From NCBI RefSeq assembly GCF_001541925.1, contig NZ_LQMW01000011.1:1-50740 (forward strand): a stretch of DNA of 50,740 bases, written 5' to 3'. The stretch comes from Nitrosopumilus sp. Nsub. Lineage in GTDB: Archaea; Thermoproteota; Nitrososphaeria; Nitrososphaerales; Nitrosopumilaceae. The notes beneath the pieces are model-generated. The model was given only the letters and a program-made list of their open reading frames with translations. It had not been told where the DNA came from and did not search any database. Shown here in pieces: positions 1 to 50,740 of the stretch (position 1 is the first letter of the stretch; each line of letters begins with the position of its first letter). The position numbers and the translations under genes were made by a program.

Positions 1-409
1 TCAAACCTGGGAATTGCTCTGGTTCGTACATGCTTCTTGGCAATGTTCTTGCTGCTTGTTCCAAGTTGACTTTACCTCCAAGGTTAATTGAGGATACGAT
101 ATTTTGAATTGAAACTACGGCATCTTTTTTGACTTTGATTCCTCCTTTACGGAGTTGTTGGACTACTGTTTTTACTGCTTTTTTTGCTAATTCTTCTGAT
201 TTAGAACCTGTACATACCATTTTGCCAGAACTAAAAATTAATGTTGCACTTTTTGGAGTCTTTAATCTGTATACTAGGCCTGGAAAAACATCTGGGTGAT
301 ACTCTACATCTGGGAATGTTTTTGTAATTTCATTTAAGTCCATTTTTTGCTCAACTGAGGCTGATGCTACTACGTTAACTATGCTTATCATTGGTTTTGT
401 TTGCGGCAT
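1..409 (-). CDS. tbp: TATA-box-binding protein (TBP), C-terminus cut by window edge
   Basis: Basal archaeal transcription factor that binds the TATA box and recruits TFB and RNA polymerase. About 136 residues are visible, starting at the ATG whose first base is at 409. The text matches the TBP core: MPQTKPMISIVNVVASASVE at the start, FPGLVYRLKTPKSATLIFSSGK with SGKMVCTGSKS in the first repeat, and the opening of the second repeat with the YEPEQFPGL motif at the left edge. Archaeal TBPs are around 180-190 residues, so roughly 50 residues lie outside the window. The first and second repeats share the FPGL sequence, as expected for the internal pseudo-symmetry of the saddle. A TATA box about 25 bases upstream supports this start and a leaderless mRNA. 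Confidence 0.95.
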   Translation of the reverse strand, partial: MPQTKPMISIVNVVASASVEQKMDLNEITKTFPDVEYHPDVFPGLVYRLKTPKSATLIFSSGKMVCTGSKSEELAKKAVKTVVQQLRKGGIKVKKDAVVSIQNIVSSINLGGKVNLEQAARTLPRSMYEPEQFPGL

Positions 410-423
410 GTCGAGGTTTTTTA

Positions 424-443
424 GTCCTACTATATAAAAGGAC
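424..443 (-). promoter_or_regulatory. TATA box of the TBP gene inside a perfect inverted repeat
   Basis: The sequence GTCCT-(10 bases)-AGGAC brackets a strong TATA element (TATATAAAA on the plus strand, TTTTATATA on the minus strand). Its centre is about 25 bases upstream of the TBP start codon, the standard archaeal spacing for a leaderless transcript. The 5-bp arms could be an operator for a dimeric regulator that overlaps the TBP binding site; that role is inference only. Confidence 0.6.
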
Positions 444-517
444 TATCTGTCTCTCTGTTTTTAGATTCCATTGATTTTACGAATCATTTAATTTAGATCT
501 ACAAAGTTTTCTTTTTA

Positions 518-1633
518 TTGAATTTTACAGATTTTGAACAAATGTTCTCTATGGGTGATGATGGAGACACTTTGATGATGTTGGTTTGGATAATCCCAAT
601 AGTCATTTTTGTATTCTATGGACAACAAATTCAATTACTAGTTACTTCTGGTGAAATAAAAAAAGCAATTAAAAAATTAGACAAATTTAGTTCTGATTCT
701 AAAAAAGAATTAATTGATTATGTTAAGAAAAATTTAGAACCTGTAGATGAACCTACAAAAAAAATTGAACAGTTTTTGGATTATTTCACAATAATGCCTG
801 TTGATATGGATCCTAATGGAATTGTTGAGAAAGTAAGACATACTGTAAGATCGAGAGAAGACTATACCCGAAATCATATCAAATCTCTATTGCCTAATAT
901 TTCAGAAATTGAATTAAATCGTGTTCAGACATTACTTGAACTTGCTTCTTCATTACAAATGATTCACAAAATTGTAAATCACATGTTTTTGACTGCAAAA
1001 AAACAAAAAAATTATCCATTAATTTTGCCTCTACAAATGATTTTACCATTTATTATGGAAAATGCAAAAGCAATGCAATCTGCAATCCCCGCATTTAAAA
1101 CCGGCCAACCAATCGGTGACGGAATTGGACCTATTGTAGTTGGTAAAATGATGTTAAATGAAGAAAAAGAAATTATTTCATTTCAAACTGTCATGGCAAA
1201 AACTACTTTTGAACAAAGAAAACTATTTTTACTAAAAGCTGAAGGGCCTAGCTCTACTGTTGGTAGACCTGATGAGGCATTACAAAAAATTATTGAAGAC
1301 AGCAAAATTGATGCAATAATCATGGTTGATGCTGCATTAAAAATGGAGGGTGAAGATTCTGCATCTATTGCAAGAGGCTTTGGGGCAGCTATTGGGGGAA
1401 TTGGCACTGAAAAATTCCAAATTGAGGCCATTGCAACTAGCAATCAAATTCCAGTTTTTTCAATTATTGTAAAACAATCTGTAAAAGAGGCAATTACTCT
1501 AATGAGTAAAGAAATTGCTGATCAGGCTGATAACGTTCGCTCACAAGTGTATGAAATGATTTTGGAAAATACTGTTGAAGGACAATCTGTTGTAATTATT
1601 GGTGTCGGAAATACTGTGGGAGTTCCACAATGA
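518..1633 (+). CDS. DUF1512 family archaeal membrane-anchored protein
   Basis: Protein of 371 residues that resembles the archaeal DUF1512 family; the family's function is not known to me. One hydrophobic segment lies at about residues 20-40 (LVWIIPIVIFVFYG), so the large remainder is probably cytoplasmic. A conserved-looking block sits near residues 198-215 (GQPIGDGIGPIVVGKMM) and a second Gly-rich block near 283-300 (ARGFGAAIGGIG). The far C-terminus ends in VVIIGVGNTVGVPQ. The start is a TTG; an alternative ATG is available nine codons in (MFSMGDD). It overlaps the following small zinc-ribbon gene by four bases (ATGA), which implies translational coupling and one transcript. Confidence 0.75.
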   Translation: MNFTDFEQMFSMGDDGDTLMMLVWIIPIVIFVFYGQQIQLLVTSGEIKKAIKKLDKFSSDSKKELIDYVKKNLEPVDEPTKKIEQFLDYFTIMPVDMDPNGIVEKVRHTVRSREDYTRNHIKSLLPNISEIELNRVQTLLELASSLQMIHKIVNHMFLTAKKQKNYPLILPLQMILPFIMENAKAMQSAIPAFKTGQPIGDGIGPIVVGKMMLNEEKEIISFQTVMAKTTFEQRKLFLLKAEGPSSTVGRPDEALQKIIEDSKIDAIIMVDAALKMEGEDSASIARGFGAAIGGIGTEKFQIEAIATSNQIPVFSIIVKQSVKEAITLMSKEIADQADNVRSQVYEMILENTVEGQSVVIIGVGNTVGVPQ

Positions 1634-1812
1634 TCTTTTCAAAAGAAGAAACAATATTGGCATATACTGTTGAAAAATGTCCTAAATGCAATAAACTCAA
1701 CAGGCGAGATTTTTCTGAAGGTGATATTTTGTTTATGTCTTCTTCTGATTGTTCTTTTTGTGATGGCATTACAGTCATCGAAAAAATTTATGGTGAAATA
1801 TTCCAAAAATAA
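1630..1812 (+). CDS. Small zinc-ribbon-like protein, 60 aa
   Basis: Two Cys pairs, CPKC near residue 17 and CSFC near residue 41, are spaced like a zinc ribbon. No catalytic motif is visible and I do not recognise a named family. The start ATG overlaps the stop of the DUF1512 gene (ATGA), so the two are probably co-translated and may act together. The downstream HD gene is 61 bases away on the same strand. A complementary reading frame exists here but lacks any recognisable protein character. Confidence 0.7.
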   Translation: MIFSKEETILAYTVEKCPKCNKLNRRDFSEGDILFMSSSDCSFCDGITVIEKIYGEIFQK

Positions 1813-1873
1813 CTTGTTAAATTCTCTATTTTTGTAATTGGATAAATACAGTATCTTTTTTTAATTTGATTAG

Positions 1874-2437
1874 ATGGCACTAAAAAATAAATTGGATCTG
1901 TCTAAACAATATGCAATAAAGCAACATAAGGGGCAATATCGAAAAAATAACAAAACTCCCTATTGGCATCATTTGCAAGATGTAGTGAAAAATCTTGAAA
2001 TGATGGGAATTAAAGATGAATCAATTTTGTGTTCTGGGTGGTTACATGATTCTATTGAGGATACTTCTTCTGATTTTGATGATGTTTCAAAAAATTTTGG
2101 TAAAAAAATTGCTCAAATTGTATCTGATTTAACAAAAGAAACTCGTTTACCTAAAAATCAACAAGAAAAAAATTATCTAAAACAACTGTCTAATTCTTCA
2201 TGGCAAGTTAAAGTTGTTAAATTTGCTGATATTTTGGCAAATGTATCTGATTTAAAAAATTCTGAATTGAATGGATCGCAAAAAATTATACAAGTAAAAT
2301 ATAAGCTAAAATATCTTGGTGCAATAAAATCTGGAATCATTCAAAATAAAAAGAAGATTCCTAATCTATCTCATGCTGAAAATATGTTAAATTTAGTTCT
2401 CAAAGAATATGGTCAGTGTAAAATTACTTTGTCCTAA
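1874..2437 (+). CDS. HD-domain phosphohydrolase, SpoT/MESH1-like, hydrolase-only
   Basis: Resembles the metal-dependent HD hydrolase domain of RelA/SpoT proteins, which in its known members removes pyrophosphate from (p)ppGpp-like nucleotides. Visible motifs are AIKQHKGQYRKNNKTPYWHH near residues 14-33, the HD dyad in WLHDSIEDT near 56-64, FGKKIAQIVSDLTKET near 76-91, and KFADILANVSDLK near 115-127. At 187 residues there is no room for a nucleotide synthetase, TGS or ACT domain, so it matches the stand-alone hydrolases. The natural substrate in archaea is uncertain because ppGpp is not established there. The 3' end overlaps the tail of a convergent zinc-ribbon gene by 14 bases. Confidence 0.85.
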   Translation: MALKNKLDLSKQYAIKQHKGQYRKNNKTPYWHHLQDVVKNLEMMGIKDESILCSGWLHDSIEDTSSDFDDVSKNFGKKIAQIVSDLTKETRLPKNQQEKNYLKQLSNSSWQVKVVKFADILANVSDLKNSELNGSQKIIQVKYKLKYLGAIKSGIIQNKKKIPNLSHAENMLNLVLKEYGQCKITLS

Positions 2438-2537
2438 ATTTTAAGTTACACGATGGACAAAACCAAGAAATTGTTTCACCTTGCTCTCTAAACATTAATC
2501 CTCCGCATTTGGGGCATGGTCTAATTTCTTCACTCAT
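2424..2537 (-). CDS. Mini zinc-ribbon protein, 37 aa
   Basis: A short reading frame starting at the ATG at 2537 and ending in TAA encodes MSEEIRPCPKCGG followed by a hydrophilic stretch and WFCPSCNLKF. The two CPxC knuckles 20 residues apart form a classic zinc ribbon, similar in style to the ribbons of archaeal RpoM/TFS or Sec-independent small ribbons, but too short to be either. It begins three bases after the stop of methionine aminopeptidase, so it is most likely the second gene of that transcript. Its last 14 bases overlap the convergent HD gene. It is real-looking because both Cys pairs and the tight spacing agree. Confidence 0.7.
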   Translation of the reverse strand: MSEEIRPCPKCGGLMFREQGETISWFCPSCNLKFRTK

Positions 2538-2540
2538 TTT

Positions 2541-3440
2541 CTATTCTAATGCTTTTGTTGTTACTGTTACTCCGCTTTTACTTGGAATGAATGTATGTTC
2601 TGCTTGGGCAACTCTTTGTTCATTTACTTCAATTAATACTGGATATGCTTGAACAGCTTTTTTCTTTATTAGAATATCTAGTAACTCTCTAGCTTTCTTT
2701 TCTTCCCACTCTTTTGTAATCCATCTTAACGCAAATGGTAGCATGTTGAAATTTTCCCAAATGAAATTCAATAATTTGTCTGCCTCATCATTTTTTGTTT
2801 TCTTTCTGGAATTAATTGCAAAAATATCTTTTATTTTTCCGTTTCTTACAAATCCTCCCCCTTGTTCAGTTGTAACAAATGGTTCACATGCATAAGCTGT
2901 ATTTTCAGATAATGAGAATCCTCCAATTGACCAAATATTTGGAATTGATTTTCCTGCATGTATTGTATATTGTTCTAATGAATGTCCACTAAGATTTGCA
3001 ATTGGTTTGAATCCTAATTGTTTGATTGTTGTTTCAATTGTACGACCAATGTCGCTTGCTTTAACTCCTGACTTGATCATTGACATTGCACTTCCTAATG
3101 CTTCTTCTGATGCTTGAACTAATCCGTCAAACTGCGCATCATAACAAACTGTAACTGCTGTATCTGCTATATATCCATCAATTTGTGCACCAAGATCAAT
3201 TTTTACTAAATCTGTATCTTTGATTGTAATTGGATCATTTGGTTCTGCTGTGTAATGTGCTGCAACTTCGTTGATACTGGTATTGACTGGAAATGCACAC
3301 TTGGCACCTCTTTTTCTAATTTCTTTTTCTACCTCTTCACAAATCTCATAAACTGTTTTTCCAACCCAGTCTTTTACTCTGACCATCTCTCTTACTTCTG
3401 CTGCAATTTTACCTGCTTTAACATAATTTTCAATTGTCAC
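2541..3440 (-). CDS. map: Methionine aminopeptidase, type II (archaeal)
   Basis: Removes the initiator Met from new proteins. The metal-binding residues of the pita-bread fold can be followed in order: Asp in KIDLGAQIDG, Asp in YIADTAV, His in LSGHSLE, Glu in ACEPFVTTEQ and Glu in AQAEHTF. The start is taken as the GTG at 3440 (VTIENYVKAGKIAAEVREMV), giving 299 residues, the usual archaeal length. The frame is open for another 50 codons upstream, but those codons run through a tRNA gene on the other strand and are not homologous to the family. A TATA box about 26 bases before the GTG supports this start. A mini zinc-ribbon gene follows immediately. Confidence 0.95.
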   Translation of the reverse strand: MTIENYVKAGKIAAEVREMVRVKDWVGKTVYEICEEVEKEIRKRGAKCAFPVNTSINEVAAHYTAEPNDPITIKDTDLVKIDLGAQIDGYIADTAVTVCYDAQFDGLVQASEEALGSAMSMIKSGVKASDIGRTIETTIKQLGFKPIANLSGHSLEQYTIHAGKSIPNIWSIGGFSLSENTAYACEPFVTTEQGGGFVRNGKIKDIFAINSRKKTKNDEADKLLNFIWENFNMLPFALRWITKEWEEKKARELLDILIKKKAVQAYPVLIEVNEQRVAQAEHTFIPSKSGVTVTTKALE

Positions 3441-3460
3441 AATCTTGATCCCTTGTTTGC

Positions 3461-3470
3461 CTTTAAAATT
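3461..3470 (-). promoter_or_regulatory. TATA box of methionine aminopeptidase gene
   Basis: The minus strand reads AATTTTAAAG, centred about 26 bases before the GTG start at 3440. This spacing is what archaeal leaderless promoters show and it decides the start codon against the longer frame. The divergent tRNA gene has its own TATA-like element (CTTAAATT near 3484-3491). Confidence 0.55.
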
Positions 3471-3512
3471 ATTATCTGTGAAGCTTAAATTGGGGCATTT
3501 TCGTATTTCGCT

Positions 3513-3589
3513 GGGATCGTGGTCTAGCTTGGTATGATTCTGCGTTTGGGACGCAGAGGTCGCGAATTCAAATTTCGCCGATCCCACCA
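3513..3589 (+). tRNA. tRNA-Pro (anticodon TGG), CCA encoded
   Basis: The acceptor stem GGGATCG pairs perfectly with CGATCCC, followed by discriminator A and an encoded CCA. The anticodon stem CTGCG/CGCAG closes the seven-base loop TTTGGGA, placing TGG at positions 34-36 and so identifying proline. The T arm is GCGAA/TTCGC around TTCAAAT, and the D arm contains the AGCTTGGTA loop. There is no intron in the anticodon loop. The gene is divergent from methionine aminopeptidase. The cognate synthetase ProS is also in this window, about 35 kb away. Confidence 0.97.
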
Positions 3590-3673
3590 TATTCTTATCT
3601 TATTATCAAATTACTGTTAATTGATGAAAATTATGCCTGAGAAATGATGATACTATTCATGGATATTTCAGAA

Positions 3674-3886
3674 TTAATCCATTACAACTAGAGTTACAAC
3701 AATTTCGGTTTTATCATTATCAAGATCATCTTCTAATGTAATTTTTTTATCTACTAGTTTATTTTCTTCAATCAAAGTTCCGTATTCATCAAATCTTCTA
3801 ACTAGTTTGCTTTTTGGAAGAACCACTACATCCCCTGCATTATGAAATGTTTCAATGGTTTCACCATTTTTTATTAAAATTTTCAA
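3674..3886 (-). CDS. Hypothetical protein, 70 aa
   Basis: I do not recognise a family. The protein is soluble, with alternating hydrophobic and charged residues that suggest a small beta-barrel or SH3-like fold (GDVVVLPKSKLVRRFDEYGTL), and an acidic stretch near residues 52-59 (EDDLDNDK) before the hydrophobic strand EIVVTLVVMD at the C-terminus. It stands alone between the tRNA and the candidate sRNA. Codon use and the single clear ATG make it plausible, but no homology argument is available. Confidence 0.5.
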   Translation of the reverse strand: MKILIKNGETIETFHNAGDVVVLPKSKLVRRFDEYGTLIEENKLVDKKITLEDDLDNDKTEIVVTLVVMD

Positions 3887-4001
3887 TCTATTCTTCTATT
3901 TCTAATTAGTAATAATAAAGTATGAATTTCCTAGTGCTGATTACTCTTTGTTTCTGTCAGTCATAAGCAATTAGTTATTATCAAATTGATGTCTTGAATC
4001 A

Positions 4002-4072
4002 TTGCCGAGCAATGAAGATGAGTTAGAGAAATGACTTTGAAATGAAGTAAACTAATGGCCTGAGCCCGGCAA
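4002..4072 (+). ncRNA. Candidate C/D box sRNA
   Basis: A 71-base element in an otherwise gene-free stretch. A terminal stem TTGCCG/CGGCAA (extending inward with one A-C mismatch) closes it. Just inside the stem are ATGAAGA (C-box-like, 4012-4018, one mismatch to RTGATGA) and a perfect D box CTGA (4060-4063). Internally TTGA (4037-4040, D'-like) is followed by ATGAAGT (4042-4048, C'-like, nearly the same as the C box). This leaves two guide-length spacers upstream of D' and D. Archaeal C/D sRNAs direct 2'-O-methylation of rRNA or tRNA. The boxes are imperfect, so the call is tentative; the T-rich stretch after it may be a terminator or the next promoter. Confidence 0.45.
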
Positions 4073-4102
4073 ACTTTTATCGATTCAATTTAACACATTT
4101 TA

Positions 4103-4348
4103 TTGAATTTTGAGCGTCGAGATATTATTCTGATAGTAGGCTTGCTTCTTGTAATGCTAGCATTAATTCAGTATTTGGGACCTGCATATTCTGCAATTAT
4201 TGTAATTGGACTATATTTTGGAATAAAGATCTATGTTGGTAAAAAACGCCAATTAATCCAGCGTGATGTTGGTGAGGGAATTTGCATGGAATGTGGATCT
4301 AAAATTATCAATAAAAAATGCACAAATTGTGATTCTGGAGAGGAATAA
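4103..4348 (+). CDS. Small membrane protein with C-terminal zinc ribbon, 81 aa
   Basis: Two closely spaced transmembrane segments (IILIVGLLLVMLALIQYLG and AYSAIIVIGLYFGIKIYVG, about residues 8-47) form a hairpin, followed by a basic linker and a Cys-rich tail with CMEC and CTNC near residues 61-76. The topology predicts that the zinc ribbon is cytoplasmic. The start is TTG (MNFERRD), with a TATA-like CTTTTAT about 26 bases upstream that directly abuts the candidate sRNA. The family is not one I can name; small membrane ribbons of this sort are common in this lineage. Confidence 0.65.
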   Translation: MNFERRDIILIVGLLLVMLALIQYLGPAYSAIIVIGLYFGIKIYVGKKRQLIQRDVGEGICMECGSKIINKKCTNCDSGEE

Positions 4349-4381
4349 TTCATTCGAATTCCTTAAAGTCCTGAAATTTTA

Positions 4382-4495
4382 TTATTTTTTGATGATTTTA
4401 AGATCTTTGACTTTAACAAATAGCTCAACTTTTTCTCCATCTAATTCTAAAATGAGTCCTTTTATGAAGAAATATAGGAAATTCCAATGAACCAT
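4382..4495 (-). CDS. Possible mini-protein, 37 aa
   Basis: A short minus-strand frame from the ATG at 4495 reads MVHWNFLYFFIKGLILELDG and continues with EKVELFVKVKDLKIIKK before TAA. The alternating Val/Leu/Lys pattern looks like genuine beta-strand protein and the frame fills the gap between two plus-strand genes. It overlaps the first bases of the lamin-tail gene head-on. There is no motif or neighbour to suggest a role, and the alternative is chance open frame in AT-rich DNA. Confidence 0.35.
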   Translation of the reverse strand: MVHWNFLYFFIKGLILELDGEKVELFVKVKDLKIIKK

Positions 4496-6517
4496 GCTTC
4501 CATACTTATCGTATTTGCAGTACTAATTACCGCAGTTTCTATTCCTGCATATGGCGAACTGATTACTGATCATGTTGTGATTAATGAAGTTGATACTAAT
4601 CCTTTTGGTGATGATTCACTTGCAATTTCTGAGTGGGTGGAACTTTACAATCCTACTGATTTAGATGTAGATTTGAGTGGTTGGAAAATTGCATCTACAA
4701 CAGTTCTGAAAAAAACATTCACTATCCCTGATGGAACAATAATTTCTCCTGAACAAATGTTGACATTTACTTATGCAAAAGTTTGGTTTACTGATTCCTC
4801 TGAATCAGTTGAATTACGAAATTCTTCTGGAGATGTTGTTGATAAAACTCCTGAAATTTCTGATGTGAAAAATGATTTCATGTCTTGGCAAAGAAGTTAT
4901 GATGGTCACACTGATTGGGAATTTTCTCTTGGAAATGCTGGTGGTTCAAATGGTAAACTATTATCATCTGATGGGGCCTCTTTAGTTGAAGTTACATTAT
5001 CAACAGATAAAACAAATTATATTTTTGATGAAACTGCAATAATACAAGGAACCGTTTCTGAAAGAGTTTTTGTTGAAATTCCAACTTTTCAATCCTCCCC
5101 AATTTTGATAAATATTTCTGGCCCTGATTTCCAACAATCTACTTCATTATATCCTGATTACAATCTAAACTACGAAACAAGTTTGAATTTATTTCAAGTA
5201 CTGGGAATATCTGAAGGCACATATGATGTAACTGTAAATTATGCTGGTGTATCTGAAACTACTAGTTTTTTTGTTGAATCTGAAAATATTGAAACTAATG
5301 AACTAGTAGCATCTTCTTTCAATATTTTTGTTGATCAAAATGAATATTTTCTTAAACAATCCATTTTACTAACTGGAAAAACTAATGAAATAATTCCTTA
5401 TGAAAGCATGCAATTTACTGTAACTGATCCTGATGGTGTTCAAATTGATAGTGGAAGTTTGTTTACTGTCGATGGTGAATTTAATACAATCATTTTAATT
5501 AATTCTGCTATTCCTGTATTTGGTGAATATGTCCTCACCGCTGAATATGGTGAACATATTTCGTCTACCACATTTTCTTTAATTGAAAAAATTGTTGAAA
5601 TTGATGAAACTGTTTCTAATGAAATGATTTTGACATTGGATGATTTCCAATATCTTGAAAATGGTTCTCTACAAATTTCTGGAAGTTTGCCTAATTTTGA
5701 TTTTGATAGTGATATTTACTATCAAGTTGTTTACTTGAATTTTTATTCTTCTGACGGAAAACAAATCCATTTTGCTGCAGCAAGTGAAGATTATAGTTCA
5801 AACGAATCTCCTGTAGTGCCTTTTAGTGCTACTGCTATCCCTAATAGTAATGGTGAATTTTCTGTTAATGTTAGAATTCCTCCTGTAATCTTCCCAATTG
5901 GAGATTATTATGTAACATCTAATTATGGTGGTCTCAAGAACACAGTAAATTTCTCAATAATTTCTGAAAAATCTTCTGAATCTGGAAACGTTACTGGTGA
6001 AGGTAATCTAAATACTTTAATTCCTGGAAAACAATCTGTTTCTGAAAAATTAGATGCAGGTGGATATGCTGTAGCTAGTGTAAAAACTATAATTGAAAAA
6101 ACTAATAGAATTTCAGATAGTTTGATTTCTATTGAAACTAAAGATAAAACAATTGATGAACAATCTGTGCAACCTAGAGTTTTATCTGGTTCTATGATCA
6201 CTCCTTCAAAGGCTGATGTCTCTAAAGTGAATTTACAAGTATCATCTGAATCTGGTATTTGCATAATTGGTCAAAATTCTGATTGTTTAGTTAGTGAATC
6301 AACAAGAAAACCTGGACAAATTTTTGAAGTAATTCAAATTGATGGCATGAATCTTAATGTGAGATATTCTGGTCCTGATGTTAGATTAGAAAAATTCAGT
6401 ATTTTACCTCAATCCTCTGATGATTTCTTGTCTAATGCAAATTGGAATGTAGAAGTTCAAAAAGACGATGAGGTATCTAGATTTTACTATAAAGTCACTT
6501 ACAAAACCACACAGTAA
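4487..6517 (+). CDS. Secreted protein with lamin-tail domain
   Basis: A 676-residue exported protein. The N-terminal signal peptide runs to about residue 23 (IVFAVLITAVSIPAYG). Residues about 28-150 match a lamin-tail (LTD) domain: HVVINEVDTNP, SEWVELYNPTDLDVDLSGWK, then IPDGTIISP and ESVELRNSSGDVVD. The rest looks like several immunoglobulin-like beta-sandwich repeats typical of archaeal surface proteins (for example VTDPDGVQIDSG, LPNFDFDSD, FPIGDYYVTSNYGG), followed by a region with two Cys eight residues apart that may be disulfide-bonded. No C-terminal membrane anchor or sorting signal is evident, so the protein may be released or bound to the S-layer. LTD domains are often found in extracellular nucleases and surface proteins, but no catalytic domain is seen here. 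Confidence 0.8.
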   Translation: MNHASILIVFAVLITAVSIPAYGELITDHVVINEVDTNPFGDDSLAISEWVELYNPTDLDVDLSGWKIASTTVLKKTFTIPDGTIISPEQMLTFTYAKVWFTDSSESVELRNSSGDVVDKTPEISDVKNDFMSWQRSYDGHTDWEFSLGNAGGSNGKLLSSDGASLVEVTLSTDKTNYIFDETAIIQGTVSERVFVEIPTFQSSPILINISGPDFQQSTSLYPDYNLNYETSLNLFQVLGISEGTYDVTVNYAGVSETTSFFVESENIETNELVASSFNIFVDQNEYFLKQSILLTGKTNEIIPYESMQFTVTDPDGVQIDSGSLFTVDGEFNTIILINSAIPVFGEYVLTAEYGEHISSTTFSLIEKIVEIDETVSNEMILTLDDFQYLENGSLQISGSLPNFDFDSDIYYQVVYLNFYSSDGKQIHFAAASEDYSSNESPVVPFSATAIPNSNGEFSVNVRIPPVIFPIGDYYVTSNYGGLKNTVNFSIISEKSSESGNVTGEGNLNTLIPGKQSVSEKLDAGGYAVASVKTIIEKTNRISDSLISIETKDKTIDEQSVQPRVLSGSMITPSKADVSKVNLQVSSESGICIIGQNSDCLVSESTRKPGQIFEVIQIDGMNLNVRYSGPDVRLEKFSILPQSSDDFLSNANWNVEVQKDDEVSRFYYKVTYKTTQ

Positions 6518-6551
6518 ATTCCAAATACTCATAATTTGATTATCTATTAAA

Positions 6552-7043
6552 TTGAAATTACAAGTTTTGATGTTTTATCAGGATGATCCAAAGAAATGTA
6601 CTGCTGCAAAGATGGTGAAATTTGGCCTTGCTCAAAATATTAAAAAAATTGGTTCAAAAGGACTAGTTTTAGATCCCTTTGCTGAAAAAACTTTACTTCC
6701 AAAAGATTCCTCTATCATTAACTCTGTTGTTGGAATAGATTGTTCTTGGAATCTTGCAAACCATGCATTTTCTCAAAAATTTAATGGAATTAAGAGAAAA
6801 TTGCCTCCTTTGCTTGCAGGAAATCCTGTAAACTATTCAAAATTAAATAAATTAACTACTGCTGAAGCTTTATCTGGTTCTTTATTCATTTTAGGTTTTA
6901 AAGAACAAAGTTTGGAATTATTAAACAAATTCAAGTGGGGTCACACGTTTTATGAGTTGAATCAAAATCTACTAAATGATTACTCTCAATCAGAAACTGA
7001 AGAAGACATTAAGACTATTGTTACAGATTACGGGTTATCTTAA
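6552..7043 (+). CDS. tsr3: Tsr3-type rRNA aminocarboxypropyltransferase
   Basis: Tsr3 transfers the 3-amino-3-carboxypropyl group of SAM onto a modified uridine of small-subunit rRNA. The family hallmarks are all visible: GIDCSWNLANHAF, KRKLPPLLAGNPVNYSKLNKLTTAEALSG (read in two pieces around LPPLLAGNPVNY and TTAEALSGSLF), and FKWGHTFYELN near the end. The 163-residue length is normal for archaeal members. The start is TTG, as in many genes here. It is followed tail to tail by the solute-binding protein gene, with a four-base overlap of stop regions. Confidence 0.93.
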   Translation: MKLQVLMFYQDDPKKCTAAKMVKFGLAQNIKKIGSKGLVLDPFAEKTLLPKDSSIINSVVGIDCSWNLANHAFSQKFNGIKRKLPPLLAGNPVNYSKLNKLTTAEALSGSLFILGFKEQSLELLNKFKWGHTFYELNQNLLNDYSQSETEEDIKTIVTDYGLS

Positions 7044-9499
7044 ACTCTCTTTTTTAGAAATATCGCAATTCCAATAATTATAATAATTAATATGATGGAG
7101 ATAATTTCTATGTTGTAATTTATTTCATTTTTTATATTTTGTAAATCAATATTTGATTTAGGGATGTCTGATTTTTCTTTGGTCACCAAAAAGTTTGTTT
7201 CATAAATATCTGGTTTTAAAACTGAATCTGATACACCAAAGATCTTAATTTGATTTGTTCCAATTTTCAATTTTTGTGTATTCTCTGATGTGAGTTTAAT
7301 GATTGCTTGATTTTCATGAATCTTTGATTGTTCAGATATCTGAATTGCCCCTTCATTATTTAAAATGAAATATAGTAATGATGTAACTCCATCTGTTTCT
7401 ATGTTAATTTGAGTAGTTTCCCCTTGTTGGATTGTCTTTTCCATGCTTATTTTTTTGATGTTTGGAAATTGTACGTTTTCAAATCCTGACCAAGTTCCAG
7501 TTTCAAATGGATATGTGTTATCTTCAAATGCCTTAACTAGAATTGTTCTTGATTCTGGTGAATATGTTTCCAAATAAAATGGCCCATTACTAATTACTGC
7601 ATGATTTTTTTCTTCAATCCATTTGATGGATGAATCAAATCTATTATCAAAATATTGTTGTTGAATTTGACTTTGTTTTAATGAATTTGGAATGAATTTA
7701 TTTTCTTTAAATTCTTTCAAATATTCTTTGATAATCTGTGCATCATTTGGAACTATTAATGATAACCAATTTACATTCTTACTTGTGGCCCCTGACCTTG
7801 AAAATGATACTTTGCCATCGATTACTGCTTTTTCCATTGCAGCAGTAATTTCCCATGGAACTGGACTCCATACAGCTGCCCATTCTGCAATCTCATTTTT
7901 GTCAAAATGCCAATAATCGACATATACTTCTACTGTATCCTCATCAATTTGATTAATTGCAATTATTGTTTGAATGCTTTGAGCTGCTCTGGGCGTGAAT
8001 TCTGTGTCAAACGTTTTATCTTTTTCATCTACTTGTGTGCCCCATTCCATTGTAAAATATAATGAATGTAAAATATCGTTAATATCCATTAATTCTCCAT
8101 TATGCCAATTACTAAATTTATAGTCAAAAGTTACTTTACTAGTAGCAAATGTCTCTGTTGGTACATTTTCCCATTTTTGTGATGATGGATTCCACATTTT
8201 TGCATCTGTAGGAACGTTGATTTTTTTATCAAACTCTGATGTATCTACTTCCCATTGTGCTCTAACTGGAAATGTTTCTCCCGTAAATGGATGCTTAAAT
8301 GTAATGGGATCTGAAATGATTCCCCAAATTTGTCTACTGTAAGTATCTGTTAATCCCATTATTGGATTCCATGAACCTTGATAGATTTGCTTAACTCCAA
8401 TGCTTAATTCCTTGTCATTGGTTTTTGCATTAATTGGCGTGAATCTACTTGGAACTCCTGCTCCCAAATCATTAATCACTCCTTCAACATTTTGGTTTAC
8501 TACATATTGATCAATTTTACTTGCCAAAAAAATTCTTACTGATTCATTAATTCCTTCTACTACTGCTTTTTGAATTAATTCAGATCTTTTTTCTGAAGAC
8601 TCAAAATCTCCTTTGTAAATTTTTTGGGTTAATTCATCTAATTTTTCATTTTCATAATTCCAGTATGATGGGTCATTAAAACCTGGCATATTTGAAAACC
8701 AAGGTGAATACATTTGACCTAATCCAATTGAATCATACTTTACAAATGCAGAACGCCCCCATCCTTCTGTGTATAAATTCCAATTCATATTTGCTGGATT
8801 TGAACCATATACGACAACAAATGCTTTATTCAAATCTCCATAGTCTTTTTTTATTTTGAATCCCATATTTTCTAATTCTTTGGATAATATTTCTCCAATA
8901 GATTTTCTTACTGGATCATCACTTCTAATAAAAACAATGATTTCAATTTCTTCATTATTGTGAATCCATTTACCGTCAATTTTCTTTGCTCCTCTATCTA
9001 TCATTGATTCTGAAATTATTTTATTTGCCAATGTTGGATTGTATTTGAAATTAAATGATTCTAGTTCTTTGATTATTGTAAGATATTCTGGATCTGTTGG
9101 GCCATAATAAGAAATAATTTGAGAGCCGTATCCACTCATTAATTCATTTATGATTAATTTTCTATCTACTAGATAATTCAACGCAAATCTTGCATCCTTT
9201 TCTGAAAATGGATTAAACTTTTTGGACTCTGCTGGATTGATTAGCAAACTATATGACCCTCCTGTTGAATCAAAAATCTTTAACCCTCCTGTGGTCTCTA
9301 TGTTTTCTAATCTGTCTGGTGAAATTCTATAATAATACAAGTCCAAATTTCCATTTTTTACTTCTTCTAATGCTGTATTTTCGTCTAAATATTGAATGAA
9401 TTTTATTGAATTTACAAAACTATTTTTTTCTGCAAATGATTCATTGTAGCTAATTGCTATCACTAAAAGAGCTAGTATAATCACTAGCATTTTTTTCAT
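7040..9499 (-). CDS. ABC-type peptide/nickel solute-binding protein (family 5), membrane-anchored
   Basis: An 819-residue extracellular solute-binding protein of the SBP_bac_5 type that would deliver peptides or similar solutes to an ABC importer. A signal peptide occupies residues 1-23 (LVIILALLVIAISYNESFA). Family features include DARFALNYLVDRKLI near residue 102, WNLYTEGWGRSAF, and a second lobe with WHNGELMDINDILHSLYF near 468. A single C-terminal transmembrane segment (IEIISIILIIIIIGIAIFLKKRV) anchors it, as is common in archaea. No permease is adjacent; an OppF-like ATPase lies about 26 kb away and may or may not belong to the same system. It is longer than typical 550-600-residue members because of an extra beta-rich domain before the anchor (about residues 690-775). 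Confidence 0.85.
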   Translation of the reverse strand: MKKMLVIILALLVIAISYNESFAEKNSFVNSIKFIQYLDENTALEEVKNGNLDLYYYRISPDRLENIETTGGLKIFDSTGGSYSLLINPAESKKFNPFSEKDARFALNYLVDRKLIINELMSGYGSQIISYYGPTDPEYLTIIKELESFNFKYNPTLANKIISESMIDRGAKKIDGKWIHNNEEIEIIVFIRSDDPVRKSIGEILSKELENMGFKIKKDYGDLNKAFVVVYGSNPANMNWNLYTEGWGRSAFVKYDSIGLGQMYSPWFSNMPGFNDPSYWNYENEKLDELTQKIYKGDFESSEKRSELIQKAVVEGINESVRIFLASKIDQYVVNQNVEGVINDLGAGVPSRFTPINAKTNDKELSIGVKQIYQGSWNPIMGLTDTYSRQIWGIISDPITFKHPFTGETFPVRAQWEVDTSEFDKKINVPTDAKMWNPSSQKWENVPTETFATSKVTFDYKFSNWHNGELMDINDILHSLYFTMEWGTQVDEKDKTFDTEFTPRAAQSIQTIIAINQIDEDTVEVYVDYWHFDKNEIAEWAAVWSPVPWEITAAMEKAVIDGKVSFSRSGATSKNVNWLSLIVPNDAQIIKEYLKEFKENKFIPNSLKQSQIQQQYFDNRFDSSIKWIEEKNHAVISNGPFYLETYSPESRTILVKAFEDNTYPFETGTWSGFENVQFPNIKKISMEKTIQQGETTQINIETDGVTSLLYFILNNEGAIQISEQSKIHENQAIIKLTSENTQKLKIGTNQIKIFGVSDSVLKPDIYETNFLVTKEKSDIPKSNIDLQNIKNEINYNIEIISIILIIIIIGIAIFLKKRV

Positions 9500-9610
9500 A
9501 ATTTTATTTTTTTTGCTTGTAATAAAACCTATGTTGTATTTTCAATTTTAATTTCTATGGATTGTAATTATGTGAAATAATGTGTAAGAAAAAAGTAAAA
9601 TGTCTAATAG

Positions 9611-9844
9611 ATGGAATTTAATGTAAAAATCAGGCAAATTAAAGGAATAATGCATATGACACAAGAAGATGATTTACAAAGAATTGAAGAATTAGTTAAC
9701 AAGGGAATTTTATTTCAAAGAGAAGGTAAACATAAAGAAGCAATTACTCATTTTGATCAAGCAATTGAAATTGATAAGTCCTTAGGTGGAGAACCTGATC
9801 CAAATCTATTACTTCTCAAAAATAACTCTTCAATGAAATTATGA
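9611..9844 (+). CDS. Small TPR-repeat protein
   Basis: One clear tetratricopeptide repeat is present (ELVNKGILFQREGKHKEAIT then HFDQAIEIDK), followed by a short tail; such repeats mediate protein contacts. The start is uncertain: the frame opens at an ATG giving 77 residues, but ATGs 14 and 16 codons later (IMHMTQEDDL) follow an AAGGA that could be a ribosome-binding site, and MTQEDDL is a more natural N-terminus. The stop overlaps the start of a Cys-rich mini-gene (ATGA), so both are probably on one transcript. At this size it may be a trimmed relative of longer TPR proteins. Confidence 0.6.
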   Translation: MEFNVKIRQIKGIMHMTQEDDLQRIEELVNKGILFQREGKHKEAITHFDQAIEIDKSLGGEPDPNLLLLKNNSSMKL

Positions 9845-9960
9845 TTGAGAACAAATGTCTTTGTTGTGGAAGAACTTTTCAACAAAAACCAAACAAATGT
9901 TGTGATAAAACCTGTGTGGAATGTCATACTAATCCTACTATGAACTGTCCAAATGCATAA
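9841..9960 (+). CDS. Cys-rich mini-protein, 39 aa
   Basis: Begins at the ATG overlapping the stop of the TPR gene and ends in TAA. It carries eight cysteines in 39 residues (CLCC near 6-9, CC at 20-21, CVEC near 25-28, and a final C at 36) plus one His in ECH. This composition implies zinc or iron-sulfur binding, or a metallothionein-like store. I cannot name a family. Coupling to the TPR gene suggests a joint role. A gene-free stretch of about 225 bases follows, in which I see no RNA gene or repeat. Confidence 0.6.
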   Translation: MIENKCLCCGRTFQQKPNKCCDKTCVECHTNPTMNCPNA

Positions 9961-10186
9961 TTTCTATGCCTAATTTAATAACAAATCAATCTTTATTGTA
10001 CATTTTTTGTGATACCATTGACTATTTCGTATCTGTGGTTTTAATCGAATTTCCTTTTTGCAAAAAGTACAAAAAATTTTCAAGATTACTAAAATATCTT
10101 AAATTTGCTTAAGAGCAGTTGGTTATTGTAATAAAATTTAGTATTGACCTAAAACCTATATCCTGTATATTATTCAAATTTGTTTA

Positions 10187-10822
10187 TTGAAAACTCATCC
10201 TAAAATGATTCAAGGTTTAAATGGAATTATTTCTGGTGGTGTTTCTATAAAGGATTTTTCCACAGTTACTAAAATTAACTCTACTGAATCTGAAAATATT
10301 TTAAATAATTTGTTAAATAATGGGATTGGAACTCTGAAAGAGAATTTTTATTATTTTGAAGATGGCGATAAATTAAAAATTGCCATGATTTTGCTTGAAA
10401 ATGGTTTTCCTTTAGATGAAATTTCCGTTGTGTTGGACTGGAAGGATTTTGAGGGACTAACTGCAGAAATTTTATCATCAAAAAATTTTGCTGTAATAAA
10501 AAATATGATGTTAACAAAACCTAGAATGGAAATTGATGTTGTTGGAATTCGTTTGGGTATTGCAATATTGATTGATTGTAAACATTGGAAAAGATATAAT
10601 TCTTCATCATTATCATCTGCAGTTAAAAAACAAATTGAAAGAACAAAACATTATGTTTCAAAAACTGAAGGATCTATGGCTGTACCTGTGATTGTAACTT
10701 TATACCAAGACAAAATTGATTTTATTGATAAAGTTCCTATAGTCCCAATCTTTCAATTTTCCTCATTTATTGATGAATTTTATGGTAATATTGAAGAAAT
10801 GAAAACTATAGAAAAAGACTAG
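10187..10822 (+). CDS. Winged-helix plus PD-(D/E)XK nuclease-like protein
   Basis: A 211-residue protein with two parts. Residues about 1-90 look like a small helical DNA-binding region (IKDFSTVTKINSTESENILN, then LENGFPLDEISVVLDW). Residues about 90-190 resemble the restriction-endonuclease fold: DFEGLTAEILSSKNF contributes the first acidic residue, then MEIDVVG and LIDCKHWKR give the D and (D/E)xK of the active site. Related archaeal proteins are Mrr- or resolvase-like and act on DNA ends or modified DNA; the exact substrate cannot be told. The start is TTG about 20 bases after a TATA-like GTATATTA. The 3' end overlaps the convergent DUF2070 gene by 17 bases. Confidence 0.65.
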   Translation: MKTHPKMIQGLNGIISGGVSIKDFSTVTKINSTESENILNNLLNNGIGTLKENFYYFEDGDKLKIAMILLENGFPLDEISVVLDWKDFEGLTAEILSSKNFAVIKNMMLTKPRMEIDVVGIRLGIAILIDCKHWKRYNSSSLSSAVKKQIERTKHYVSKTEGSMAVPVIVTLYQDKIDFIDKVPIVPIFQFSSFIDEFYGNIEEMKTIEKD

Positions 10823-12554
10823 TGATGAATAATCCTAGTCCTCCAATGACAAACATTTTGGTAATTCTTAATGAGTTTTCTAATGCTTTTGAATAATCTT
10901 CATAGATACTTTGACCCATGACTTTGACTTTTGTTTCATTTTCTAAAATCTCATATTTTGCTGATGATATTTTTAATTCTGCATTTTCTGCAATTTCTAA
11001 AAACCATTTTGAAAGTTTGTCTGCTCCAGCGATTAATCCTAATTGATAATACCCATTTCTATTTCTAGCTTTGACTACTGCATAATGTGTATCTGAAGTA
11101 CAAATTTCTAATAAATTATGTCCTTTATCGGCAAAATTCTTGATAATTTTCTCTCTAACTCCATTTTCCATGTTGTTTGCATCTGCCCATCCTAGAAAAT
11201 ATTTTTTATTGTTAATCTTTAGGCAAGTAATCCCTAACCCTCCTTTTGCAAGATCTTCAGTCCATACGTCCATGTTGTTTGAATTTGCATATCCAAACTC
11301 AATTGGGAAACTATCTTTTGTGATTAATGCATCTAAACAAGATTTTGTAGCTTTTAGCATATCTTCGCCATCTTCACTTGAAATTTCTTCACCCATTGCA
11401 TTATGACAATCTATGGTCATGATTTTTGTAAAATTTCTATTTTTTCCATATTGTTCAATTTCTTTTTTGATATAACTTGGAATATCTTCCATTCCATGTG
11501 GTGATAATGAGAGCATAAGTAATGGATTATTTCCAAAAAGCATTCCTGTTACTCTAGCTTTGTTGATTTGAACTATTACTGGTTCTGTACATGTCATTCC
11601 TTCTTCTTTGACAACGCTTTTTTCTAAATTTTTCAAATAATTATTCACTTCATTCCGTGATGGCAAATTCAATGCATGATCTGAAATACTGTGCATGATC
11701 ATTGCCGATGATGCCAAATTTTTATAAATTAGATATGGGATATTGCTACCTCCTACTGGATGATATGGTCCTGGATGTATTTCTGGTAGTACCATGTGGA
11801 ATTCATTAGCCCCATCTTTGGATGAAAATTTGATTTGTGAAGTTCCTACTTTTGTTTCAGTTGCATGTTGTTCCATTAATTCTTCAGCATCTTCAAAATC
11901 ATTTCCTTGTGATGCAAGATATGCCTGAATAGTTTTATGTGTACTTTCCATTCCTGGTCTACCTGCTCTATCTGTCGTTAGTGACCATACAGATGCAATA
12001 ATCAAAAATGCAAATCCATATCCTATTCCCAATGGTTCCCTAAGTATTGAATACCATAATTCTTGTGGTATTAATGCAAAGAACATCACTAGTGGTTGAA
12101 TAAATGCAATTGCCCATGCTTTTTTCAAACTTAATCCTAATGTGGTTGTGTAAATTCCTATTCTAAAACTTGCAAACAAAATCATTCCAAATGTTATGAA
12201 AAATAATTCAATATTTTTTGATAATACAATGCTAGATAATATTCCCATTAGGATAGTAACCACCCAGAGCATACTTCCAAACAATGATGAATGTAATGAT
12301 TTTGAATATTCTTTTTTCTTTGTAAATCTTGTATCTAACACTTGGATTATTGCTAATGCTCCTAATACCATTGGTATTCTATACCAAAATTCTTCAACAC
12401 TAGGATTGTTCAGATATCCAAAATATGTTGCAAATACGATAACTACTCCTACCCCCATTGATGCAGCTAATGAAAAATAATGTGAACCCGGGTTAACTAA
12501 TGTAAGTGAAAACCTATTGTGTATGTTTGAAACGTCGTCTTGTTCCTTTTCCAT
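10806..12554 (-). CDS. DUF2070 family archaeal membrane protein
   Basis: A 582-residue protein resembling DUF2070, an archaeal family of unknown function. The N-terminal third contains about six to seven transmembrane helices (for example SMGVGVVIVFATYFGYL and LWVVTILMGILSSIVL). The central part is a large soluble domain with conserved-looking motifs HPGPYHPVGGSNIPY near residue 265, TIDCHNAMGEE near 384 and CTSDTHYAVVKARNRNGYY near 478, rich in His, Asp and Cys in a pattern that suggests a metal-dependent hydrolase, though this is inference. One more transmembrane helix closes the C-terminus (MFVIGGLGLFITSLFL). It lies seven bases after the Sec61-beta gene, so the two probably form an operon. 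Confidence 0.85.
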   Translation of the reverse strand: MEKEQDDVSNIHNRFSLTLVNPGSHYFSLAASMGVGVVIVFATYFGYLNNPSVEEFWYRIPMVLGALAIIQVLDTRFTKKKEYSKSLHSSLFGSMLWVVTILMGILSSIVLSKNIELFFITFGMILFASFRIGIYTTTLGLSLKKAWAIAFIQPLVMFFALIPQELWYSILREPLGIGYGFAFLIIASVWSLTTDRAGRPGMESTHKTIQAYLASQGNDFEDAEELMEQHATETKVGTSQIKFSSKDGANEFHMVLPEIHPGPYHPVGGSNIPYLIYKNLASSAMIMHSISDHALNLPSRNEVNNYLKNLEKSVVKEEGMTCTEPVIVQINKARVTGMLFGNNPLLMLSLSPHGMEDIPSYIKKEIEQYGKNRNFTKIMTIDCHNAMGEEISSEDGEDMLKATKSCLDALITKDSFPIEFGYANSNNMDVWTEDLAKGGLGITCLKINNKKYFLGWADANNMENGVREKIIKNFADKGHNLLEICTSDTHYAVVKARNRNGYYQLGLIAGADKLSKWFLEIAENAELKISSAKYEILENETKVKVMGQSIYEDYSKALENSLRITKMFVIGGLGLFITSLFL

Positions 12555-12561
12555 TGCTTTT

Positions 12562-12723
12562 TCACGGAGCTAAAAATATGTCAATTACCCATGAAATTGC
12601 AATTAAGCTTATTGGAATTGATACAACTATTCTTGGATCTAATTTGAAACCTTTTGTTTCATCTTCGAAGAATCTCATAAGACCTCCACTTGATGCTGGA
12701 AGTGGAGCTGATTTATCTGCCAT
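12562..12723 (-). CDS. Preprotein translocase subunit Sec61-beta (SecG-like)
   Basis: The smallest subunit of the archaeal SecYE-beta translocon. The 53-residue frame starts at the ATG at 12723: MADKSAPLPASSGGLMRFFE then a short charged linker, the motif FKLDPRIVV, and a single transmembrane helix (SIPISLIAISWVIDIFLAP). The Pro/Ser/Gly-rich head with GLMRFFEDE, the DP-R(I/V)VV motif and the tail anchor are diagnostic of archaeal Sec61-beta. It is short enough to be missed by automatic calling. The DUF2070 membrane protein gene follows after seven bases. Confidence 0.93.
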   Translation of the reverse strand: MADKSAPLPASSGGLMRFFEDETKGFKLDPRIVVSIPISLIAISWVIDIFLAP

Positions 12724-12770
12724 TATGATTCAGACAAACGAATTTTACCATAAAAACTTTCTTATTTTTC

Positions 12771-13085
12771 TCAAATTTTATCAATTGTCTCTATTATTGA
12801 GTTAATGGTTTTGAGAATGGCTTGTTGTTTTTCATGATCTGCCTCTTGCTCTAACTCTTTTGACAGTGATTCTAATTTTTTTTCAAGTGTCTTTTTAAGT
12901 GAATTTGCTTCTGGCTTCTGCTCTTCTGGAATGTCTCTTTTTTCAGGTTCCCGTCCACATTGAATACATAGTGCCTGACCTTCTTTCATCACTCTCACCC
13001 CTTTACAATATGGGCATGGTTCACTCAGTAATGTTGCTCCACCAAGTAACATTTCTGCTGCTCGTTTTTGAAGATCTTTTGACAT
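12771..13085 (-). CDS. UPF0148 / autoantigen p27-like zinc-ribbon protein
   Basis: A 104-residue protein with a zinc ribbon made of CPYC (residues 24-27) and CIQC (40-43), preceded by the helical AAEMLLGGATLLSE segment that marks the UPF0148 (Sjogren/scleroderma autoantigen 1) family, and followed by a Glu/Lys-rich helical tail. The molecular function is unknown. The order UPF0148 then Sec61-beta then DUF2070 on one strand may be one transcription unit, although 47 bases separate the first two and could hold a promoter. Confidence 0.88.
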   Translation of the reverse strand: MSKDLQKRAAEMLLGGATLLSEPCPYCKGVRVMKEGQALCIQCGREPEKRDIPEEQKPEANSLKKTLEKKLESLSKELEQEADHEKQQAILKTINSIIETIDKI

Positions 13086-13183
13086 CGTTTTCTATTGTTT
13101 TTGGATTTAAAAAATCTGATTATTTTTATTTTGTTTGTCAAACAAGGCTTAATAGTGCGTATCATTGAAATTAATTCGAACGT

Positions 13184-13492
13184 ATGGCAGTAATTTGTAA
13201 TACTTGTGGTCTACCTGAAGATTTGTGTGCATGTGGAGAACTTGCAAAAGATAGTACTAAAATCATTATTCGATTAGAAACTAGGAGATTTAAGAAAAAA
13301 GGAACCATGATTGAAGGTCTTGATCCAAAATTAAATAATTTAGAAACTGTCGCAAAAGATCTCAAAAATAAATATGCTTGTGGTGGAACTGCAAAAGAAG
13401 GTTATATTTTCCTACAAGGTGACCATAGAGATACTATTAAGGACACTTTAGTTAATTTGGGATTTGCAGAAGATACTATTGAACTTCATTAG
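13184..13492 (+). CDS. Translation initiation factor aIF1 (SUI1 family)
   Basis: aIF1 binds the small ribosomal subunit and enforces correct start-codon choice. The protein has an N-terminal Cys knot (CNTCGLPEDLCAC, Cys 5, 8, 15 and 17) and the SUI1 core: TKIIIRLETRRFKKKGTMIE, then DLKNKYACGGTAKEGYIFLQ and GDHRDTIKDTLVNLG. The length of 102 residues is standard. A CTTAATAG element about 33 bases upstream may be its TATA box. A CPBP protease gene begins five bases after its stop and is likely co-transcribed. Confidence 0.96.
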   Translation: MAVICNTCGLPEDLCACGELAKDSTKIIIRLETRRFKKKGTMIEGLDPKLNNLETVAKDLKNKYACGGTAKEGYIFLQGDHRDTIKDTLVNLGFAEDTIELH

Positions 13493-13497
13493 AAAAA

Positions 13498-14472
13498 TTG
13501 CAAAATCCGAATAAGGTTCTTCAATTATTTGGAATTCCTTTCACTGCACTATTATCGATTCTCTTTGGACTGCTTGTAATTTCTTTTCCTATTGGAATTT
13601 ACATTGTTTTTGAAACTGATATTGGTGAATCCATAAATTATGATTATCCTATAACTCATTTGGATATATTTCAAAATTCTTCTTTTTACCAATCTAATGT
13701 TGATTTGAGTATTGGTGATGTCTTTGTAGTTTTATGGTTGTTTTATCTTTTTATTTTTGTTATTTCTATTCTTGGACCCAAGCAGAATTTTTTAAAATCT
13801 ATTTCTTCTTTAATTTCTCTTGGCAAATATGATGCAAAATTAAATTATATGTTTGCTATAACAAAATGGTTATCTGTTTTAGTTTTAGTTTCAGCAATAA
13901 TTAATCTAGTTCAAGAATCTTTTGGAATTGTAACTGTTCCTCCTTTAGGCGATAATAATTTAATTCAATTTTTTTATGTCTCTCTTGCTCCTCTCTTTGA
14001 AGAATTTATTTTTCGAATTATTTTGATTGGTATTCCTTTATTTGCATTATATTCTAGTCGTGCTTCTATTCGCTATTTCTTGAAATGTCTGTGGACTCCT
14101 TCATCGTTAAACATCATTGATTCGAAAAAAGCAATTCTTGTAATTATTTTTGTGGGTATGTTATTTGGATTTGCTCATATTGCATTTGGTGATTCCTGGA
14201 CAGAGGGTAAATTTGCTCAAGCCACTGCTGGTGGAATTATTTTGGGGTGGGTATATCTTCGATATGGGTTTGTTGTTTCTCTTTTAATTCATTGGGCTAC
14301 AAATTATTTCATTTTTGCATATGCTCATTTTATTTCTCAGATAAATTATGTTCCTTTAGAACTTGCTTTTTCTAATCCATTGATGTTTACTTTGGAACTG
14401 TTGTTTTTATTTTCTGGAATTTTAGCAATTTGTATTTTAATTTTAAATAAATACTATTCAAAAAATTATTAA
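13498..14472 (+). CDS. CPBP-family intramembrane glutamic protease
   Basis: Integral membrane protein of 324 residues with about seven or eight transmembrane helices. The catalytic signatures of the CAAX-protease/bacteriocin-processing family are present: EEFIFR at residues 168-173, the His of FGFAHIAFG, and HWATNYF near the C-terminal third. Known relatives cleave prenylated or membrane-bound substrates; some are scaffolds. The start is TTG, five bases after aIF1. Its stop region overlaps the convergent cofC by four bases. Confidence 0.85.
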   Translation: MQNPNKVLQLFGIPFTALLSILFGLLVISFPIGIYIVFETDIGESINYDYPITHLDIFQNSSFYQSNVDLSIGDVFVVLWLFYLFIFVISILGPKQNFLKSISSLISLGKYDAKLNYMFAITKWLSVLVLVSAIINLVQESFGIVTVPPLGDNNLIQFFYVSLAPLFEEFIFRIILIGIPLFALYSSRASIRYFLKCLWTPSSLNIIDSKKAILVIIFVGMLFGFAHIAFGDSWTEGKFAQATAGGIILGWVYLRYGFVVSLLIHWATNYFIFAYAHFISQINYVPLELAFSNPLMFTLELLFLFSGILAICILILNKYYSKNY

Positions 14473-15101
14473 TTTAGAATCTTCTTGACTTTTTCTACAA
14501 AATTTGGTTTTTCCTTTTGTTCTAATAACACACTCAGGTCTTCTTGATCATCTACATCTAACATAATTCTTTTTACGAAAACCATTGCGACATTTAGTGT
14601 GTGTTCTTTTGCTGTCTTCATATGATTTCTATAACTGTCATTATCGTAATGTGTTTTCATGATATTGATTGGCATCCTTACTAGTGCATTAGTTCCATCA
14701 AATTTTCTTGATGGTACAATAATTACAAAATTTGGGTGCATTTGATATTTTAACATAAAATCAATATCTTGAGTTTTAATGAATGGTATATCTTGAGGAA
14801 AGACAATTGATGCGTTAAAATCATTTTCTAACAGATATTCTTCTGCGAGAGATACTGCTTCATTTACACTTTTTTCTTCATTATCAATTATTGTAACTGT
14901 GTTGAATTTTTTGCCTAATTCTATGGCCTTTTCTTCTTTTGTGATTAGTATTATTTTTTCAATTTTTGGTGATATGGATAGTGTTTGTAAAATTTCTTCT
15001 AACATCAATTTACATAATTCTTCAATTTTTTCTGATGGTAATTTTAAGCGTGTTTTTGCGTTTGAAAAAGTCTTTACTGGTATAATTGCTGCAATTTTCA
15101 A
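14469..15101 (-). CDS. cofC: 2-phospho-L-lactate guanylyltransferase (F420 synthesis)
   Basis: Activates 2-phospholactate (or phosphoenolpyruvate) with GTP for coenzyme F420 assembly. The nucleotidyltransferase fold is shown by AAIIPVKTFSNAKTRLKLP at the N-terminus, VFPQDIPFIKTQDIDFML near residue 98, and the family block IIVPSRKFDGTNALVRMP near 127-144. The 210-residue length fits. It begins one base after the stop of cofD, and its product is the direct substrate of CofD, so the pair forms an operon read cofD then cofC. Confidence 0.92.
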   Translation of the reverse strand: MKIAAIIPVKTFSNAKTRLKLPSEKIEELCKLMLEEILQTLSISPKIEKIILITKEEKAIELGKKFNTVTIIDNEEKSVNEAVSLAEEYLLENDFNASIVFPQDIPFIKTQDIDFMLKYQMHPNFVIIVPSRKFDGTNALVRMPINIMKTHYDNDSYRNHMKTAKEHTLNVAMVFVKRIMLDVDDQEDLSVLLEQKEKPNFVEKVKKILN

Positions 15102-15102
15102 A

Positions 15103-16023
15103 TTAAACGTGCACTTGTTTTAAAATGAAATTTGCTAATGCTTCTTCTGCCAATTTGTTTTTCATAGTAATTTTTGTTTCATATGTCTTCATATCTAATC
15201 CTTGAATTTTTTTAACAAGTGCTTTATCTTTTGTATCTACTATGACATTTGAACAAACATCTGAATACATTTTTGCTAATCCATATGCATTTGATTCAAT
15301 TCCTGCAGCTTGCATGTACTTTGCTGCTGGACCGCTAATTGATTTATCTCCAATCAGTGGACTAACTGCAACTACTTTTTTCTTAATTTTTGATAATTCT
15401 TTTCTAATCCCTTTTAGTTGTAACATTGGACCTATTGATGTTAGTGGATTTCCTGGAGCTAAAATTACCATATCTGCATCATGAATTGCATTTATTGCTT
15501 CAGGGTTTGGTCTAGCTTTGTCAGCTCCTATGTATTGAATTCCTTCTACAGGATCTAATCCTCTGTGTTTTACCCAATATTCTTGTAAGTGTAATTCTCC
15601 TTTGTTTGTTGTAATTCTTGTTTCAACAGTATTGTCTGTAACTGGAATAATATTTGCAGTAACTGCAAATTTTTCACACATCCATTTTGTAATGTCACTA
15701 AGATTTCTTCCGTTTTTCAACATATTGGTTCTAATCAAATGTGTTGCTGCATCTCTATCTCCAACACCAAACCATGTTTCTTCTCCAAATACTTCCATCT
15801 GGCGCAAAAAGTTGAATGTATCTTTTTTAATTCCCCATCCTTTTTCCTGATCCAAAAGATCTGCTAATCCGTAAATTATCGTATCAATATCTGGACATAC
15901 ATACAATCCATATAACCAATAATTATCTCCGACATTACTAATTACGTTGACCTTTTTTTCTTGTGCCACTAAACCTCTAACTAATTTAACGGAACCTGTT
16001 CCTCCTGCTAAAACTGTAATCAT
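15103..16023 (-). CDS. cofD: 2-phospho-L-lactate transferase (F420 synthesis)
   Basis: Joins the lactyl phosphodiester unit to the deazaflavin Fo, giving F420-0 (or the dehydro form). Typical features are ITVLAGGTGSVKLVRGL at the N-terminus, NVGDNYWLYGLYVCPDIDT near residue 36, WFGVGDRDAATHLIR near 89, and LAPGNPLTSIGPML near 192. The 306-residue length is standard. It is the first gene of the cofDC pair; the last F420 enzyme in this window, CofE, is 25 kb away. Confidence 0.96.
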   Translation of the reverse strand: MITVLAGGTGSVKLVRGLVAQEKKVNVISNVGDNYWLYGLYVCPDIDTIIYGLADLLDQEKGWGIKKDTFNFLRQMEVFGEETWFGVGDRDAATHLIRTNMLKNGRNLSDITKWMCEKFAVTANIIPVTDNTVETRITTNKGELHLQEYWVKHRGLDPVEGIQYIGADKARPNPEAINAIHDADMVILAPGNPLTSIGPMLQLKGIRKELSKIKKKVVAVSPLIGDKSISGPAAKYMQAAGIESNAYGLAKMYSDVCSNVIVDTKDKALVKKIQGLDMKTYETKITMKNKLAEEALANFILKQVHV

Positions 16024-16127
16024 CTCATATACCTCTAAAACGATTTTCCTATTGTGTTACTACATATTACTTTTTAGAAAATTCTATGATCGATAAGTTA
16101 AAACTGATTCTAGAATTCTTGGATAAG

Positions 16128-16135
16128 TTTATTAT
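16128..16135 (+). promoter_or_regulatory. TATA box of the Cys-rich membrane protein gene
   Basis: TTTATTAT lies with its centre about 26 bases before the GTG start, indicating a leaderless mRNA and supporting that GTG rather than a later codon as the start. Confidence 0.5.
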
Positions 16136-16157
16136 GACTGTGCTGTAATTTTTAATC

Positions 16158-17534
16158 GTGACTAAAGCAGTAATTTTGACAGTTTTGTTGGCAGGACTTA
16201 TTGTTTTTGGTACAAGTGCACCTGCATGGGGCGCACAATTGGATTCTCGAATTAATCCAAATAATGATGAATCTCCTTTTAAAATAGGTTATCTCAAAAC
16301 TGTATTTGTTGAATATCCAAACGGTGGTGTCTTGTATGATACTTTAGCTGGGTCTGAATGGAAAACTTCTGGAGAAGCAGATGCAACAAATCCTGATGTT
16401 CAAAAGTTAATGATACAACTTAATGAAGGAATTCAACAAGATGGGAGTCAGGCAAGAATTTCTGACTTGAATGTACTATATGAATTTCAATTGAAAGGAA
16501 GAAATTTACAAACTTCTATTGATTACCGTGTAATCTTAGAGGGAACTATTTCTAATTATGTTATTACTGAAGATTCTCAAAAGAAATTAGTTGATTTAGG
16601 ATGGAGAGGATTATCCACAAAATCTCCAGTTGAAATTGATGGTGTTGAAATCAATATTCCTCTTGATATTTTGCAAACCGAAGAGCCCATTCTTTACAAT
16701 ACATTTGTGAATACAGAAGCTGAAAGTGTTTTGAATAGAGAATTAATTAACGCTGATTTTATTTTAGAACAACCATTAACTAATTGGCATTTCTTATTTG
16801 ATCCAACTGGAATTAATGCAGATGCAAGTACTTTTGGTTTGGATGACGAAATTGCAGGCTTTGTTGTTTCAAGTTGGACGATGGGTGAAAGTAGTATTAG
16901 GGAAGGTAGACAAGTTGAAAGGGTCTTTGAAGCAGAAGTAATGGCTGATCAACATTATACCGTAAGAAGTGTACAATCTACTGATACTGCAAACTTGTTT
17001 CTAATTGGATTTGGTGCTTTAGATGTTTTAGATGGAATTGAAATCGCTGGTGTTACTCCAACTCCTCCAGAGGATTATATGACAACTTCCACTGGTGATT
17101 TCCCTGTATTGATTATCTATGGAATGGCTGGTATGGCAGCTATAGCCGGAATAGGCTTTTTCATTGTTAGTAGTCGTTCAATGAAAAAGCAAGCAGTTGG
17201 ACAACAAGGAATTGATCCAAGTAATCTTGTTGGATATCAAACCAGTGCATCATCAGGTGGTTATCAAACCAATAGAGGTGAAGCACAATTGAAATCTGAT
17301 GCAGATTATAATCAAACTAGAAGTGTATATGAAGAATCTGCAGAAGTATCTCCTCAAGAAACTGTTCCTGAACAAACTACTCCATCCACTACTGAAGAAG
17401 CAGCATGTGGATGTGCTGCATCTGCAGAAATTGGAACTGAATGTGATTGTGCAATGCATGGTTCATGTTTGTGTGATGCAACATGTAATTGCGGTGCAGA
17501 TATTTGTAAAGAACATGTCCGTGAAATGAGTTAA
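16158..17534 (+). CDS. Exported single-pass membrane protein with Cys-rich C-terminal tail
   Basis: A 458-residue protein with a signal peptide to about residue 26 (AVILTVLLAGLIVFGTSAPAWG), a large beta-rich extracellular domain, a transmembrane helix near residues 314-338 (FPVLIIYGMAGMAAIAGIGF), and a tail of about 120 residues. The tail is Gln/Ser/Thr-rich, then ends with nine Cys in about 45 residues arranged mainly as CxC pairs (CGC, CDC, CLC, CNC, then C) with a His between. The topology places that cluster in the cytoplasm. I do not recognise the family; the extracellular part could be a surface or transport-associated domain, and the tail a metal or Fe-S site. An eight-base T run follows the stop. 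Confidence 0.75.
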   Translation: MTKAVILTVLLAGLIVFGTSAPAWGAQLDSRINPNNDESPFKIGYLKTVFVEYPNGGVLYDTLAGSEWKTSGEADATNPDVQKLMIQLNEGIQQDGSQARISDLNVLYEFQLKGRNLQTSIDYRVILEGTISNYVITEDSQKKLVDLGWRGLSTKSPVEIDGVEINIPLDILQTEEPILYNTFVNTEAESVLNRELINADFILEQPLTNWHFLFDPTGINADASTFGLDDEIAGFVVSSWTMGESSIREGRQVERVFEAEVMADQHYTVRSVQSTDTANLFLIGFGALDVLDGIEIAGVTPTPPEDYMTTSTGDFPVLIIYGMAGMAAIAGIGFFIVSSRSMKKQAVGQQGIDPSNLVGYQTSASSGGYQTNRGEAQLKSDADYNQTRSVYEESAEVSPQETVPEQTTPSTTEEAACGCAASAEIGTECDCAMHGSCLCDATCNCGADICKEHVREMS

Positions 17535-17536
17535 AG

Positions 17537-17544
17537 TTTTTTTT
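17537..17544 (+). terminator. Oligo-T transcription terminator
   Basis: Eight consecutive T residues begin two bases after the stop of the Cys-rich membrane protein gene. Archaeal RNA polymerases terminate efficiently at such runs. Confidence 0.5.
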
Positions 17545-17570
17545 AAAATCTAAGTTTCTAAAATAAAATA

Positions 17571-17857
17571 ATGTGTGCTGGGAGTAACCCTCCTTCTGTT
17601 TTCACGATATTTCGCTTTGCAGCCTACCTGAACCTGGTACAGGAACCTGTGGTTCTGTTTGGCTTTGCTCCATGTGGGTCGTCTTTTTCATTCCTTTTAT
17701 GGAAATCTCAGGTTTTCACCATCACTGTGCGCCATATTGGATTTTTTTCTGCATCGTTGCCAACCATCTCTGATTATCTATCTCCAGATCACATTTCCTG
17801 TATGGAGGGAGGAGTTTCCTCTGCCGTAGCAGCGTTTCGTGCTCCAGCTCACATCAT
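17571..17857 (-). ncRNA. rnpB: RNase P RNA
   Basis: Catalytic RNA that removes tRNA 5' leaders. On the minus strand the 5' and 3' ends pair as helix P1: ATGTGAGCTGGAG against CTCCCAGCACACAT. The universal 5' core GAGGAAACTCC is at 17811-17821 and the universal 3' core ACAGAA at 17594-17599, followed by GGGTTAC, the equivalent of the usual GGCTTAC. The length of about 287 bases suits an archaeal type A RNA. The region is visibly less AT-rich than its neighbours, as stable RNAs are in AT-rich archaea. T-rich sequence (TATTTTATTTTAG) follows the 3' end as a terminator, and a TATA-like tract precedes the 5' end. A 101-codon open frame on the plus strand here is spurious. Exact ends are approximate. 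Confidence 0.88.
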
Positions 17858-17884
17858 GGTAATTTTTTTAATATGATTTGAATA

Positions 17885-18520
17885 TTACTTAATGGATTTT
17901 GTGCCTATGATGAATAATGTTCCCATTTCTCTTTTCCATTTTTCATTTCCTTTCAAATCTTTGATTTGTTTTGTTTGAACTGAAAATCCTGCATTTTTAA
18001 AAAATTCTTTCCATTCTTTTTTTGAATGTAAATGCATTTGGATTTTCATCATATTTGCCCACTTTGTTGTATCTTTATTTTCTGTATAGAAATCTGTTCC
18101 ACAGAAAAACTGTCCTCCTGGTTTTAATAATTTGTAAATTTTTTTAATTGCTTTTTCCATTGAATCTGAATAATAAATTGATTCCATTGCAAAAACGAAA
18201 TCAAATTTTCCAGTATATTTCCATGATTCTACATCTGTATGAATAAAACTCTCTTTGTTATTTCTAATTTTTTTATTTGCTAGAGTAATCATTTTTTTAC
18301 TTTTATCTATTCCTACAGCTTTTTTACATGTGGGAATTTCTGTTATCTGTCTGATTACCCATCCATTTCCACATCCTACGTCCAAAAAACTAAATGGTTG
18401 ATCAAATGAAATTTTATTCAAAAATTTTAAAACATTTTTTCCATGTCCTTTTTCCATGGATTCTGCTTTTCCATTTATTGCCCATTCATCAAATTTTTTA
18501 CTAATTCTATCCATGTTCAA
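17885..18520 (-). CDS. Class I SAM-dependent methyltransferase
   Basis: A 211-residue methyltransferase with the Rossmann motifs in order: FLDVGCGNGWVIRQ (motif I, about residues 44-57), VGIDKSKKMITLANKK (motif II, about 73), FVFAMESIYYSDSMEKAIKK (motif IV) and LLKPGGQFFCGTDFY (motif V). It belongs to the general Methyltransf_11 group; the substrate cannot be read from the sequence. It stands next to the RNase P RNA on the same strand, without clear operon partners. Confidence 0.85.
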   Translation of the reverse strand: MNMDRISKKFDEWAINGKAESMEKGHGKNVLKFLNKISFDQPFSFLDVGCGNGWVIRQITEIPTCKKAVGIDKSKKMITLANKKIRNNKESFIHTDVESWKYTGKFDFVFAMESIYYSDSMEKAIKKIYKLLKPGGQFFCGTDFYTENKDTTKWANMMKIQMHLHSKKEWKEFFKNAGFSVQTKQIKDLKGNEKWKREMGTLFIIGTKSIK

Positions 18521-18605
18521 TTTAATTTTTTAATTCAATTATAACTTTCTTCGTACTGATGATTTATTCGAATAAATTCTACGTCCTCTTTATAACTAAT
18601 TTTTA

Positions 18606-18842
18606 ATGAATAATTTTGAAAAGAAATTGCCTGATGGATCATGTAGAAATTGTGGAGGAAAATTAATTGAAGCAAAAAAATGCTCTCATTGCTTCAAAAA
18701 TGTAGTGATGATCTGTAAATGTTGTTCTACAATGACTATTGAGCAATTTCATTCGTTATGTATGTCCGAGCCAACTGACCATACTGTATCTGTGCCTAAA
18801 ATCATGCCTAGCATCTATTACCCCTTAGTTGCTACGGCATGA
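18606..18842 (+). CDS. Cys-rich zinc-binding protein, 78 aa
   Basis: Contains CRNCGG, CSHC and CKCC motifs within the first 42 residues plus His residues further on, a pattern that fits a double zinc ribbon or treble clef. The C-terminal third is hydrophobic and proline-containing (VPKIMPSIYYPLVATA). No named family is recognised. It ends six bases before the convergent geranylgeranyl-reductase-like gene. Confidence 0.6.
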   Translation: MNNFEKKLPDGSCRNCGGKLIEAKKCSHCFKNVVMICKCCSTMTIEQFHSLCMSEPTDHTVSVPKIMPSIYYPLVATA

Positions 18843-18848
18843 TTTTTT

Positions 18849-20063
18849 CTATTGTTTTGATTTCACTAAATTGAATAATTGTCTGACTGCCAATTTGGGA
18901 TGACTCATAGCTAATTTCACCATGTTTGATAATCCAAAATCTGCCTTAATGAAATCCAAAAATTCTTCAGTTTTTAATTCTTTAATTATGTCTAATTCTT
19001 TATCCCATTCTTCATCTGATAATTTAATCCATCTATCTTGAACTTTACCTGCTGAATTTATTTTTGATTCAATGGCATTTCTCCAATTCTCTTCATATGG
19101 ATACAATGCATTTTCATCTGTTTTTTTATTTTTGATTGCTTTAGATGCAACTTCTCCTGCAACTCTGCCAAATTTTATTGCATATCTAATTCCTTCTAAA
19201 ACCAATGGGTTGGCTTGACCTGCAGTGTCTCCTACTAAAATCAAATTATTGTAAACTGTCTTTCGAGATAATCCGTCATTTGGAATTAACCCGTAATGAA
19301 ATTCTATTGGTGTAATTTTTCCTAGTTTTTTTATTGGTCCTAATTTCTTTTCTATTATTTCTTTTAGTCTCTGAGTTGGGTCTATGTCTGATTCTGGTTT
19401 TCCTACCCCTACACCAATTCTAACAATATTGTTTCCAAGTGGAAAAATCCACGCATATCCTGCAGGTGTGTATTCTTGACCTACCATTAACCACCATGTA
19501 TCTGGGTCTACATTTTCAACTTCAGCTTCGTATTCTGCTCCTGCTCCAAACCTTTCCCATTGTGTTACGTATCCCATTGTTTTAGAAATTGTTGATGTAA
19601 ATCCTGTTGCATCGATTACAACTTTAGAGTTGAATGTAATTCTTCCTTCTGGACCCGTTCCTTTAACTCCTATGATGTTTTGCTCTTTGTCTTTGATCAC
19701 TTCATTTATGTTGGTCTTAACAAAAATATCTGTCCCTAATTTTCTTGCTTCTTCAGATAACCATCGATATGTTTTTCTTACATCTAATACTGCTGCTGTA
19801 GGGATTGAATCGCTGATTGTGACTTCGTTATTTGGTGATGCAAATGAGAAGTTTTTGATTGGATGATAACAATTTTCAGGAATGTTAAATTCTTTAATGC
19901 TTTTAATCCATGTAACTCCGCTTGTTCTTACTGTTTCTGCAATTGAATTTTCTTTTTCAATTAATGCAACTTTAATTCCATTCTTTGCTGCAGTAAATGC
20001 TGCTGATGAACCTGCAGGCCCTCCTCCTACGACAACTAAATCATAATCATATTCTTCAGTCAA
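18849..20063 (-). CDS. Geranylgeranyl reductase family FAD-dependent oxidoreductase
   Basis: A 404-residue flavoprotein. The dinucleotide fold is LVVVGGGPAGSSAAFTAAKNG at residues about 9-29, the middle motif VIDATGFTSTISK near 148-160, and the second FAD motif NLILVGDTAGQANPLVLEGI near 270-289, where GD and the PLvLEGI segment match archaeal geranylgeranyl reductases. In archaea such enzymes saturate the isoprenoid chains of membrane lipids; others act on menaquinone or unknown substrates. No lipid gene is adjacent, so the substrate remains inferred. Confidence 0.85.
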   Translation of the reverse strand: MTEEYDYDLVVVGGGPAGSSAAFTAAKNGIKVALIEKENSIAETVRTSGVTWIKSIKEFNIPENCYHPIKNFSFASPNNEVTISDSIPTAAVLDVRKTYRWLSEEARKLGTDIFVKTNINEVIKDKEQNIIGVKGTGPEGRITFNSKVVIDATGFTSTISKTMGYVTQWERFGAGAEYEAEVENVDPDTWWLMVGQEYTPAGYAWIFPLGNNIVRIGVGVGKPESDIDPTQRLKEIIEKKLGPIKKLGKITPIEFHYGLIPNDGLSRKTVYNNLILVGDTAGQANPLVLEGIRYAIKFGRVAGEVASKAIKNKKTDENALYPYEENWRNAIESKINSAGKVQDRWIKLSDEEWDKELDIIKELKTEEFLDFIKADFGLSNMVKLAMSHPKLAVRQLFNLVKSKQ

Positions 20064-20113
20064 TTAAATTCCATAATAATTATCTAGGATATAATTTTGA
20101 GGATGTTGAATTG

Positions 20114-20323
20114 TTATTTTTTTAAAACTGGTTCGCCTGTTGAATCGTTTTCTCTTTCTATGTCAAATGTTTCCATGTGTGCTGGATCTCTATGTGTAAA
20201 GCTATGGATCTCCCCTTTAATTTTCCTGCAAAATTTTGAATGAATTGTTTTTTCTACTTCTAAAGTGGTTTCATTTTCATGAAATAGACGTTTTCCACAA
20301 TCTTCGCATTTAAATTCAGGCAT
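20114..20323 (-). CDS. Small zinc-binding protein, 69 aa
   Basis: An N-terminal CEDC motif (residues 6-9) is followed by a His near 15, a His near 28 and a Cys near 32, compatible with one zinc site. The remainder is charged and probably disordered (HMETFDIERENDSTGEPVLK). The gene lies 50 bases downstream of the start of the geranylgeranyl reductase-like gene on the same strand, upstream in transcription order, so the two may be co-transcribed. No family assignment. Confidence 0.6.
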   Translation of the reverse strand: MPEFKCEDCGKRLFHENETTLEVEKTIHSKFCRKIKGEIHSFTHRDPAHMETFDIERENDSTGEPVLKK

Positions 20324-20437
20324 AAACTATCTCAATCTCAAATCTATTTAGATGTTTCAGCATAATTCCATGAGTAATTTTTGAACTTTCTTTGACTGAT
20401 CCTAAACTTTAGATGTTTCAAGTTTTTCCACTAACTT

Positions 20438-20554
20438 ATGTCTGAATTTGATCTGATTTCTTTTGTCATGTGGGGTGGTTTAACTGGAATTGCAATGTTG
20501 GTTTTTGGTTTCTCTTACAGGAAATATATTAAAAAAAATAATTTACCTGCTTAA
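20438..20554 (+). CDS. Single-pass membrane mini-protein, 38 aa
   Basis: The frame begins MSEFDLISFVMWGGLTGIAM and continues LVFGFSYRKYIKKNNLPA before TAA. It has one transmembrane helix and a Lys-rich cytoplasmic end, obeying the positive-inside rule. It overlaps the stop of the convergent HIBADH-family gene by four bases. Composition and topology look genuine; no function can be assigned. Confidence 0.5.
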   Translation: MSEFDLISFVMWGGLTGIAMLVFGFSYRKYIKKNNLPA

Positions 20555-21444
20555 TTCTGGGAATTGTTGATTTTTTTAATATATTCTATTATTCCTGTAT
20601 AATCGTAATCCCCTAACCCTTCTTTAATTGCATTTTTGTATATTTCTTCAGCTTTTGTGATCATTGGTAACTCTACACCTAATTTTTTAGATGTATTTAT
20701 CATGGTTGTGATATCTTTTTTCAAATTTGATAATGTGAAAGTTGCATCATAATTTCCTTCAATCATTTTAAATGCTTTATTTTCACTCATGCCTGTTTTG
20801 AAATACGTTGAATTTAGAACTTCTAAAAAGATTTTTGGGTCTACTTTTGATTTTTCAACTAATGTTATTCCTTCTGATAAGGAAAGTGCCAACATTGTGA
20901 TTTGTAAATTCATAGCTAATTTGATTGAATTTGCTGTTCCCTGTTCTCCTAGAAAAAATACTTTATTGGCAATTTTTTCAAAAATTGATTTACATTGTTC
21001 GAAACTATTTTTTGGTCCTGATGCCATCATTACTAATTTACCTGTAATTGCAACGTTTGGACCTCCCATCACTGGAATTTCTAATTTCTGAATTTGTTTT
21101 TGTTTAAAATTATTTGCAATTTCTTTTGATTCAGTTGGCTCAATTGTGCTCATATCTGCCACAATCAATTTTTTATTTCCTGATTCTATGATTCCATCTT
21201 TTCCAAATGAAACTTCTTTTACTGCAATTGCATCTTTTACAATGATAATTATTACTTCAGAATTATCTGCTACTAATTTTGGTGAATCCATTACTATTGC
21301 GCCTTTTTTTTCAACTTTTGATACTTTTTCTTTAGTTCTATTGTATACTGATACTTTAAACCCTAAATTCAATAGATTCAATGCAACTGCTTCTCCCAAC
21401 ATTCCTACTCCGATGATTCCTATTTTCATTTCATCATTCCCCAA
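20551..21444 (-). CDS. NAD(P)-dependent reductase, 3-hydroxyisobutyrate dehydrogenase family
   Basis: A beta-hydroxyacid dehydrogenase of about 297 residues. The Rossmann motif is IGIIGVGMLGEAVALNL at the N-terminus, the substrate-binding stretch is IPVMGGPNVAITGKL near residues 128-141, and the catalytic Lys lies in ANSIKLAMNL near 174. Relatives reduce semialdehydes such as succinic, malonic or glyoxylic semialdehyde; in this lineage a role in the 3-hydroxypropionate/4-hydroxybutyrate cycle would be attractive but is pure inference. The start may be the second ATG (MKIGIIG, five codons later). It follows a small gene of unknown function by six bases. Confidence 0.88.
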   Translation of the reverse strand: MGNDEMKIGIIGVGMLGEAVALNLLNLGFKVSVYNRTKEKVSKVEKKGAIVMDSPKLVADNSEVIIIIVKDAIAVKEVSFGKDGIIESGNKKLIVADMSTIEPTESKEIANNFKQKQIQKLEIPVMGGPNVAITGKLVMMASGPKNSFEQCKSIFEKIANKVFFLGEQGTANSIKLAMNLQITMLALSLSEGITLVEKSKVDPKIFLEVLNSTYFKTGMSENKAFKMIEGNYDATFTLSNLKKDITTMINTSKKLGVELPMITKAEEIYKNAIKEGLGDYDYTGIIEYIKKINNSQN

Positions 21445-21450
21445 TTTTTT

Positions 21451-21837
21451 TCAATGTCGTTCTTCATCTTGAATTTCCCACTCTGCATTTCCAAATCGTG
21501 ATACTGCAAATTCTAATTGGCCTATTGTTTTATCTCCTTTTTTCACTTTAGCAAAATCAAACTTTTTCATTTTAAACACTTTTTCTTTTGGCTTATACCC
21601 TCCTTCAATTATTTTAATCTTGAATTTTTTACTAGCTTTAATGATTAATTTTCTTGCAATTTGTACATCCCCAATCCATGAAAACATTTCAAATTCTCCA
21701 AAATTTTTTGTTGCTACTGTGTATCCGTATAACCTAGCTTCTAATTTGCCTTTTTGTGTTTTTGATTGTTCATTTAACCATTGAATAATTTCCTCCCCGT
21801 GGCCTTTTTGAACTCCAAATGTTTCTGAATTTCCCAT
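21451..21837 (-). CDS. Hypothetical protein, 128 aa, upstream partner of the HIBADH-family reductase
   Basis: Soluble basic protein with the pattern EEIIQWLNEQSKTQKGKLEA, then ARLYGYTVATKNFGEFEMFS and a Lys-rich middle (KPKEKVFKMKKFDFAKVKKG). The C-terminus reads LEFAVSRFGNAEWEIQDEER. I do not recognise a family. It is six bases upstream of the reductase gene on the same strand, so the two are almost certainly one operon. The divergent C2H2 gene starts 81 bases away, so the promoter of this operon lies in that short interval. Confidence 0.6.
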   Translation of the reverse strand: MGNSETFGVQKGHGEEIIQWLNEQSKTQKGKLEARLYGYTVATKNFGEFEMFSWIGDVQIARKLIIKASKKFKIKIIEGGYKPKEKVFKMKKFDFAKVKKGDKTIGQLEFAVSRFGNAEWEIQDEERH

Positions 21838-21918
21838 ACTTTCATTTCTAATTATTATCTATTAATATTATTTTCAAATTACTGTTAAACTAAAATATTC
21901 ATTATTCTTTGGAATTTC

Positions 21919-22287
21919 ATGCTTACTGTTGATTGTGCTGATGTAACTTCAATTCAAAATGAATTAGTTGTTTATGTTGCAGATAAAGTTGAAGCAATTC
22001 CTACTTTGAAAAATCATCAATTTACATTATCTACTCTAGATGATGAAATTATTGATGTTGAAGTGGTAATTTCAGCTATAAAGGAATATTTTGATTTTAT
22101 TGAGGAAAGTTCAAATTTTGCTGTAATTTCTAATAATGATTTAATCTATATCAAATCTGTAGATGGAAAAGTACTGCAACGTGAATCTAAATCTCAACAA
22201 AATCAACTTTTTTCATGTACTCATTGTGGATTTGTAACTCAATATCAAGTTGAATTAACTGTTCATATGAGAATGCATTATCTCTAA
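21919..22287 (+). CDS. C2H2 zinc-finger protein, 122 aa
   Basis: Residues about 1-95 form an acidic domain of unknown type; the C-terminus carries one classical C2H2 finger, CTHCGFVTQYQVELTVHMRMH, with Cys pair two residues apart and His pair three residues apart. Archaeal C2H2 proteins bind DNA, RNA or protein. The next gene also encodes a C2H2 mini-protein in the same orientation 54 bases on, which suggests duplication or joint regulation. No membrane segment is present. Confidence 0.75.
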   Translation: MLTVDCADVTSIQNELVVYVADKVEAIPTLKNHQFTLSTLDDEIIDVEVVISAIKEYFDFIEESSNFAVISNNDLIYIKSVDGKVLQRESKSQQNQLFSCTHCGFVTQYQVELTVHMRMHYL

Positions 22288-22341
22288 TTCTTTGTTGATT
22301 TTCAACATGATCTTTATAAGCAATTATTTTAGTTATTCAAT

Positions 22342-22539
22342 GTGAAAAAATTTTCAAATCCTAATAATGCAAAAGTTTATTGTGAAAAATGTGATTTGGT
22401 ATTAAATTCACGCGAAAAATTCCTAAAACATCTTGAAACTCACTCATCAACAATTCCTTGTGATGTTTGTCCAATTGATACTGTTATAGAGAAATTTGTA
22501 AATTTATTTCGTAGAAAATCTTCCCAAAATCTCAAATAG
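22342..22539 (+). CDS. C2H2 zinc-finger mini-protein, 65 aa
   Basis: The start is GTG. One C2H2 finger occupies about residues 14-35 (CEKCDLVLNSREKFLKHLE then TH), and an extra CDVC pair follows near 40-43, so a second metal site is possible. The tail is basic (FRRKSSQNLK), consistent with nucleic-acid binding. It lies between another C2H2 gene and the DsbA-like gene, with about 30 bases to the latter. Confidence 0.7.
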   Translation: MKKFSNPNNAKVYCEKCDLVLNSREKFLKHLETHSSTIPCDVCPIDTVIEKFVNLFRRKSSQNLK

Positions 22540-22572
22540 GTTTTTTTAACTCATTTTGATAAACCTTATTTG

Positions 22573-23253
22573 ATGAAGAAAAAAGGTCCTATTTTAGGAA
22601 TAATTATCATTTCTATAATTGCTGGAATTGCAGCATTAGCATCTTCATCTGAAAATGAATCAAACTTGGGTGAACAATATGATGTTGATATGAGTAGAAT
22701 TCATGGTAGCATTTCCACAGCTTTGGGCTCTCCAATTTTAGGCAATCCTGATGCTCCTATTACAATAGTTGAATTTGGTGATTATCAGTGTCATCAATGT
22801 TATAATTGGTTTCATAACACTAAGCCAATGATAGTGAGAGATTATATTGAAACTGGAAAAGCAAATTTAGTTTTTGTTGATTTTGCATTTTTAGGTAAGG
22901 ATTCTCCAAAAGCAGCTCAGGCAACTTATTGTGCTGATGATCAAAATAAGTATTGGGAATATCATGGAATTCTCTATAATTCACAAGAGTCTAAAATTGA
23001 TAGTGGATGGGCAAACACTGAAAGATTGAAGGCTTTTGCTTTTAGTTTAAATCTTGATATGGAATTATTTAATGAATGTCTTGATTCTGATAAATATTCC
23101 AAACGTGTACAATACAATTCACAACAGGCTCGAGATAATGGTGTTAGAGGAACTCCTGGATTTTTTATAATTGGTCCAGATTTTGACCAAAAACAAATTG
23201 GCGGTGCTCAACCATTCTCTGTATTCAAAAAAGTTTTGGATTCTATGGTCTAA
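22573..23253 (+). CDS. DsbA-like membrane-anchored thiol:disulfide oxidoreductase
   Basis: A 226-residue protein exposed outside the membrane by an N-terminal signal anchor (ILGIIIISIIAGIAALASS). The thioredoxin-like domain shows ITIVEFGDYQCHQCYNWF with the redox pair CHQC (Cys 73 and 76 from this start) and the cis-Pro loop RGTPGFFIIG near the C-terminus. The helical insertion between them (AQATYCADDQNKYWEYHGIL) is typical of the DsbA/DSBA-like group. It would form or isomerise disulfides in secreted proteins. The ATG at 22573 is preferred over a TTG directly before it. The next gene starts at the base after its stop, so the two are tightly coupled. Confidence 0.88.
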   Translation: MKKKGPILGIIIISIIAGIAALASSSENESNLGEQYDVDMSRIHGSISTALGSPILGNPDAPITIVEFGDYQCHQCYNWFHNTKPMIVRDYIETGKANLVFVDFAFLGKDSPKAAQATYCADDQNKYWEYHGILYNSQESKIDSGWANTERLKAFAFSLNLDMELFNECLDSDKYSKRVQYNSQQARDNGVRGTPGFFIIGPDFDQKQIGGAQPFSVFKKVLDSMV

Positions 23254-23733
23254 ATGATCAATATTTTAAAATTAATTTTTTCTAATTTCAAATTCATTGC
23301 ATTATCTTTGATAATTTTTTCATCCTTGATGATTACTTTGTTATTTGTTTCTGAATTTATTTTCTTTGAACCATTCTTTGTATCTCACTTACCGTCTGGA
23401 AATGAACTTGGATTCTTCTTAATTCTAATTCTTTCAATATTGTCTGCATTAGTAATTCCTATGAATCTTTTTAGAATTACTCATCTAAAAAATTCTAAAC
23501 AAAAAATGGGAGGAAGTATTTTGGGTTCTATTGTGGGTTCTGTTGCAGGTGCATGTAGTTGTGGACCAATTGGATTTGCAGTTATCTCTACATTTGGATC
23601 AATTGGAGCTACTGCCACTGCCTTCCTTACAAACTATGAAATCCCAATTAGAATAATTGCCATTGGAATTCTTGTAATCACCTATTTTACAACGATTAAA
23701 TCCCTCAAAACCGAATGTCAGGTAAATTTTTAG
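23254..23733 (+). CDS. Four-helix membrane protein with a CSC motif, partner of the DsbA-like protein
   Basis: A 159-residue membrane protein with about four helices (FIALSLIIFSSLMITLLFV, LGFFLILILSILSALVIPM, SIVGSVAGACSCGPIGFAVIS and IPIRIIAIGILVITYF). The Gly-rich third helix carries ACSCGPIG, whose Cys-Ser-Cys pair looks redox-active or metal-binding; one more Cys is near the C-terminus. It starts on the base after the stop of the DsbA-like gene. I infer that it passes electrons between the DsbA-like protein and the quinone pool or cytoplasm, as DsbB/VKOR or CcdA do, but its sequence is none of these families. Confidence 0.7.
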   Translation: MINILKLIFSNFKFIALSLIIFSSLMITLLFVSEFIFFEPFFVSHLPSGNELGFFLILILSILSALVIPMNLFRITHLKNSKQKMGGSILGSIVGSVAGACSCGPIGFAVISTFGSIGATATAFLTNYEIPIRIIAIGILVITYFTTIKSLKTECQVNF

Positions 23734-23812
23734 TTTTGATGGACTGAAAATTACCAATTAGACAAATTTTTACAACCCTTGATTGTATCATCTAGTCTGA
23801 TTATTCTTTATT

Positions 23813-23890
23813 GTGACAATCATTTATGTTCCAATTCGACCAAGCAGACGAGACTCTGAACTTGATGAACTAGAAGATTCTGAAGACTGA
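23813..23890 (+). CDS. Possible micro-protein, 25 aa
   Basis: A GTG-initiated frame gives MTIIYVPIRPSRRDSELDEL followed by EDSED and TGA. It has a hydrophobic beta-like head, an Arg-rich centre and a strongly acidic tail, which is unlike random AT-rich translation. It sits in a 230-base gap between the CSC membrane protein and the archaeosortase. No homology can be claimed; it may equally be chance. Confidence 0.35.
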   Translation: MTIIYVPIRPSRRDSELDELEDSED

Positions 23891-23973
23891 TTTTCTATTC
23901 CTCTTTTATCTTATCGTAACTTTGATTCTTCACTACGTTCAGATTTTTATTTGCCATTTTTAGTTTGGTTTGT

Positions 23974-24909
23974 ATGCAAAATTGGAATCTATTTGTTGGG
24001 ATATTTCTAATATCAAGTCCAATTTTATTTGCAATGATCGCATTTCCTGATTCCATTGCATGGAGTTGGAATGAAGGTAGGGGTGGTTACTTTTTTGCAT
24101 TAGTTTTTGTTATTGCTGAATTAATTGGTTTGAAAATAATTATTTCTAAAAAAAGATTATTTGCTTTAATCCCAATCGCACTAATTACTATTTCATATTT
24201 GATCTCATTAGAATATGGTTTGCGAGAATTTTTAATTGAATCTGCTACACAGTTTGATGTTCAATTAATTTACTCTTGGACTTGGATGTGGGACTTTATT
24301 GTTATGGCAATTTTCATTGTACTTGGTTTGACTATCTTCTTTGGTAAACGTTGGATTAGAATTGCACCTGCTGCACCAATTTTTCTTAGTGGGACTGCAA
24401 TAATTCTTTCTTTAGATGCATTCTTTCCTTATGATACACTTGGTCCATTACAATATGTTGTTCCTTATTTCGTTCAAGCTAATGTTTGGGTAATTACAGC
24501 ACTTGATCTTGGAACCGCAATAGCTCGTGATAACATAATGTTCTTACGTGGTGATCATGGTTCAATGGCATTACAAGTTTTTTGGCCTTCTGCAGGTGTT
24601 CACAGTATAATCATTTTTTCACTTGTAATTGGTGCATTTATGTTAAAAATGAATATTTTGAAAAGTCGAAAAATTGTATATTTCATTATAGGAATAATAG
24701 GAACTATAATTGTTAATTTAATTCGAATTTTCTCTTTATCTTGGTATGCTCTGAAGGTAACTACTGATCCTGTTGCCTGGGAGGAATATCACAAAATTGC
24801 CGGTGAAATAATGTTCTTACCGTGGTTATTTGTTTTTATTTTAGTTGTAATAGTAATTGAATCTAGACGACTAAAAAAATCTGAATCTGAAAATATTAAA
24901 AAAAATTAG
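23974..24909 (+). CDS. Archaeosortase/exosortase family protein, Ser in place of catalytic Cys
   Basis: An integral membrane protein of about 311 residues with eight or so helices. It resembles archaeosortases, the membrane transpeptidase-like enzymes that process C-terminal sorting signals of surface proteins. The three family landmarks occur in the right order: PSAGVHSIIIF, where exosortases normally read CSG, then the N-x-x-R motif VNLIRIFS, then the His of EEYHKIAGE. At the nucleophile position the residue is Ser (about residue 206). A thaumarchaeal archaeosortase subfamily exists, and I recall but cannot verify that it carries Ser here. The start is the ATG about 28 bases after a TTTTTATTT element; a TTG three codons earlier is less likely. 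It overlaps the convergent dinB by 14 bases. Confidence 0.8.
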   Translation: MQNWNLFVGIFLISSPILFAMIAFPDSIAWSWNEGRGGYFFALVFVIAELIGLKIIISKKRLFALIPIALITISYLISLEYGLREFLIESATQFDVQLIYSWTWMWDFIVMAIFIVLGLTIFFGKRWIRIAPAAPIFLSGTAIILSLDAFFPYDTLGPLQYVVPYFVQANVWVITALDLGTAIARDNIMFLRGDHGSMALQVFWPSAGVHSIIIFSLVIGAFMLKMNILKSRKIVYFIIGIIGTIIVNLIRIFSLSWYALKVTTDPVAWEEYHKIAGEIMFLPWLFVFILVVIVIESRRLKKSESENIKKN

Positions 24910-25987
24910 TTATGTCACTTTGACCTTTTATTTCGCTTAAATCTGATACTCTAACACCTATTCTTCTAATCGTCATTGATTGATCTTCTAATGCATCTGT
25001 CAATAGTTGTTTTACATTTTTTTCTAATTCTTCAAGATTATTAGTTGAATTACGTAACATTTTTGATTTTGATTTGTTACTTAGATCTGTTTGTACAAAA
25101 TGTATGCCTATTGATTTAAACATTTTATTATTACTTTTAATTAAATGATGAACCTGTTTACACAATTCGTATAAATTTTCTAATAAAAATTCAAATTCTT
25201 TAGAATCTTTTTTCAGTGTAATGATTTTACTATATTGAATATTCTCTTCTTTTTCTTTAACTGGTTCATTATTTGCTCCTCTTACTGCATTGTAAATATA
25301 TGCTCCATTTTTTCTTCCAAATTCTTTATTCAAAGTAAAGATGTCGATTTTTTTTATTTCTTCAATTGTTTCTAAATTCATTTCTTTAAACCTCTGTTCT
25401 GTTTTTTTACCTATTCCTGGAATAACTCGAATGTTTAGTTGTTCTAGAAATTGTTCCATTTTATTAGGTTCGACTATTGTCAATCCATCAGGTTTTTGAA
25501 AATCTGACGCTATTTTTGAAATTAATTTATTTGATGAAATCCCTATTGAGCAACTTAGTTTTAGTTCTGTTCTAATTGAATTTTTAATTTGTTGAGCTAG
25601 GTGACTAGCTTTATCAAAATTTTCCTCTACTCTTTCTGTTACGTCTAAATATGCTTCATCTCTTCCAACGTATTCAAAAATATCTGCATTGTTTTTCATT
25701 ATTTGCATTGCTTTTTCAGTTATTTTTTCATAATATTGAAAATCTACTGGTAAAAATACTGCATCTTTTCTGTGTTCTAATTTTTTTTTTGCAAATGTGA
25801 TTGGAATGCCTGATTTTACTCCAAACTTTCTAGCTGTATAGTTTGCAGTGGCAATTGCACCACTATCCCCTCCTCTATCCGAGAAAACACAAACACATAC
25901 TGGTTTTGATTTTAAATTTGGTTTTCTCACTTCTTCACATTGAGCATAAAAATAATCAAAATCGATGTGGAAAACTACTCTTCCCAA
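24896..25987 (-). CDS. dinB: DNA polymerase IV (Y family, Dpo4-like)
   Basis: Translesion polymerase of 363 residues. The catalytic motifs are visible: FHIDFDYFYAQCEE with the first Asp pair near residue 8, YTARKFGVKSGIPI near 51, and YVGRDEAYLDVTER near 102-115 with the DE dyad. The thumb helix-hairpin-helix IRVIPGIGKKTEQRFKEM follows near 190. The last eight residues QSDITNFF form a PCNA-interacting box (Q-x-x-h-x-x-F-F), as in archaeal Dpo4. In the usual YxDEAY motif the Tyr position reads GRDEAY, a minor variation. Confidence 0.95.
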   Translation of the reverse strand: MGRVVFHIDFDYFYAQCEEVRKPNLKSKPVCVCVFSDRGGDSGAIATANYTARKFGVKSGIPITFAKKKLEHRKDAVFLPVDFQYYEKITEKAMQIMKNNADIFEYVGRDEAYLDVTERVEENFDKASHLAQQIKNSIRTELKLSCSIGISSNKLISKIASDFQKPDGLTIVEPNKMEQFLEQLNIRVIPGIGKKTEQRFKEMNLETIEEIKKIDIFTLNKEFGRKNGAYIYNAVRGANNEPVKEKEENIQYSKIITLKKDSKEFEFLLENLYELCKQVHHLIKSNNKMFKSIGIHFVQTDLSNKSKSKMLRNSTNNLEELEKNVKQLLTDALEDQSMTIRRIGVRVSDLSEIKGQSDITNFF

Positions 25988-26064
25988 TGTACTATTTTGT
26001 TTTTTTGATTATTATTGTATTTTGTATCTGTTCCATTTTTTTGATTTTTCTTTATTAACTTAGA

Positions 26065-26937
26065 TTACTTTTTTCCAATAATTATGTCTACTTTATACTC
26101 TAGACTTGCTCTATCATAAAGTTGCAGTTTCCATGATGTAAATGACGGTTTTTTTGTATTGCTGGTTATTTTAAACTCTAGTTCTGTTAATTTTTTTCTC
26201 AAAATTTTTTCATCAATTGGTTGTTTAACTGAATTTATCCCTCGGTCATAATCATATGGATCTGAAATCATTACATATCCATTTGATATTTGCTTGGAAA
26301 TAATTTTTAATAAAATATTTGGTTCCATTAATTCTAGAATGTTTAACCCAATAATCAAATCAAATTTTTTATCTCTAAACGGATTTGATGCAAAATCAGA
26401 AACTATGTAATCTGTATTGTTTTTTTGATTTGTTTTTGCATGTTGAATTGCACTAAATGATTTATCTATTCCAAAAACATTCTTACTTTGATTTGATACA
26501 TAATTACTGATGATTCCAATTGAACAACCGTATTCTAGAACTAATTCTTTTTTTGGAATTTTTCTTAGTTCTGATTTAATAATTTTATAAAATTTAATAT
26601 TTTTATTATTTTGATAGATTTTTGTCCATCTTTCTTCAATTCCTGATTTGTCATTATTATTCCAAATGATTTCTTTAAACATTGACTTCAGAAAATTTTT
26701 CATTTCCTTACTTGAGGTTAATCTGTATAATTTACCACTTAAAATTTTATGTTCAGAAAAATATTTTTTTAAATCAGTTAGCATAATGGGAATTTTATCA
26801 ATTATTGGAAAAACTAATTCACAATTATTGCATTTTAAAATCCCTTCAACAATTTCTTTTTTATTTTCATAAATCTCCAAATCTACTATTTTGTTACATT
26901 TTGGACATTTGATAAACTTGAGAGTTGACTCGTTCAT
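26065..26937 (-). CDS. SAM methyltransferase with N-terminal Trm112-like zinc domain
   Basis: A 290-residue protein. Residues about 8-55 form a zinc ribbon (CPKC and CNNC) followed by LVFPIIDKIPIML, which is the Trm112/UPF0434-like fold often fused to methyltransferases. Residues about 110-250 carry the class I Rossmann fold: LVLEYGCSIGIISNYVS (motif I, with CSIG in place of the usual CGTG), VFGIDKSFSAIQHAKTN, and FDLIIGLNILELM. The substrate is unknown. It is flanked by intergenic DNA on both sides (77 and 120 bases), so it is probably transcribed alone. Confidence 0.75.
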   Translation of the reverse strand: MNESTLKFIKCPKCNKIVDLEIYENKKEIVEGILKCNNCELVFPIIDKIPIMLTDLKKYFSEHKILSGKLYRLTSSKEMKNFLKSMFKEIIWNNNDKSGIEERWTKIYQNNKNIKFYKIIKSELRKIPKKELVLEYGCSIGIISNYVSNQSKNVFGIDKSFSAIQHAKTNQKNNTDYIVSDFASNPFRDKKFDLIIGLNILELMEPNILLKIISKQISNGYVMISDPYDYDRGINSVKQPIDEKILRKKLTELEFKITSNTKKPSFTSWKLQLYDRASLEYKVDIIIGKK

Positions 26938-27057
26938 TTGATATTTTCTATTTTTCTTGAAATTAATAATTTTTGATTTTATATTCTTCTTGTTTAATAA
27001 TTTGTCAATACTCTATAATGGAAAATTGTTAAAATCTAAATATTGATGTGAACTATA

Positions 27058-27312
27058 TTGATTATGGTATACCCTGTATCTGTTGATGAGAATGGTGTAA
27101 ATTTTAATCCTGATAATATGGAAAAAGAGAAATTATATCATTGTATTTTTAAAAACAAGGCTATGCTGATATTCAAAGATTCTCAGGAAATGATGAATTG
27201 TTATGAAATTGAGGAACCTGTTTTGGTTGAGCAAATTAAGAACTGTAATTCTGACGATGAACTTGAAAAATTATTTGAAGATTATCTTCAAGGCAAGCAC
27301 CTGAATAATTAA
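27058..27312 (+). CDS. Hypothetical acidic protein, 84 aa
   Basis: A soluble protein with no recognised family. It reads VYPVSVDENGVNFNPDN, then KLYHCIFKNKAMLIFKDSQE, and an acidic C-terminus (NSDDELEKLFEDYLQGK), which suggests a small alpha/beta domain with two Cys. The frame opens at TTG; an ATG two codons later (MVYPVSV) is an equally good start. The Alba gene begins 40 bases downstream on the same strand. Confidence 0.5.
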   Translation: MIMVYPVSVDENGVNFNPDNMEKEKLYHCIFKNKAMLIFKDSQEMMNCYEIEEPVLVEQIKNCNSDDELEKLFEDYLQGKHLNN

Positions 27313-27352
27313 ATAAAAGATAAAGTCATTTTTTAATTATAGGAATTCCAAA

Positions 27353-27805
27353 TTGAGTTTTAACAAAAAATCTAATGATGCAGAAGATATTTTATCTGAA
27401 TTTGATACTAGAACTAACCCAGAGCCAACACCAGAACCAGAGCCAACACCAGAACCAGAGCCAACACCAGAACCAGAGCCAACACCAGAACTTTCAAACA
27501 GCGATGAAAATTCTGCAAACTCAAACTCTACTGAAGAACGAAATGTTATCTTTATTGGAACTAAACCCATAATGAGCTACGTTTCAGCAACCTTGACTCA
27601 ACTTTCTACTAGACCGAGTATCACAATCAAAGCTCGCGGAAAAAGAATTACTCAGGCAGTTGATGTATCTCAAATGATTGTCAAAAGAATGGATACTGTT
27701 GGTTATGTAATTAGTGACGTTAGAATTTCTTCAGATTCACTTACTTCCCAAGATGGGAAACAACGTAACGTTTCTAATATGGAAATTGATATTACAAAAG
27801 AATAA
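27353..27805 (+). CDS. albA: Alba nucleic-acid-binding protein with PTPEPE-repeat N-terminal tail
   Basis: Alba is an abundant archaeal chromatin/RNA-binding protein. Residues about 63-150 match it well: NVIFIGTKPIMSYVSATLTQ, then RPSITIKARGKRITQAVDVS, then MIVKRM and the strand YVISDVRISSD. Unlike ordinary Alba proteins of about 90-100 residues, this one has about 62 extra N-terminal residues containing four perfect PEPTPE units and an acidic Ser/Asn-rich linker. The start is TTG; no start nearer to the Alba core is obvious, so the tail belongs to the protein if the frame is correct. The strongly acidic Pro-rich tail would extend from the DNA-binding dimer and may tune binding or recruit partners. 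Confidence 0.9.
   Translation: MSFNKKSNDAEDILSEFDTRTNPEPTPEPEPTPEPEPTPEPEPTPELSNSDENSANSNSTEERNVIFIGTKPIMSYVSATLTQLSTRPSITIKARGKRITQAVDVSQMIVKRMDTVGYVISDVRISSDSLTSQDGKQRNVSNMEIDITKE
27419..27490 (+). repeat. Four perfect 18-bp tandem repeats in the Alba gene
   Basis: The unit CCAGAGCCAACACCAGAA occurs four times without a mismatch and encodes PEPTPE. Perfect identity at the DNA level implies recent expansion by slippage, so the copy number probably differs between strains. It is coding repeat, not a CRISPR, because there are no spacers. Confidence 0.95.
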
Positions 27806-28022
27806 TTTAAGAATTCTTCTTTTAATTGTTTTAGTAATTGTTGTAGTGATATTTTTTTTAACATCTGAAAAATTGTGTGGTGTAAATCACATGTTTATTT
27901 TAAATGAGATAAAAATTTATGAAAAATCTTTTGATCCTGAATTTTGTGAAGAAATTTTAGAAAAAATTGATTCATATAATGACAGTTGTACTCCTATAAT
28001 TGAAATTTTAGATTGTGGTTAA
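27786..28022 (+). CDS. Small single-pass membrane protein, 78 aa
   Basis: The most sensible start is the TTG at 27786, just inside the end of the Alba gene; an earlier ATG would give a longer overlap. The protein has one N-terminal transmembrane helix (ILLLIVLVIVVVIFFLTS), then a short extracytoplasmic domain with four Cys spread over about 55 residues (EKLCGVNH, FCEE, DSCTP and LDCG), which could be disulfide-bonded. The family is not recognised. It overlaps the stop of the convergent LysE gene by four bases. Confidence 0.5.
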   Translation: MILQKNNLRILLLIVLVIVVVIFFLTSEKLCGVNHMFILNEIKIYEKSFDPEFCEEILEKIDSYNDSCTPIIEILDCG

Positions 28023-28639
28023 TTGATTGCATCTATCAAAAATGTTATTCCGAAATAAATCAATATTACACTCAGCGCTAACATAATTATTTTATAATTT
28101 GTATTTGAAATAATTTTCTTACTTTTTGAAATTAAAAATGCAGTAGCTCCTAACCATACAAAATCCATCCAAACATGCAACACAAATACAATTAAAATTC
28201 CTACAAATGCCCATATTGCCATTGCATCTGAAATTAATTTTAATCCAATTGTTAGCCACCAAATAATAAAAAATGGATTTAATCCACTGAGTAAAATTCC
28301 TGTGATGATTGGTCCTTGTTTTGGTCTTGCTTGTATTTTTTTATTTTTCTCTAATGTTGTTTTAATTTGTAAAAACGCAAATACAAAAAGTGTAATTGCG
28401 CCTAAAATTGAAATAATTGATCTAAATTCTGGAAAAATCTCCATTGACAAAATCCCAATTCCTAATAAAATTACTAATGGAAATTCTACCAGTGAATGTC
28501 CAATTGCAATTTTTATTCCTGCTTTAGCTCCATACTTTAATCCATATGTGATATTTGCAGCAAATAGTGGACCTGGTGACATTACTCCTGATACTGAAAT
28601 AACTATTACAATAATTGCAAATTCTATAATGTCACTCAT
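28019..28639 (-). CDS. LysE/RhtB family amino-acid exporter
   Basis: A 206-residue membrane protein with about six helices. The N-terminal signature VMSPGPLFAANITYGLKYG and the following AGIKIAIGHSLVEFPLV are characteristic of the LysE/RhtB exporters, and the third segment GLNPFFIIWWLTIG matches the family's NP-x-x-x-x-W pattern. Members export lysine, threonine or related amino acids; the substrate here is unknown. The PAC2 gene begins upstream at 29388 on the same strand and ends 32 bases before this gene, so co-transcription is possible. Confidence 0.9.
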   Translation of the reverse strand: MSDIIEFAIIVIVISVSGVMSPGPLFAANITYGLKYGAKAGIKIAIGHSLVEFPLVILLGIGILSMEIFPEFRSIISILGAITLFVFAFLQIKTTLEKNKKIQARPKQGPIITGILLSGLNPFFIIWWLTIGLKLISDAMAIWAFVGILIVFVLHVWMDFVWLGATAFLISKSKKIISNTNYKIIMLALSVILIYFGITFLIDAIN

Positions 28640-28671
28640 AATTTTTTCATAACTTTGTCATTGCTATGGAA

Positions 28672-29388
28672 TTATCTATACATTGAATCTTTAAGATGGG
28701 TTGATTCTTCTTGTGTTTCCTTAATTGTTGCTTCAGCTTTTTCAGCTTCTTTTTGCAATGATGGGATGTCGCATGAAGCTCCTGGAATCAATTTTGACAT
28801 TGACATACACAAATCTGCACTAGATTTGAAATCTGGACCATCTCCTAATGTATTGAAAATTATTACAACAACATCTTGATTTGTTATACTTCCTTCATTA
28901 AGTAACATTCCTGGTATTCCTGGAATTGTTCCATGATCTAAAATTTTTATTCCTGCTTCTTCGATTTTTTTCCTAGCTGACTCTGTACTTCCAACCCCCA
29001 TCATCTCGGAATTTTCTTTATCTGATTTTATTGCTACACTGCTAACAATCAATTTGATTTTGTGTGTTTTTGCCCATTGTAACATTGAATCTGATACTTG
29101 CCTGTGTAATGATTGATCTAAATTAAGATATGATGAAAATACTCCTACTTTCAAATCTTCGTTAATGAAAATTCTTGAAGGATAGTTTGGTTTACCATTT
29201 TTGATTACACTGATTGGTGGAAATATCTCTGAGTCAATTATCCCGCCTAATTCAAATTGTGATGTATGAATCATTGATTCAGTTGCAATAGCACTGCTAA
29301 ATCCTACTGAAGGAAATCCGTCAATTAAATAACCGCCTTCTAAATTGATTTTTTTAAATTCCTTAATCTCGATCTCATTATCTGTCAT
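28672..29388 (-). CDS. PAC2 family protein (proteasome-assembly-chaperone-like)
   Basis: A 238-residue protein with the PAC2 fold: LIDGFPSVGFSSAIATESMI near residues 22-41, then PPISVIKNGKPNYPSRIF and GIPGMLLNEG near 160-170, followed by VVVIIFNTLGDGPDFKSSAD. Archaeal members such as PbaA and PbaB act on proteasome assembly or are of unknown function. The C-terminal 40 residues are a charged helix. It is probably co-transcribed with LysE. Confidence 0.87.
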   Translation of the reverse strand: MTDNEIEIKEFKKINLEGGYLIDGFPSVGFSSAIATESMIHTSQFELGGIIDSEIFPPISVIKNGKPNYPSRIFINEDLKVGVFSSYLNLDQSLHRQVSDSMLQWAKTHKIKLIVSSVAIKSDKENSEMMGVGSTESARKKIEEAGIKILDHGTIPGIPGMLLNEGSITNQDVVVIIFNTLGDGPDFKSSADLCMSMSKLIPGASCDIPSLQKEAEKAEATIKETQEESTHLKDSMYR

Positions 29389-29483
29389 AATTAATGACTA
29401 ATTTTTATTAAATAATAGGCTTTTCTGAATATCATTTAAGAAAAAATGTTTATCTTGTTCTGAACTCTAATTGGTTAAGCAAA

Positions 29484-29490
29484 CTTTAAA
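29484..29490 (+). promoter_or_regulatory. TATA box of the inositol-phosphate synthase gene
   Basis: CTTTAAA preceded by a purine-rich AGCAAA (BRE-like) is centred about 28 bases before the ATG, as in leaderless or near-leaderless archaeal transcripts. Confidence 0.5.
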
Positions 29491-29514
29491 CCGCCTAATT
29501 TTATTAGAATTGTT

Positions 29515-30609
29515 ATGACTGGTAGAATTAAAGTTGCTCTAGTTGGAATTGGCAACTGTTTTTCTGGATTAATTCAAGGAATTGAATATTATCGACAAAA
29601 TCCATCTCAAGAAGTAATTGGAATTATTCACGATAAATTAGCAGGATATGGTATTCATGATATTGACTTTGTATGTGGATTTGATGTTGGCGAAAATAAA
29701 GTAGGACAACCTCTCAATGAAGCAATCTATGCTTATCCAAATATGGTAGATTGGATTCCAAAAGACACTATGCCTAAAACTGATGCAAAAGTCTATCAAA
29801 GTCCTTTATTAGATGGTGTTGGAATTTGGGTTCAAAATCGTGTTAAACCTATTGAAACAAAATTAACTGATGCTGAACTAGCCGAAAATGCAAAAAAAAT
29901 TCTTAAGGAAACCGGTGCAGAAATACTTGTATCTTATTTGCCTGTAGGTTCTGACAAAGTAACTGAATTTTGGGCTCAAGTTTGTCTTGATTCTAACACT
30001 GCTTTTGTTAATTGTATTCCTTCATTCATTGCATCTGATGAGGCTTGGGCAAAAAAATTCCAAGAAAAAAATATTCCCTGCATCGGCGATGATATCAAAG
30101 GTCAAGTTGGTGCAACTATAGTTCATAGAACTTTAGCTAAACTTTGTAATGATAGAGGAACCAAAATTGAAAAAACATATCAAATCAATGTAGGTGGTAA
30201 TACTGATTTCTTAAACATGAAGGAACAAGATAGATTAGTTTCTAAAAAAATCTCAAAAACTGAAAGTGTTCAAAGCCAACTTGATGAACGTCTAGATGAT
30301 GATCAAATTTATGTTGGCCCTTCTGATTTTATTCCATTTTTAGGAAATACTAAACTTATGTTTATGAGAATTGAAGGAAGACAGTGGGCAAATATCCCTT
30401 ACAATATGGAAGTTCGTTTAGACGTTGATGATAAAGCAAATTCTGCTGGAATTGTTATTGATGCAGTAAGATTGGCAAAAATTGCATTAGATAGAGGTAT
30501 TGGTGGTCCAATAAAATCCGCTAGTGCATATCTGATGAAACATCCAATTGAACAAACATCTGATGTTCAAGCAAGACAAGATTGTGAAAAATTTGTTGCA
30601 GATCAATAA
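29515..30609 (+). CDS. myo-inositol-1-phosphate (inositol-3-phosphate) synthase
   Basis: Converts glucose 6-phosphate to inositol phosphate, the precursor of archaeal inositol lipids and some compatible solutes. The 364-residue protein shows the NAD-binding motif VALVGIGNCFSGLIQGIEYY, the family segment LVSYLPVGSDKVTEFWAQ near residue 140, FVNCIPSFIASD near 166, IGDDIKGQVGATIVHR near 192, and INVGGNTDFLNM with the catalytic Lys-containing region EDRLVSKKISKTESVQ nearby. It matches the short archaeal-actinobacterial type. It is tail to tail with the nitrilase-family gene with no spacer. Confidence 0.95.
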   Translation: MTGRIKVALVGIGNCFSGLIQGIEYYRQNPSQEVIGIIHDKLAGYGIHDIDFVCGFDVGENKVGQPLNEAIYAYPNMVDWIPKDTMPKTDAKVYQSPLLDGVGIWVQNRVKPIETKLTDAELAENAKKILKETGAEILVSYLPVGSDKVTEFWAQVCLDSNTAFVNCIPSFIASDEAWAKKFQEKNIPCIGDDIKGQVGATIVHRTLAKLCNDRGTKIEKTYQINVGGNTDFLNMKEQDRLVSKKISKTESVQSQLDERLDDDQIYVGPSDFIPFLGNTKLMFMRIEGRQWANIPYNMEVRLDVDDKANSAGIVIDAVRLAKIALDRGIGGPIKSASAYLMKHPIEQTSDVQARQDCEKFVADQ

Positions 30610-31347
30610 TCACTGAAAATTATTTCTATCTTCTAGTCTGTGTTTTCTGATTTCCTTGTAATTTGAAAAAATTATGTCTATTGATTCACTTGATTCTCCA
30701 TATAATTCCGTTAATTTGGTTTTTACAATTTTTTCCTTTTTTTGAAGCTCAATAATGAGGCTATTTCCTCCAAATTTCATGTCTATAACATTTGGGGCAA
30801 CAATTGGTATTCTGTTCTCTAAAGATCTTACTTGAACATACATTTTCCATGGTTCAATACCTTCTTTGACAATTCTGCTTGGTGAAAACAAGATTTGTGC
30901 CCCCTTTTTGGTTAAAGTGTCTGCCACGCCTGGAAAAACAGTATCATAGCATATCATCACCCCAAATTTGCATGATGTGTTGAAAATTTTGGCTTCATTT
31001 CCTGGATTTACAATCTCTTTTTCGTAGTCGTATGGGTGAATTTTCTCCTGTTTTCCAATAATTTCTCCATCTGGACTGATTATGGGTGAATTTATTGAAA
31101 TTTGATTATTTTTTTCTTGATAAAATGCACCTGGAATAATTGTCATATTGTATTCTTGTGAAATTTTTTTAAATTCTGAAAATTCTTTATCATAATCATC
31201 GATCTTATTATTTGGAAGCCATTGTTCTGGCAAACAAACAATTTCTGTTTCATCTGTACCTAACTTTTTTAATAATTTTGAAACATTTTCAATTCCTTTT
31301 TTGTTATTTTCATAATTTGATGTTTGGATCAATCCAACTTTTGTCAT
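30610..31347 (-). CDS. Nitrilase-family carbon-nitrogen hydrolase
   Basis: A 245-residue enzyme of the nitrilase superfamily, which hydrolyses amides or nitriles with a Glu-Lys-Cys triad. The Glu is in CLPEQWLPN near residue 41, the Lys in GKQEKIHPYDYEKEI near 98, and the Cys in FGVMICYDTVFPGV near 133. A further motif, ENRIPIVAPN, is near 180. The substrate cannot be told. It is divergent from smc across a 184-base intergenic region that must contain both promoters and holds no other feature I can see. Confidence 0.9.
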   Translation of the reverse strand: MTKVGLIQTSNYENNKKGIENVSKLLKKLGTDETEIVCLPEQWLPNNKIDDYDKEFSEFKKISQEYNMTIIPGAFYQEKNNQISINSPIISPDGEIIGKQEKIHPYDYEKEIVNPGNEAKIFNTSCKFGVMICYDTVFPGVADTLTKKGAQILFSPSRIVKEGIEPWKMYVQVRSLENRIPIVAPNVIDMKFGGNSLIIELQKKEKIVKTKLTELYGESSESIDIIFSNYKEIRKHRLEDRNNFQ

Positions 31348-31531
31348 GCATTACAATTGTTTACTTGCTAATTATAGTTAGGCTCATTTCTTTTGAAATT
31401 GTCTTTTTGAAAGTTATTTGATAATTACCTCCGTTACGAAAAATTTGATAATATAACAAGAAAAATTAATCAATAGAGTCAACAAAAATTGTTAAACATC
31501 GATTATCCTGTCTAATGAAAAATGATCTCTA

Positions 31532-33925
31532 TTGGTACATGTAAAAAAAGTAGAGATCTTTGGATTCAAATCATTTGGATTTAGAAATACCACTGTTCAG
31601 TTTGAACCTGGGTTAGTTTCTATTTCTGGTCCTAATGGTTCAGGTAAAAGTAACATTTTGGATGCAATTATTTTTGCAATGGGTGAGAATAAACCCAAAG
31701 TAATGAGAGTTGATAAACTTCGATCATTAATTCATGATATTGAAGGAAGTCGTCGAGGTCCTAAAATGGCACGATCAAGTGTCCACTTTGATAATTCTGA
31801 CAGAAAAATTCCAGTAGATAGTGATGTAGTTGAGATAACTAGAGAATTATCTGAAGATGGTGAGAATACTTATTATCTCAATAAAAAGAAAACCCAGAGA
31901 AGTCATGTTTTAGATTTACTTGATATGGCAAATGCTGGATTGGGACAACTCAATGCAGTACAACAAGGAACTGTAACAAGAATTTCTGAATTCACATCTG
32001 AAGAAAAAAGAAAAACTATTGAAGATTTAATTGGACTTTCTTATTTTGATGAAAAAAAATCAGAATCAATAAAACAACTTGATGAAGCTGATAGGCGACT
32101 TGAAATTGCACTTGCTAAAATGGGTGAAATTAAAAACCGTATTGATGAATTAGAAGAAGAAAGAAATCAAAAGTTACGTCATGATATACTGGAACGTGAA
32201 TTAAATCGTTACAAAGCAATTGCTGCTGCCAATAAAATGAAGGTAATTTCTGCTAAAAAATCCAATAAAGAGACAACTTTGTCTGAATTAACACAGGAAA
32301 TGGCCACATTTGATGGTGAACGAAATGTTTTGAAAGGTGAAATTGGAGTTTTGGATTCTGAAAAATCAACATTAATGAATGCTGCAAATGACTACACTCA
32401 AGCAAAATCTACACTTGATGCTGAAATTAGTTCTGCAATGGAACAATATGAGATTGACAATACTGCAATTTCTGCATCAAAGAAAAGACTTGAACAAATC
32501 AATATTCGCATTCCACAAATAAAAACTGAATTAGATGAAATTGACACTGCTAGACAAGACATAGATACACAAATCCAAAAAATAAAAGATTCTATTGAAA
32601 TAACTAATGAAGAAAGAAATAAGATAAATGGTGATTTGGAATTAATTGATTCAGAACGTAACAAAATTCTTACTGAGCAATCTGAAGCAGCAGCAAAAAA
32701 ATCTGAAATTGATAATAAAATAAAAATTCTTACTGAACAATCAAATGGTGTTAAACTAAAACTTTCTAAAATTTTACATGAAAAAGAAGAATCTGAATTA
32801 AAAATAAAATCTAATTCTGAAAAATTAACTCAATTGGAAAAAGATATTATAACACTGATCAATTTGGAATCCAAATTATCTTCATTAACAAATAATCATC
32901 GTGCAACTATCTCTGAATTAAAATCTAGAATTTCAAAATTAAAAACAAAAAAATCAAAAACAATTCATGATATGGATGAATTAGGATTTATTTTAGAAAA
33001 ATCTGACAAGGCTGCTAATCAATATGAATCCAAAATTAAAACTGTGAAAGGTTTCATGCATGAAGATTATACTGTTGCAAAATTAAAAGAAGATGCTGAC
33101 AAATTAGGAATTGATGGCTTGGTTTATGAAATGATTTCTTGGGATAAAAAATACGAGCGTTCTGTTCTTGCTGTAAGCTCTGATTGGATAAAGGCATTAG
33201 TGGTAAAAGATTTTGCAACTTTATTGGGTATCGCCGAAGTTGCAAGAACAAAAAAACTTCCAAAATTAAAAATTATTCCTCTTGATGCTATTCCAAAATT
33301 CAAACTTACTATGCCTAAAGAATCAGGTATTATTGGAGTCTTATCTGATTTTGTAAAATGCAATGATGCCTATTTTGCCCTCAAAACATTCCTATTTGGG
33401 AATATCCTTTTGGCAGAAACCCGTGAATCTGCATACAATTTATCTCAATTAGGATACAAATCTGTCACTCTTGATGGTGAATTCTTTGAGGCTAAAGGTG
33501 GAACTGTGGTCATTGATATAAATTCAAAAATTTCAAAACTAACAAAATTAATTTCAATGAGTAGTGACATTGATGGATTGATTCAATCGATAAGTTTGAT
33601 TAAAAAATACATGCTAAAGAAAAAACACACCTTAAAAAAATTGGATGATTCTATCCAATCTTATTTTGATAGACTGTCTATGTCTGAAAATGCATTAACT
33701 TCGGCATCAGAAAACTATGAAAATCTTAAATCTAGAATTGTATCTGCCAAAAATACTAAAGAACAACTAACAAAACGAATTTCTGAACTAACTTCTAGAA
33801 ATAATATGATTGAATCTGAAGTTTCAACAAATCAATCTCACCTTGATTCATTACTTGATCGTATTAGTATCGTTGAACAAAATTATGCTAGTGGAGAACA
33901 AACTAGAATTGCAAGTGAATTATAA
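31532..33925 (+). CDS. smc: SMC chromosome-segregation ATPase, N-terminal part (ends at in-frame TAA)
   Basis: SMC organises the chromosome with ScpA/ScpB. This 797-residue piece carries the ATP-head start VEIFGFKSFGFRN, Walker A GPNGSGKS at residues 33-40, QQGTVTRISEFTSEEKRKTI near 145, a long coiled coil (about 165-490), the hinge (about 500-660: GIDGLVYEMISWDKKYERSV, then EFFEAKGGTVVD) and the beginning of the return coil. It stops at TAA in the return coil. The frame continues directly behind the stop and joins the C-terminal head, giving 1174 codons in total, the normal SMC length. The start is TTG. The stop is CAA-to-TAA-like (a Gln codon fits the coiled coil), so mutation, sequencing error or a genuinely split gene are the options. 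Confidence 0.9.
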   Translation: MVHVKKVEIFGFKSFGFRNTTVQFEPGLVSISGPNGSGKSNILDAIIFAMGENKPKVMRVDKLRSLIHDIEGSRRGPKMARSSVHFDNSDRKIPVDSDVVEITRELSEDGENTYYLNKKKTQRSHVLDLLDMANAGLGQLNAVQQGTVTRISEFTSEEKRKTIEDLIGLSYFDEKKSESIKQLDEADRRLEIALAKMGEIKNRIDELEEERNQKLRHDILERELNRYKAIAAANKMKVISAKKSNKETTLSELTQEMATFDGERNVLKGEIGVLDSEKSTLMNAANDYTQAKSTLDAEISSAMEQYEIDNTAISASKKRLEQINIRIPQIKTELDEIDTARQDIDTQIQKIKDSIEITNEERNKINGDLELIDSERNKILTEQSEAAAKKSEIDNKIKILTEQSNGVKLKLSKILHEKEESELKIKSNSEKLTQLEKDIITLINLESKLSSLTNNHRATISELKSRISKLKTKKSKTIHDMDELGFILEKSDKAANQYESKIKTVKGFMHEDYTVAKLKEDADKLGIDGLVYEMISWDKKYERSVLAVSSDWIKALVVKDFATLLGIAEVARTKKLPKLKIIPLDAIPKFKLTMPKESGIIGVLSDFVKCNDAYFALKTFLFGNILLAETRESAYNLSQLGYKSVTLDGEFFEAKGGTVVIDINSKISKLTKLISMSSDIDGLIQSISLIKKYMLKKKHTLKKLDDSIQSYFDRLSMSENALTSASENYENLKSRIVSAKNTKEQLTKRISELTSRNNMIESEVSTNQSHLDSLLDRISIVEQNYASGEQTRIASEL
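33923..33925 (+). other. In-frame TAA interrupting smc
   Basis: The TAA is followed in frame by KINIKKSDIEKLYTS and then by the C-terminal SMC. There is no length change or frameshift. A single C-to-T change of CAA would produce it. The neighbouring bases are A-rich (TTATAAAAAATAAATATAAAAAA), where base-calling or polymerase errors are also likely. Confidence 0.9.
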
Positions 33926-33973
33926 AAAATAAATATAAAAAAATCTGATATTGAAAAATTATACACTTCAATT

Positions 33974-35056
33974 ATGAATGAATATCGTGATAAATCATCT
34001 CAATTAACTACAATGCAAACACAAGATAATCGTGAAAAATCTCAAACAACTAGATTAAATGATGAAGAAAGTTCATTACGTTTAGAATCTAAACAAATTG
34101 AATCAAAAATTAACGATTTGGAAAAACAAAAAGATCCTAAAAGAGAAGTTTTAGAAAAACTAAGACAAAAAGAACAGGAATTAATCTCTACATCTGGTTC
34201 ATCTATTGGGCAAGTCCAAGAAATTGATGATAAACTCAAAACTTTAACTGAAAAAGATAGAGAATTAACCAAAAAAATTAATGATTTTCAACGTAAATCT
34301 GACTCTTTGAATCGTGATTTAAAAGATTTAGTTGAAAATGAAGTAAAATTACAACAAATTCTTTCAGCCTTTGGGTTCCACAAAGATATGGAAACATTTG
34401 ATGTTGAAACAATCGTCCAAGGCTTGACTGCTGAATTATCCTCACTTAACGCCCTAAATGCAAAAGCTCCTGAAGCCTACCTTGAAGTTTCATATGGATA
34501 CAGGTCAATGTCTGTTAGAAAGAATTCCTTGGAAGAAGAAAGAATTGGAATTGTTAAATTTATTGAAAGTATTGAAAGAGATAAGCGACAAACTTTCTTG
34601 GATGCATTTGATAAAGTCGACAAAGAGATTAGATTAATTTTCAATAAAATGACTGGCGGTAACGCTTGGTTGGAGTTACAAAATGAAGATGACATCTTTA
34701 ATTCTGGAATATCTTATTTGATTCAATTCCCAAACAAACCAAAAAGAGAATCAACATCAATTAGTGGTGGTGAAAAAACACTTGCAGCAATTGTATTTGT
34801 GTTGGCATTACAAAAACTCAAGCCTTCACCATTTTACTTGTTTGATGAAGTTGATGCTCACCTTGATGCACCTAACGCTGAAAGACTCTCTACAATTTTG
34901 GAGGAACGCTCTAAGGAAAGTCAGTTCATTATGGTGTCTCTGAAGGATTCTGTAATTCAAAAAGCCAAATTGATTTATGGTGTATTTCCTAAAAATGGAG
35001 TTTCAAATGTTGTTACCTATAAGGACAAACGTGTTCCTTCAGTAAAAACAATCTAA
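33974..35056 (+). CDS. smc: SMC chromosome-segregation ATPase, C-terminal part
   Basis: Continues the same reading frame as the N-terminal SMC piece, 16 codons after its TAA. Residues about 1-175 are coiled coil (KINDLEKQKDPKREVLEKL), and the C-terminal head follows with the signature SISGGEKTLAA (SGGE at 264-267) and Walker B FYLFDEVDAHLD (290-298), then the D-loop. If it is translated separately, the first usable ATG is this one; no ribosome-binding site is visible before it. Without it the N-terminal piece lacks half of the ATPase, so the two must be made together to work. It overlaps the convergent OppF gene by four bases. Confidence 0.88.
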   Translation: MNEYRDKSSQLTTMQTQDNREKSQTTRLNDEESSLRLESKQIESKINDLEKQKDPKREVLEKLRQKEQELISTSGSSIGQVQEIDDKLKTLTEKDRELTKKINDFQRKSDSLNRDLKDLVENEVKLQQILSAFGFHKDMETFDVETIVQGLTAELSSLNALNAKAPEAYLEVSYGYRSMSVRKNSLEEERIGIVKFIESIERDKRQTFLDAFDKVDKEIRLIFNKMTGGNAWLELQNEDDIFNSGISYLIQFPNKPKRESTSISGGEKTLAAIVFVLALQKLKPSPFYLFDEVDAHLDAPNAERLSTILEERSKESQFIMVSLKDSVIQKAKLIYGVFPKNGVSNVVTYKDKRVPSVKTI

Positions 35057-36018
35057 TCTAGTTTAACATAACATGCAGAAAAATGTTTGTCACCAACTTT
35101 TTCTAAATCTGGTTCTACATCACATTGTTTAATTGCATATGGACATCTCGGTTTGAATCTACATCCTTTTGAAATGTCCTTTCCAGTTGGTTCTTTAATT
35201 CTAATCTCTCTTACTTTGTGAATATTGTTCGGATCTGGTTCTGAAATTGCATCAATTAACGCCTGAGTGTACGGGTGTTTTGGACTTTCTAGTACTTGAT
35301 TAATTGGTCCTGTCTCGACAATTTTTCCCAAATACAAAATTGCAATTCTCTGACCAAAATATTTTGCAGTTGCTAGATCATGGGTGATGTAGATAAATGA
35401 AATATTGTATTTTGTTTGTAATTGTTTCATTAATTCTAGCATTTCTGCTCTAATTGACACATCTAGCATTGAAACTGGCTCATCAGCTATGATTATTTTT
35501 GGTTTTAATGCTAATGCTCTGGCTAGCACTACTCTTTGTCTTTGTCCTCCTGATAACATGTGTGGGTATTTTCCAATTATCTCTTTTGCTGGTTCTAACT
35601 TTACTTCTTGTAACACTTCAATTACTCTTTTCATCCTTTGCTCTTTGTTTTCTGTATTGTGGATTTCAAGTGGTTCTGATATGATGTCTCCTATTCTCAT
35701 TCTTGGATTTATTGAGTCATATGGGTCTTGATGAATCATTTGACAATTCATTTTAATTTTTTGCAAATTCTTTTTTTGTTCATCTATCTCTTGACTCTCA
35801 AAAATGATTTTACCTGAATCTGCTTGAATTGATTTTAAAATTAGTTTGGCAATTGTTGTTTTTCCTGACCCTGACTCTCCTGCCAACACAAACACCTCTC
35901 CTTTTTTAATTGAAAATGTTACATCATCTACTGCTTTGACAACTAGTGATTTTGAACTAAATATTTTCTTTTTTGTGTAATATTTTTTTAAATTTCTAAT
36001 TTCTAATATTTCTTCCAA
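35053..36018 (-). CDS. Oligopeptide/dipeptide ABC transporter ATP-binding protein (OppF/DppF-like)
   Basis: A 321-residue ABC ATPase. Walker A is GESGSGKT at residues 47-54, the signature LSGGQ at 155-159 and Walker B IIIADE at 175-180, followed by HD of the H-loop in YITHDLA. The C-terminal extension with HPYTQALIDAI and CRFKPRCPYAIKQC is the oligopeptide-transporter tail typical of OppD/OppF. It is present without any permease or second ATPase gene nearby, so it may serve a transporter encoded elsewhere, possibly including the solute-binding protein at 7-9.5 kb. Confidence 0.9.
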   Translation of the reverse strand: MEEILEIRNLKKYYTKKKIFSSKSLVVKAVDDVTFSIKKGEVFVLAGESGSGKTTIAKLILKSIQADSGKIIFESQEIDEQKKNLQKIKMNCQMIHQDPYDSINPRMRIGDIISEPLEIHNTENKEQRMKRVIEVLQEVKLEPAKEIIGKYPHMLSGGQRQRVVLARALALKPKIIIADEPVSMLDVSIRAEMLELMKQLQTKYNISFIYITHDLATAKYFGQRIAILYLGKIVETGPINQVLESPKHPYTQALIDAISEPDPNNIHKVREIRIKEPTGKDISKGCRFKPRCPYAIKQCDVEPDLEKVGDKHFSACYVKLD

Positions 36019-36088
36019 TACTATTTCTCTAATCCTTGGAGTATATCAAGAAATATGTTGTTTTACATACATTTGGGATAAGACACTT

Positions 36089-37135
36089 ATGGAAACTGAA
36101 GATGACTCATATCACTTGAATGACGTTACATCCAACTCCAATTATAAAAAATATGTACTAGATGATAAATTACAATATTTCAAACCACATGCTACAAAAA
36201 TTGAGAATTCTTTTGCAGATGAAATTAAATTCAGTCTGAGTAGAGACAAAAAATTCATTTCTCCAAAATTTTTCTACGATATTAAAGGCTCTGAACTCTT
36301 TGAGAGTATTTGCTCACTTCCTGAATATTATCCTACACGAACAGAAGTTAGTATTCTGGAACATCTCCAAGAAGATTTACTTGATTACTTGGATGATTCG
36401 TTTCGTCTAGTGGAACTAGGTAGTGGTTCTTCTACTAAAACACGATTAATTTTGGATATTTTTGAGAAATTTCAGAATAAAATAGAGTATTTTCCAATTG
36501 ATATTTCTGATATTTTGACTGAATCCTCTGAAATCTTACTATCTAACTATGAGAATTTGCACATTACAGGAATAATTGATACTTATGAAGGAGGATTGGA
36601 TTTTCTCAAAAATTATGATGCAAAAAAGAATTTGATAATATTTTTGGGTTCTAGTTTTGGTAATTTCTCACCTGATGATGGTGTGGAATTTTTGAAAAAA
36701 ATTCACTCCACAATGAAATCTGGTGATCTATTTTTAATTGGACTGGATTTGGTAAAGGATTATTTCATTTTGGAATCAGCTTATAATGATTCAGCAGGAG
36801 TAACTGCTGCATTTAATCTCAATGTATTATCTAGGATTAATGATGAGTTGGATGCTGATTTTGATTTGAATAATTTTGCACACCATTCTGTGTATAATGA
36901 ATCAGCACAACGAATTGAAATGTATCTCAAATCTTTGGTAAATCAGACAGTTGTGATATCTCAATCTGAAATGAAAATACAATTAAAAAAAAATGAACTA
37001 ATCCACACTGAATATTCTCATAAATTCAAACTATCTCAACTAGAATCCCTCTTTGAAGATATTGGGTTTGATGTTAATCATACTTGGTGCGATGAAAAAA
37101 AGTATTTCTCATTAACATTGTTATCTAAAAAGTAG
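36089..37135 (+). CDS. egtD: L-histidine N-alpha-methyltransferase (ergothioneine synthesis)
   Basis: EgtD trimethylates histidine with SAM to hercynine, the first step of ergothioneine synthesis. The 348-residue protein matches over its length: SPKFFYDIKGSELFESICSL, then PEYYPTRTEVSIL near residues 84-97, the SAM motif LVELGSGSSTKTRLIL near 109-124, FPIDISDILTESSEIL, and LIIFLGSSFGNFSPDDGVEF near 182-201. The C-terminal substrate segment IHTEYSHKF is also present. Convergent egtB, the next enzyme, ends 110 bases away, so the two lie tail to tail rather than in one operon. Confidence 0.95.
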   Translation: METEDDSYHLNDVTSNSNYKKYVLDDKLQYFKPHATKIENSFADEIKFSLSRDKKFISPKFFYDIKGSELFESICSLPEYYPTRTEVSILEHLQEDLLDYLDDSFRLVELGSGSSTKTRLILDIFEKFQNKIEYFPIDISDILTESSEILLSNYENLHITGIIDTYEGGLDFLKNYDAKKNLIIFLGSSFGNFSPDDGVEFLKKIHSTMKSGDLFLIGLDLVKDYFILESAYNDSAGVTAAFNLNVLSRINDELDADFDLNNFAHHSVYNESAQRIEMYLKSLVNQTVVISQSEMKIQLKKNELIHTEYSHKFKLSQLESLFEDIGFDVNHTWCDEKKYFSLTLLSKK

Positions 37136-37244
37136 ACTCGTTTTTTTAGATCTTTTACATGGTGTATTATTTTTTCGATACATTGTTGTACATCTCCATC
37201 GTACAATATACTTAGAATATCTGTTTTTTGATTCACTAATCTCA

Positions 37245-38558
37245 TCAAGCATCTTCTGCACATCTAAATCCAGAAAACAACCACCTCTCATCTAGTCTAA
37301 AGAAATTTCTATAACTTGCTCTAATTGACATTGAAGGTGTTCCAAATGAACCCCCTCGTAATACCTTTTGATTTGAAAACCACTTGTCATTATACTCATC
37401 AAATCCTGTAACAAATCCTGGATACCCTGTATACTCTGATGATGTCCACTCCCACACATCTCCAATCATTTGTTGACATCCTGATGGACTGACTCCCTCT
37501 GGATATGCACCAATTTCAGTACATCCCCATTGGTATGATTCTAGTAAATTACAATTATTTTCAGTTGGGGGCTCATTTCCCCACGGAAAAATATTTTTTT
37601 GTTGAGTTGTATCATTCCAACATGCAGCTTTTTCCCATTCAGCTTCAGTTGGTAATCTTTTTTTTGCCCATTTACAAAAAGCATCTGCTTCGTAGTAACT
37701 GACATGTTTTACTGGTTCGTTTGGATTGATTTTGTGAATCCCTGCAAAATCTCTAATGTGCCATGCATCATCAATTTTCTCCCAATACATTGGAGACTTC
37801 CATTTGTTTTTCTTTACTTTCTCCCATCCGTCTGATAACCAGTACTTGTATGTGTCATATCCGCCTGATTCCATAAATTCCAAATACTGCCCATTTGTAA
37901 CTGGAAAGACATCTATCTTGTAATCATTTAGGTAAACTTTGTGTTCTGGTAGTTCGATGTCATAACAGTACTCTGTACCGTTATACCCCATTGTGTACAA
38001 TCCACCTTTGACTAAAACAGATTTTTTCTCTACACTACTTGTAGATTTTATTTTATTTTGTATTGCTGGTTTGTATGATTCTGCTAGTAAATGTTGAAAA
38101 TCATAAATCATTAATTCTTGATGTTGACATTCATGGTGAAATCCAATTGTTATTAATCTATTTTCTTCATCCGTTAATTCATGTGAGTTTATGAATTTTT
38201 CAACTCTTTGATTTATTGTATTAAAGTACGCAAACACTTCATCCACTGTTGGTCTTGAAACAATTCCACGTAACCCTTTATCATGTGGTACTCCGAATTG
38301 TTGATAGTATGAATTTAGATATTCTGAAAATTCTTTTGAATAAAATTTGTAATCTTTATCGATTTTACTAATAATTGCCTCATAAATCCAACTAACATGA
38401 CCAACATGCCATTTTGGTGGACTCATAAAATATGCTGTCTGTACCACAAAGTCATCTTTTTCTAAATTTTTTACTAGTTGTAATGTTCTATTTCTGGTTT
38501 CTCTGAATTGTTGAATTAGTGGTTTTAATTCCAATTCTGGATTTGTAGTCATTGTCAA
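37245..38558 (-). CDS. egtB: Ergothioneine biosynthesis protein EgtB (hercynine oxygenase/sulfoxide synthase)
   Basis: A non-haem iron enzyme of 437 residues that couples hercynine with a thiol substrate and O2 to give a sulfoxide. The DinB-like N-terminal half contains the iron ligands: WHVGH (His 51) and HECQH (His 141 and 145). The C-terminal half is a formylglycine-generating-enzyme-like domain: VSYYEADAFCKWAKKRLPTE, then GDVWEWTSSEYTGYPGF and RASYRNFFRLDERWLFSGFR near the end. No egtC (glutamyl removal) or egtE (C-S lyase) is in the window, so either they are elsewhere, or this EgtB uses cysteine directly, which is inference. ProS lies 54 bases upstream on the same strand. Confidence 0.94.
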   Translation of the reverse strand: MTMTTNPELELKPLIQQFRETRNRTLQLVKNLEKDDFVVQTAYFMSPPKWHVGHVSWIYEAIISKIDKDYKFYSKEFSEYLNSYYQQFGVPHDKGLRGIVSRPTVDEVFAYFNTINQRVEKFINSHELTDEENRLITIGFHHECQHQELMIYDFQHLLAESYKPAIQNKIKSTSSVEKKSVLVKGGLYTMGYNGTEYCYDIELPEHKVYLNDYKIDVFPVTNGQYLEFMESGGYDTYKYWLSDGWEKVKKNKWKSPMYWEKIDDAWHIRDFAGIHKINPNEPVKHVSYYEADAFCKWAKKRLPTEAEWEKAACWNDTTQQKNIFPWGNEPPTENNCNLLESYQWGCTEIGAYPEGVSPSGCQQMIGDVWEWTSSEYTGYPGFVTGFDEYNDKWFSNQKVLRGGSFGTPSMSIRASYRNFFRLDERWLFSGFRCAEDA

Positions 38559-38612
38559 AAATTATATTTTTTTTCTTATTATGTTTTGGGTGGATAATCT
38601 CCAATGATTATC

Positions 38613-40055
38613 CTAGTATCCTCTGGCAAAAACTGGAATTGATTTACTCTGCTCTTTACAGTAAATGCATTTTTGAGTCGTATCCTCACTATTCCATGGA
38701 ATTACTCTGATTTCAGCACCAGTTTCTTCTTTAATTTTCTCTTCACACTCTAATTTGCCACACCATGGAGAGTTGAAAAATCCTCCTTTCTCAATTTTTG
38801 ATTTGAATTCAGTATATTCTGAAATTGATATTGTATTCTCTTTGGATTGCTTTCTTGCATTTTCCAACATGGTTCTTTGAATTTCATCAAGCATTGATGG
38901 AATTTTTTCAATATTTGAAAATTCAACACTTGTCTTTTCACCGCTGTGTCTTTTTGCAATAATGACACTTTGTTTCTCAATGTCTTTTGGACCAATTTCA
39001 ATTCTAATCGGTACTCCTTTTAATTCCCAATCATTGAATTTGTATCCTGGTGATAATCCTTCTCTGTTATCAACATGCACTCTTATGTTTAATGACTCTA
39101 ATTTTTCTTCAATTTCTTTAACTTTAGGTAATACGATATCTTTTCCTTCATCGTTTCTATAAATTGGAACAATCACTACTTGCATTGGGGCTACTTTAGG
39201 TGGTAAAACTAATCCTTTGTCGTCTCCATGTGCCATTATCATTGCGCCTATTAATCTCCATGACACCCCCCAGGAAGTTTGCCATGCAAAATGCTCCACA
39301 TTGTCTTTGTCTGCGAATTTAACTTCAAATGGTTTTGAAAAATTCTGTCCTAAGAAATGTGATGTACCCATTTGCAGTGCCTTACCATCTGGCATGATTG
39401 ACTCCATTGTAGTTGTATATTCTGCACCAACAAATTTTTCTTTTTCACTCTTCTTTCCTGTAGTTACAGGAATTGCTAATTTTTCTTCTACTGTCTCTTT
39501 GTAAATATCTAAAATTTTGATTACCTCTTTTTCAGCTTCTTCTTTTGTTGAATGTACCGTATGCCCTTCTTGCCAAAGAAATTCAGATGTTCTAAGAAAT
39601 GGTTTTGTAGCTTTGATTTCAGCTCTTAATGCTGTATTCCAAAAATTAATTTTTAATGGTAAATCTCTCCAACTTTGAATCCATTTCGAATAAAGTGTAT
39701 ATGCTAAAGTTTCTGATGTTGGTCTTAATGCCAATCTATCGCCTACCTCATTTGTTCCTGAATGTGTAACCCAAAATACTTCAGGATTAAACCCTGCAAA
39801 ATGCTTCTGTTCTTTTCCTAATAGTGATTCTGGGATCAAAATTGGTAAAAATCCATTTCTAATACCATTACGTGCAAATTTTTTATCAAATGTACTTCTT
39901 AATGACTCCCAGATTGAATATCCATCTGGTCTTAAAACAATTAACCCTTTTACTGGTGCGTAATCTGCTAGTTTTGCCTTTAACACAACTTGTGTATACC
40001 ATTCACTAAAATCCTCATTTTTTGAGACTGTAATTCCAACATCTTGTTTGCCCAA
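38613..40055 (-). CDS. proS: Prolyl-tRNA synthetase, archaeal/eukaryotic type
   Basis: Charges tRNA-Pro. The 480-residue protein shows motif 1 near PVKGLIVLRPDGYSIWE, motif 2 LALRPTSETLAYTLYSKWIQ, LREI-like RTSEFLWQEGHTVHSTKEEA near 165, and motif 3 near FAWQTSWGVSWRLIGAMIMA. The anticodon-binding domain follows, with VDNREGLSPGYKFNDWELKG. The C-terminal zinc-binding extension has Cys pairs (WCGKLEC, CIYC) and ends in the Tyr of FARGY, as archaeal ProS does. The tRNA-Pro gene is in the same window. A small Cys-containing gene lies upstream on the same strand. Confidence 0.97.
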   Translation of the reverse strand: MGKQDVGITVSKNEDFSEWYTQVVLKAKLADYAPVKGLIVLRPDGYSIWESLRSTFDKKFARNGIRNGFLPILIPESLLGKEQKHFAGFNPEVFWVTHSGTNEVGDRLALRPTSETLAYTLYSKWIQSWRDLPLKINFWNTALRAEIKATKPFLRTSEFLWQEGHTVHSTKEEAEKEVIKILDIYKETVEEKLAIPVTTGKKSEKEKFVGAEYTTTMESIMPDGKALQMGTSHFLGQNFSKPFEVKFADKDNVEHFAWQTSWGVSWRLIGAMIMAHGDDKGLVLPPKVAPMQVVIVPIYRNDEGKDIVLPKVKEIEEKLESLNIRVHVDNREGLSPGYKFNDWELKGVPIRIEIGPKDIEKQSVIIAKRHSGEKTSVEFSNIEKIPSMLDEIQRTMLENARKQSKENTISISEYTEFKSKIEKGGFFNSPWCGKLECEEKIKEETGAEIRVIPWNSEDTTQKCIYCKEQSKSIPVFARGY

Positions 40056-40109
40056 AACTACTCTACTGAGAATTATTTTAATTAATGAGCCTTTCGTGAA
40101 CTATTAAAA

Positions 40110-40400
40110 TTATTTTAGTGGTTCCCCTTTACAGAAAACCTCGCCCATAACTCTACTTTGGAAATTTGGACAAATGAAACATTGTACAAATTGAATGTCA
40201 TCTTTTAAAACAGGACATTCGACATATTCTTGTTTCATTCTTTTAAGCATTTTTGGACTAACTCCTTTGAGTTTTAATTTACCCTTTTCATCCATCATTC
40301 CTGATTCTTTTAATTGTGCTTTTAATTCATCAGGAAATTTTACTTTTTCTTCAGTCATTAAGATTTTGACATCATATTTTCGTTCAAGTTCTTCAACCAT
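40110..40400 (-). CDS. Hypothetical Cys-containing protein, 96 aa
   Basis: The N-terminal part is a charged helix-rich segment (DELKAQLKESGMMDEKGKLK), then KGVSPKMLKRMKQEYVECPV. Four Cys (ECPV, QCFIC and FCKG) at about 62, 74, 77 and 89 could bind zinc or an Fe-S cluster. The family is not recognised. It is 55 bases upstream of proS on the same strand, so it could be co-transcribed with it. Confidence 0.6.
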   Translation of the reverse strand: MVEELERKYDVKILMTEEKVKFPDELKAQLKESGMMDEKGKLKLKGVSPKMLKRMKQEYVECPVLKDDIQFVQCFICPNFQSRVMGEVFCKGEPLK

Positions 40401-40539
40401 AAACTCATAATATTATTCCATGATTTATTATTACCGTTTTTGATTTTTTTCATATTTTAATACATTCAAAATTGGAAATCTCAAATTAAGATGGCACTAC
40501 TTTAATATTATTAGAATTTTTTTCAAAATCAGAAATCTA

Positions 40540-41184
40540 TTGCTAATAATTTTTGATGTTGAGGGTGTATTATTAGATGAAGAATATCTTCCAATTCTTG
40601 CAGAAAAATTAAACAAAGAAGATGAGATTTGGGAAATCACTAAACAAGGAATTCAAGGTAAAATTAATTGGGAAGAAGGCCTTAGAACTAGAGTTGCTGC
40701 TTTAAAGGGATTGGATGAAAAAGTATGTCAGGAAGTAGCTGATGATTTACCAATTATGACTGGAGCTAAAGAAGCTTGTAAAATTTTAAAATCTGCAGGT
40801 TGGAAAATTATGGCTGTTTCAGGAGGTTTCACATTGATGATGGACAGATTACAAAAAGAATTAGGCTTGGATTATGTTTTTTGTAATGATTTGATCTTTA
40901 AAGATGGAAAATTAGATGGCGTTACGATAAATGTTGATTCAGATAAGTCAAAATCTGCAAAAATAAAAATTGAAGAATGGGGTGAAAAGAAAGAAAATAT
41001 TGTCTGTGTAGTTGATGGTGCAAATGATATTAAATTATTTGATGTCTGTGGGTTGGGAATTGCATATCGAGCTCAAGATCTAGTTAAGGATTTAGCTACT
41101 ACTACGCTTGAAGAAAAAGACTTAACTAAAATTTTAGATATAATCAATAAACACTATAAATTAGAATTACAAACTATTGTCTAA
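40540..41184 (+). CDS. HAD-family phosphatase, SerB-like
   Basis: A 214-residue HAD hydrolase most like phosphoserine phosphatase, which makes serine. The nucleophile Asp is residue 6 in IFDVEGVLL, Ser 94 in MAVSGGFTLMM is motif II, and the metal-binding motif VVDGANDI is near 157-164. The +2 residue after the nucleophile, Asp in most HAD phosphatases, is Glu here (DVEG). The start is TTG. It is 35 bases upstream of cofE on the same strand; no functional link between the two is evident. Confidence 0.82.
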   Translation: MLIIFDVEGVLLDEEYLPILAEKLNKEDEIWEITKQGIQGKINWEEGLRTRVAALKGLDEKVCQEVADDLPIMTGAKEACKILKSAGWKIMAVSGGFTLMMDRLQKELGLDYVFCNDLIFKDGKLDGVTINVDSDKSKSAKIKIEEWGEKKENIVCVVDGANDIKLFDVCGLGIAYRAQDLVKDLATTTLEEKDLTKILDIINKHYKLELQTIV

Positions 41185-41219
41185 ACAATTTTTTACTTGT
41201 TAGTTTAATGATAAAATAA

Positions 41220-41945
41220 TTGAAAATAACTCCCGTCTATATCGACAAAGAAATTAATTCTGACGATGATCTTTCTAAAATAATTTTAAATTCTGCTAAT
41301 GTAACTGATGGGGATATTCTTGTAATTGCTCAAAAAATTATTTCTAAACAAGAAGGACGTTTAGTTGAATTATCTGCTGTTACCCCTTCACTATTATCTG
41401 AAGGAATAAGCTCTCAATACAAAAAGGATCCTCGAATTGTAGAACTAGTTCTATCTGAATCTAAGAAAATTGTTAGAATGAAAAACGGTTTAATCATTAC
41501 TGAAACTAAAAATGGTTTCATTTGTGCTAATTCTGGAATTGATGAAAGTAATGTTGTTAATGGTTTTGCCACCTTGCTACCGTTAAATTCTGATGAATCT
41601 GCAGAACGATTAAGAAAAGAAATTTTTGAACAAACTGGAAAAACTGTTGCGGTAATAATTTCTGATACTTTTGGACGTCCTTTTCGAATGGGACAAACAA
41701 ATTGTGCAATAGGCATATCTGGGATAGAACCGATTTTGGATTATTCTGGAACTTTGGATTCTTTTAATCGTGTGTTACGAGTCACTGCAATTGCTATTGT
41801 TGATGAGCTTTCTTCAGCTGCAGAATTAGTAATGGGTAAAACAACTAAATCTCCTGTTGCAATAATTAGTGATTATTCATTTAATTCTGAAAAACATAAC
41901 ATCAATGATTTAATTCGGCCTGAAACTGAAGATCTTTTTAAATAA
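41220..41945 (+). CDS. cofE: F420-0:gamma-L-glutamyl ligase
   Basis: Adds glutamates to F420-0. The 241-residue protein matches the archaeal single-domain enzyme: GDILVIAQKIISKQEGRLVE near residues 31-50, IRETKNGFICANSGID-like ITETKNGFICANSGIDESN near 95, VAVIISDTFGRPFRMGQTN near 142-160 and VVDELSSAAELVMGK-like IVDELSSAAELVMGKT near 190. The start is TTG. It completes the F420 genes cofC and cofD found 25 kb to the left; the Fo synthase genes are not in the window. Confidence 0.95.
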   Translation: MKITPVYIDKEINSDDDLSKIILNSANVTDGDILVIAQKIISKQEGRLVELSAVTPSLLSEGISSQYKKDPRIVELVLSESKKIVRMKNGLIITETKNGFICANSGIDESNVVNGFATLLPLNSDESAERLRKEIFEQTGKTVAVIISDTFGRPFRMGQTNCAIGISGIEPILDYSGTLDSFNRVLRVTAIAIVDELSSAAELVMGKTTKSPVAIISDYSFNSEKHNINDLIRPETEDLFK

Positions 41946-42038
41946 TTTTTTTCGAGGTTTTTTCACCTATTAATGAGAAACTCTTTTTTTCAATTTGTTA
42001 CTTAGACTTTAATATGACAAATTTGATTTGAACAATGA

Positions 42039-42275
42039 ATGTCAGAATCTACTGAAAAACAATTGGATGCAACTGGATTGTTTTGTCCTGAACCTGTATT
42101 TAGAACAAAAATTGAGCTAGAAAAAATGCAAGTTGGTGAAATCATTAACGTTTCTGCTGATGATCCAGATGCTGAAGAGGATATTTCCAGATGGGTAACA
42201 AGAAATGGTCATGAATTATTAAATTTGAATAAAGATGGTTCTGTTACTACGCTCAAAATTAAAAAATTAAAATAA
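42039..42275 (+). CDS. TusA/SirA-family sulfur carrier protein
   Basis: A 78-residue protein with the TusA fold. The sulfur-carrying Cys lies in the signature LDATGLFCPEPVFRTKIEL (CPxP motif), followed by VSADDPDAEEDISRWV, the usual loop. TusA proteins take persulfide sulfur from a desulfurase or rhodanese and pass it on for tRNA thiolation or cofactor synthesis. An ATGA-overlapping upstream ATG is out of frame. A rhodanese gene is 5 kb further on. A TATA-like ACTTTAATATG precedes it. Confidence 0.92.
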   Translation: MSESTEKQLDATGLFCPEPVFRTKIELEKMQVGEIINVSADDPDAEEDISRWVTRNGHELLNLNKDGSVTTLKIKKLK

Positions 42276-42278
42276 TTT

Positions 42279-42746
42279 TCATTCTAAAATTTTTTTAATC
42301 TCTTTGTCATAAAATTCTCTAAAATTCAAATTCATGGCTTTTTCTTGTTCAAAACAACTGTTACTTACTTCTACTAATTTTTCTTTAACTTTTTTACTCC
42401 ATCGACTCTGTTGTTTGTCTTTTGAATTTGCTATTGATGGAGTCTCCTCAATCTGTTGCATTATTTTTTTTAATTGATCTCCTAATTGATGAAATTTGCT
42501 TATCTGTAATAGAAATATTTCTCCTTTTTCTTTATTGATAAGATTCATCATGTTGTGAACTTGATTGTAATATGCTATGGATGATTCATTATATTTTTCT
42601 AAATCTGTTATCCTATTTTGCCAATATTCTTTAGATTTTTTTTCTTCAATTTTATAAGTAAATTGATTTTTTGCTAAAGCTGAGCCTAACTTCATAAGTT
42701 TTTCACTGTTTTCTTTAACTTTGATTTTAATCTCATCTGAATTCAT
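42279..42746 (-). CDS. Hypothetical coiled-coil protein, 155 aa
   Basis: A lysine- and glutamate-rich protein that is predicted almost entirely helical (KVKENSEKLMKLGSALAKNQ, KKIMQQIEETPSIANSKDKQ), with no membrane segment and no motif I know. It is 22 bases downstream of a small zinc-binding gene and on the same strand as thioredoxin reductase, so the three could be one transcript. Function unknown. Confidence 0.55.
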   Translation of the reverse strand: MNSDEIKIKVKENSEKLMKLGSALAKNQFTYKIEEKKSKEYWQNRITDLEKYNESSIAYYNQVHNMMNLINKEKGEIFLLQISKFHQLGDQLKKIMQQIEETPSIANSKDKQQSRWSKKVKEKLVEVSNSCFEQEKAMNLNFREFYDKEIKKILE

Positions 42747-42768
42747 TATTTTTTACTTAATTTTTGCA

Positions 42769-43002
42769 TTAAAGAACTTGACTTTTTTGATCATTCCATG
42801 CATTATCCAATTGATTTGAATACTCTTTGATACATTTTTCACAAAATGAATCCCATTCTCCAATCTTTAATTGCTCAAAAAATTTTAATGTCCATTGATA
42901 ATTGGGTTCTTTTTTGTATTGAAATTGTTGAATTGTGTAAATATCTTTTTGATGAAAATTATTCAAACAATTGTTGCATTTTGCATTTTTATTTGCCTGC
43001 AT
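42769..43002 (-). CDS. Small zinc-binding protein, 77 aa
   Basis: Two Cys pairs, CNNC near residues 9-12 and CEKC near 54-57, are separated by a Tyr/Gln/Lys-rich stretch; together they can form a zinc site. The start overlaps the 3' end of thioredoxin reductase by 14 bases on the same strand, so translation is probably coupled to it. No family assignment. An overlapping frame on the plus strand has no protein character. Confidence 0.55.
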   Translation of the reverse strand: MQANKNAKCNNCLNNFHQKDIYTIQQFQYKKEPNYQWTLKFFEQLKIGEWDSFCEKCIKEYSNQLDNAWNDQKSQVL

Positions 43003-43987
43003 TTTCTGTAAGGAATTTATCTACATCAATGGCTGCCATACAACCGTACCCTGCAGCTGTAATTGCTTGTCTGTAATTTCTATCATGTACATCCCCTGCT
43101 GCAAAAATTCCTTCCATGTTTGTGTGTGTTTTATTTTTTAAAACAATGTATTCCTCATCATCTAAATCAATTTGATTTTTGAACAATTCTGTATTTGGTT
43201 GATGTCCAATCGCTACAAATAATCCGCCTACATTGATAGTTTTTTCTTCATTAGTTTTTAGATTTTTTAAAACTGCTTGTTGCATTTTTTCATCCCCGTT
43301 AATTTTGATTACTTCTGAATCCCAATGAAATTGAATCTTCTCATTATTCATGGCTCTCTCTTGCATAACTTTACTTGCTCTTAACTCATCTCTTCTATGT
43401 ACTACGTGTACTCTAGTTGCAAATTTTGTAAGGAAAGTTGCCTCTTCAATTGCTGAATCTCCGCCTCCTACTACAATTAGTTCTAAATTTCTGAAAAATG
43501 GACCGTCACATGTTGCACAATATGATACTCCTTTTCCTGAAAATTCCTCTTCTCCTTCAATTCCCATTTTTTTTGGATTTGCACCTGTTGCAATAATTAC
43601 TGCTCGTCCTTCGTATTCTTCTGAACCGGTTAAAACTTTGTATGGTGCCCGTCTAAAATCTACATCCACTGCAATATCATCAATTATAGTAGTACCCATT
43701 CTTTGAGATTGTTTTCTCATGTCAATCATTAGATCTGGACCCATTATGCCATTTTCAAAACCTGGATAGTTTTCTACTTCTGTCGTATTGACAAGTTGAC
43801 CTCCTGGTAAAATTCCTGATAAAATTAATGTGTCATAACCTGCTCTTGAACAATAAATTCCTGCTGTATATCCTGATGGTCCTGCTCCAATAATGATCAC
43901 ATCAAATTTTGTTTTCTTTTTATCTGGAATTTTGGGACCGTCATTATTAGTTTCTAAAACTGCTGCACCTGCATCTGCTGCCATCAT
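42989..43987 (-). CDS. trxB: Thioredoxin reductase
   Basis: An NADPH-dependent flavoenzyme that reduces thioredoxin. FAD motif FDVIIIGAGPSGYTAGIYCS starts near residue 28, the redox centre CATC is Cys 157 and 160 in GVSYCATCDGPFF, the NADPH fold GGGDSAIEEATFL follows, and HRRDELRAS gives the NADPH-selective arginines. The C-terminal FAD motif GIFAAGDVHDRNYRQAITAA is complete. A 27-residue N-terminal extension (MMAADAGAAVLETNNDGPKI) precedes the core; the true start may lie further in. It is followed by two small genes of unknown function on the same strand. Confidence 0.96.
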   Translation of the reverse strand: MMAADAGAAVLETNNDGPKIPDKKKTKFDVIIIGAGPSGYTAGIYCSRAGYDTLILSGILPGGQLVNTTEVENYPGFENGIMGPDLMIDMRKQSQRMGTTIIDDIAVDVDFRRAPYKVLTGSEEYEGRAVIIATGANPKKMGIEGEEEFSGKGVSYCATCDGPFFRNLELIVVGGGDSAIEEATFLTKFATRVHVVHRRDELRASKVMQERAMNNEKIQFHWDSEVIKINGDEKMQQAVLKNLKTNEEKTINVGGLFVAIGHQPNTELFKNQIDLDDEEYIVLKNKTHTNMEGIFAAGDVHDRNYRQAITAAGYGCMAAIDVDKFLTENAGK

Positions 43988-44032
43988 AGTGAATGATGTT
44001 TTTATTTCATTAATTTAAGTCAATATCTCATT

Positions 44033-44809
44033 CTATCCCTCATTATTTTTCATTTTAGTTAAAATTTTTGTATGTTGATTGCATAATGATGGATTTTTAA
44101 TCTGTGAAATGAATAGATCTTTTTGCCAATGTGCATTAAATAATCTACATTGAACATCTTTACAAAAAACATCTCCTGTTTCATAATACATTATTGATTG
44201 AAGTAAATATCCTTCAATTATTTCTGGTAACCTGGGATCGTCATGTTCTAAAAACTCTCCTTTGTATTTTTGCCTAATTGTTTCCTCTGATTCATTTGAA
44301 AAATTTGTCATTAAATCTATGTAGTATTGCTTGGGTTTTGCTGGTGCTTCAATAATTCCTGTAGTTGAAATAATTATTGGATTTGAGCCTACCCATACCC
44401 TTGCATGGTATCTGTAATCATCTAAATCAAATGTTCCTGTTAATTTATTCGTAAAAACTATGTGTAAAATATTTTCAATATTTTCTTGGTGCGGTATAAT
44501 TTCTTCAATGACTTTACTCATCTCAATTCCGTCATAGATAGGGATTTCTTTTTCTCTAGACATATCTGTATTTTGTGATTCTATTGAAATTTCTGTAATT
44601 GATGATGTATGTTTCTGAAATGGTTTTTTTAAATCAAATACTCTTGTATTTGAAATTTTTTCATATTCTTTTTCATTTAATTTTTTAAAAATATTTTCTC
44701 GAATATCACAATTGATTCCAAATGTTTGTAAAATAAATTTTTGAATATTTTTTAAATTTAATTTTGAAACGGTTGGTTCATTGTATAAGATAATTTTAGA
44801 AATTTTCAC
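44033..44809 (-). CDS. DUF6775-like putative metallopeptidase
   Basis: A 258-residue protein. The block HIVFTNKLTGTFDLDDYRYH with ARVWVGSNPIIISTTGIIEA next to it resembles the DUF6775 family, described as putative metallopeptidases. The C-terminus has FCKDVQCRLFNAHWQKDLF and a further CNQH, reminiscent of the archaemetzincin tail that binds structural zinc. However, no HExxH zinc-peptidase motif is visible, so activity is uncertain. It lies between trxB and thi4 on the same strand, with 25 bases to thi4, so it is likely co-transcribed with it. Confidence 0.6.
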   Translation of the reverse strand: MKISKIILYNEPTVSKLNLKNIQKFILQTFGINCDIRENIFKKLNEKEYEKISNTRVFDLKKPFQKHTSSITEISIESQNTDMSREKEIPIYDGIEMSKVIEEIIPHQENIENILHIVFTNKLTGTFDLDDYRYHARVWVGSNPIIISTTGIIEAPAKPKQYYIDLMTNFSNESEETIRQKYKGEFLEHDDPRLPEIIEGYLLQSIMYYETGDVFCKDVQCRLFNAHWQKDLFISQIKNPSLCNQHTKILTKMKNNEG

Positions 44810-44834
44810 TGAATATTCTAGATGGTTAAATTAT

Positions 44835-45677
44835 TTATCTTTCTAACTCTTTGATTTTTTCTGCTGCAATCTCTGCTGCTCTTTTTCCAGAATATAACAT
44901 TGAACCAAATGTTGGTCCCATTCTTGCTAATCCATGAGTTTCAGTAACTGACATTCCTGCTGCAATAAGTCCTGGATAAACTTCCCCTGTTTTGTGAACT
45001 ACGTGTTCTTCTCCGTCGTTAACATACATTGGTTCCATTCCTTTCCATTCTGCTAATCCTCTATCTACTAACCTTTTTACTGCAACAGAGTCATGACCTG
45101 ATGCATCTATGATTACTTTTGCTTCAAATGCGACTGGATCAACACATGTAATGTTTCGTGGTAATGCTGAAACTGGCATCCAATTAACAACAATTCCTGC
45201 AACCCTTCCATTTTTTAATACTAAATCATCGAATTTTGTTAGTTGTAGAAATTTAACTCCTGCATCACATGCAGCTCCAATTAATTTTGATACTGCGTGT
45301 GGCCCTGGTGTTAAGTATAATCCATCTTGAACTTTTTTGTAAGGAACTCCTAATTCATCCCAAATTTTTTGGGCTGGTTCTCTAACTGTAACTGGATTCA
45401 TCATATATCCTCCTAGCCAGTAACCTCCCCCTAGATAGTTATTTTGTTCAATCACTAAAACTTTGAAACCTAAATTTGATAATTCTCTACTTGCTGTTAG
45501 TCCTGCTGGTCCTGCTCCTATGATGATTACGTCTGATTCTGCTCTATCAATTAATACATCATGAAATTCATCTGCAATTGCACGTGTGATTTCCACTTCA
45601 CGAACATCTGTAAAAATTTTTGAAGATTGTTCTGCTATTGTTGCTTCTTGCATAGTGATGTCTTCTGTTTTATCCAT
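44835..45677 (-). CDS. thi4: Thiamine thiazole synthase (Thi4), Cys-type
   Basis: Makes the thiazole precursor of thiamine from NAD, glycine and a sulfur source. The 280-residue protein has the dinucleotide motif VIIIGAGPAGLTASRELSN near 50-68, NYLGGGYWLGGYMMNPVTVR near 80, and VVNWMPVSALPRNITCVDP near 163-181. Cys 178 precedes VDP; it aligns with the sulfur-donating Cys 205 of yeast Thi4 (CMDP context), where many anaerobic archaeal enzymes have His. This suggests a single-turnover sulfur donor. The C-terminus has GLIAAGMSVTETHGLARMGP and FGSMLYSGKRAAEIA. No TPP riboswitch was seen upstream. Confidence 0.94.
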   Translation of the reverse strand: MDKTEDITMQEATIAEQSSKIFTDVREVEITRAIADEFHDVLIDRAESDVIIIGAGPAGLTASRELSNLGFKVLVIEQNNYLGGGYWLGGYMMNPVTVREPAQKIWDELGVPYKKVQDGLYLTPGPHAVSKLIGAACDAGVKFLQLTKFDDLVLKNGRVAGIVVNWMPVSALPRNITCVDPVAFEAKVIIDASGHDSVAVKRLVDRGLAEWKGMEPMYVNDGEEHVVHKTGEVYPGLIAAGMSVTETHGLARMGPTFGSMLYSGKRAAEIAAEKIKELER

Positions 45678-45791
45678 AAATATATTCGCACGTAAAAATT
45701 AGGTTATACTAACACTATTTTTGCAATGAATAAACCGGAAAATTTTGTTTGTTTCTTGAAATTTATTACTAAAACATACCAATATCAAAAA

Positions 45792-45798
45792 TTTATAA
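45792..45798 (+). promoter_or_regulatory. TATA box of the siroheme reductase gene
   Basis: TTTATAA followed by CCAAACC lies about 29 bases before the TTG at 45824 and only 14 bases before the TTG at 45809. With the usual 22-27 bases between TATA centre and transcription start, the downstream TTG (LTISDLTH) is the likelier start of a leaderless message. Confidence 0.5.
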
Positions 45799-45808
45799 CC
45801 AAACCCGA

Positions 45809-47632
45809 TTGAATTTCATTGTATTGACTATCTCTGATTTGACTCATTCTTCAGTTGATCCAGTATCTCCTAAAATTAATTGGGCCCGAGTTGATGAAGC
45901 TGATCATTTTGCTGAAACTGTAAAATTATACCGTCAAGGCAAATATGATGAAGATAGTTTTAGACGATTCCGTTTACAACATGGTGCATATGGAACTAGA
46001 ATGACTAGTGATTATGCAATGGTTCGTGTAAAATTACCTGCTGGTGAAATTTACCCAAAACAGTTTGAAAAATTATCTAAACTTAGTGAACAATATTCTA
46101 TAGGAAGTGCCCATTTTTCAACTCGTGAAAATATCCAATTACACTGGGTAATTTTAGAAGATGTTTCTGAGATTTTTAGATCACTTGCAGAGGTTGGTTT
46201 AACTTCTAGAGAAGCATGTGGTAATTCTGTTCGAAATGTAATGTGTAGTCCTCTATCTGGTGTTTGCTGTGATGAAAAATTTGATTCCACTCCTTACGCT
46301 TTAGCAACTGCTAAATTCTTCTTGCGTAATCCTATGGCTCAAAGTCTTCCACGTAAATTCAAATTCAATTTTACATGTTGTGAAAAACATGGAATGGTTA
46401 GAATGGTTGATGTTGGTTTGATTCCAGAAATTCGACAAGTTGACGGCTCTGAACAAAAAGGTTTCAAAATTTTTCTTGGTGGTGGTTTAGGTAACAAATC
46501 CTTTGTCGGACATCAATTAGAAGACTTTACTCCTGAAGAAGATTTACTTTATACTTCAATTGCTGTTATGAGAATATTTGATAGATTGGGAGATAGAAAA
46601 AATCTTGCTAGAAATAGAATGCGTTATCTTGTAAATGACATGGGTTGGGAAAAATTCCAAAATCTTGTATTGAAAGAAAGAGCAATTGTTAGAGCAACTC
46701 AATCTGTTGTTACTAGATTAAAAGTTGATACCACTCCTAGTAAAATCACAAGACCATTAAAAATTAGTGATGAAACTGGTGGATCTGCACCTGATGGTTA
46801 TGCAAGATGGCTAAAAACTAATACTGTGAAACAAAAACAATCTGATTACCGTTCTGTGTTCATTACTTTAGAAGCTGGAGATATCACGTCAAATCAATTA
46901 TCTGTATTAGCTGATTTAATTCGTGAATTTTCTTCTGAAGGAAAAGCTCGTACTGGATTTGTTCAAAATGTTGCACTGCGATACGTTCATGAAGATGACT
47001 TAATTCCGTTATATTCTAAATTGTTGCAGTCAGGACTTGCAAAATCTGGGGCTTTAACTATGACTACTCCTGTAGGTTGTTCTGGAACTACTTCTTGTAA
47101 TTTAGCATTAACTAATTCACATAGATTGGCAAAAGAAATTCAAAGAAAATTCTTAGAATTGAAACTTGATGATGATGATGATTTAGCTGATTCTTCCATT
47201 AAGATAAGTGGATGTCCAAACTCTTGTGGTCAACATGGTATTGCAACCATTGGTTTCTTTGGAGGTGGTGGACGAAATGGAAAAGACATGTATGCCAATT
47301 ATCAAATGTCTCTTGGTGGTAGATTTGATGGAGAAACTATGTTGGGACAAACATGTTTGAGAGTTCCTGCAAAAAGAGTAATTCCAGTAATCTTGAAAAT
47401 AATTGAACTGTTTAAAGAAAATAAAAAATCCGATGACACATTGAAATCTTGGATTCATAGAATTGTAAATAACAGTGAAGATTCTGCTGTTAAATCAATC
47501 AATGACATTAAAAAAATCTTGGAACCTCTAATTATTCCTCCAAACAAAGATGATGATCCTGATTTCTATCTTGATTATGGTAGCGATACTAGTTATCACA
47601 CAAAAACTGGTAAGGGTGAGTGTGCTGCTTGA
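45809..47632 (+). CDS. Siroheme-dependent sulfite/nitrite reductase (ferredoxin type)
   Basis: A 607-residue single-subunit reductase for assimilatory six-electron reduction of sulfite or nitrite. Both ferrodoxin-like half domains are present (HFSTRENIQLHWV near residue 101 and GFVQNVALRYVHE near 387). The siroheme/4Fe-4S ligands follow as CSGTTSC (Cys 424 and 430) and CPNSC (Cys 469 and 473) in the order C-x5-C and C-x3-C. An earlier SREACGNSVRNVMCSPLSGV near 133 is typical of NirA/Sir. Sulfite or nitrite cannot be decided from sequence alone; coupling to a rhodanese favours sulfur metabolism. Residues 1-5 may not be translated because a better TTG exists at 45824. Confidence 0.9.
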   Translation: MNFIVLTISDLTHSSVDPVSPKINWARVDEADHFAETVKLYRQGKYDEDSFRRFRLQHGAYGTRMTSDYAMVRVKLPAGEIYPKQFEKLSKLSEQYSIGSAHFSTRENIQLHWVILEDVSEIFRSLAEVGLTSREACGNSVRNVMCSPLSGVCCDEKFDSTPYALATAKFFLRNPMAQSLPRKFKFNFTCCEKHGMVRMVDVGLIPEIRQVDGSEQKGFKIFLGGGLGNKSFVGHQLEDFTPEEDLLYTSIAVMRIFDRLGDRKNLARNRMRYLVNDMGWEKFQNLVLKERAIVRATQSVVTRLKVDTTPSKITRPLKISDETGGSAPDGYARWLKTNTVKQKQSDYRSVFITLEAGDITSNQLSVLADLIREFSSEGKARTGFVQNVALRYVHEDDLIPLYSKLLQSGLAKSGALTMTTPVGCSGTTSCNLALTNSHRLAKEIQRKFLELKLDDDDDLADSSIKISGCPNSCGQHGIATIGFFGGGGRNGKDMYANYQMSLGGRFDGETMLGQTCLRVPAKRVIPVILKIIELFKENKKSDDTLKSWIHRIVNNSEDSAVKSINDIKKILEPLIIPPNKDDDPDFYLDYGSDTSYHTKTGKGECAA

Positions 47633-48426
47633 CTCAATCCGTTAAAATTACTTCTGATGTTGATTCTGTTCGTTCAGAAATTCGTGATAATAGTATTCGC
47701 GTAATTGATGTACGACGTGAGGGTGATTACAAACAAGACCATATTCCAAATTCAGTTAATTTGCCTTTGGCAACATTATTGTCTGATGATAGTCCTGAAA
47801 ATGTTTTGAAACTTGTAAACTCAATGGGTATTGACGATGAAACTCCTGTTGTTGTTTATGATGATACTTTTGGTGCATTGGCATCAAGAGTAGCTTGGAC
47901 ATTGGAGTGGATTGGTCATTCAAATGTTACATTACTTGAAACTACTTATGGTAATTGGAAATCTTTAGGATTAGAAAATGATTCAAAAATCCCTGATGTT
48001 TCTAAAAAAGACCATTCTTTGAATTTACAATCTGATATTTTGGCAACATCTGATTATTTAGAATCTGCAAAATCTCGAGAGGATGTAATTTTGATTGATA
48101 ATCGAGAACGATTAAACTATCTGGAACAACATATTCCTGGTGCAATCAGTCTGCCTTATCGTACACTAGCAAGTGATGATAAAATTCTTCGTTCAAAAGA
48201 AGACATGAAACGATTGTTGGGTAATAGGGGAGTTTCTGGAAACTCTGAAATAATTACTTACTGTGGTAGTGTTGGTACGTTATCTGGTTTAGCATATTAT
48301 GCTCTAAAATCTGCAGAATTACCAAATGCAAAATTATATGTTCGATCCTTTAAGGAATGGAAAAATCTTCAAAAACCTACTATCAAACAAGAAGATGCCA
48401 ATTATTGGGATTTATCTGCAGAATAA
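47629..48426 (+). CDS. Two-domain rhodanese (thiosulfate sulfurtransferase)
   Basis: A sulfurtransferase of about 265 residues with two rhodanese domains. The first is VIDVRREGDYKQDHIPNSVN through VVYDDTFGALASR, where the active-site loop has Asp 78 in place of Cys, as in the structural N-domain of classical two-domain sulfurtransferases. The second has LIDNRERLNYLEQHIPGAIS and ITYCGSVGTLSG with Cys 212, the persulfide-carrying residue. The TTG start overlaps the TGA of the siroheme reductase gene (TTGA), so translation is coupled; it may feed thiosulfate- or persulfide-derived sulfur into the same pathway. A GTG three codons earlier is possible. Confidence 0.92.
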   Translation: MTQSVKITSDVDSVRSEIRDNSIRVIDVRREGDYKQDHIPNSVNLPLATLLSDDSPENVLKLVNSMGIDDETPVVVYDDTFGALASRVAWTLEWIGHSNVTLLETTYGNWKSLGLENDSKIPDVSKKDHSLNLQSDILATSDYLESAKSREDVILIDNRERLNYLEQHIPGAISLPYRTLASDDKILRSKEDMKRLLGNRGVSGNSEIITYCGSVGTLSGLAYYALKSAELPNAKLYVRSFKEWKNLQKPTIKQEDANYWDLSAE

Positions 48427-48427
48427 T

Positions 48428-49558
48428 TTATGCAATCTCGTCTCTTAATTTCTTTGTAATTGTTACTTCGATATTATCAAAAACTTCTAACATTTTCTCT
48501 TTATTGTCTATGATGTATTCTTCTCCTCTATCATTTAATCTGATTTTCCATAATCTAATTTCTCTATGTTCCTCAAAGAAATTTTCAATCATTTGTTCTC
48601 CTGATTTTGTTGGATCAATGAATTCTTCGAAAATTGATATGGTTTTATCTATGTCTCCTTCTTCTATTGCTTCTTTTGCTGTTTGAATTGATTCACTCAA
48701 TTTTTTCAAATTTTTAACCGGTCTTGGTAATTTCTTCTTTGTAATTCCAAATAATCCGATTTTTTCTTTACCGATTTTTTCTGCAATATTATCTGCAAGA
48801 TCATAGACTGGAATTTTACTCAATCCGTCACGCTTTTCATTTTGAACAATTAGTCCTTTTTCTAATAATTTTTTTAAAGAAAGTTCTGCATCTGCTTTAT
48901 CTAGAAATGTTGTCCACACAATTGCCCCAAGTGTGTGATATCCTTGCCTCACTGATTCCAACACTACTACTTCTTGAATTCTTTTGAAGCCTTCTTCAAT
49001 TCTTACATTTGCAAAGTCTTTATCTCTAATTGATTTTCTTGCATTTTTAACATCAATTTCAATGGAATGTTTCAAAGCTTGTAATGCTTCTGGAACTTGG
49101 TTTAACAATGACAGGAAACATGCTTTGTTATACCATGCCATGCCATATGTTTTATCTGAATCAATTGCTTTGTTAACTGCATCTAATGCTTGTGCATACT
49201 TCTTTTGTTCATAGTGAACTAGTCCTTTGAGATTCCATGCTTCAGGATTTGTTACATCTACTTCGAGAACTTTATCATATACTTTTAGAGCATCATTGTG
49301 ATTCTCTAGATGGAATTTTGCATATCCTAACTTCATTAAAATTTCAACATTATCTGGTTCAATTCGTAAAGCTTGTTCAAATACTTCGACAGCATCATCT
49401 AATTTTTCATCTGCCATTAAATTAACGCCTTTTTTAAATAATTTTTTAATATTGTAACTTGGATCAACTAGACTAGTTTCTTTTGTAACTATTTTTGCTG
49501 ATTCTTCATCTTTTGATTTTTCTATTTTCTTTTTTTTCTTACCAAACAACTTAATCAT
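48428..49558 (-). CDS. TPR-repeat protein with C-terminal helical/winged region
   Basis: A 376-residue cytoplasmic protein. The first 35 residues are lysine-rich; residues about 37-172 hold four tetratricopeptide repeats (for example KLDDAVEVFEQALRIEPDN, NHNDALKVYDKVLEVD, KKYAQALDAVNKAIDSDK and NQVPEALQALKHSIEID). Residues about 205-300 resemble a winged-helix fold (GYHTLGAIVWTTFLDKADAE, KKLLEKGLIVQNEKRDGLSK), and the tail is helical. It may be an adaptor; no enzyme motif is seen. It is convergent with the rhodanese gene and ends one base after it. The gene's upstream region is shared with the divergent collagen-like gene. Confidence 0.8.
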   Translation of the reverse strand: MIKLFGKKKKKIEKSKDEESAKIVTKETSLVDPSYNIKKLFKKGVNLMADEKLDDAVEVFEQALRIEPDNVEILMKLGYAKFHLENHNDALKVYDKVLEVDVTNPEAWNLKGLVHYEQKKYAQALDAVNKAIDSDKTYGMAWYNKACFLSLLNQVPEALQALKHSIEIDVKNARKSIRDKDFANVRIEEGFKRIQEVVVLESVRQGYHTLGAIVWTTFLDKADAELSLKKLLEKGLIVQNEKRDGLSKIPVYDLADNIAEKIGKEKIGLFGITKKKLPRPVKNLKKLSESIQTAKEAIEEGDIDKTISIFEEFIDPTKSGEQMIENFFEEHREIRLWKIRLNDRGEEYIIDNKEKMLEVFDNIEVTITKKLRDEIA

Positions 49559-49674
49559 CTACGATTATTCTCTAGATAAATACCATCTTAATCCGTATAT
49601 TTTCTTATATTTTCAGGGTTAATTCAAATACGGCGATCCAAATCCTGAAATACTTCAAATTTTAACAAACGATT

Positions 49675-50740
49675 ATGTCTTCTCAATCACGAATAGAAAT
49701 TCAAGGGCAGGCACCTTTTAAACAATCTGGTGTATATGAAGCTCAAATTTCAATAATTGATGTAAAACCCTCTGATGCTGATATTCGTGCTAAAAAATTT
49801 ACTCCTTTATGGAAAGGAGATTTTCATTTAAAAGTAAAAGATGGTGTATTTTCAGAAATATTAGGTGATTCCAAAAACCCTCTTCCTTCATCTGTTGATG
49901 AATTGAATTCTATCTGGATTGTTGTAAATGATTTATTTTCTTCAGTATATTCTGTTTTTGATGTACCTTTAAGAAAATCTTCTGAAATTGTTAAAACTCC
50001 TGAAAAAACCATTGAAAAAACCATTGAAAAAACCATTGAAAAAACTCCTGAAAAAGCTAAATCTAAACGCCCATCAAAAAATATTACAAATTCTGATAAT
50101 GTGGGATCACGAGGTATTCGTGGTCCAAGTGGAGATAAAGGTGAACCTGGTGCAACCGGACCAGCTGGTGACAAAGGTGACAAAGGTCCACACGGTGACA
50201 AAGGTGACAAAGGTCCACACGGTGACAAAGGTGACAAAGGTTCAACTGGTACCACCGGTGACAAAGGTCCAACCGGATTAAAAGGTCCAACCGGCCCAAC
50301 TGGGGAAAAAGGCTCAACCGGATTACCCGGTGACAAAGGAACTTCTGGAATACGTGGTGTTCCTGGAGAAAAAGGTGACAAAGGCCCACAAGGTCCGCCT
50401 GGTGACAAAGGATTAACTGGTCCTGTTGGTGTTCCTGGAGAAAAAGGTCCAACCGGAACTTCTGGAGTTCAAGGAGAAAAAGGAATTCAAGGTTCTCCTG
50501 GACCAATAGGAGAAAAAGGTGTTACTGGACCTGTCGGTGACAAAGGACCTATCGGTCCACCTGGTCCAGTTGGATCTAAAGGATTAACTGGTGTTACTGG
50601 TCCAACAGGAGAAAAAGGTGACAAAGGTCCACTAGGTCCACCCGGTCCTCTTGGTGACAAAGGTAGTAAAGGACCTGATGGTCCAACTGGAGAAAAAGGC
50701 CCACAAGGCCCACAAGGTCCTGCTGGATCTAAAGGATTAA
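49675..50740 (+). CDS. Collagen-like Gly-X-Y protein, truncated by right window edge
   Basis: Starts at the ATG of MSSQSRIEIQGQAPFKQSG and runs off the window with 355 whole codons and no stop. Residues about 1-100 form a globular beta-rich head (VKDGVFSEILGDS near 55 and ELNSIWIVVNDLF near 77), a layout seen in some secreted bacterial and phage-tail-like proteins. A TPEK/TIEK linker follows (residues about 108-127), then from residue 144 an unbroken collagen tract: 70 complete Gly-X-Y triplets, with no interruption, rich in GDK and GEK, whose Lys-Gly-Glu/Asp pairs stabilise triple helices without hydroxyproline. No signal peptide is visible. It is a likely fibrous trimeric protein; location and role are unknown. 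Confidence 0.88.
   Translation, partial: MSSQSRIEIQGQAPFKQSGVYEAQISIIDVKPSDADIRAKKFTPLWKGDFHLKVKDGVFSEILGDSKNPLPSSVDELNSIWIVVNDLFSSVYSVFDVPLRKSSEIVKTPEKTIEKTIEKTIEKTPEKAKSKRPSKNITNSDNVGSRGIRGPSGDKGEPGATGPAGDKGDKGPHGDKGDKGPHGDKGDKGSTGTTGDKGPTGLKGPTGPTGEKGSTGLPGDKGTSGIRGVPGEKGDKGPQGPPGDKGLTGPVGVPGEKGPTGTSGVQGEKGIQGSPGPIGEKGVTGPVGDKGPIGPPGPVGSKGLTGVTGPTGEKGDKGPLGPPGPLGDKGSKGPDGPTGEKGPQGPQGPAGSKGL
49996..50055 (+). repeat. 12-bp tandem repeats in the collagen-like gene linker
   Basis: Five successive 12-bp units; the middle three are identical (ACCATTGAAAAA, encoding TIEK) and the outer two read ACTCCTGAAAAA (TPEK). They form the stalk between the globular head and the collagen tract. Expansion by slippage is likely. 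Confidence 0.85.
50167..50241 (+). repeat. 27-bp tandem repeats within the collagen tract
   Basis: Two perfect 27-bp units encoding GDKGDKGPH are followed by 21 bases of a third. They are the only long identical units in the collagen tract, which otherwise varies in its triplets. Recent local duplication is the simplest reading. Confidence 0.85.

Follow-up and report, generated by a model that had tools for sequence, protein, structure and literature searches.

Collagens are textbook extracellular proteins, and nearly all those studied act outside cells. Collagen-like proteins lacking a signal sequence are already known, both as Burkholderia Bucl1 and Bucl2 (PMC4565658) and as phage fibres, and the majority of collagens in prokaryotes belong to the cell surface (PMC4565658). 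In the Nitrosopumilaceae, the family of marine ammonia-oxidising archaea addressed here, one paper reports an "LPXTG-anchored collagen-like adhesin" of N. chungbukensis, labelled a cell-surface protein, that was detected by proteomics and rises under low salt (PMC13037477). Because the proteins analysed below resemble the NCBIfam model of that name, at scores under its cut-off, this label may denote the same gene. Literature searches outside subscription journals returned no paper describing the gene under a recognisable name.

The window analysed here comprises the entire contig C4 (50,740 nucleotides) of the 1.38-Mb, 26-contig genome of Nitrosopumilus sp. Nsub. It ends within a collagen-like open reading frame that remains open to the last base (Table 1) and that encodes a beta-rich head, a repetitive charged linker and a Gly-X-Y tract. 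Residues 144 to 353 of this frame are exactly 70 consecutive G-X-Y triplets with no break, matching the original prediction of at least 70, and a succession of 70 GGN codons cannot be due to chance. With a cut-off of 27.2 bits, Pfam Collagen (PF01391) gives the frame a score of 122 bits, placing it in that family.

The missing 3' half of the gene was found elsewhere in the assembly, on the minus strand at one end of contig C9, where 63 triplets are followed by the tail GGMSAEQKAIFKELLEILTTKEIINTEEQIKLMSYLY and a stop codon. Across 28 related loci, with few exceptions and some loci cut short, the gene order is THI4-like, sulfite-reductase-like, rhodanese, TPR (divergent), collagen gene, DRG-type GTPase, HAD hydrolase and ArgS. 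The left part of this order lies on C4 and the right part on C9, and since synteny in the related loci joins them, the two contigs carry two halves of one gene. C4 and C9 have a 206-bp stretch in common (94% identity) and C9 contains a further internal repeat (83% identity), so that the assembly most likely broke in near-identical repeats. C9 terminates in 116 nt of non-collagen sequence that has no second copy anywhere in the Nsub genome and is likely an assembly artefact. The 70 triplets on C4 and the 63 on C9 are thus contig parts of the Nsub gene and not its total count. The gene is naturally untruncated, with its 3' half on C9 and a whole open reading frame in relatives; the early stop or frameshift downstream that the original prediction had named as contrary evidence is absent, and the tract runs on to a conserved tail. 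Right after the stop codon, C9 carries about nine tandem A+T-rich units of ~15 bp resembling ATTTTATTTTTTAA.

Table 1. Coordinates of the collagen-like gene and of other features mentioned in the text; positions refer to the window unless another locus is given.
Feature	Position	Strand	Basis or remark
Divergent TPR gene	48428-49558	-	
In-frame TAA stop	49663-49665	+	Four codons 5' of the ATG; from sequence
Collagen-like open reading frame	49675-50740	+	ATG at 49675
N-terminal head domain, ~102 aa, beta-rich, family-specific	49675-49980	+	Homologues, AlphaFold2 model
Charged linker, tandem EKTI/EKTP units	49981-50103	+	Sequence
Gly-X-Y tract, first 70 triplets, cut by contig end	50104-50740	+	Pfam, triplet count
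Tract continuation, 37-aa tail, stop	L009 (C9), ~7420 down to ~6850	-	Collagen frame at contig end
Tandem A+T-rich units	L009 (C9), ~6630-6750		
End of DnaK-like chaperone gene	L018 (Nsub C1), 124213-124338		

Orthologues of the gene are essentially universal in the Nitrosopumilaceae. The head used as a query matched 166 of 200 family genomes, including 111 of the 119 good ones, and was found in 22 of 22 sampled genera; the original prediction would have been weakened by a head lacking homologues in related genomes. A head profile matched 155 of 300 genomes of the class, all of them Nitrosopumilaceae (155 of the 169 genomes of that family), and gave no match in the 131 genomes from other families. 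The 14 Nitrosopumilaceae genomes without a match are drafts of at least 60 contigs, except one of ~30. Searched across the phylum, a tail profile matched 51 genomes, again all Nitrosopumilaceae, and collagen-like proteins outside the family are sporadic (8/41 genomes). The named relatives carrying the gene are almost all Nitrosopumilus and Nitrosarchaeum, in agreement with the archaeal host originally proposed. The gene is mostly present in one copy per genome, with synteny kept and housekeeping-type neighbours in every genus examined. Full-length homologues of the neighbouring TPR gene occur in 14 of the 22 genomes searched from other families, in which the head was not found, and the TPR protein was accordingly rejected as a dedicated partner; it therefore seems that the collagen gene came to lie next to the TPR gene in the Nitrosopumilaceae. 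Two contigs titled Phycisphaerae (L084) and Nitrososphaeraceae (L082) also bear the gene, the latter with archaeal synteny, and are probably mis-binned or mislabelled. In one single-contig genome (G006, L173) the orthologue is broken into several reading frames and its collagen tract contains a stop, reflecting either gene decay or an error in sequencing.

Across many genera, complete orthologues have one architecture in common, consisting of beta-rich head, linker, unbroken tract and helix-turn-helix tail. The tract mostly spans 84-185 perfect triplets, with one copy whose longest run is 22; its modal length is 124 triplets (18 of 59 complete proteins), and 33 of the 59 have 122-126. At 0.286 nm per residue, 124 triplets would measure ~106 nm if helical. 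In the 15 proteins of 124 triplets, identity at X and Y is 62% in register and 15-31% when the sequences are slid by whole triplets, and conservation of the rod increases toward its C-terminal end. Median dN/dS is 0.22 for X and Y codons only and 0.14 for the head, values obtained with a simple counting method on pairs that are not independent. Of the X and Y residues together, 27% are proline, positive and negative residues are in balance at ~40 and ~37, and cysteine is nearly absent from the proteins.

The charges of the rod follow a regular pattern, which differs from the one first proposed. Lys-Gly-Asp/Glu pairs had been suggested to replace hydroxyproline, but Lys/Arg-Gly-Asp/Glu pairs are in fact rarer than in shuffled triplet order (mean 6.7 vs 11.6; depleted in 51 of 52 proteins), and this suggestion is not upheld. 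Charges sit instead within single GDK/GEK triplets, one every fourth triplet. The autocorrelation of G[DE][KR] at lags 4, 8, 12 and 16 is 0.49, 0.42, 0.30 and 0.21, while the window's own tract gives 0.33 at lag 4 and 0.30 at lag 8. In shuffling tests, the four-triplet period of G[DE]K falls under the 1% level for 49 of 52 proteins. This period could have been left by old 12-residue repeat units; its maintenance over the family argues for use, without proving it. Variation in tract length between genera weakens the idea of a strict ruler.

The two end domains are specific to the family. AlphaFold2 models the head, as a monomer, as a beta-rich fold comprising six strands and two short helices (mean pLDDT 88), and the tail is modelled as a helix-turn-helix (core pLDDT 98) ending in an almost invariant C-terminus, TEEQIKLMSYLY. 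Neither the head nor the tail of the window protein has a Pfam match, known collagen trimerisation domains included, and the head fold has no Foldseek match at E <= 0.001 in PDB or BFVD, consistent with the initial view that the head is unlike known domains; its best fold match is weak (SgrA of Enterococcus, TM 0.49, E 0.12). Three other candidate assignments were discarded: the head as a relative of a bacterial collagen-associated beta domain was unsupported in every test, the tail as a SHOCT-like domain had no Pfam match, and the tail as a CARD rested on a single match at 2e-4 in 1 of 14 members, which we took as chance.

Analysis of export signals supported the absence of a signal peptide noted in the original prediction. 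An in-frame stop just 5' of the start excludes a signal peptide in the window protein, and in 75 of 82 loci a stop closes the frame at most 22 codons from the head core. Hydropathy revealed no membrane segment, the most hydrophobic 19-residue window scoring 1.24, and none of the 58 complete proteins contains an LPXTG motif. No secretion genes adjoin the collagen gene in the 28-locus neighbourhood comparison. Two other collagen-like open reading frames of the Nitrosopumilaceae, of 1189 (L169, G098) and 525 aa (L170, G062) and with short Gly-X-Y runs, start with clear Sec-type signals as judged by eye, and so do four from another family of the order (L143, L145, L147 and L151), which indicates that proteins of this kind do leave the cell by the ordinary route. 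Further hits to the collagen model included the end of a DnaK-like chaperone in Nsub, where about seven tandem GADGQQ units preceding TSDSNTSEETKSN score as Pfam Collagen without forming a comparable Gly-X-Y rod, and a 2518-aa open frame (L168, G076:C1:1250929-1255668) with many Pfam Collagen matches that the run filter did not resolve.

The original prediction allowed for either export by an unusual route or an intracellular protein, and this view of its location is upheld. Judging from the sequence features above, we consider it about an even bet (probability roughly 0.5) that the gene product is a cytosolic homotrimeric collagen-like rod serving as a spacer or scaffold. Three identical chains would meet via an end domain, either the beta head or the C-terminal helical hairpin, and would then zip into a single uninterrupted triple helix of ~106 nm. 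Head and tail would bind different partners, and the rod between them would serve as a rigid intracellular spacer or scaffold, extending over about half the cell diameter. A charged triplet each 12 residues (~3.4 nm) might allow rods to pack side by side in register, or might provide a regular ladder of binding sites. In its fullest form, which we put forward tentatively, the proposal is that of a family-wide intracellular collagen with a true triple-helical rod of ~100 nm, functioning as a cytoskeleton-like spacer or register-forming scaffold and equipped with new trimerisation and tail domains.

The main rival to a cytosolic rod is a cell-surface fibre exported without an N-terminal signal, in which the tail or the head would act as an export or anchoring tag. 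The prevalence of surface proteins among prokaryotic collagens points in this direction, as do the low-salt response of the N. chungbukensis adhesin and its presence in the proteome, and the near-invariant C-terminus could be such a tag. The protein, however, carries no signal, transmembrane segment, LPXTG motif or known export domain, its gene stands apart from secretion genes, and other collagen-like proteins of the same family bear ordinary signal peptides; we regard export by this route as possible but rather unlikely. It is improbable that the protein is a low-complexity disordered chain whose Gly-X-Y tract is the product of repeat expansion and forms no helix. The repetitive linker and the local tandem duplications seen as 83-94% identical repeats at the contig ends would fit such an origin, but glycine recurs at every third residue unbroken, X and Y show position-specific conservation, and dN/dS is low.

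More doubtful still is an origin as a domesticated virus tail fibre. Phage fibres commonly contain cytosolic collagen tracts and normally lack a signal peptide, and PHROG tail-fibre models do match the collagen tract. These matches are nevertheless confined to the Gly-X-Y tract, at most with the preceding linker; no relatives of the head or tail were found in the viral contigs searched, and none of the head in the phage records. In each genus examined, the gene also occurs once only and lies among housekeeping genes, with no virus or provirus cluster adjoining it, its neighbours across the family being the sulfite-reductase-like, rhodanese, TPR, DRG-type GTPase, HAD and ArgS genes. Finally, although SclB is the best NCBIfam model for most members scanned, a streptococcal-type Scl LPXTG adhesin is refuted on three defining features, namely the signal peptide, excluded by the upstream stop, the LPXTG motif, and the curated score, which at 126-240 bits (222-240 for complete proteins) falls below the cut-off of 325. 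A collagen tract alone invites the label of LPXTG-anchored adhesin, against which we caution.

If a cytosolic rod is the correct reading, this gene would be a rare instance in which a cytosolic collagen is conserved, here throughout a family of very abundant marine archaea, and its two new small domains may nucleate triple helices and be useful for collagen engineering. What is new here is that a single-copy gene of this kind is conserved throughout the family, that both end domains are unmatched, that the rod is position-specific and that its charges have a 12-residue period.

Compared with known systems, the protein shares with the Pfam Collagen family (PF01391) a long Gly-X-Y tract scoring far over the curated cut-off, but differs in having no convincing Pfam family for its head or tail and no export signal. 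Like Scl1 and Scl2 (NCBIfam NF038330 and NF038329), it has a mixed-charge, hydroxyproline-free tract; those proteins, however, are exported and LPXTG-anchored, whereas the archaeal protein has neither an export signal nor the LPXTG motif and scores under their cut-off. Collagen-like phage tail fibres (PHROG 6320 and others) resemble it in cytosolic synthesis, absence of a signal peptide and possession of a collagen shaft, yet they have no end domains in common with the archaeal protein, whose gene lacks a viral context. The other archaeal Gly-X-Y proteins identified (L143, L145, L147, L151, L169 and L170) differ in their Sec-type signals, shorter tracts and other end domains. The Burkholderia Bucl proteins are likewise prokaryotic and collagen-like, and Bucl1 and Bucl2 also lack a signal sequence, but Bucl tracts are short, differ in length from strain to strain and are built for the most part from one or two kinds of triplet (PMC4565658), whereas the archaeal tract is long, has a mixed triplet composition and shows position-specific conservation.
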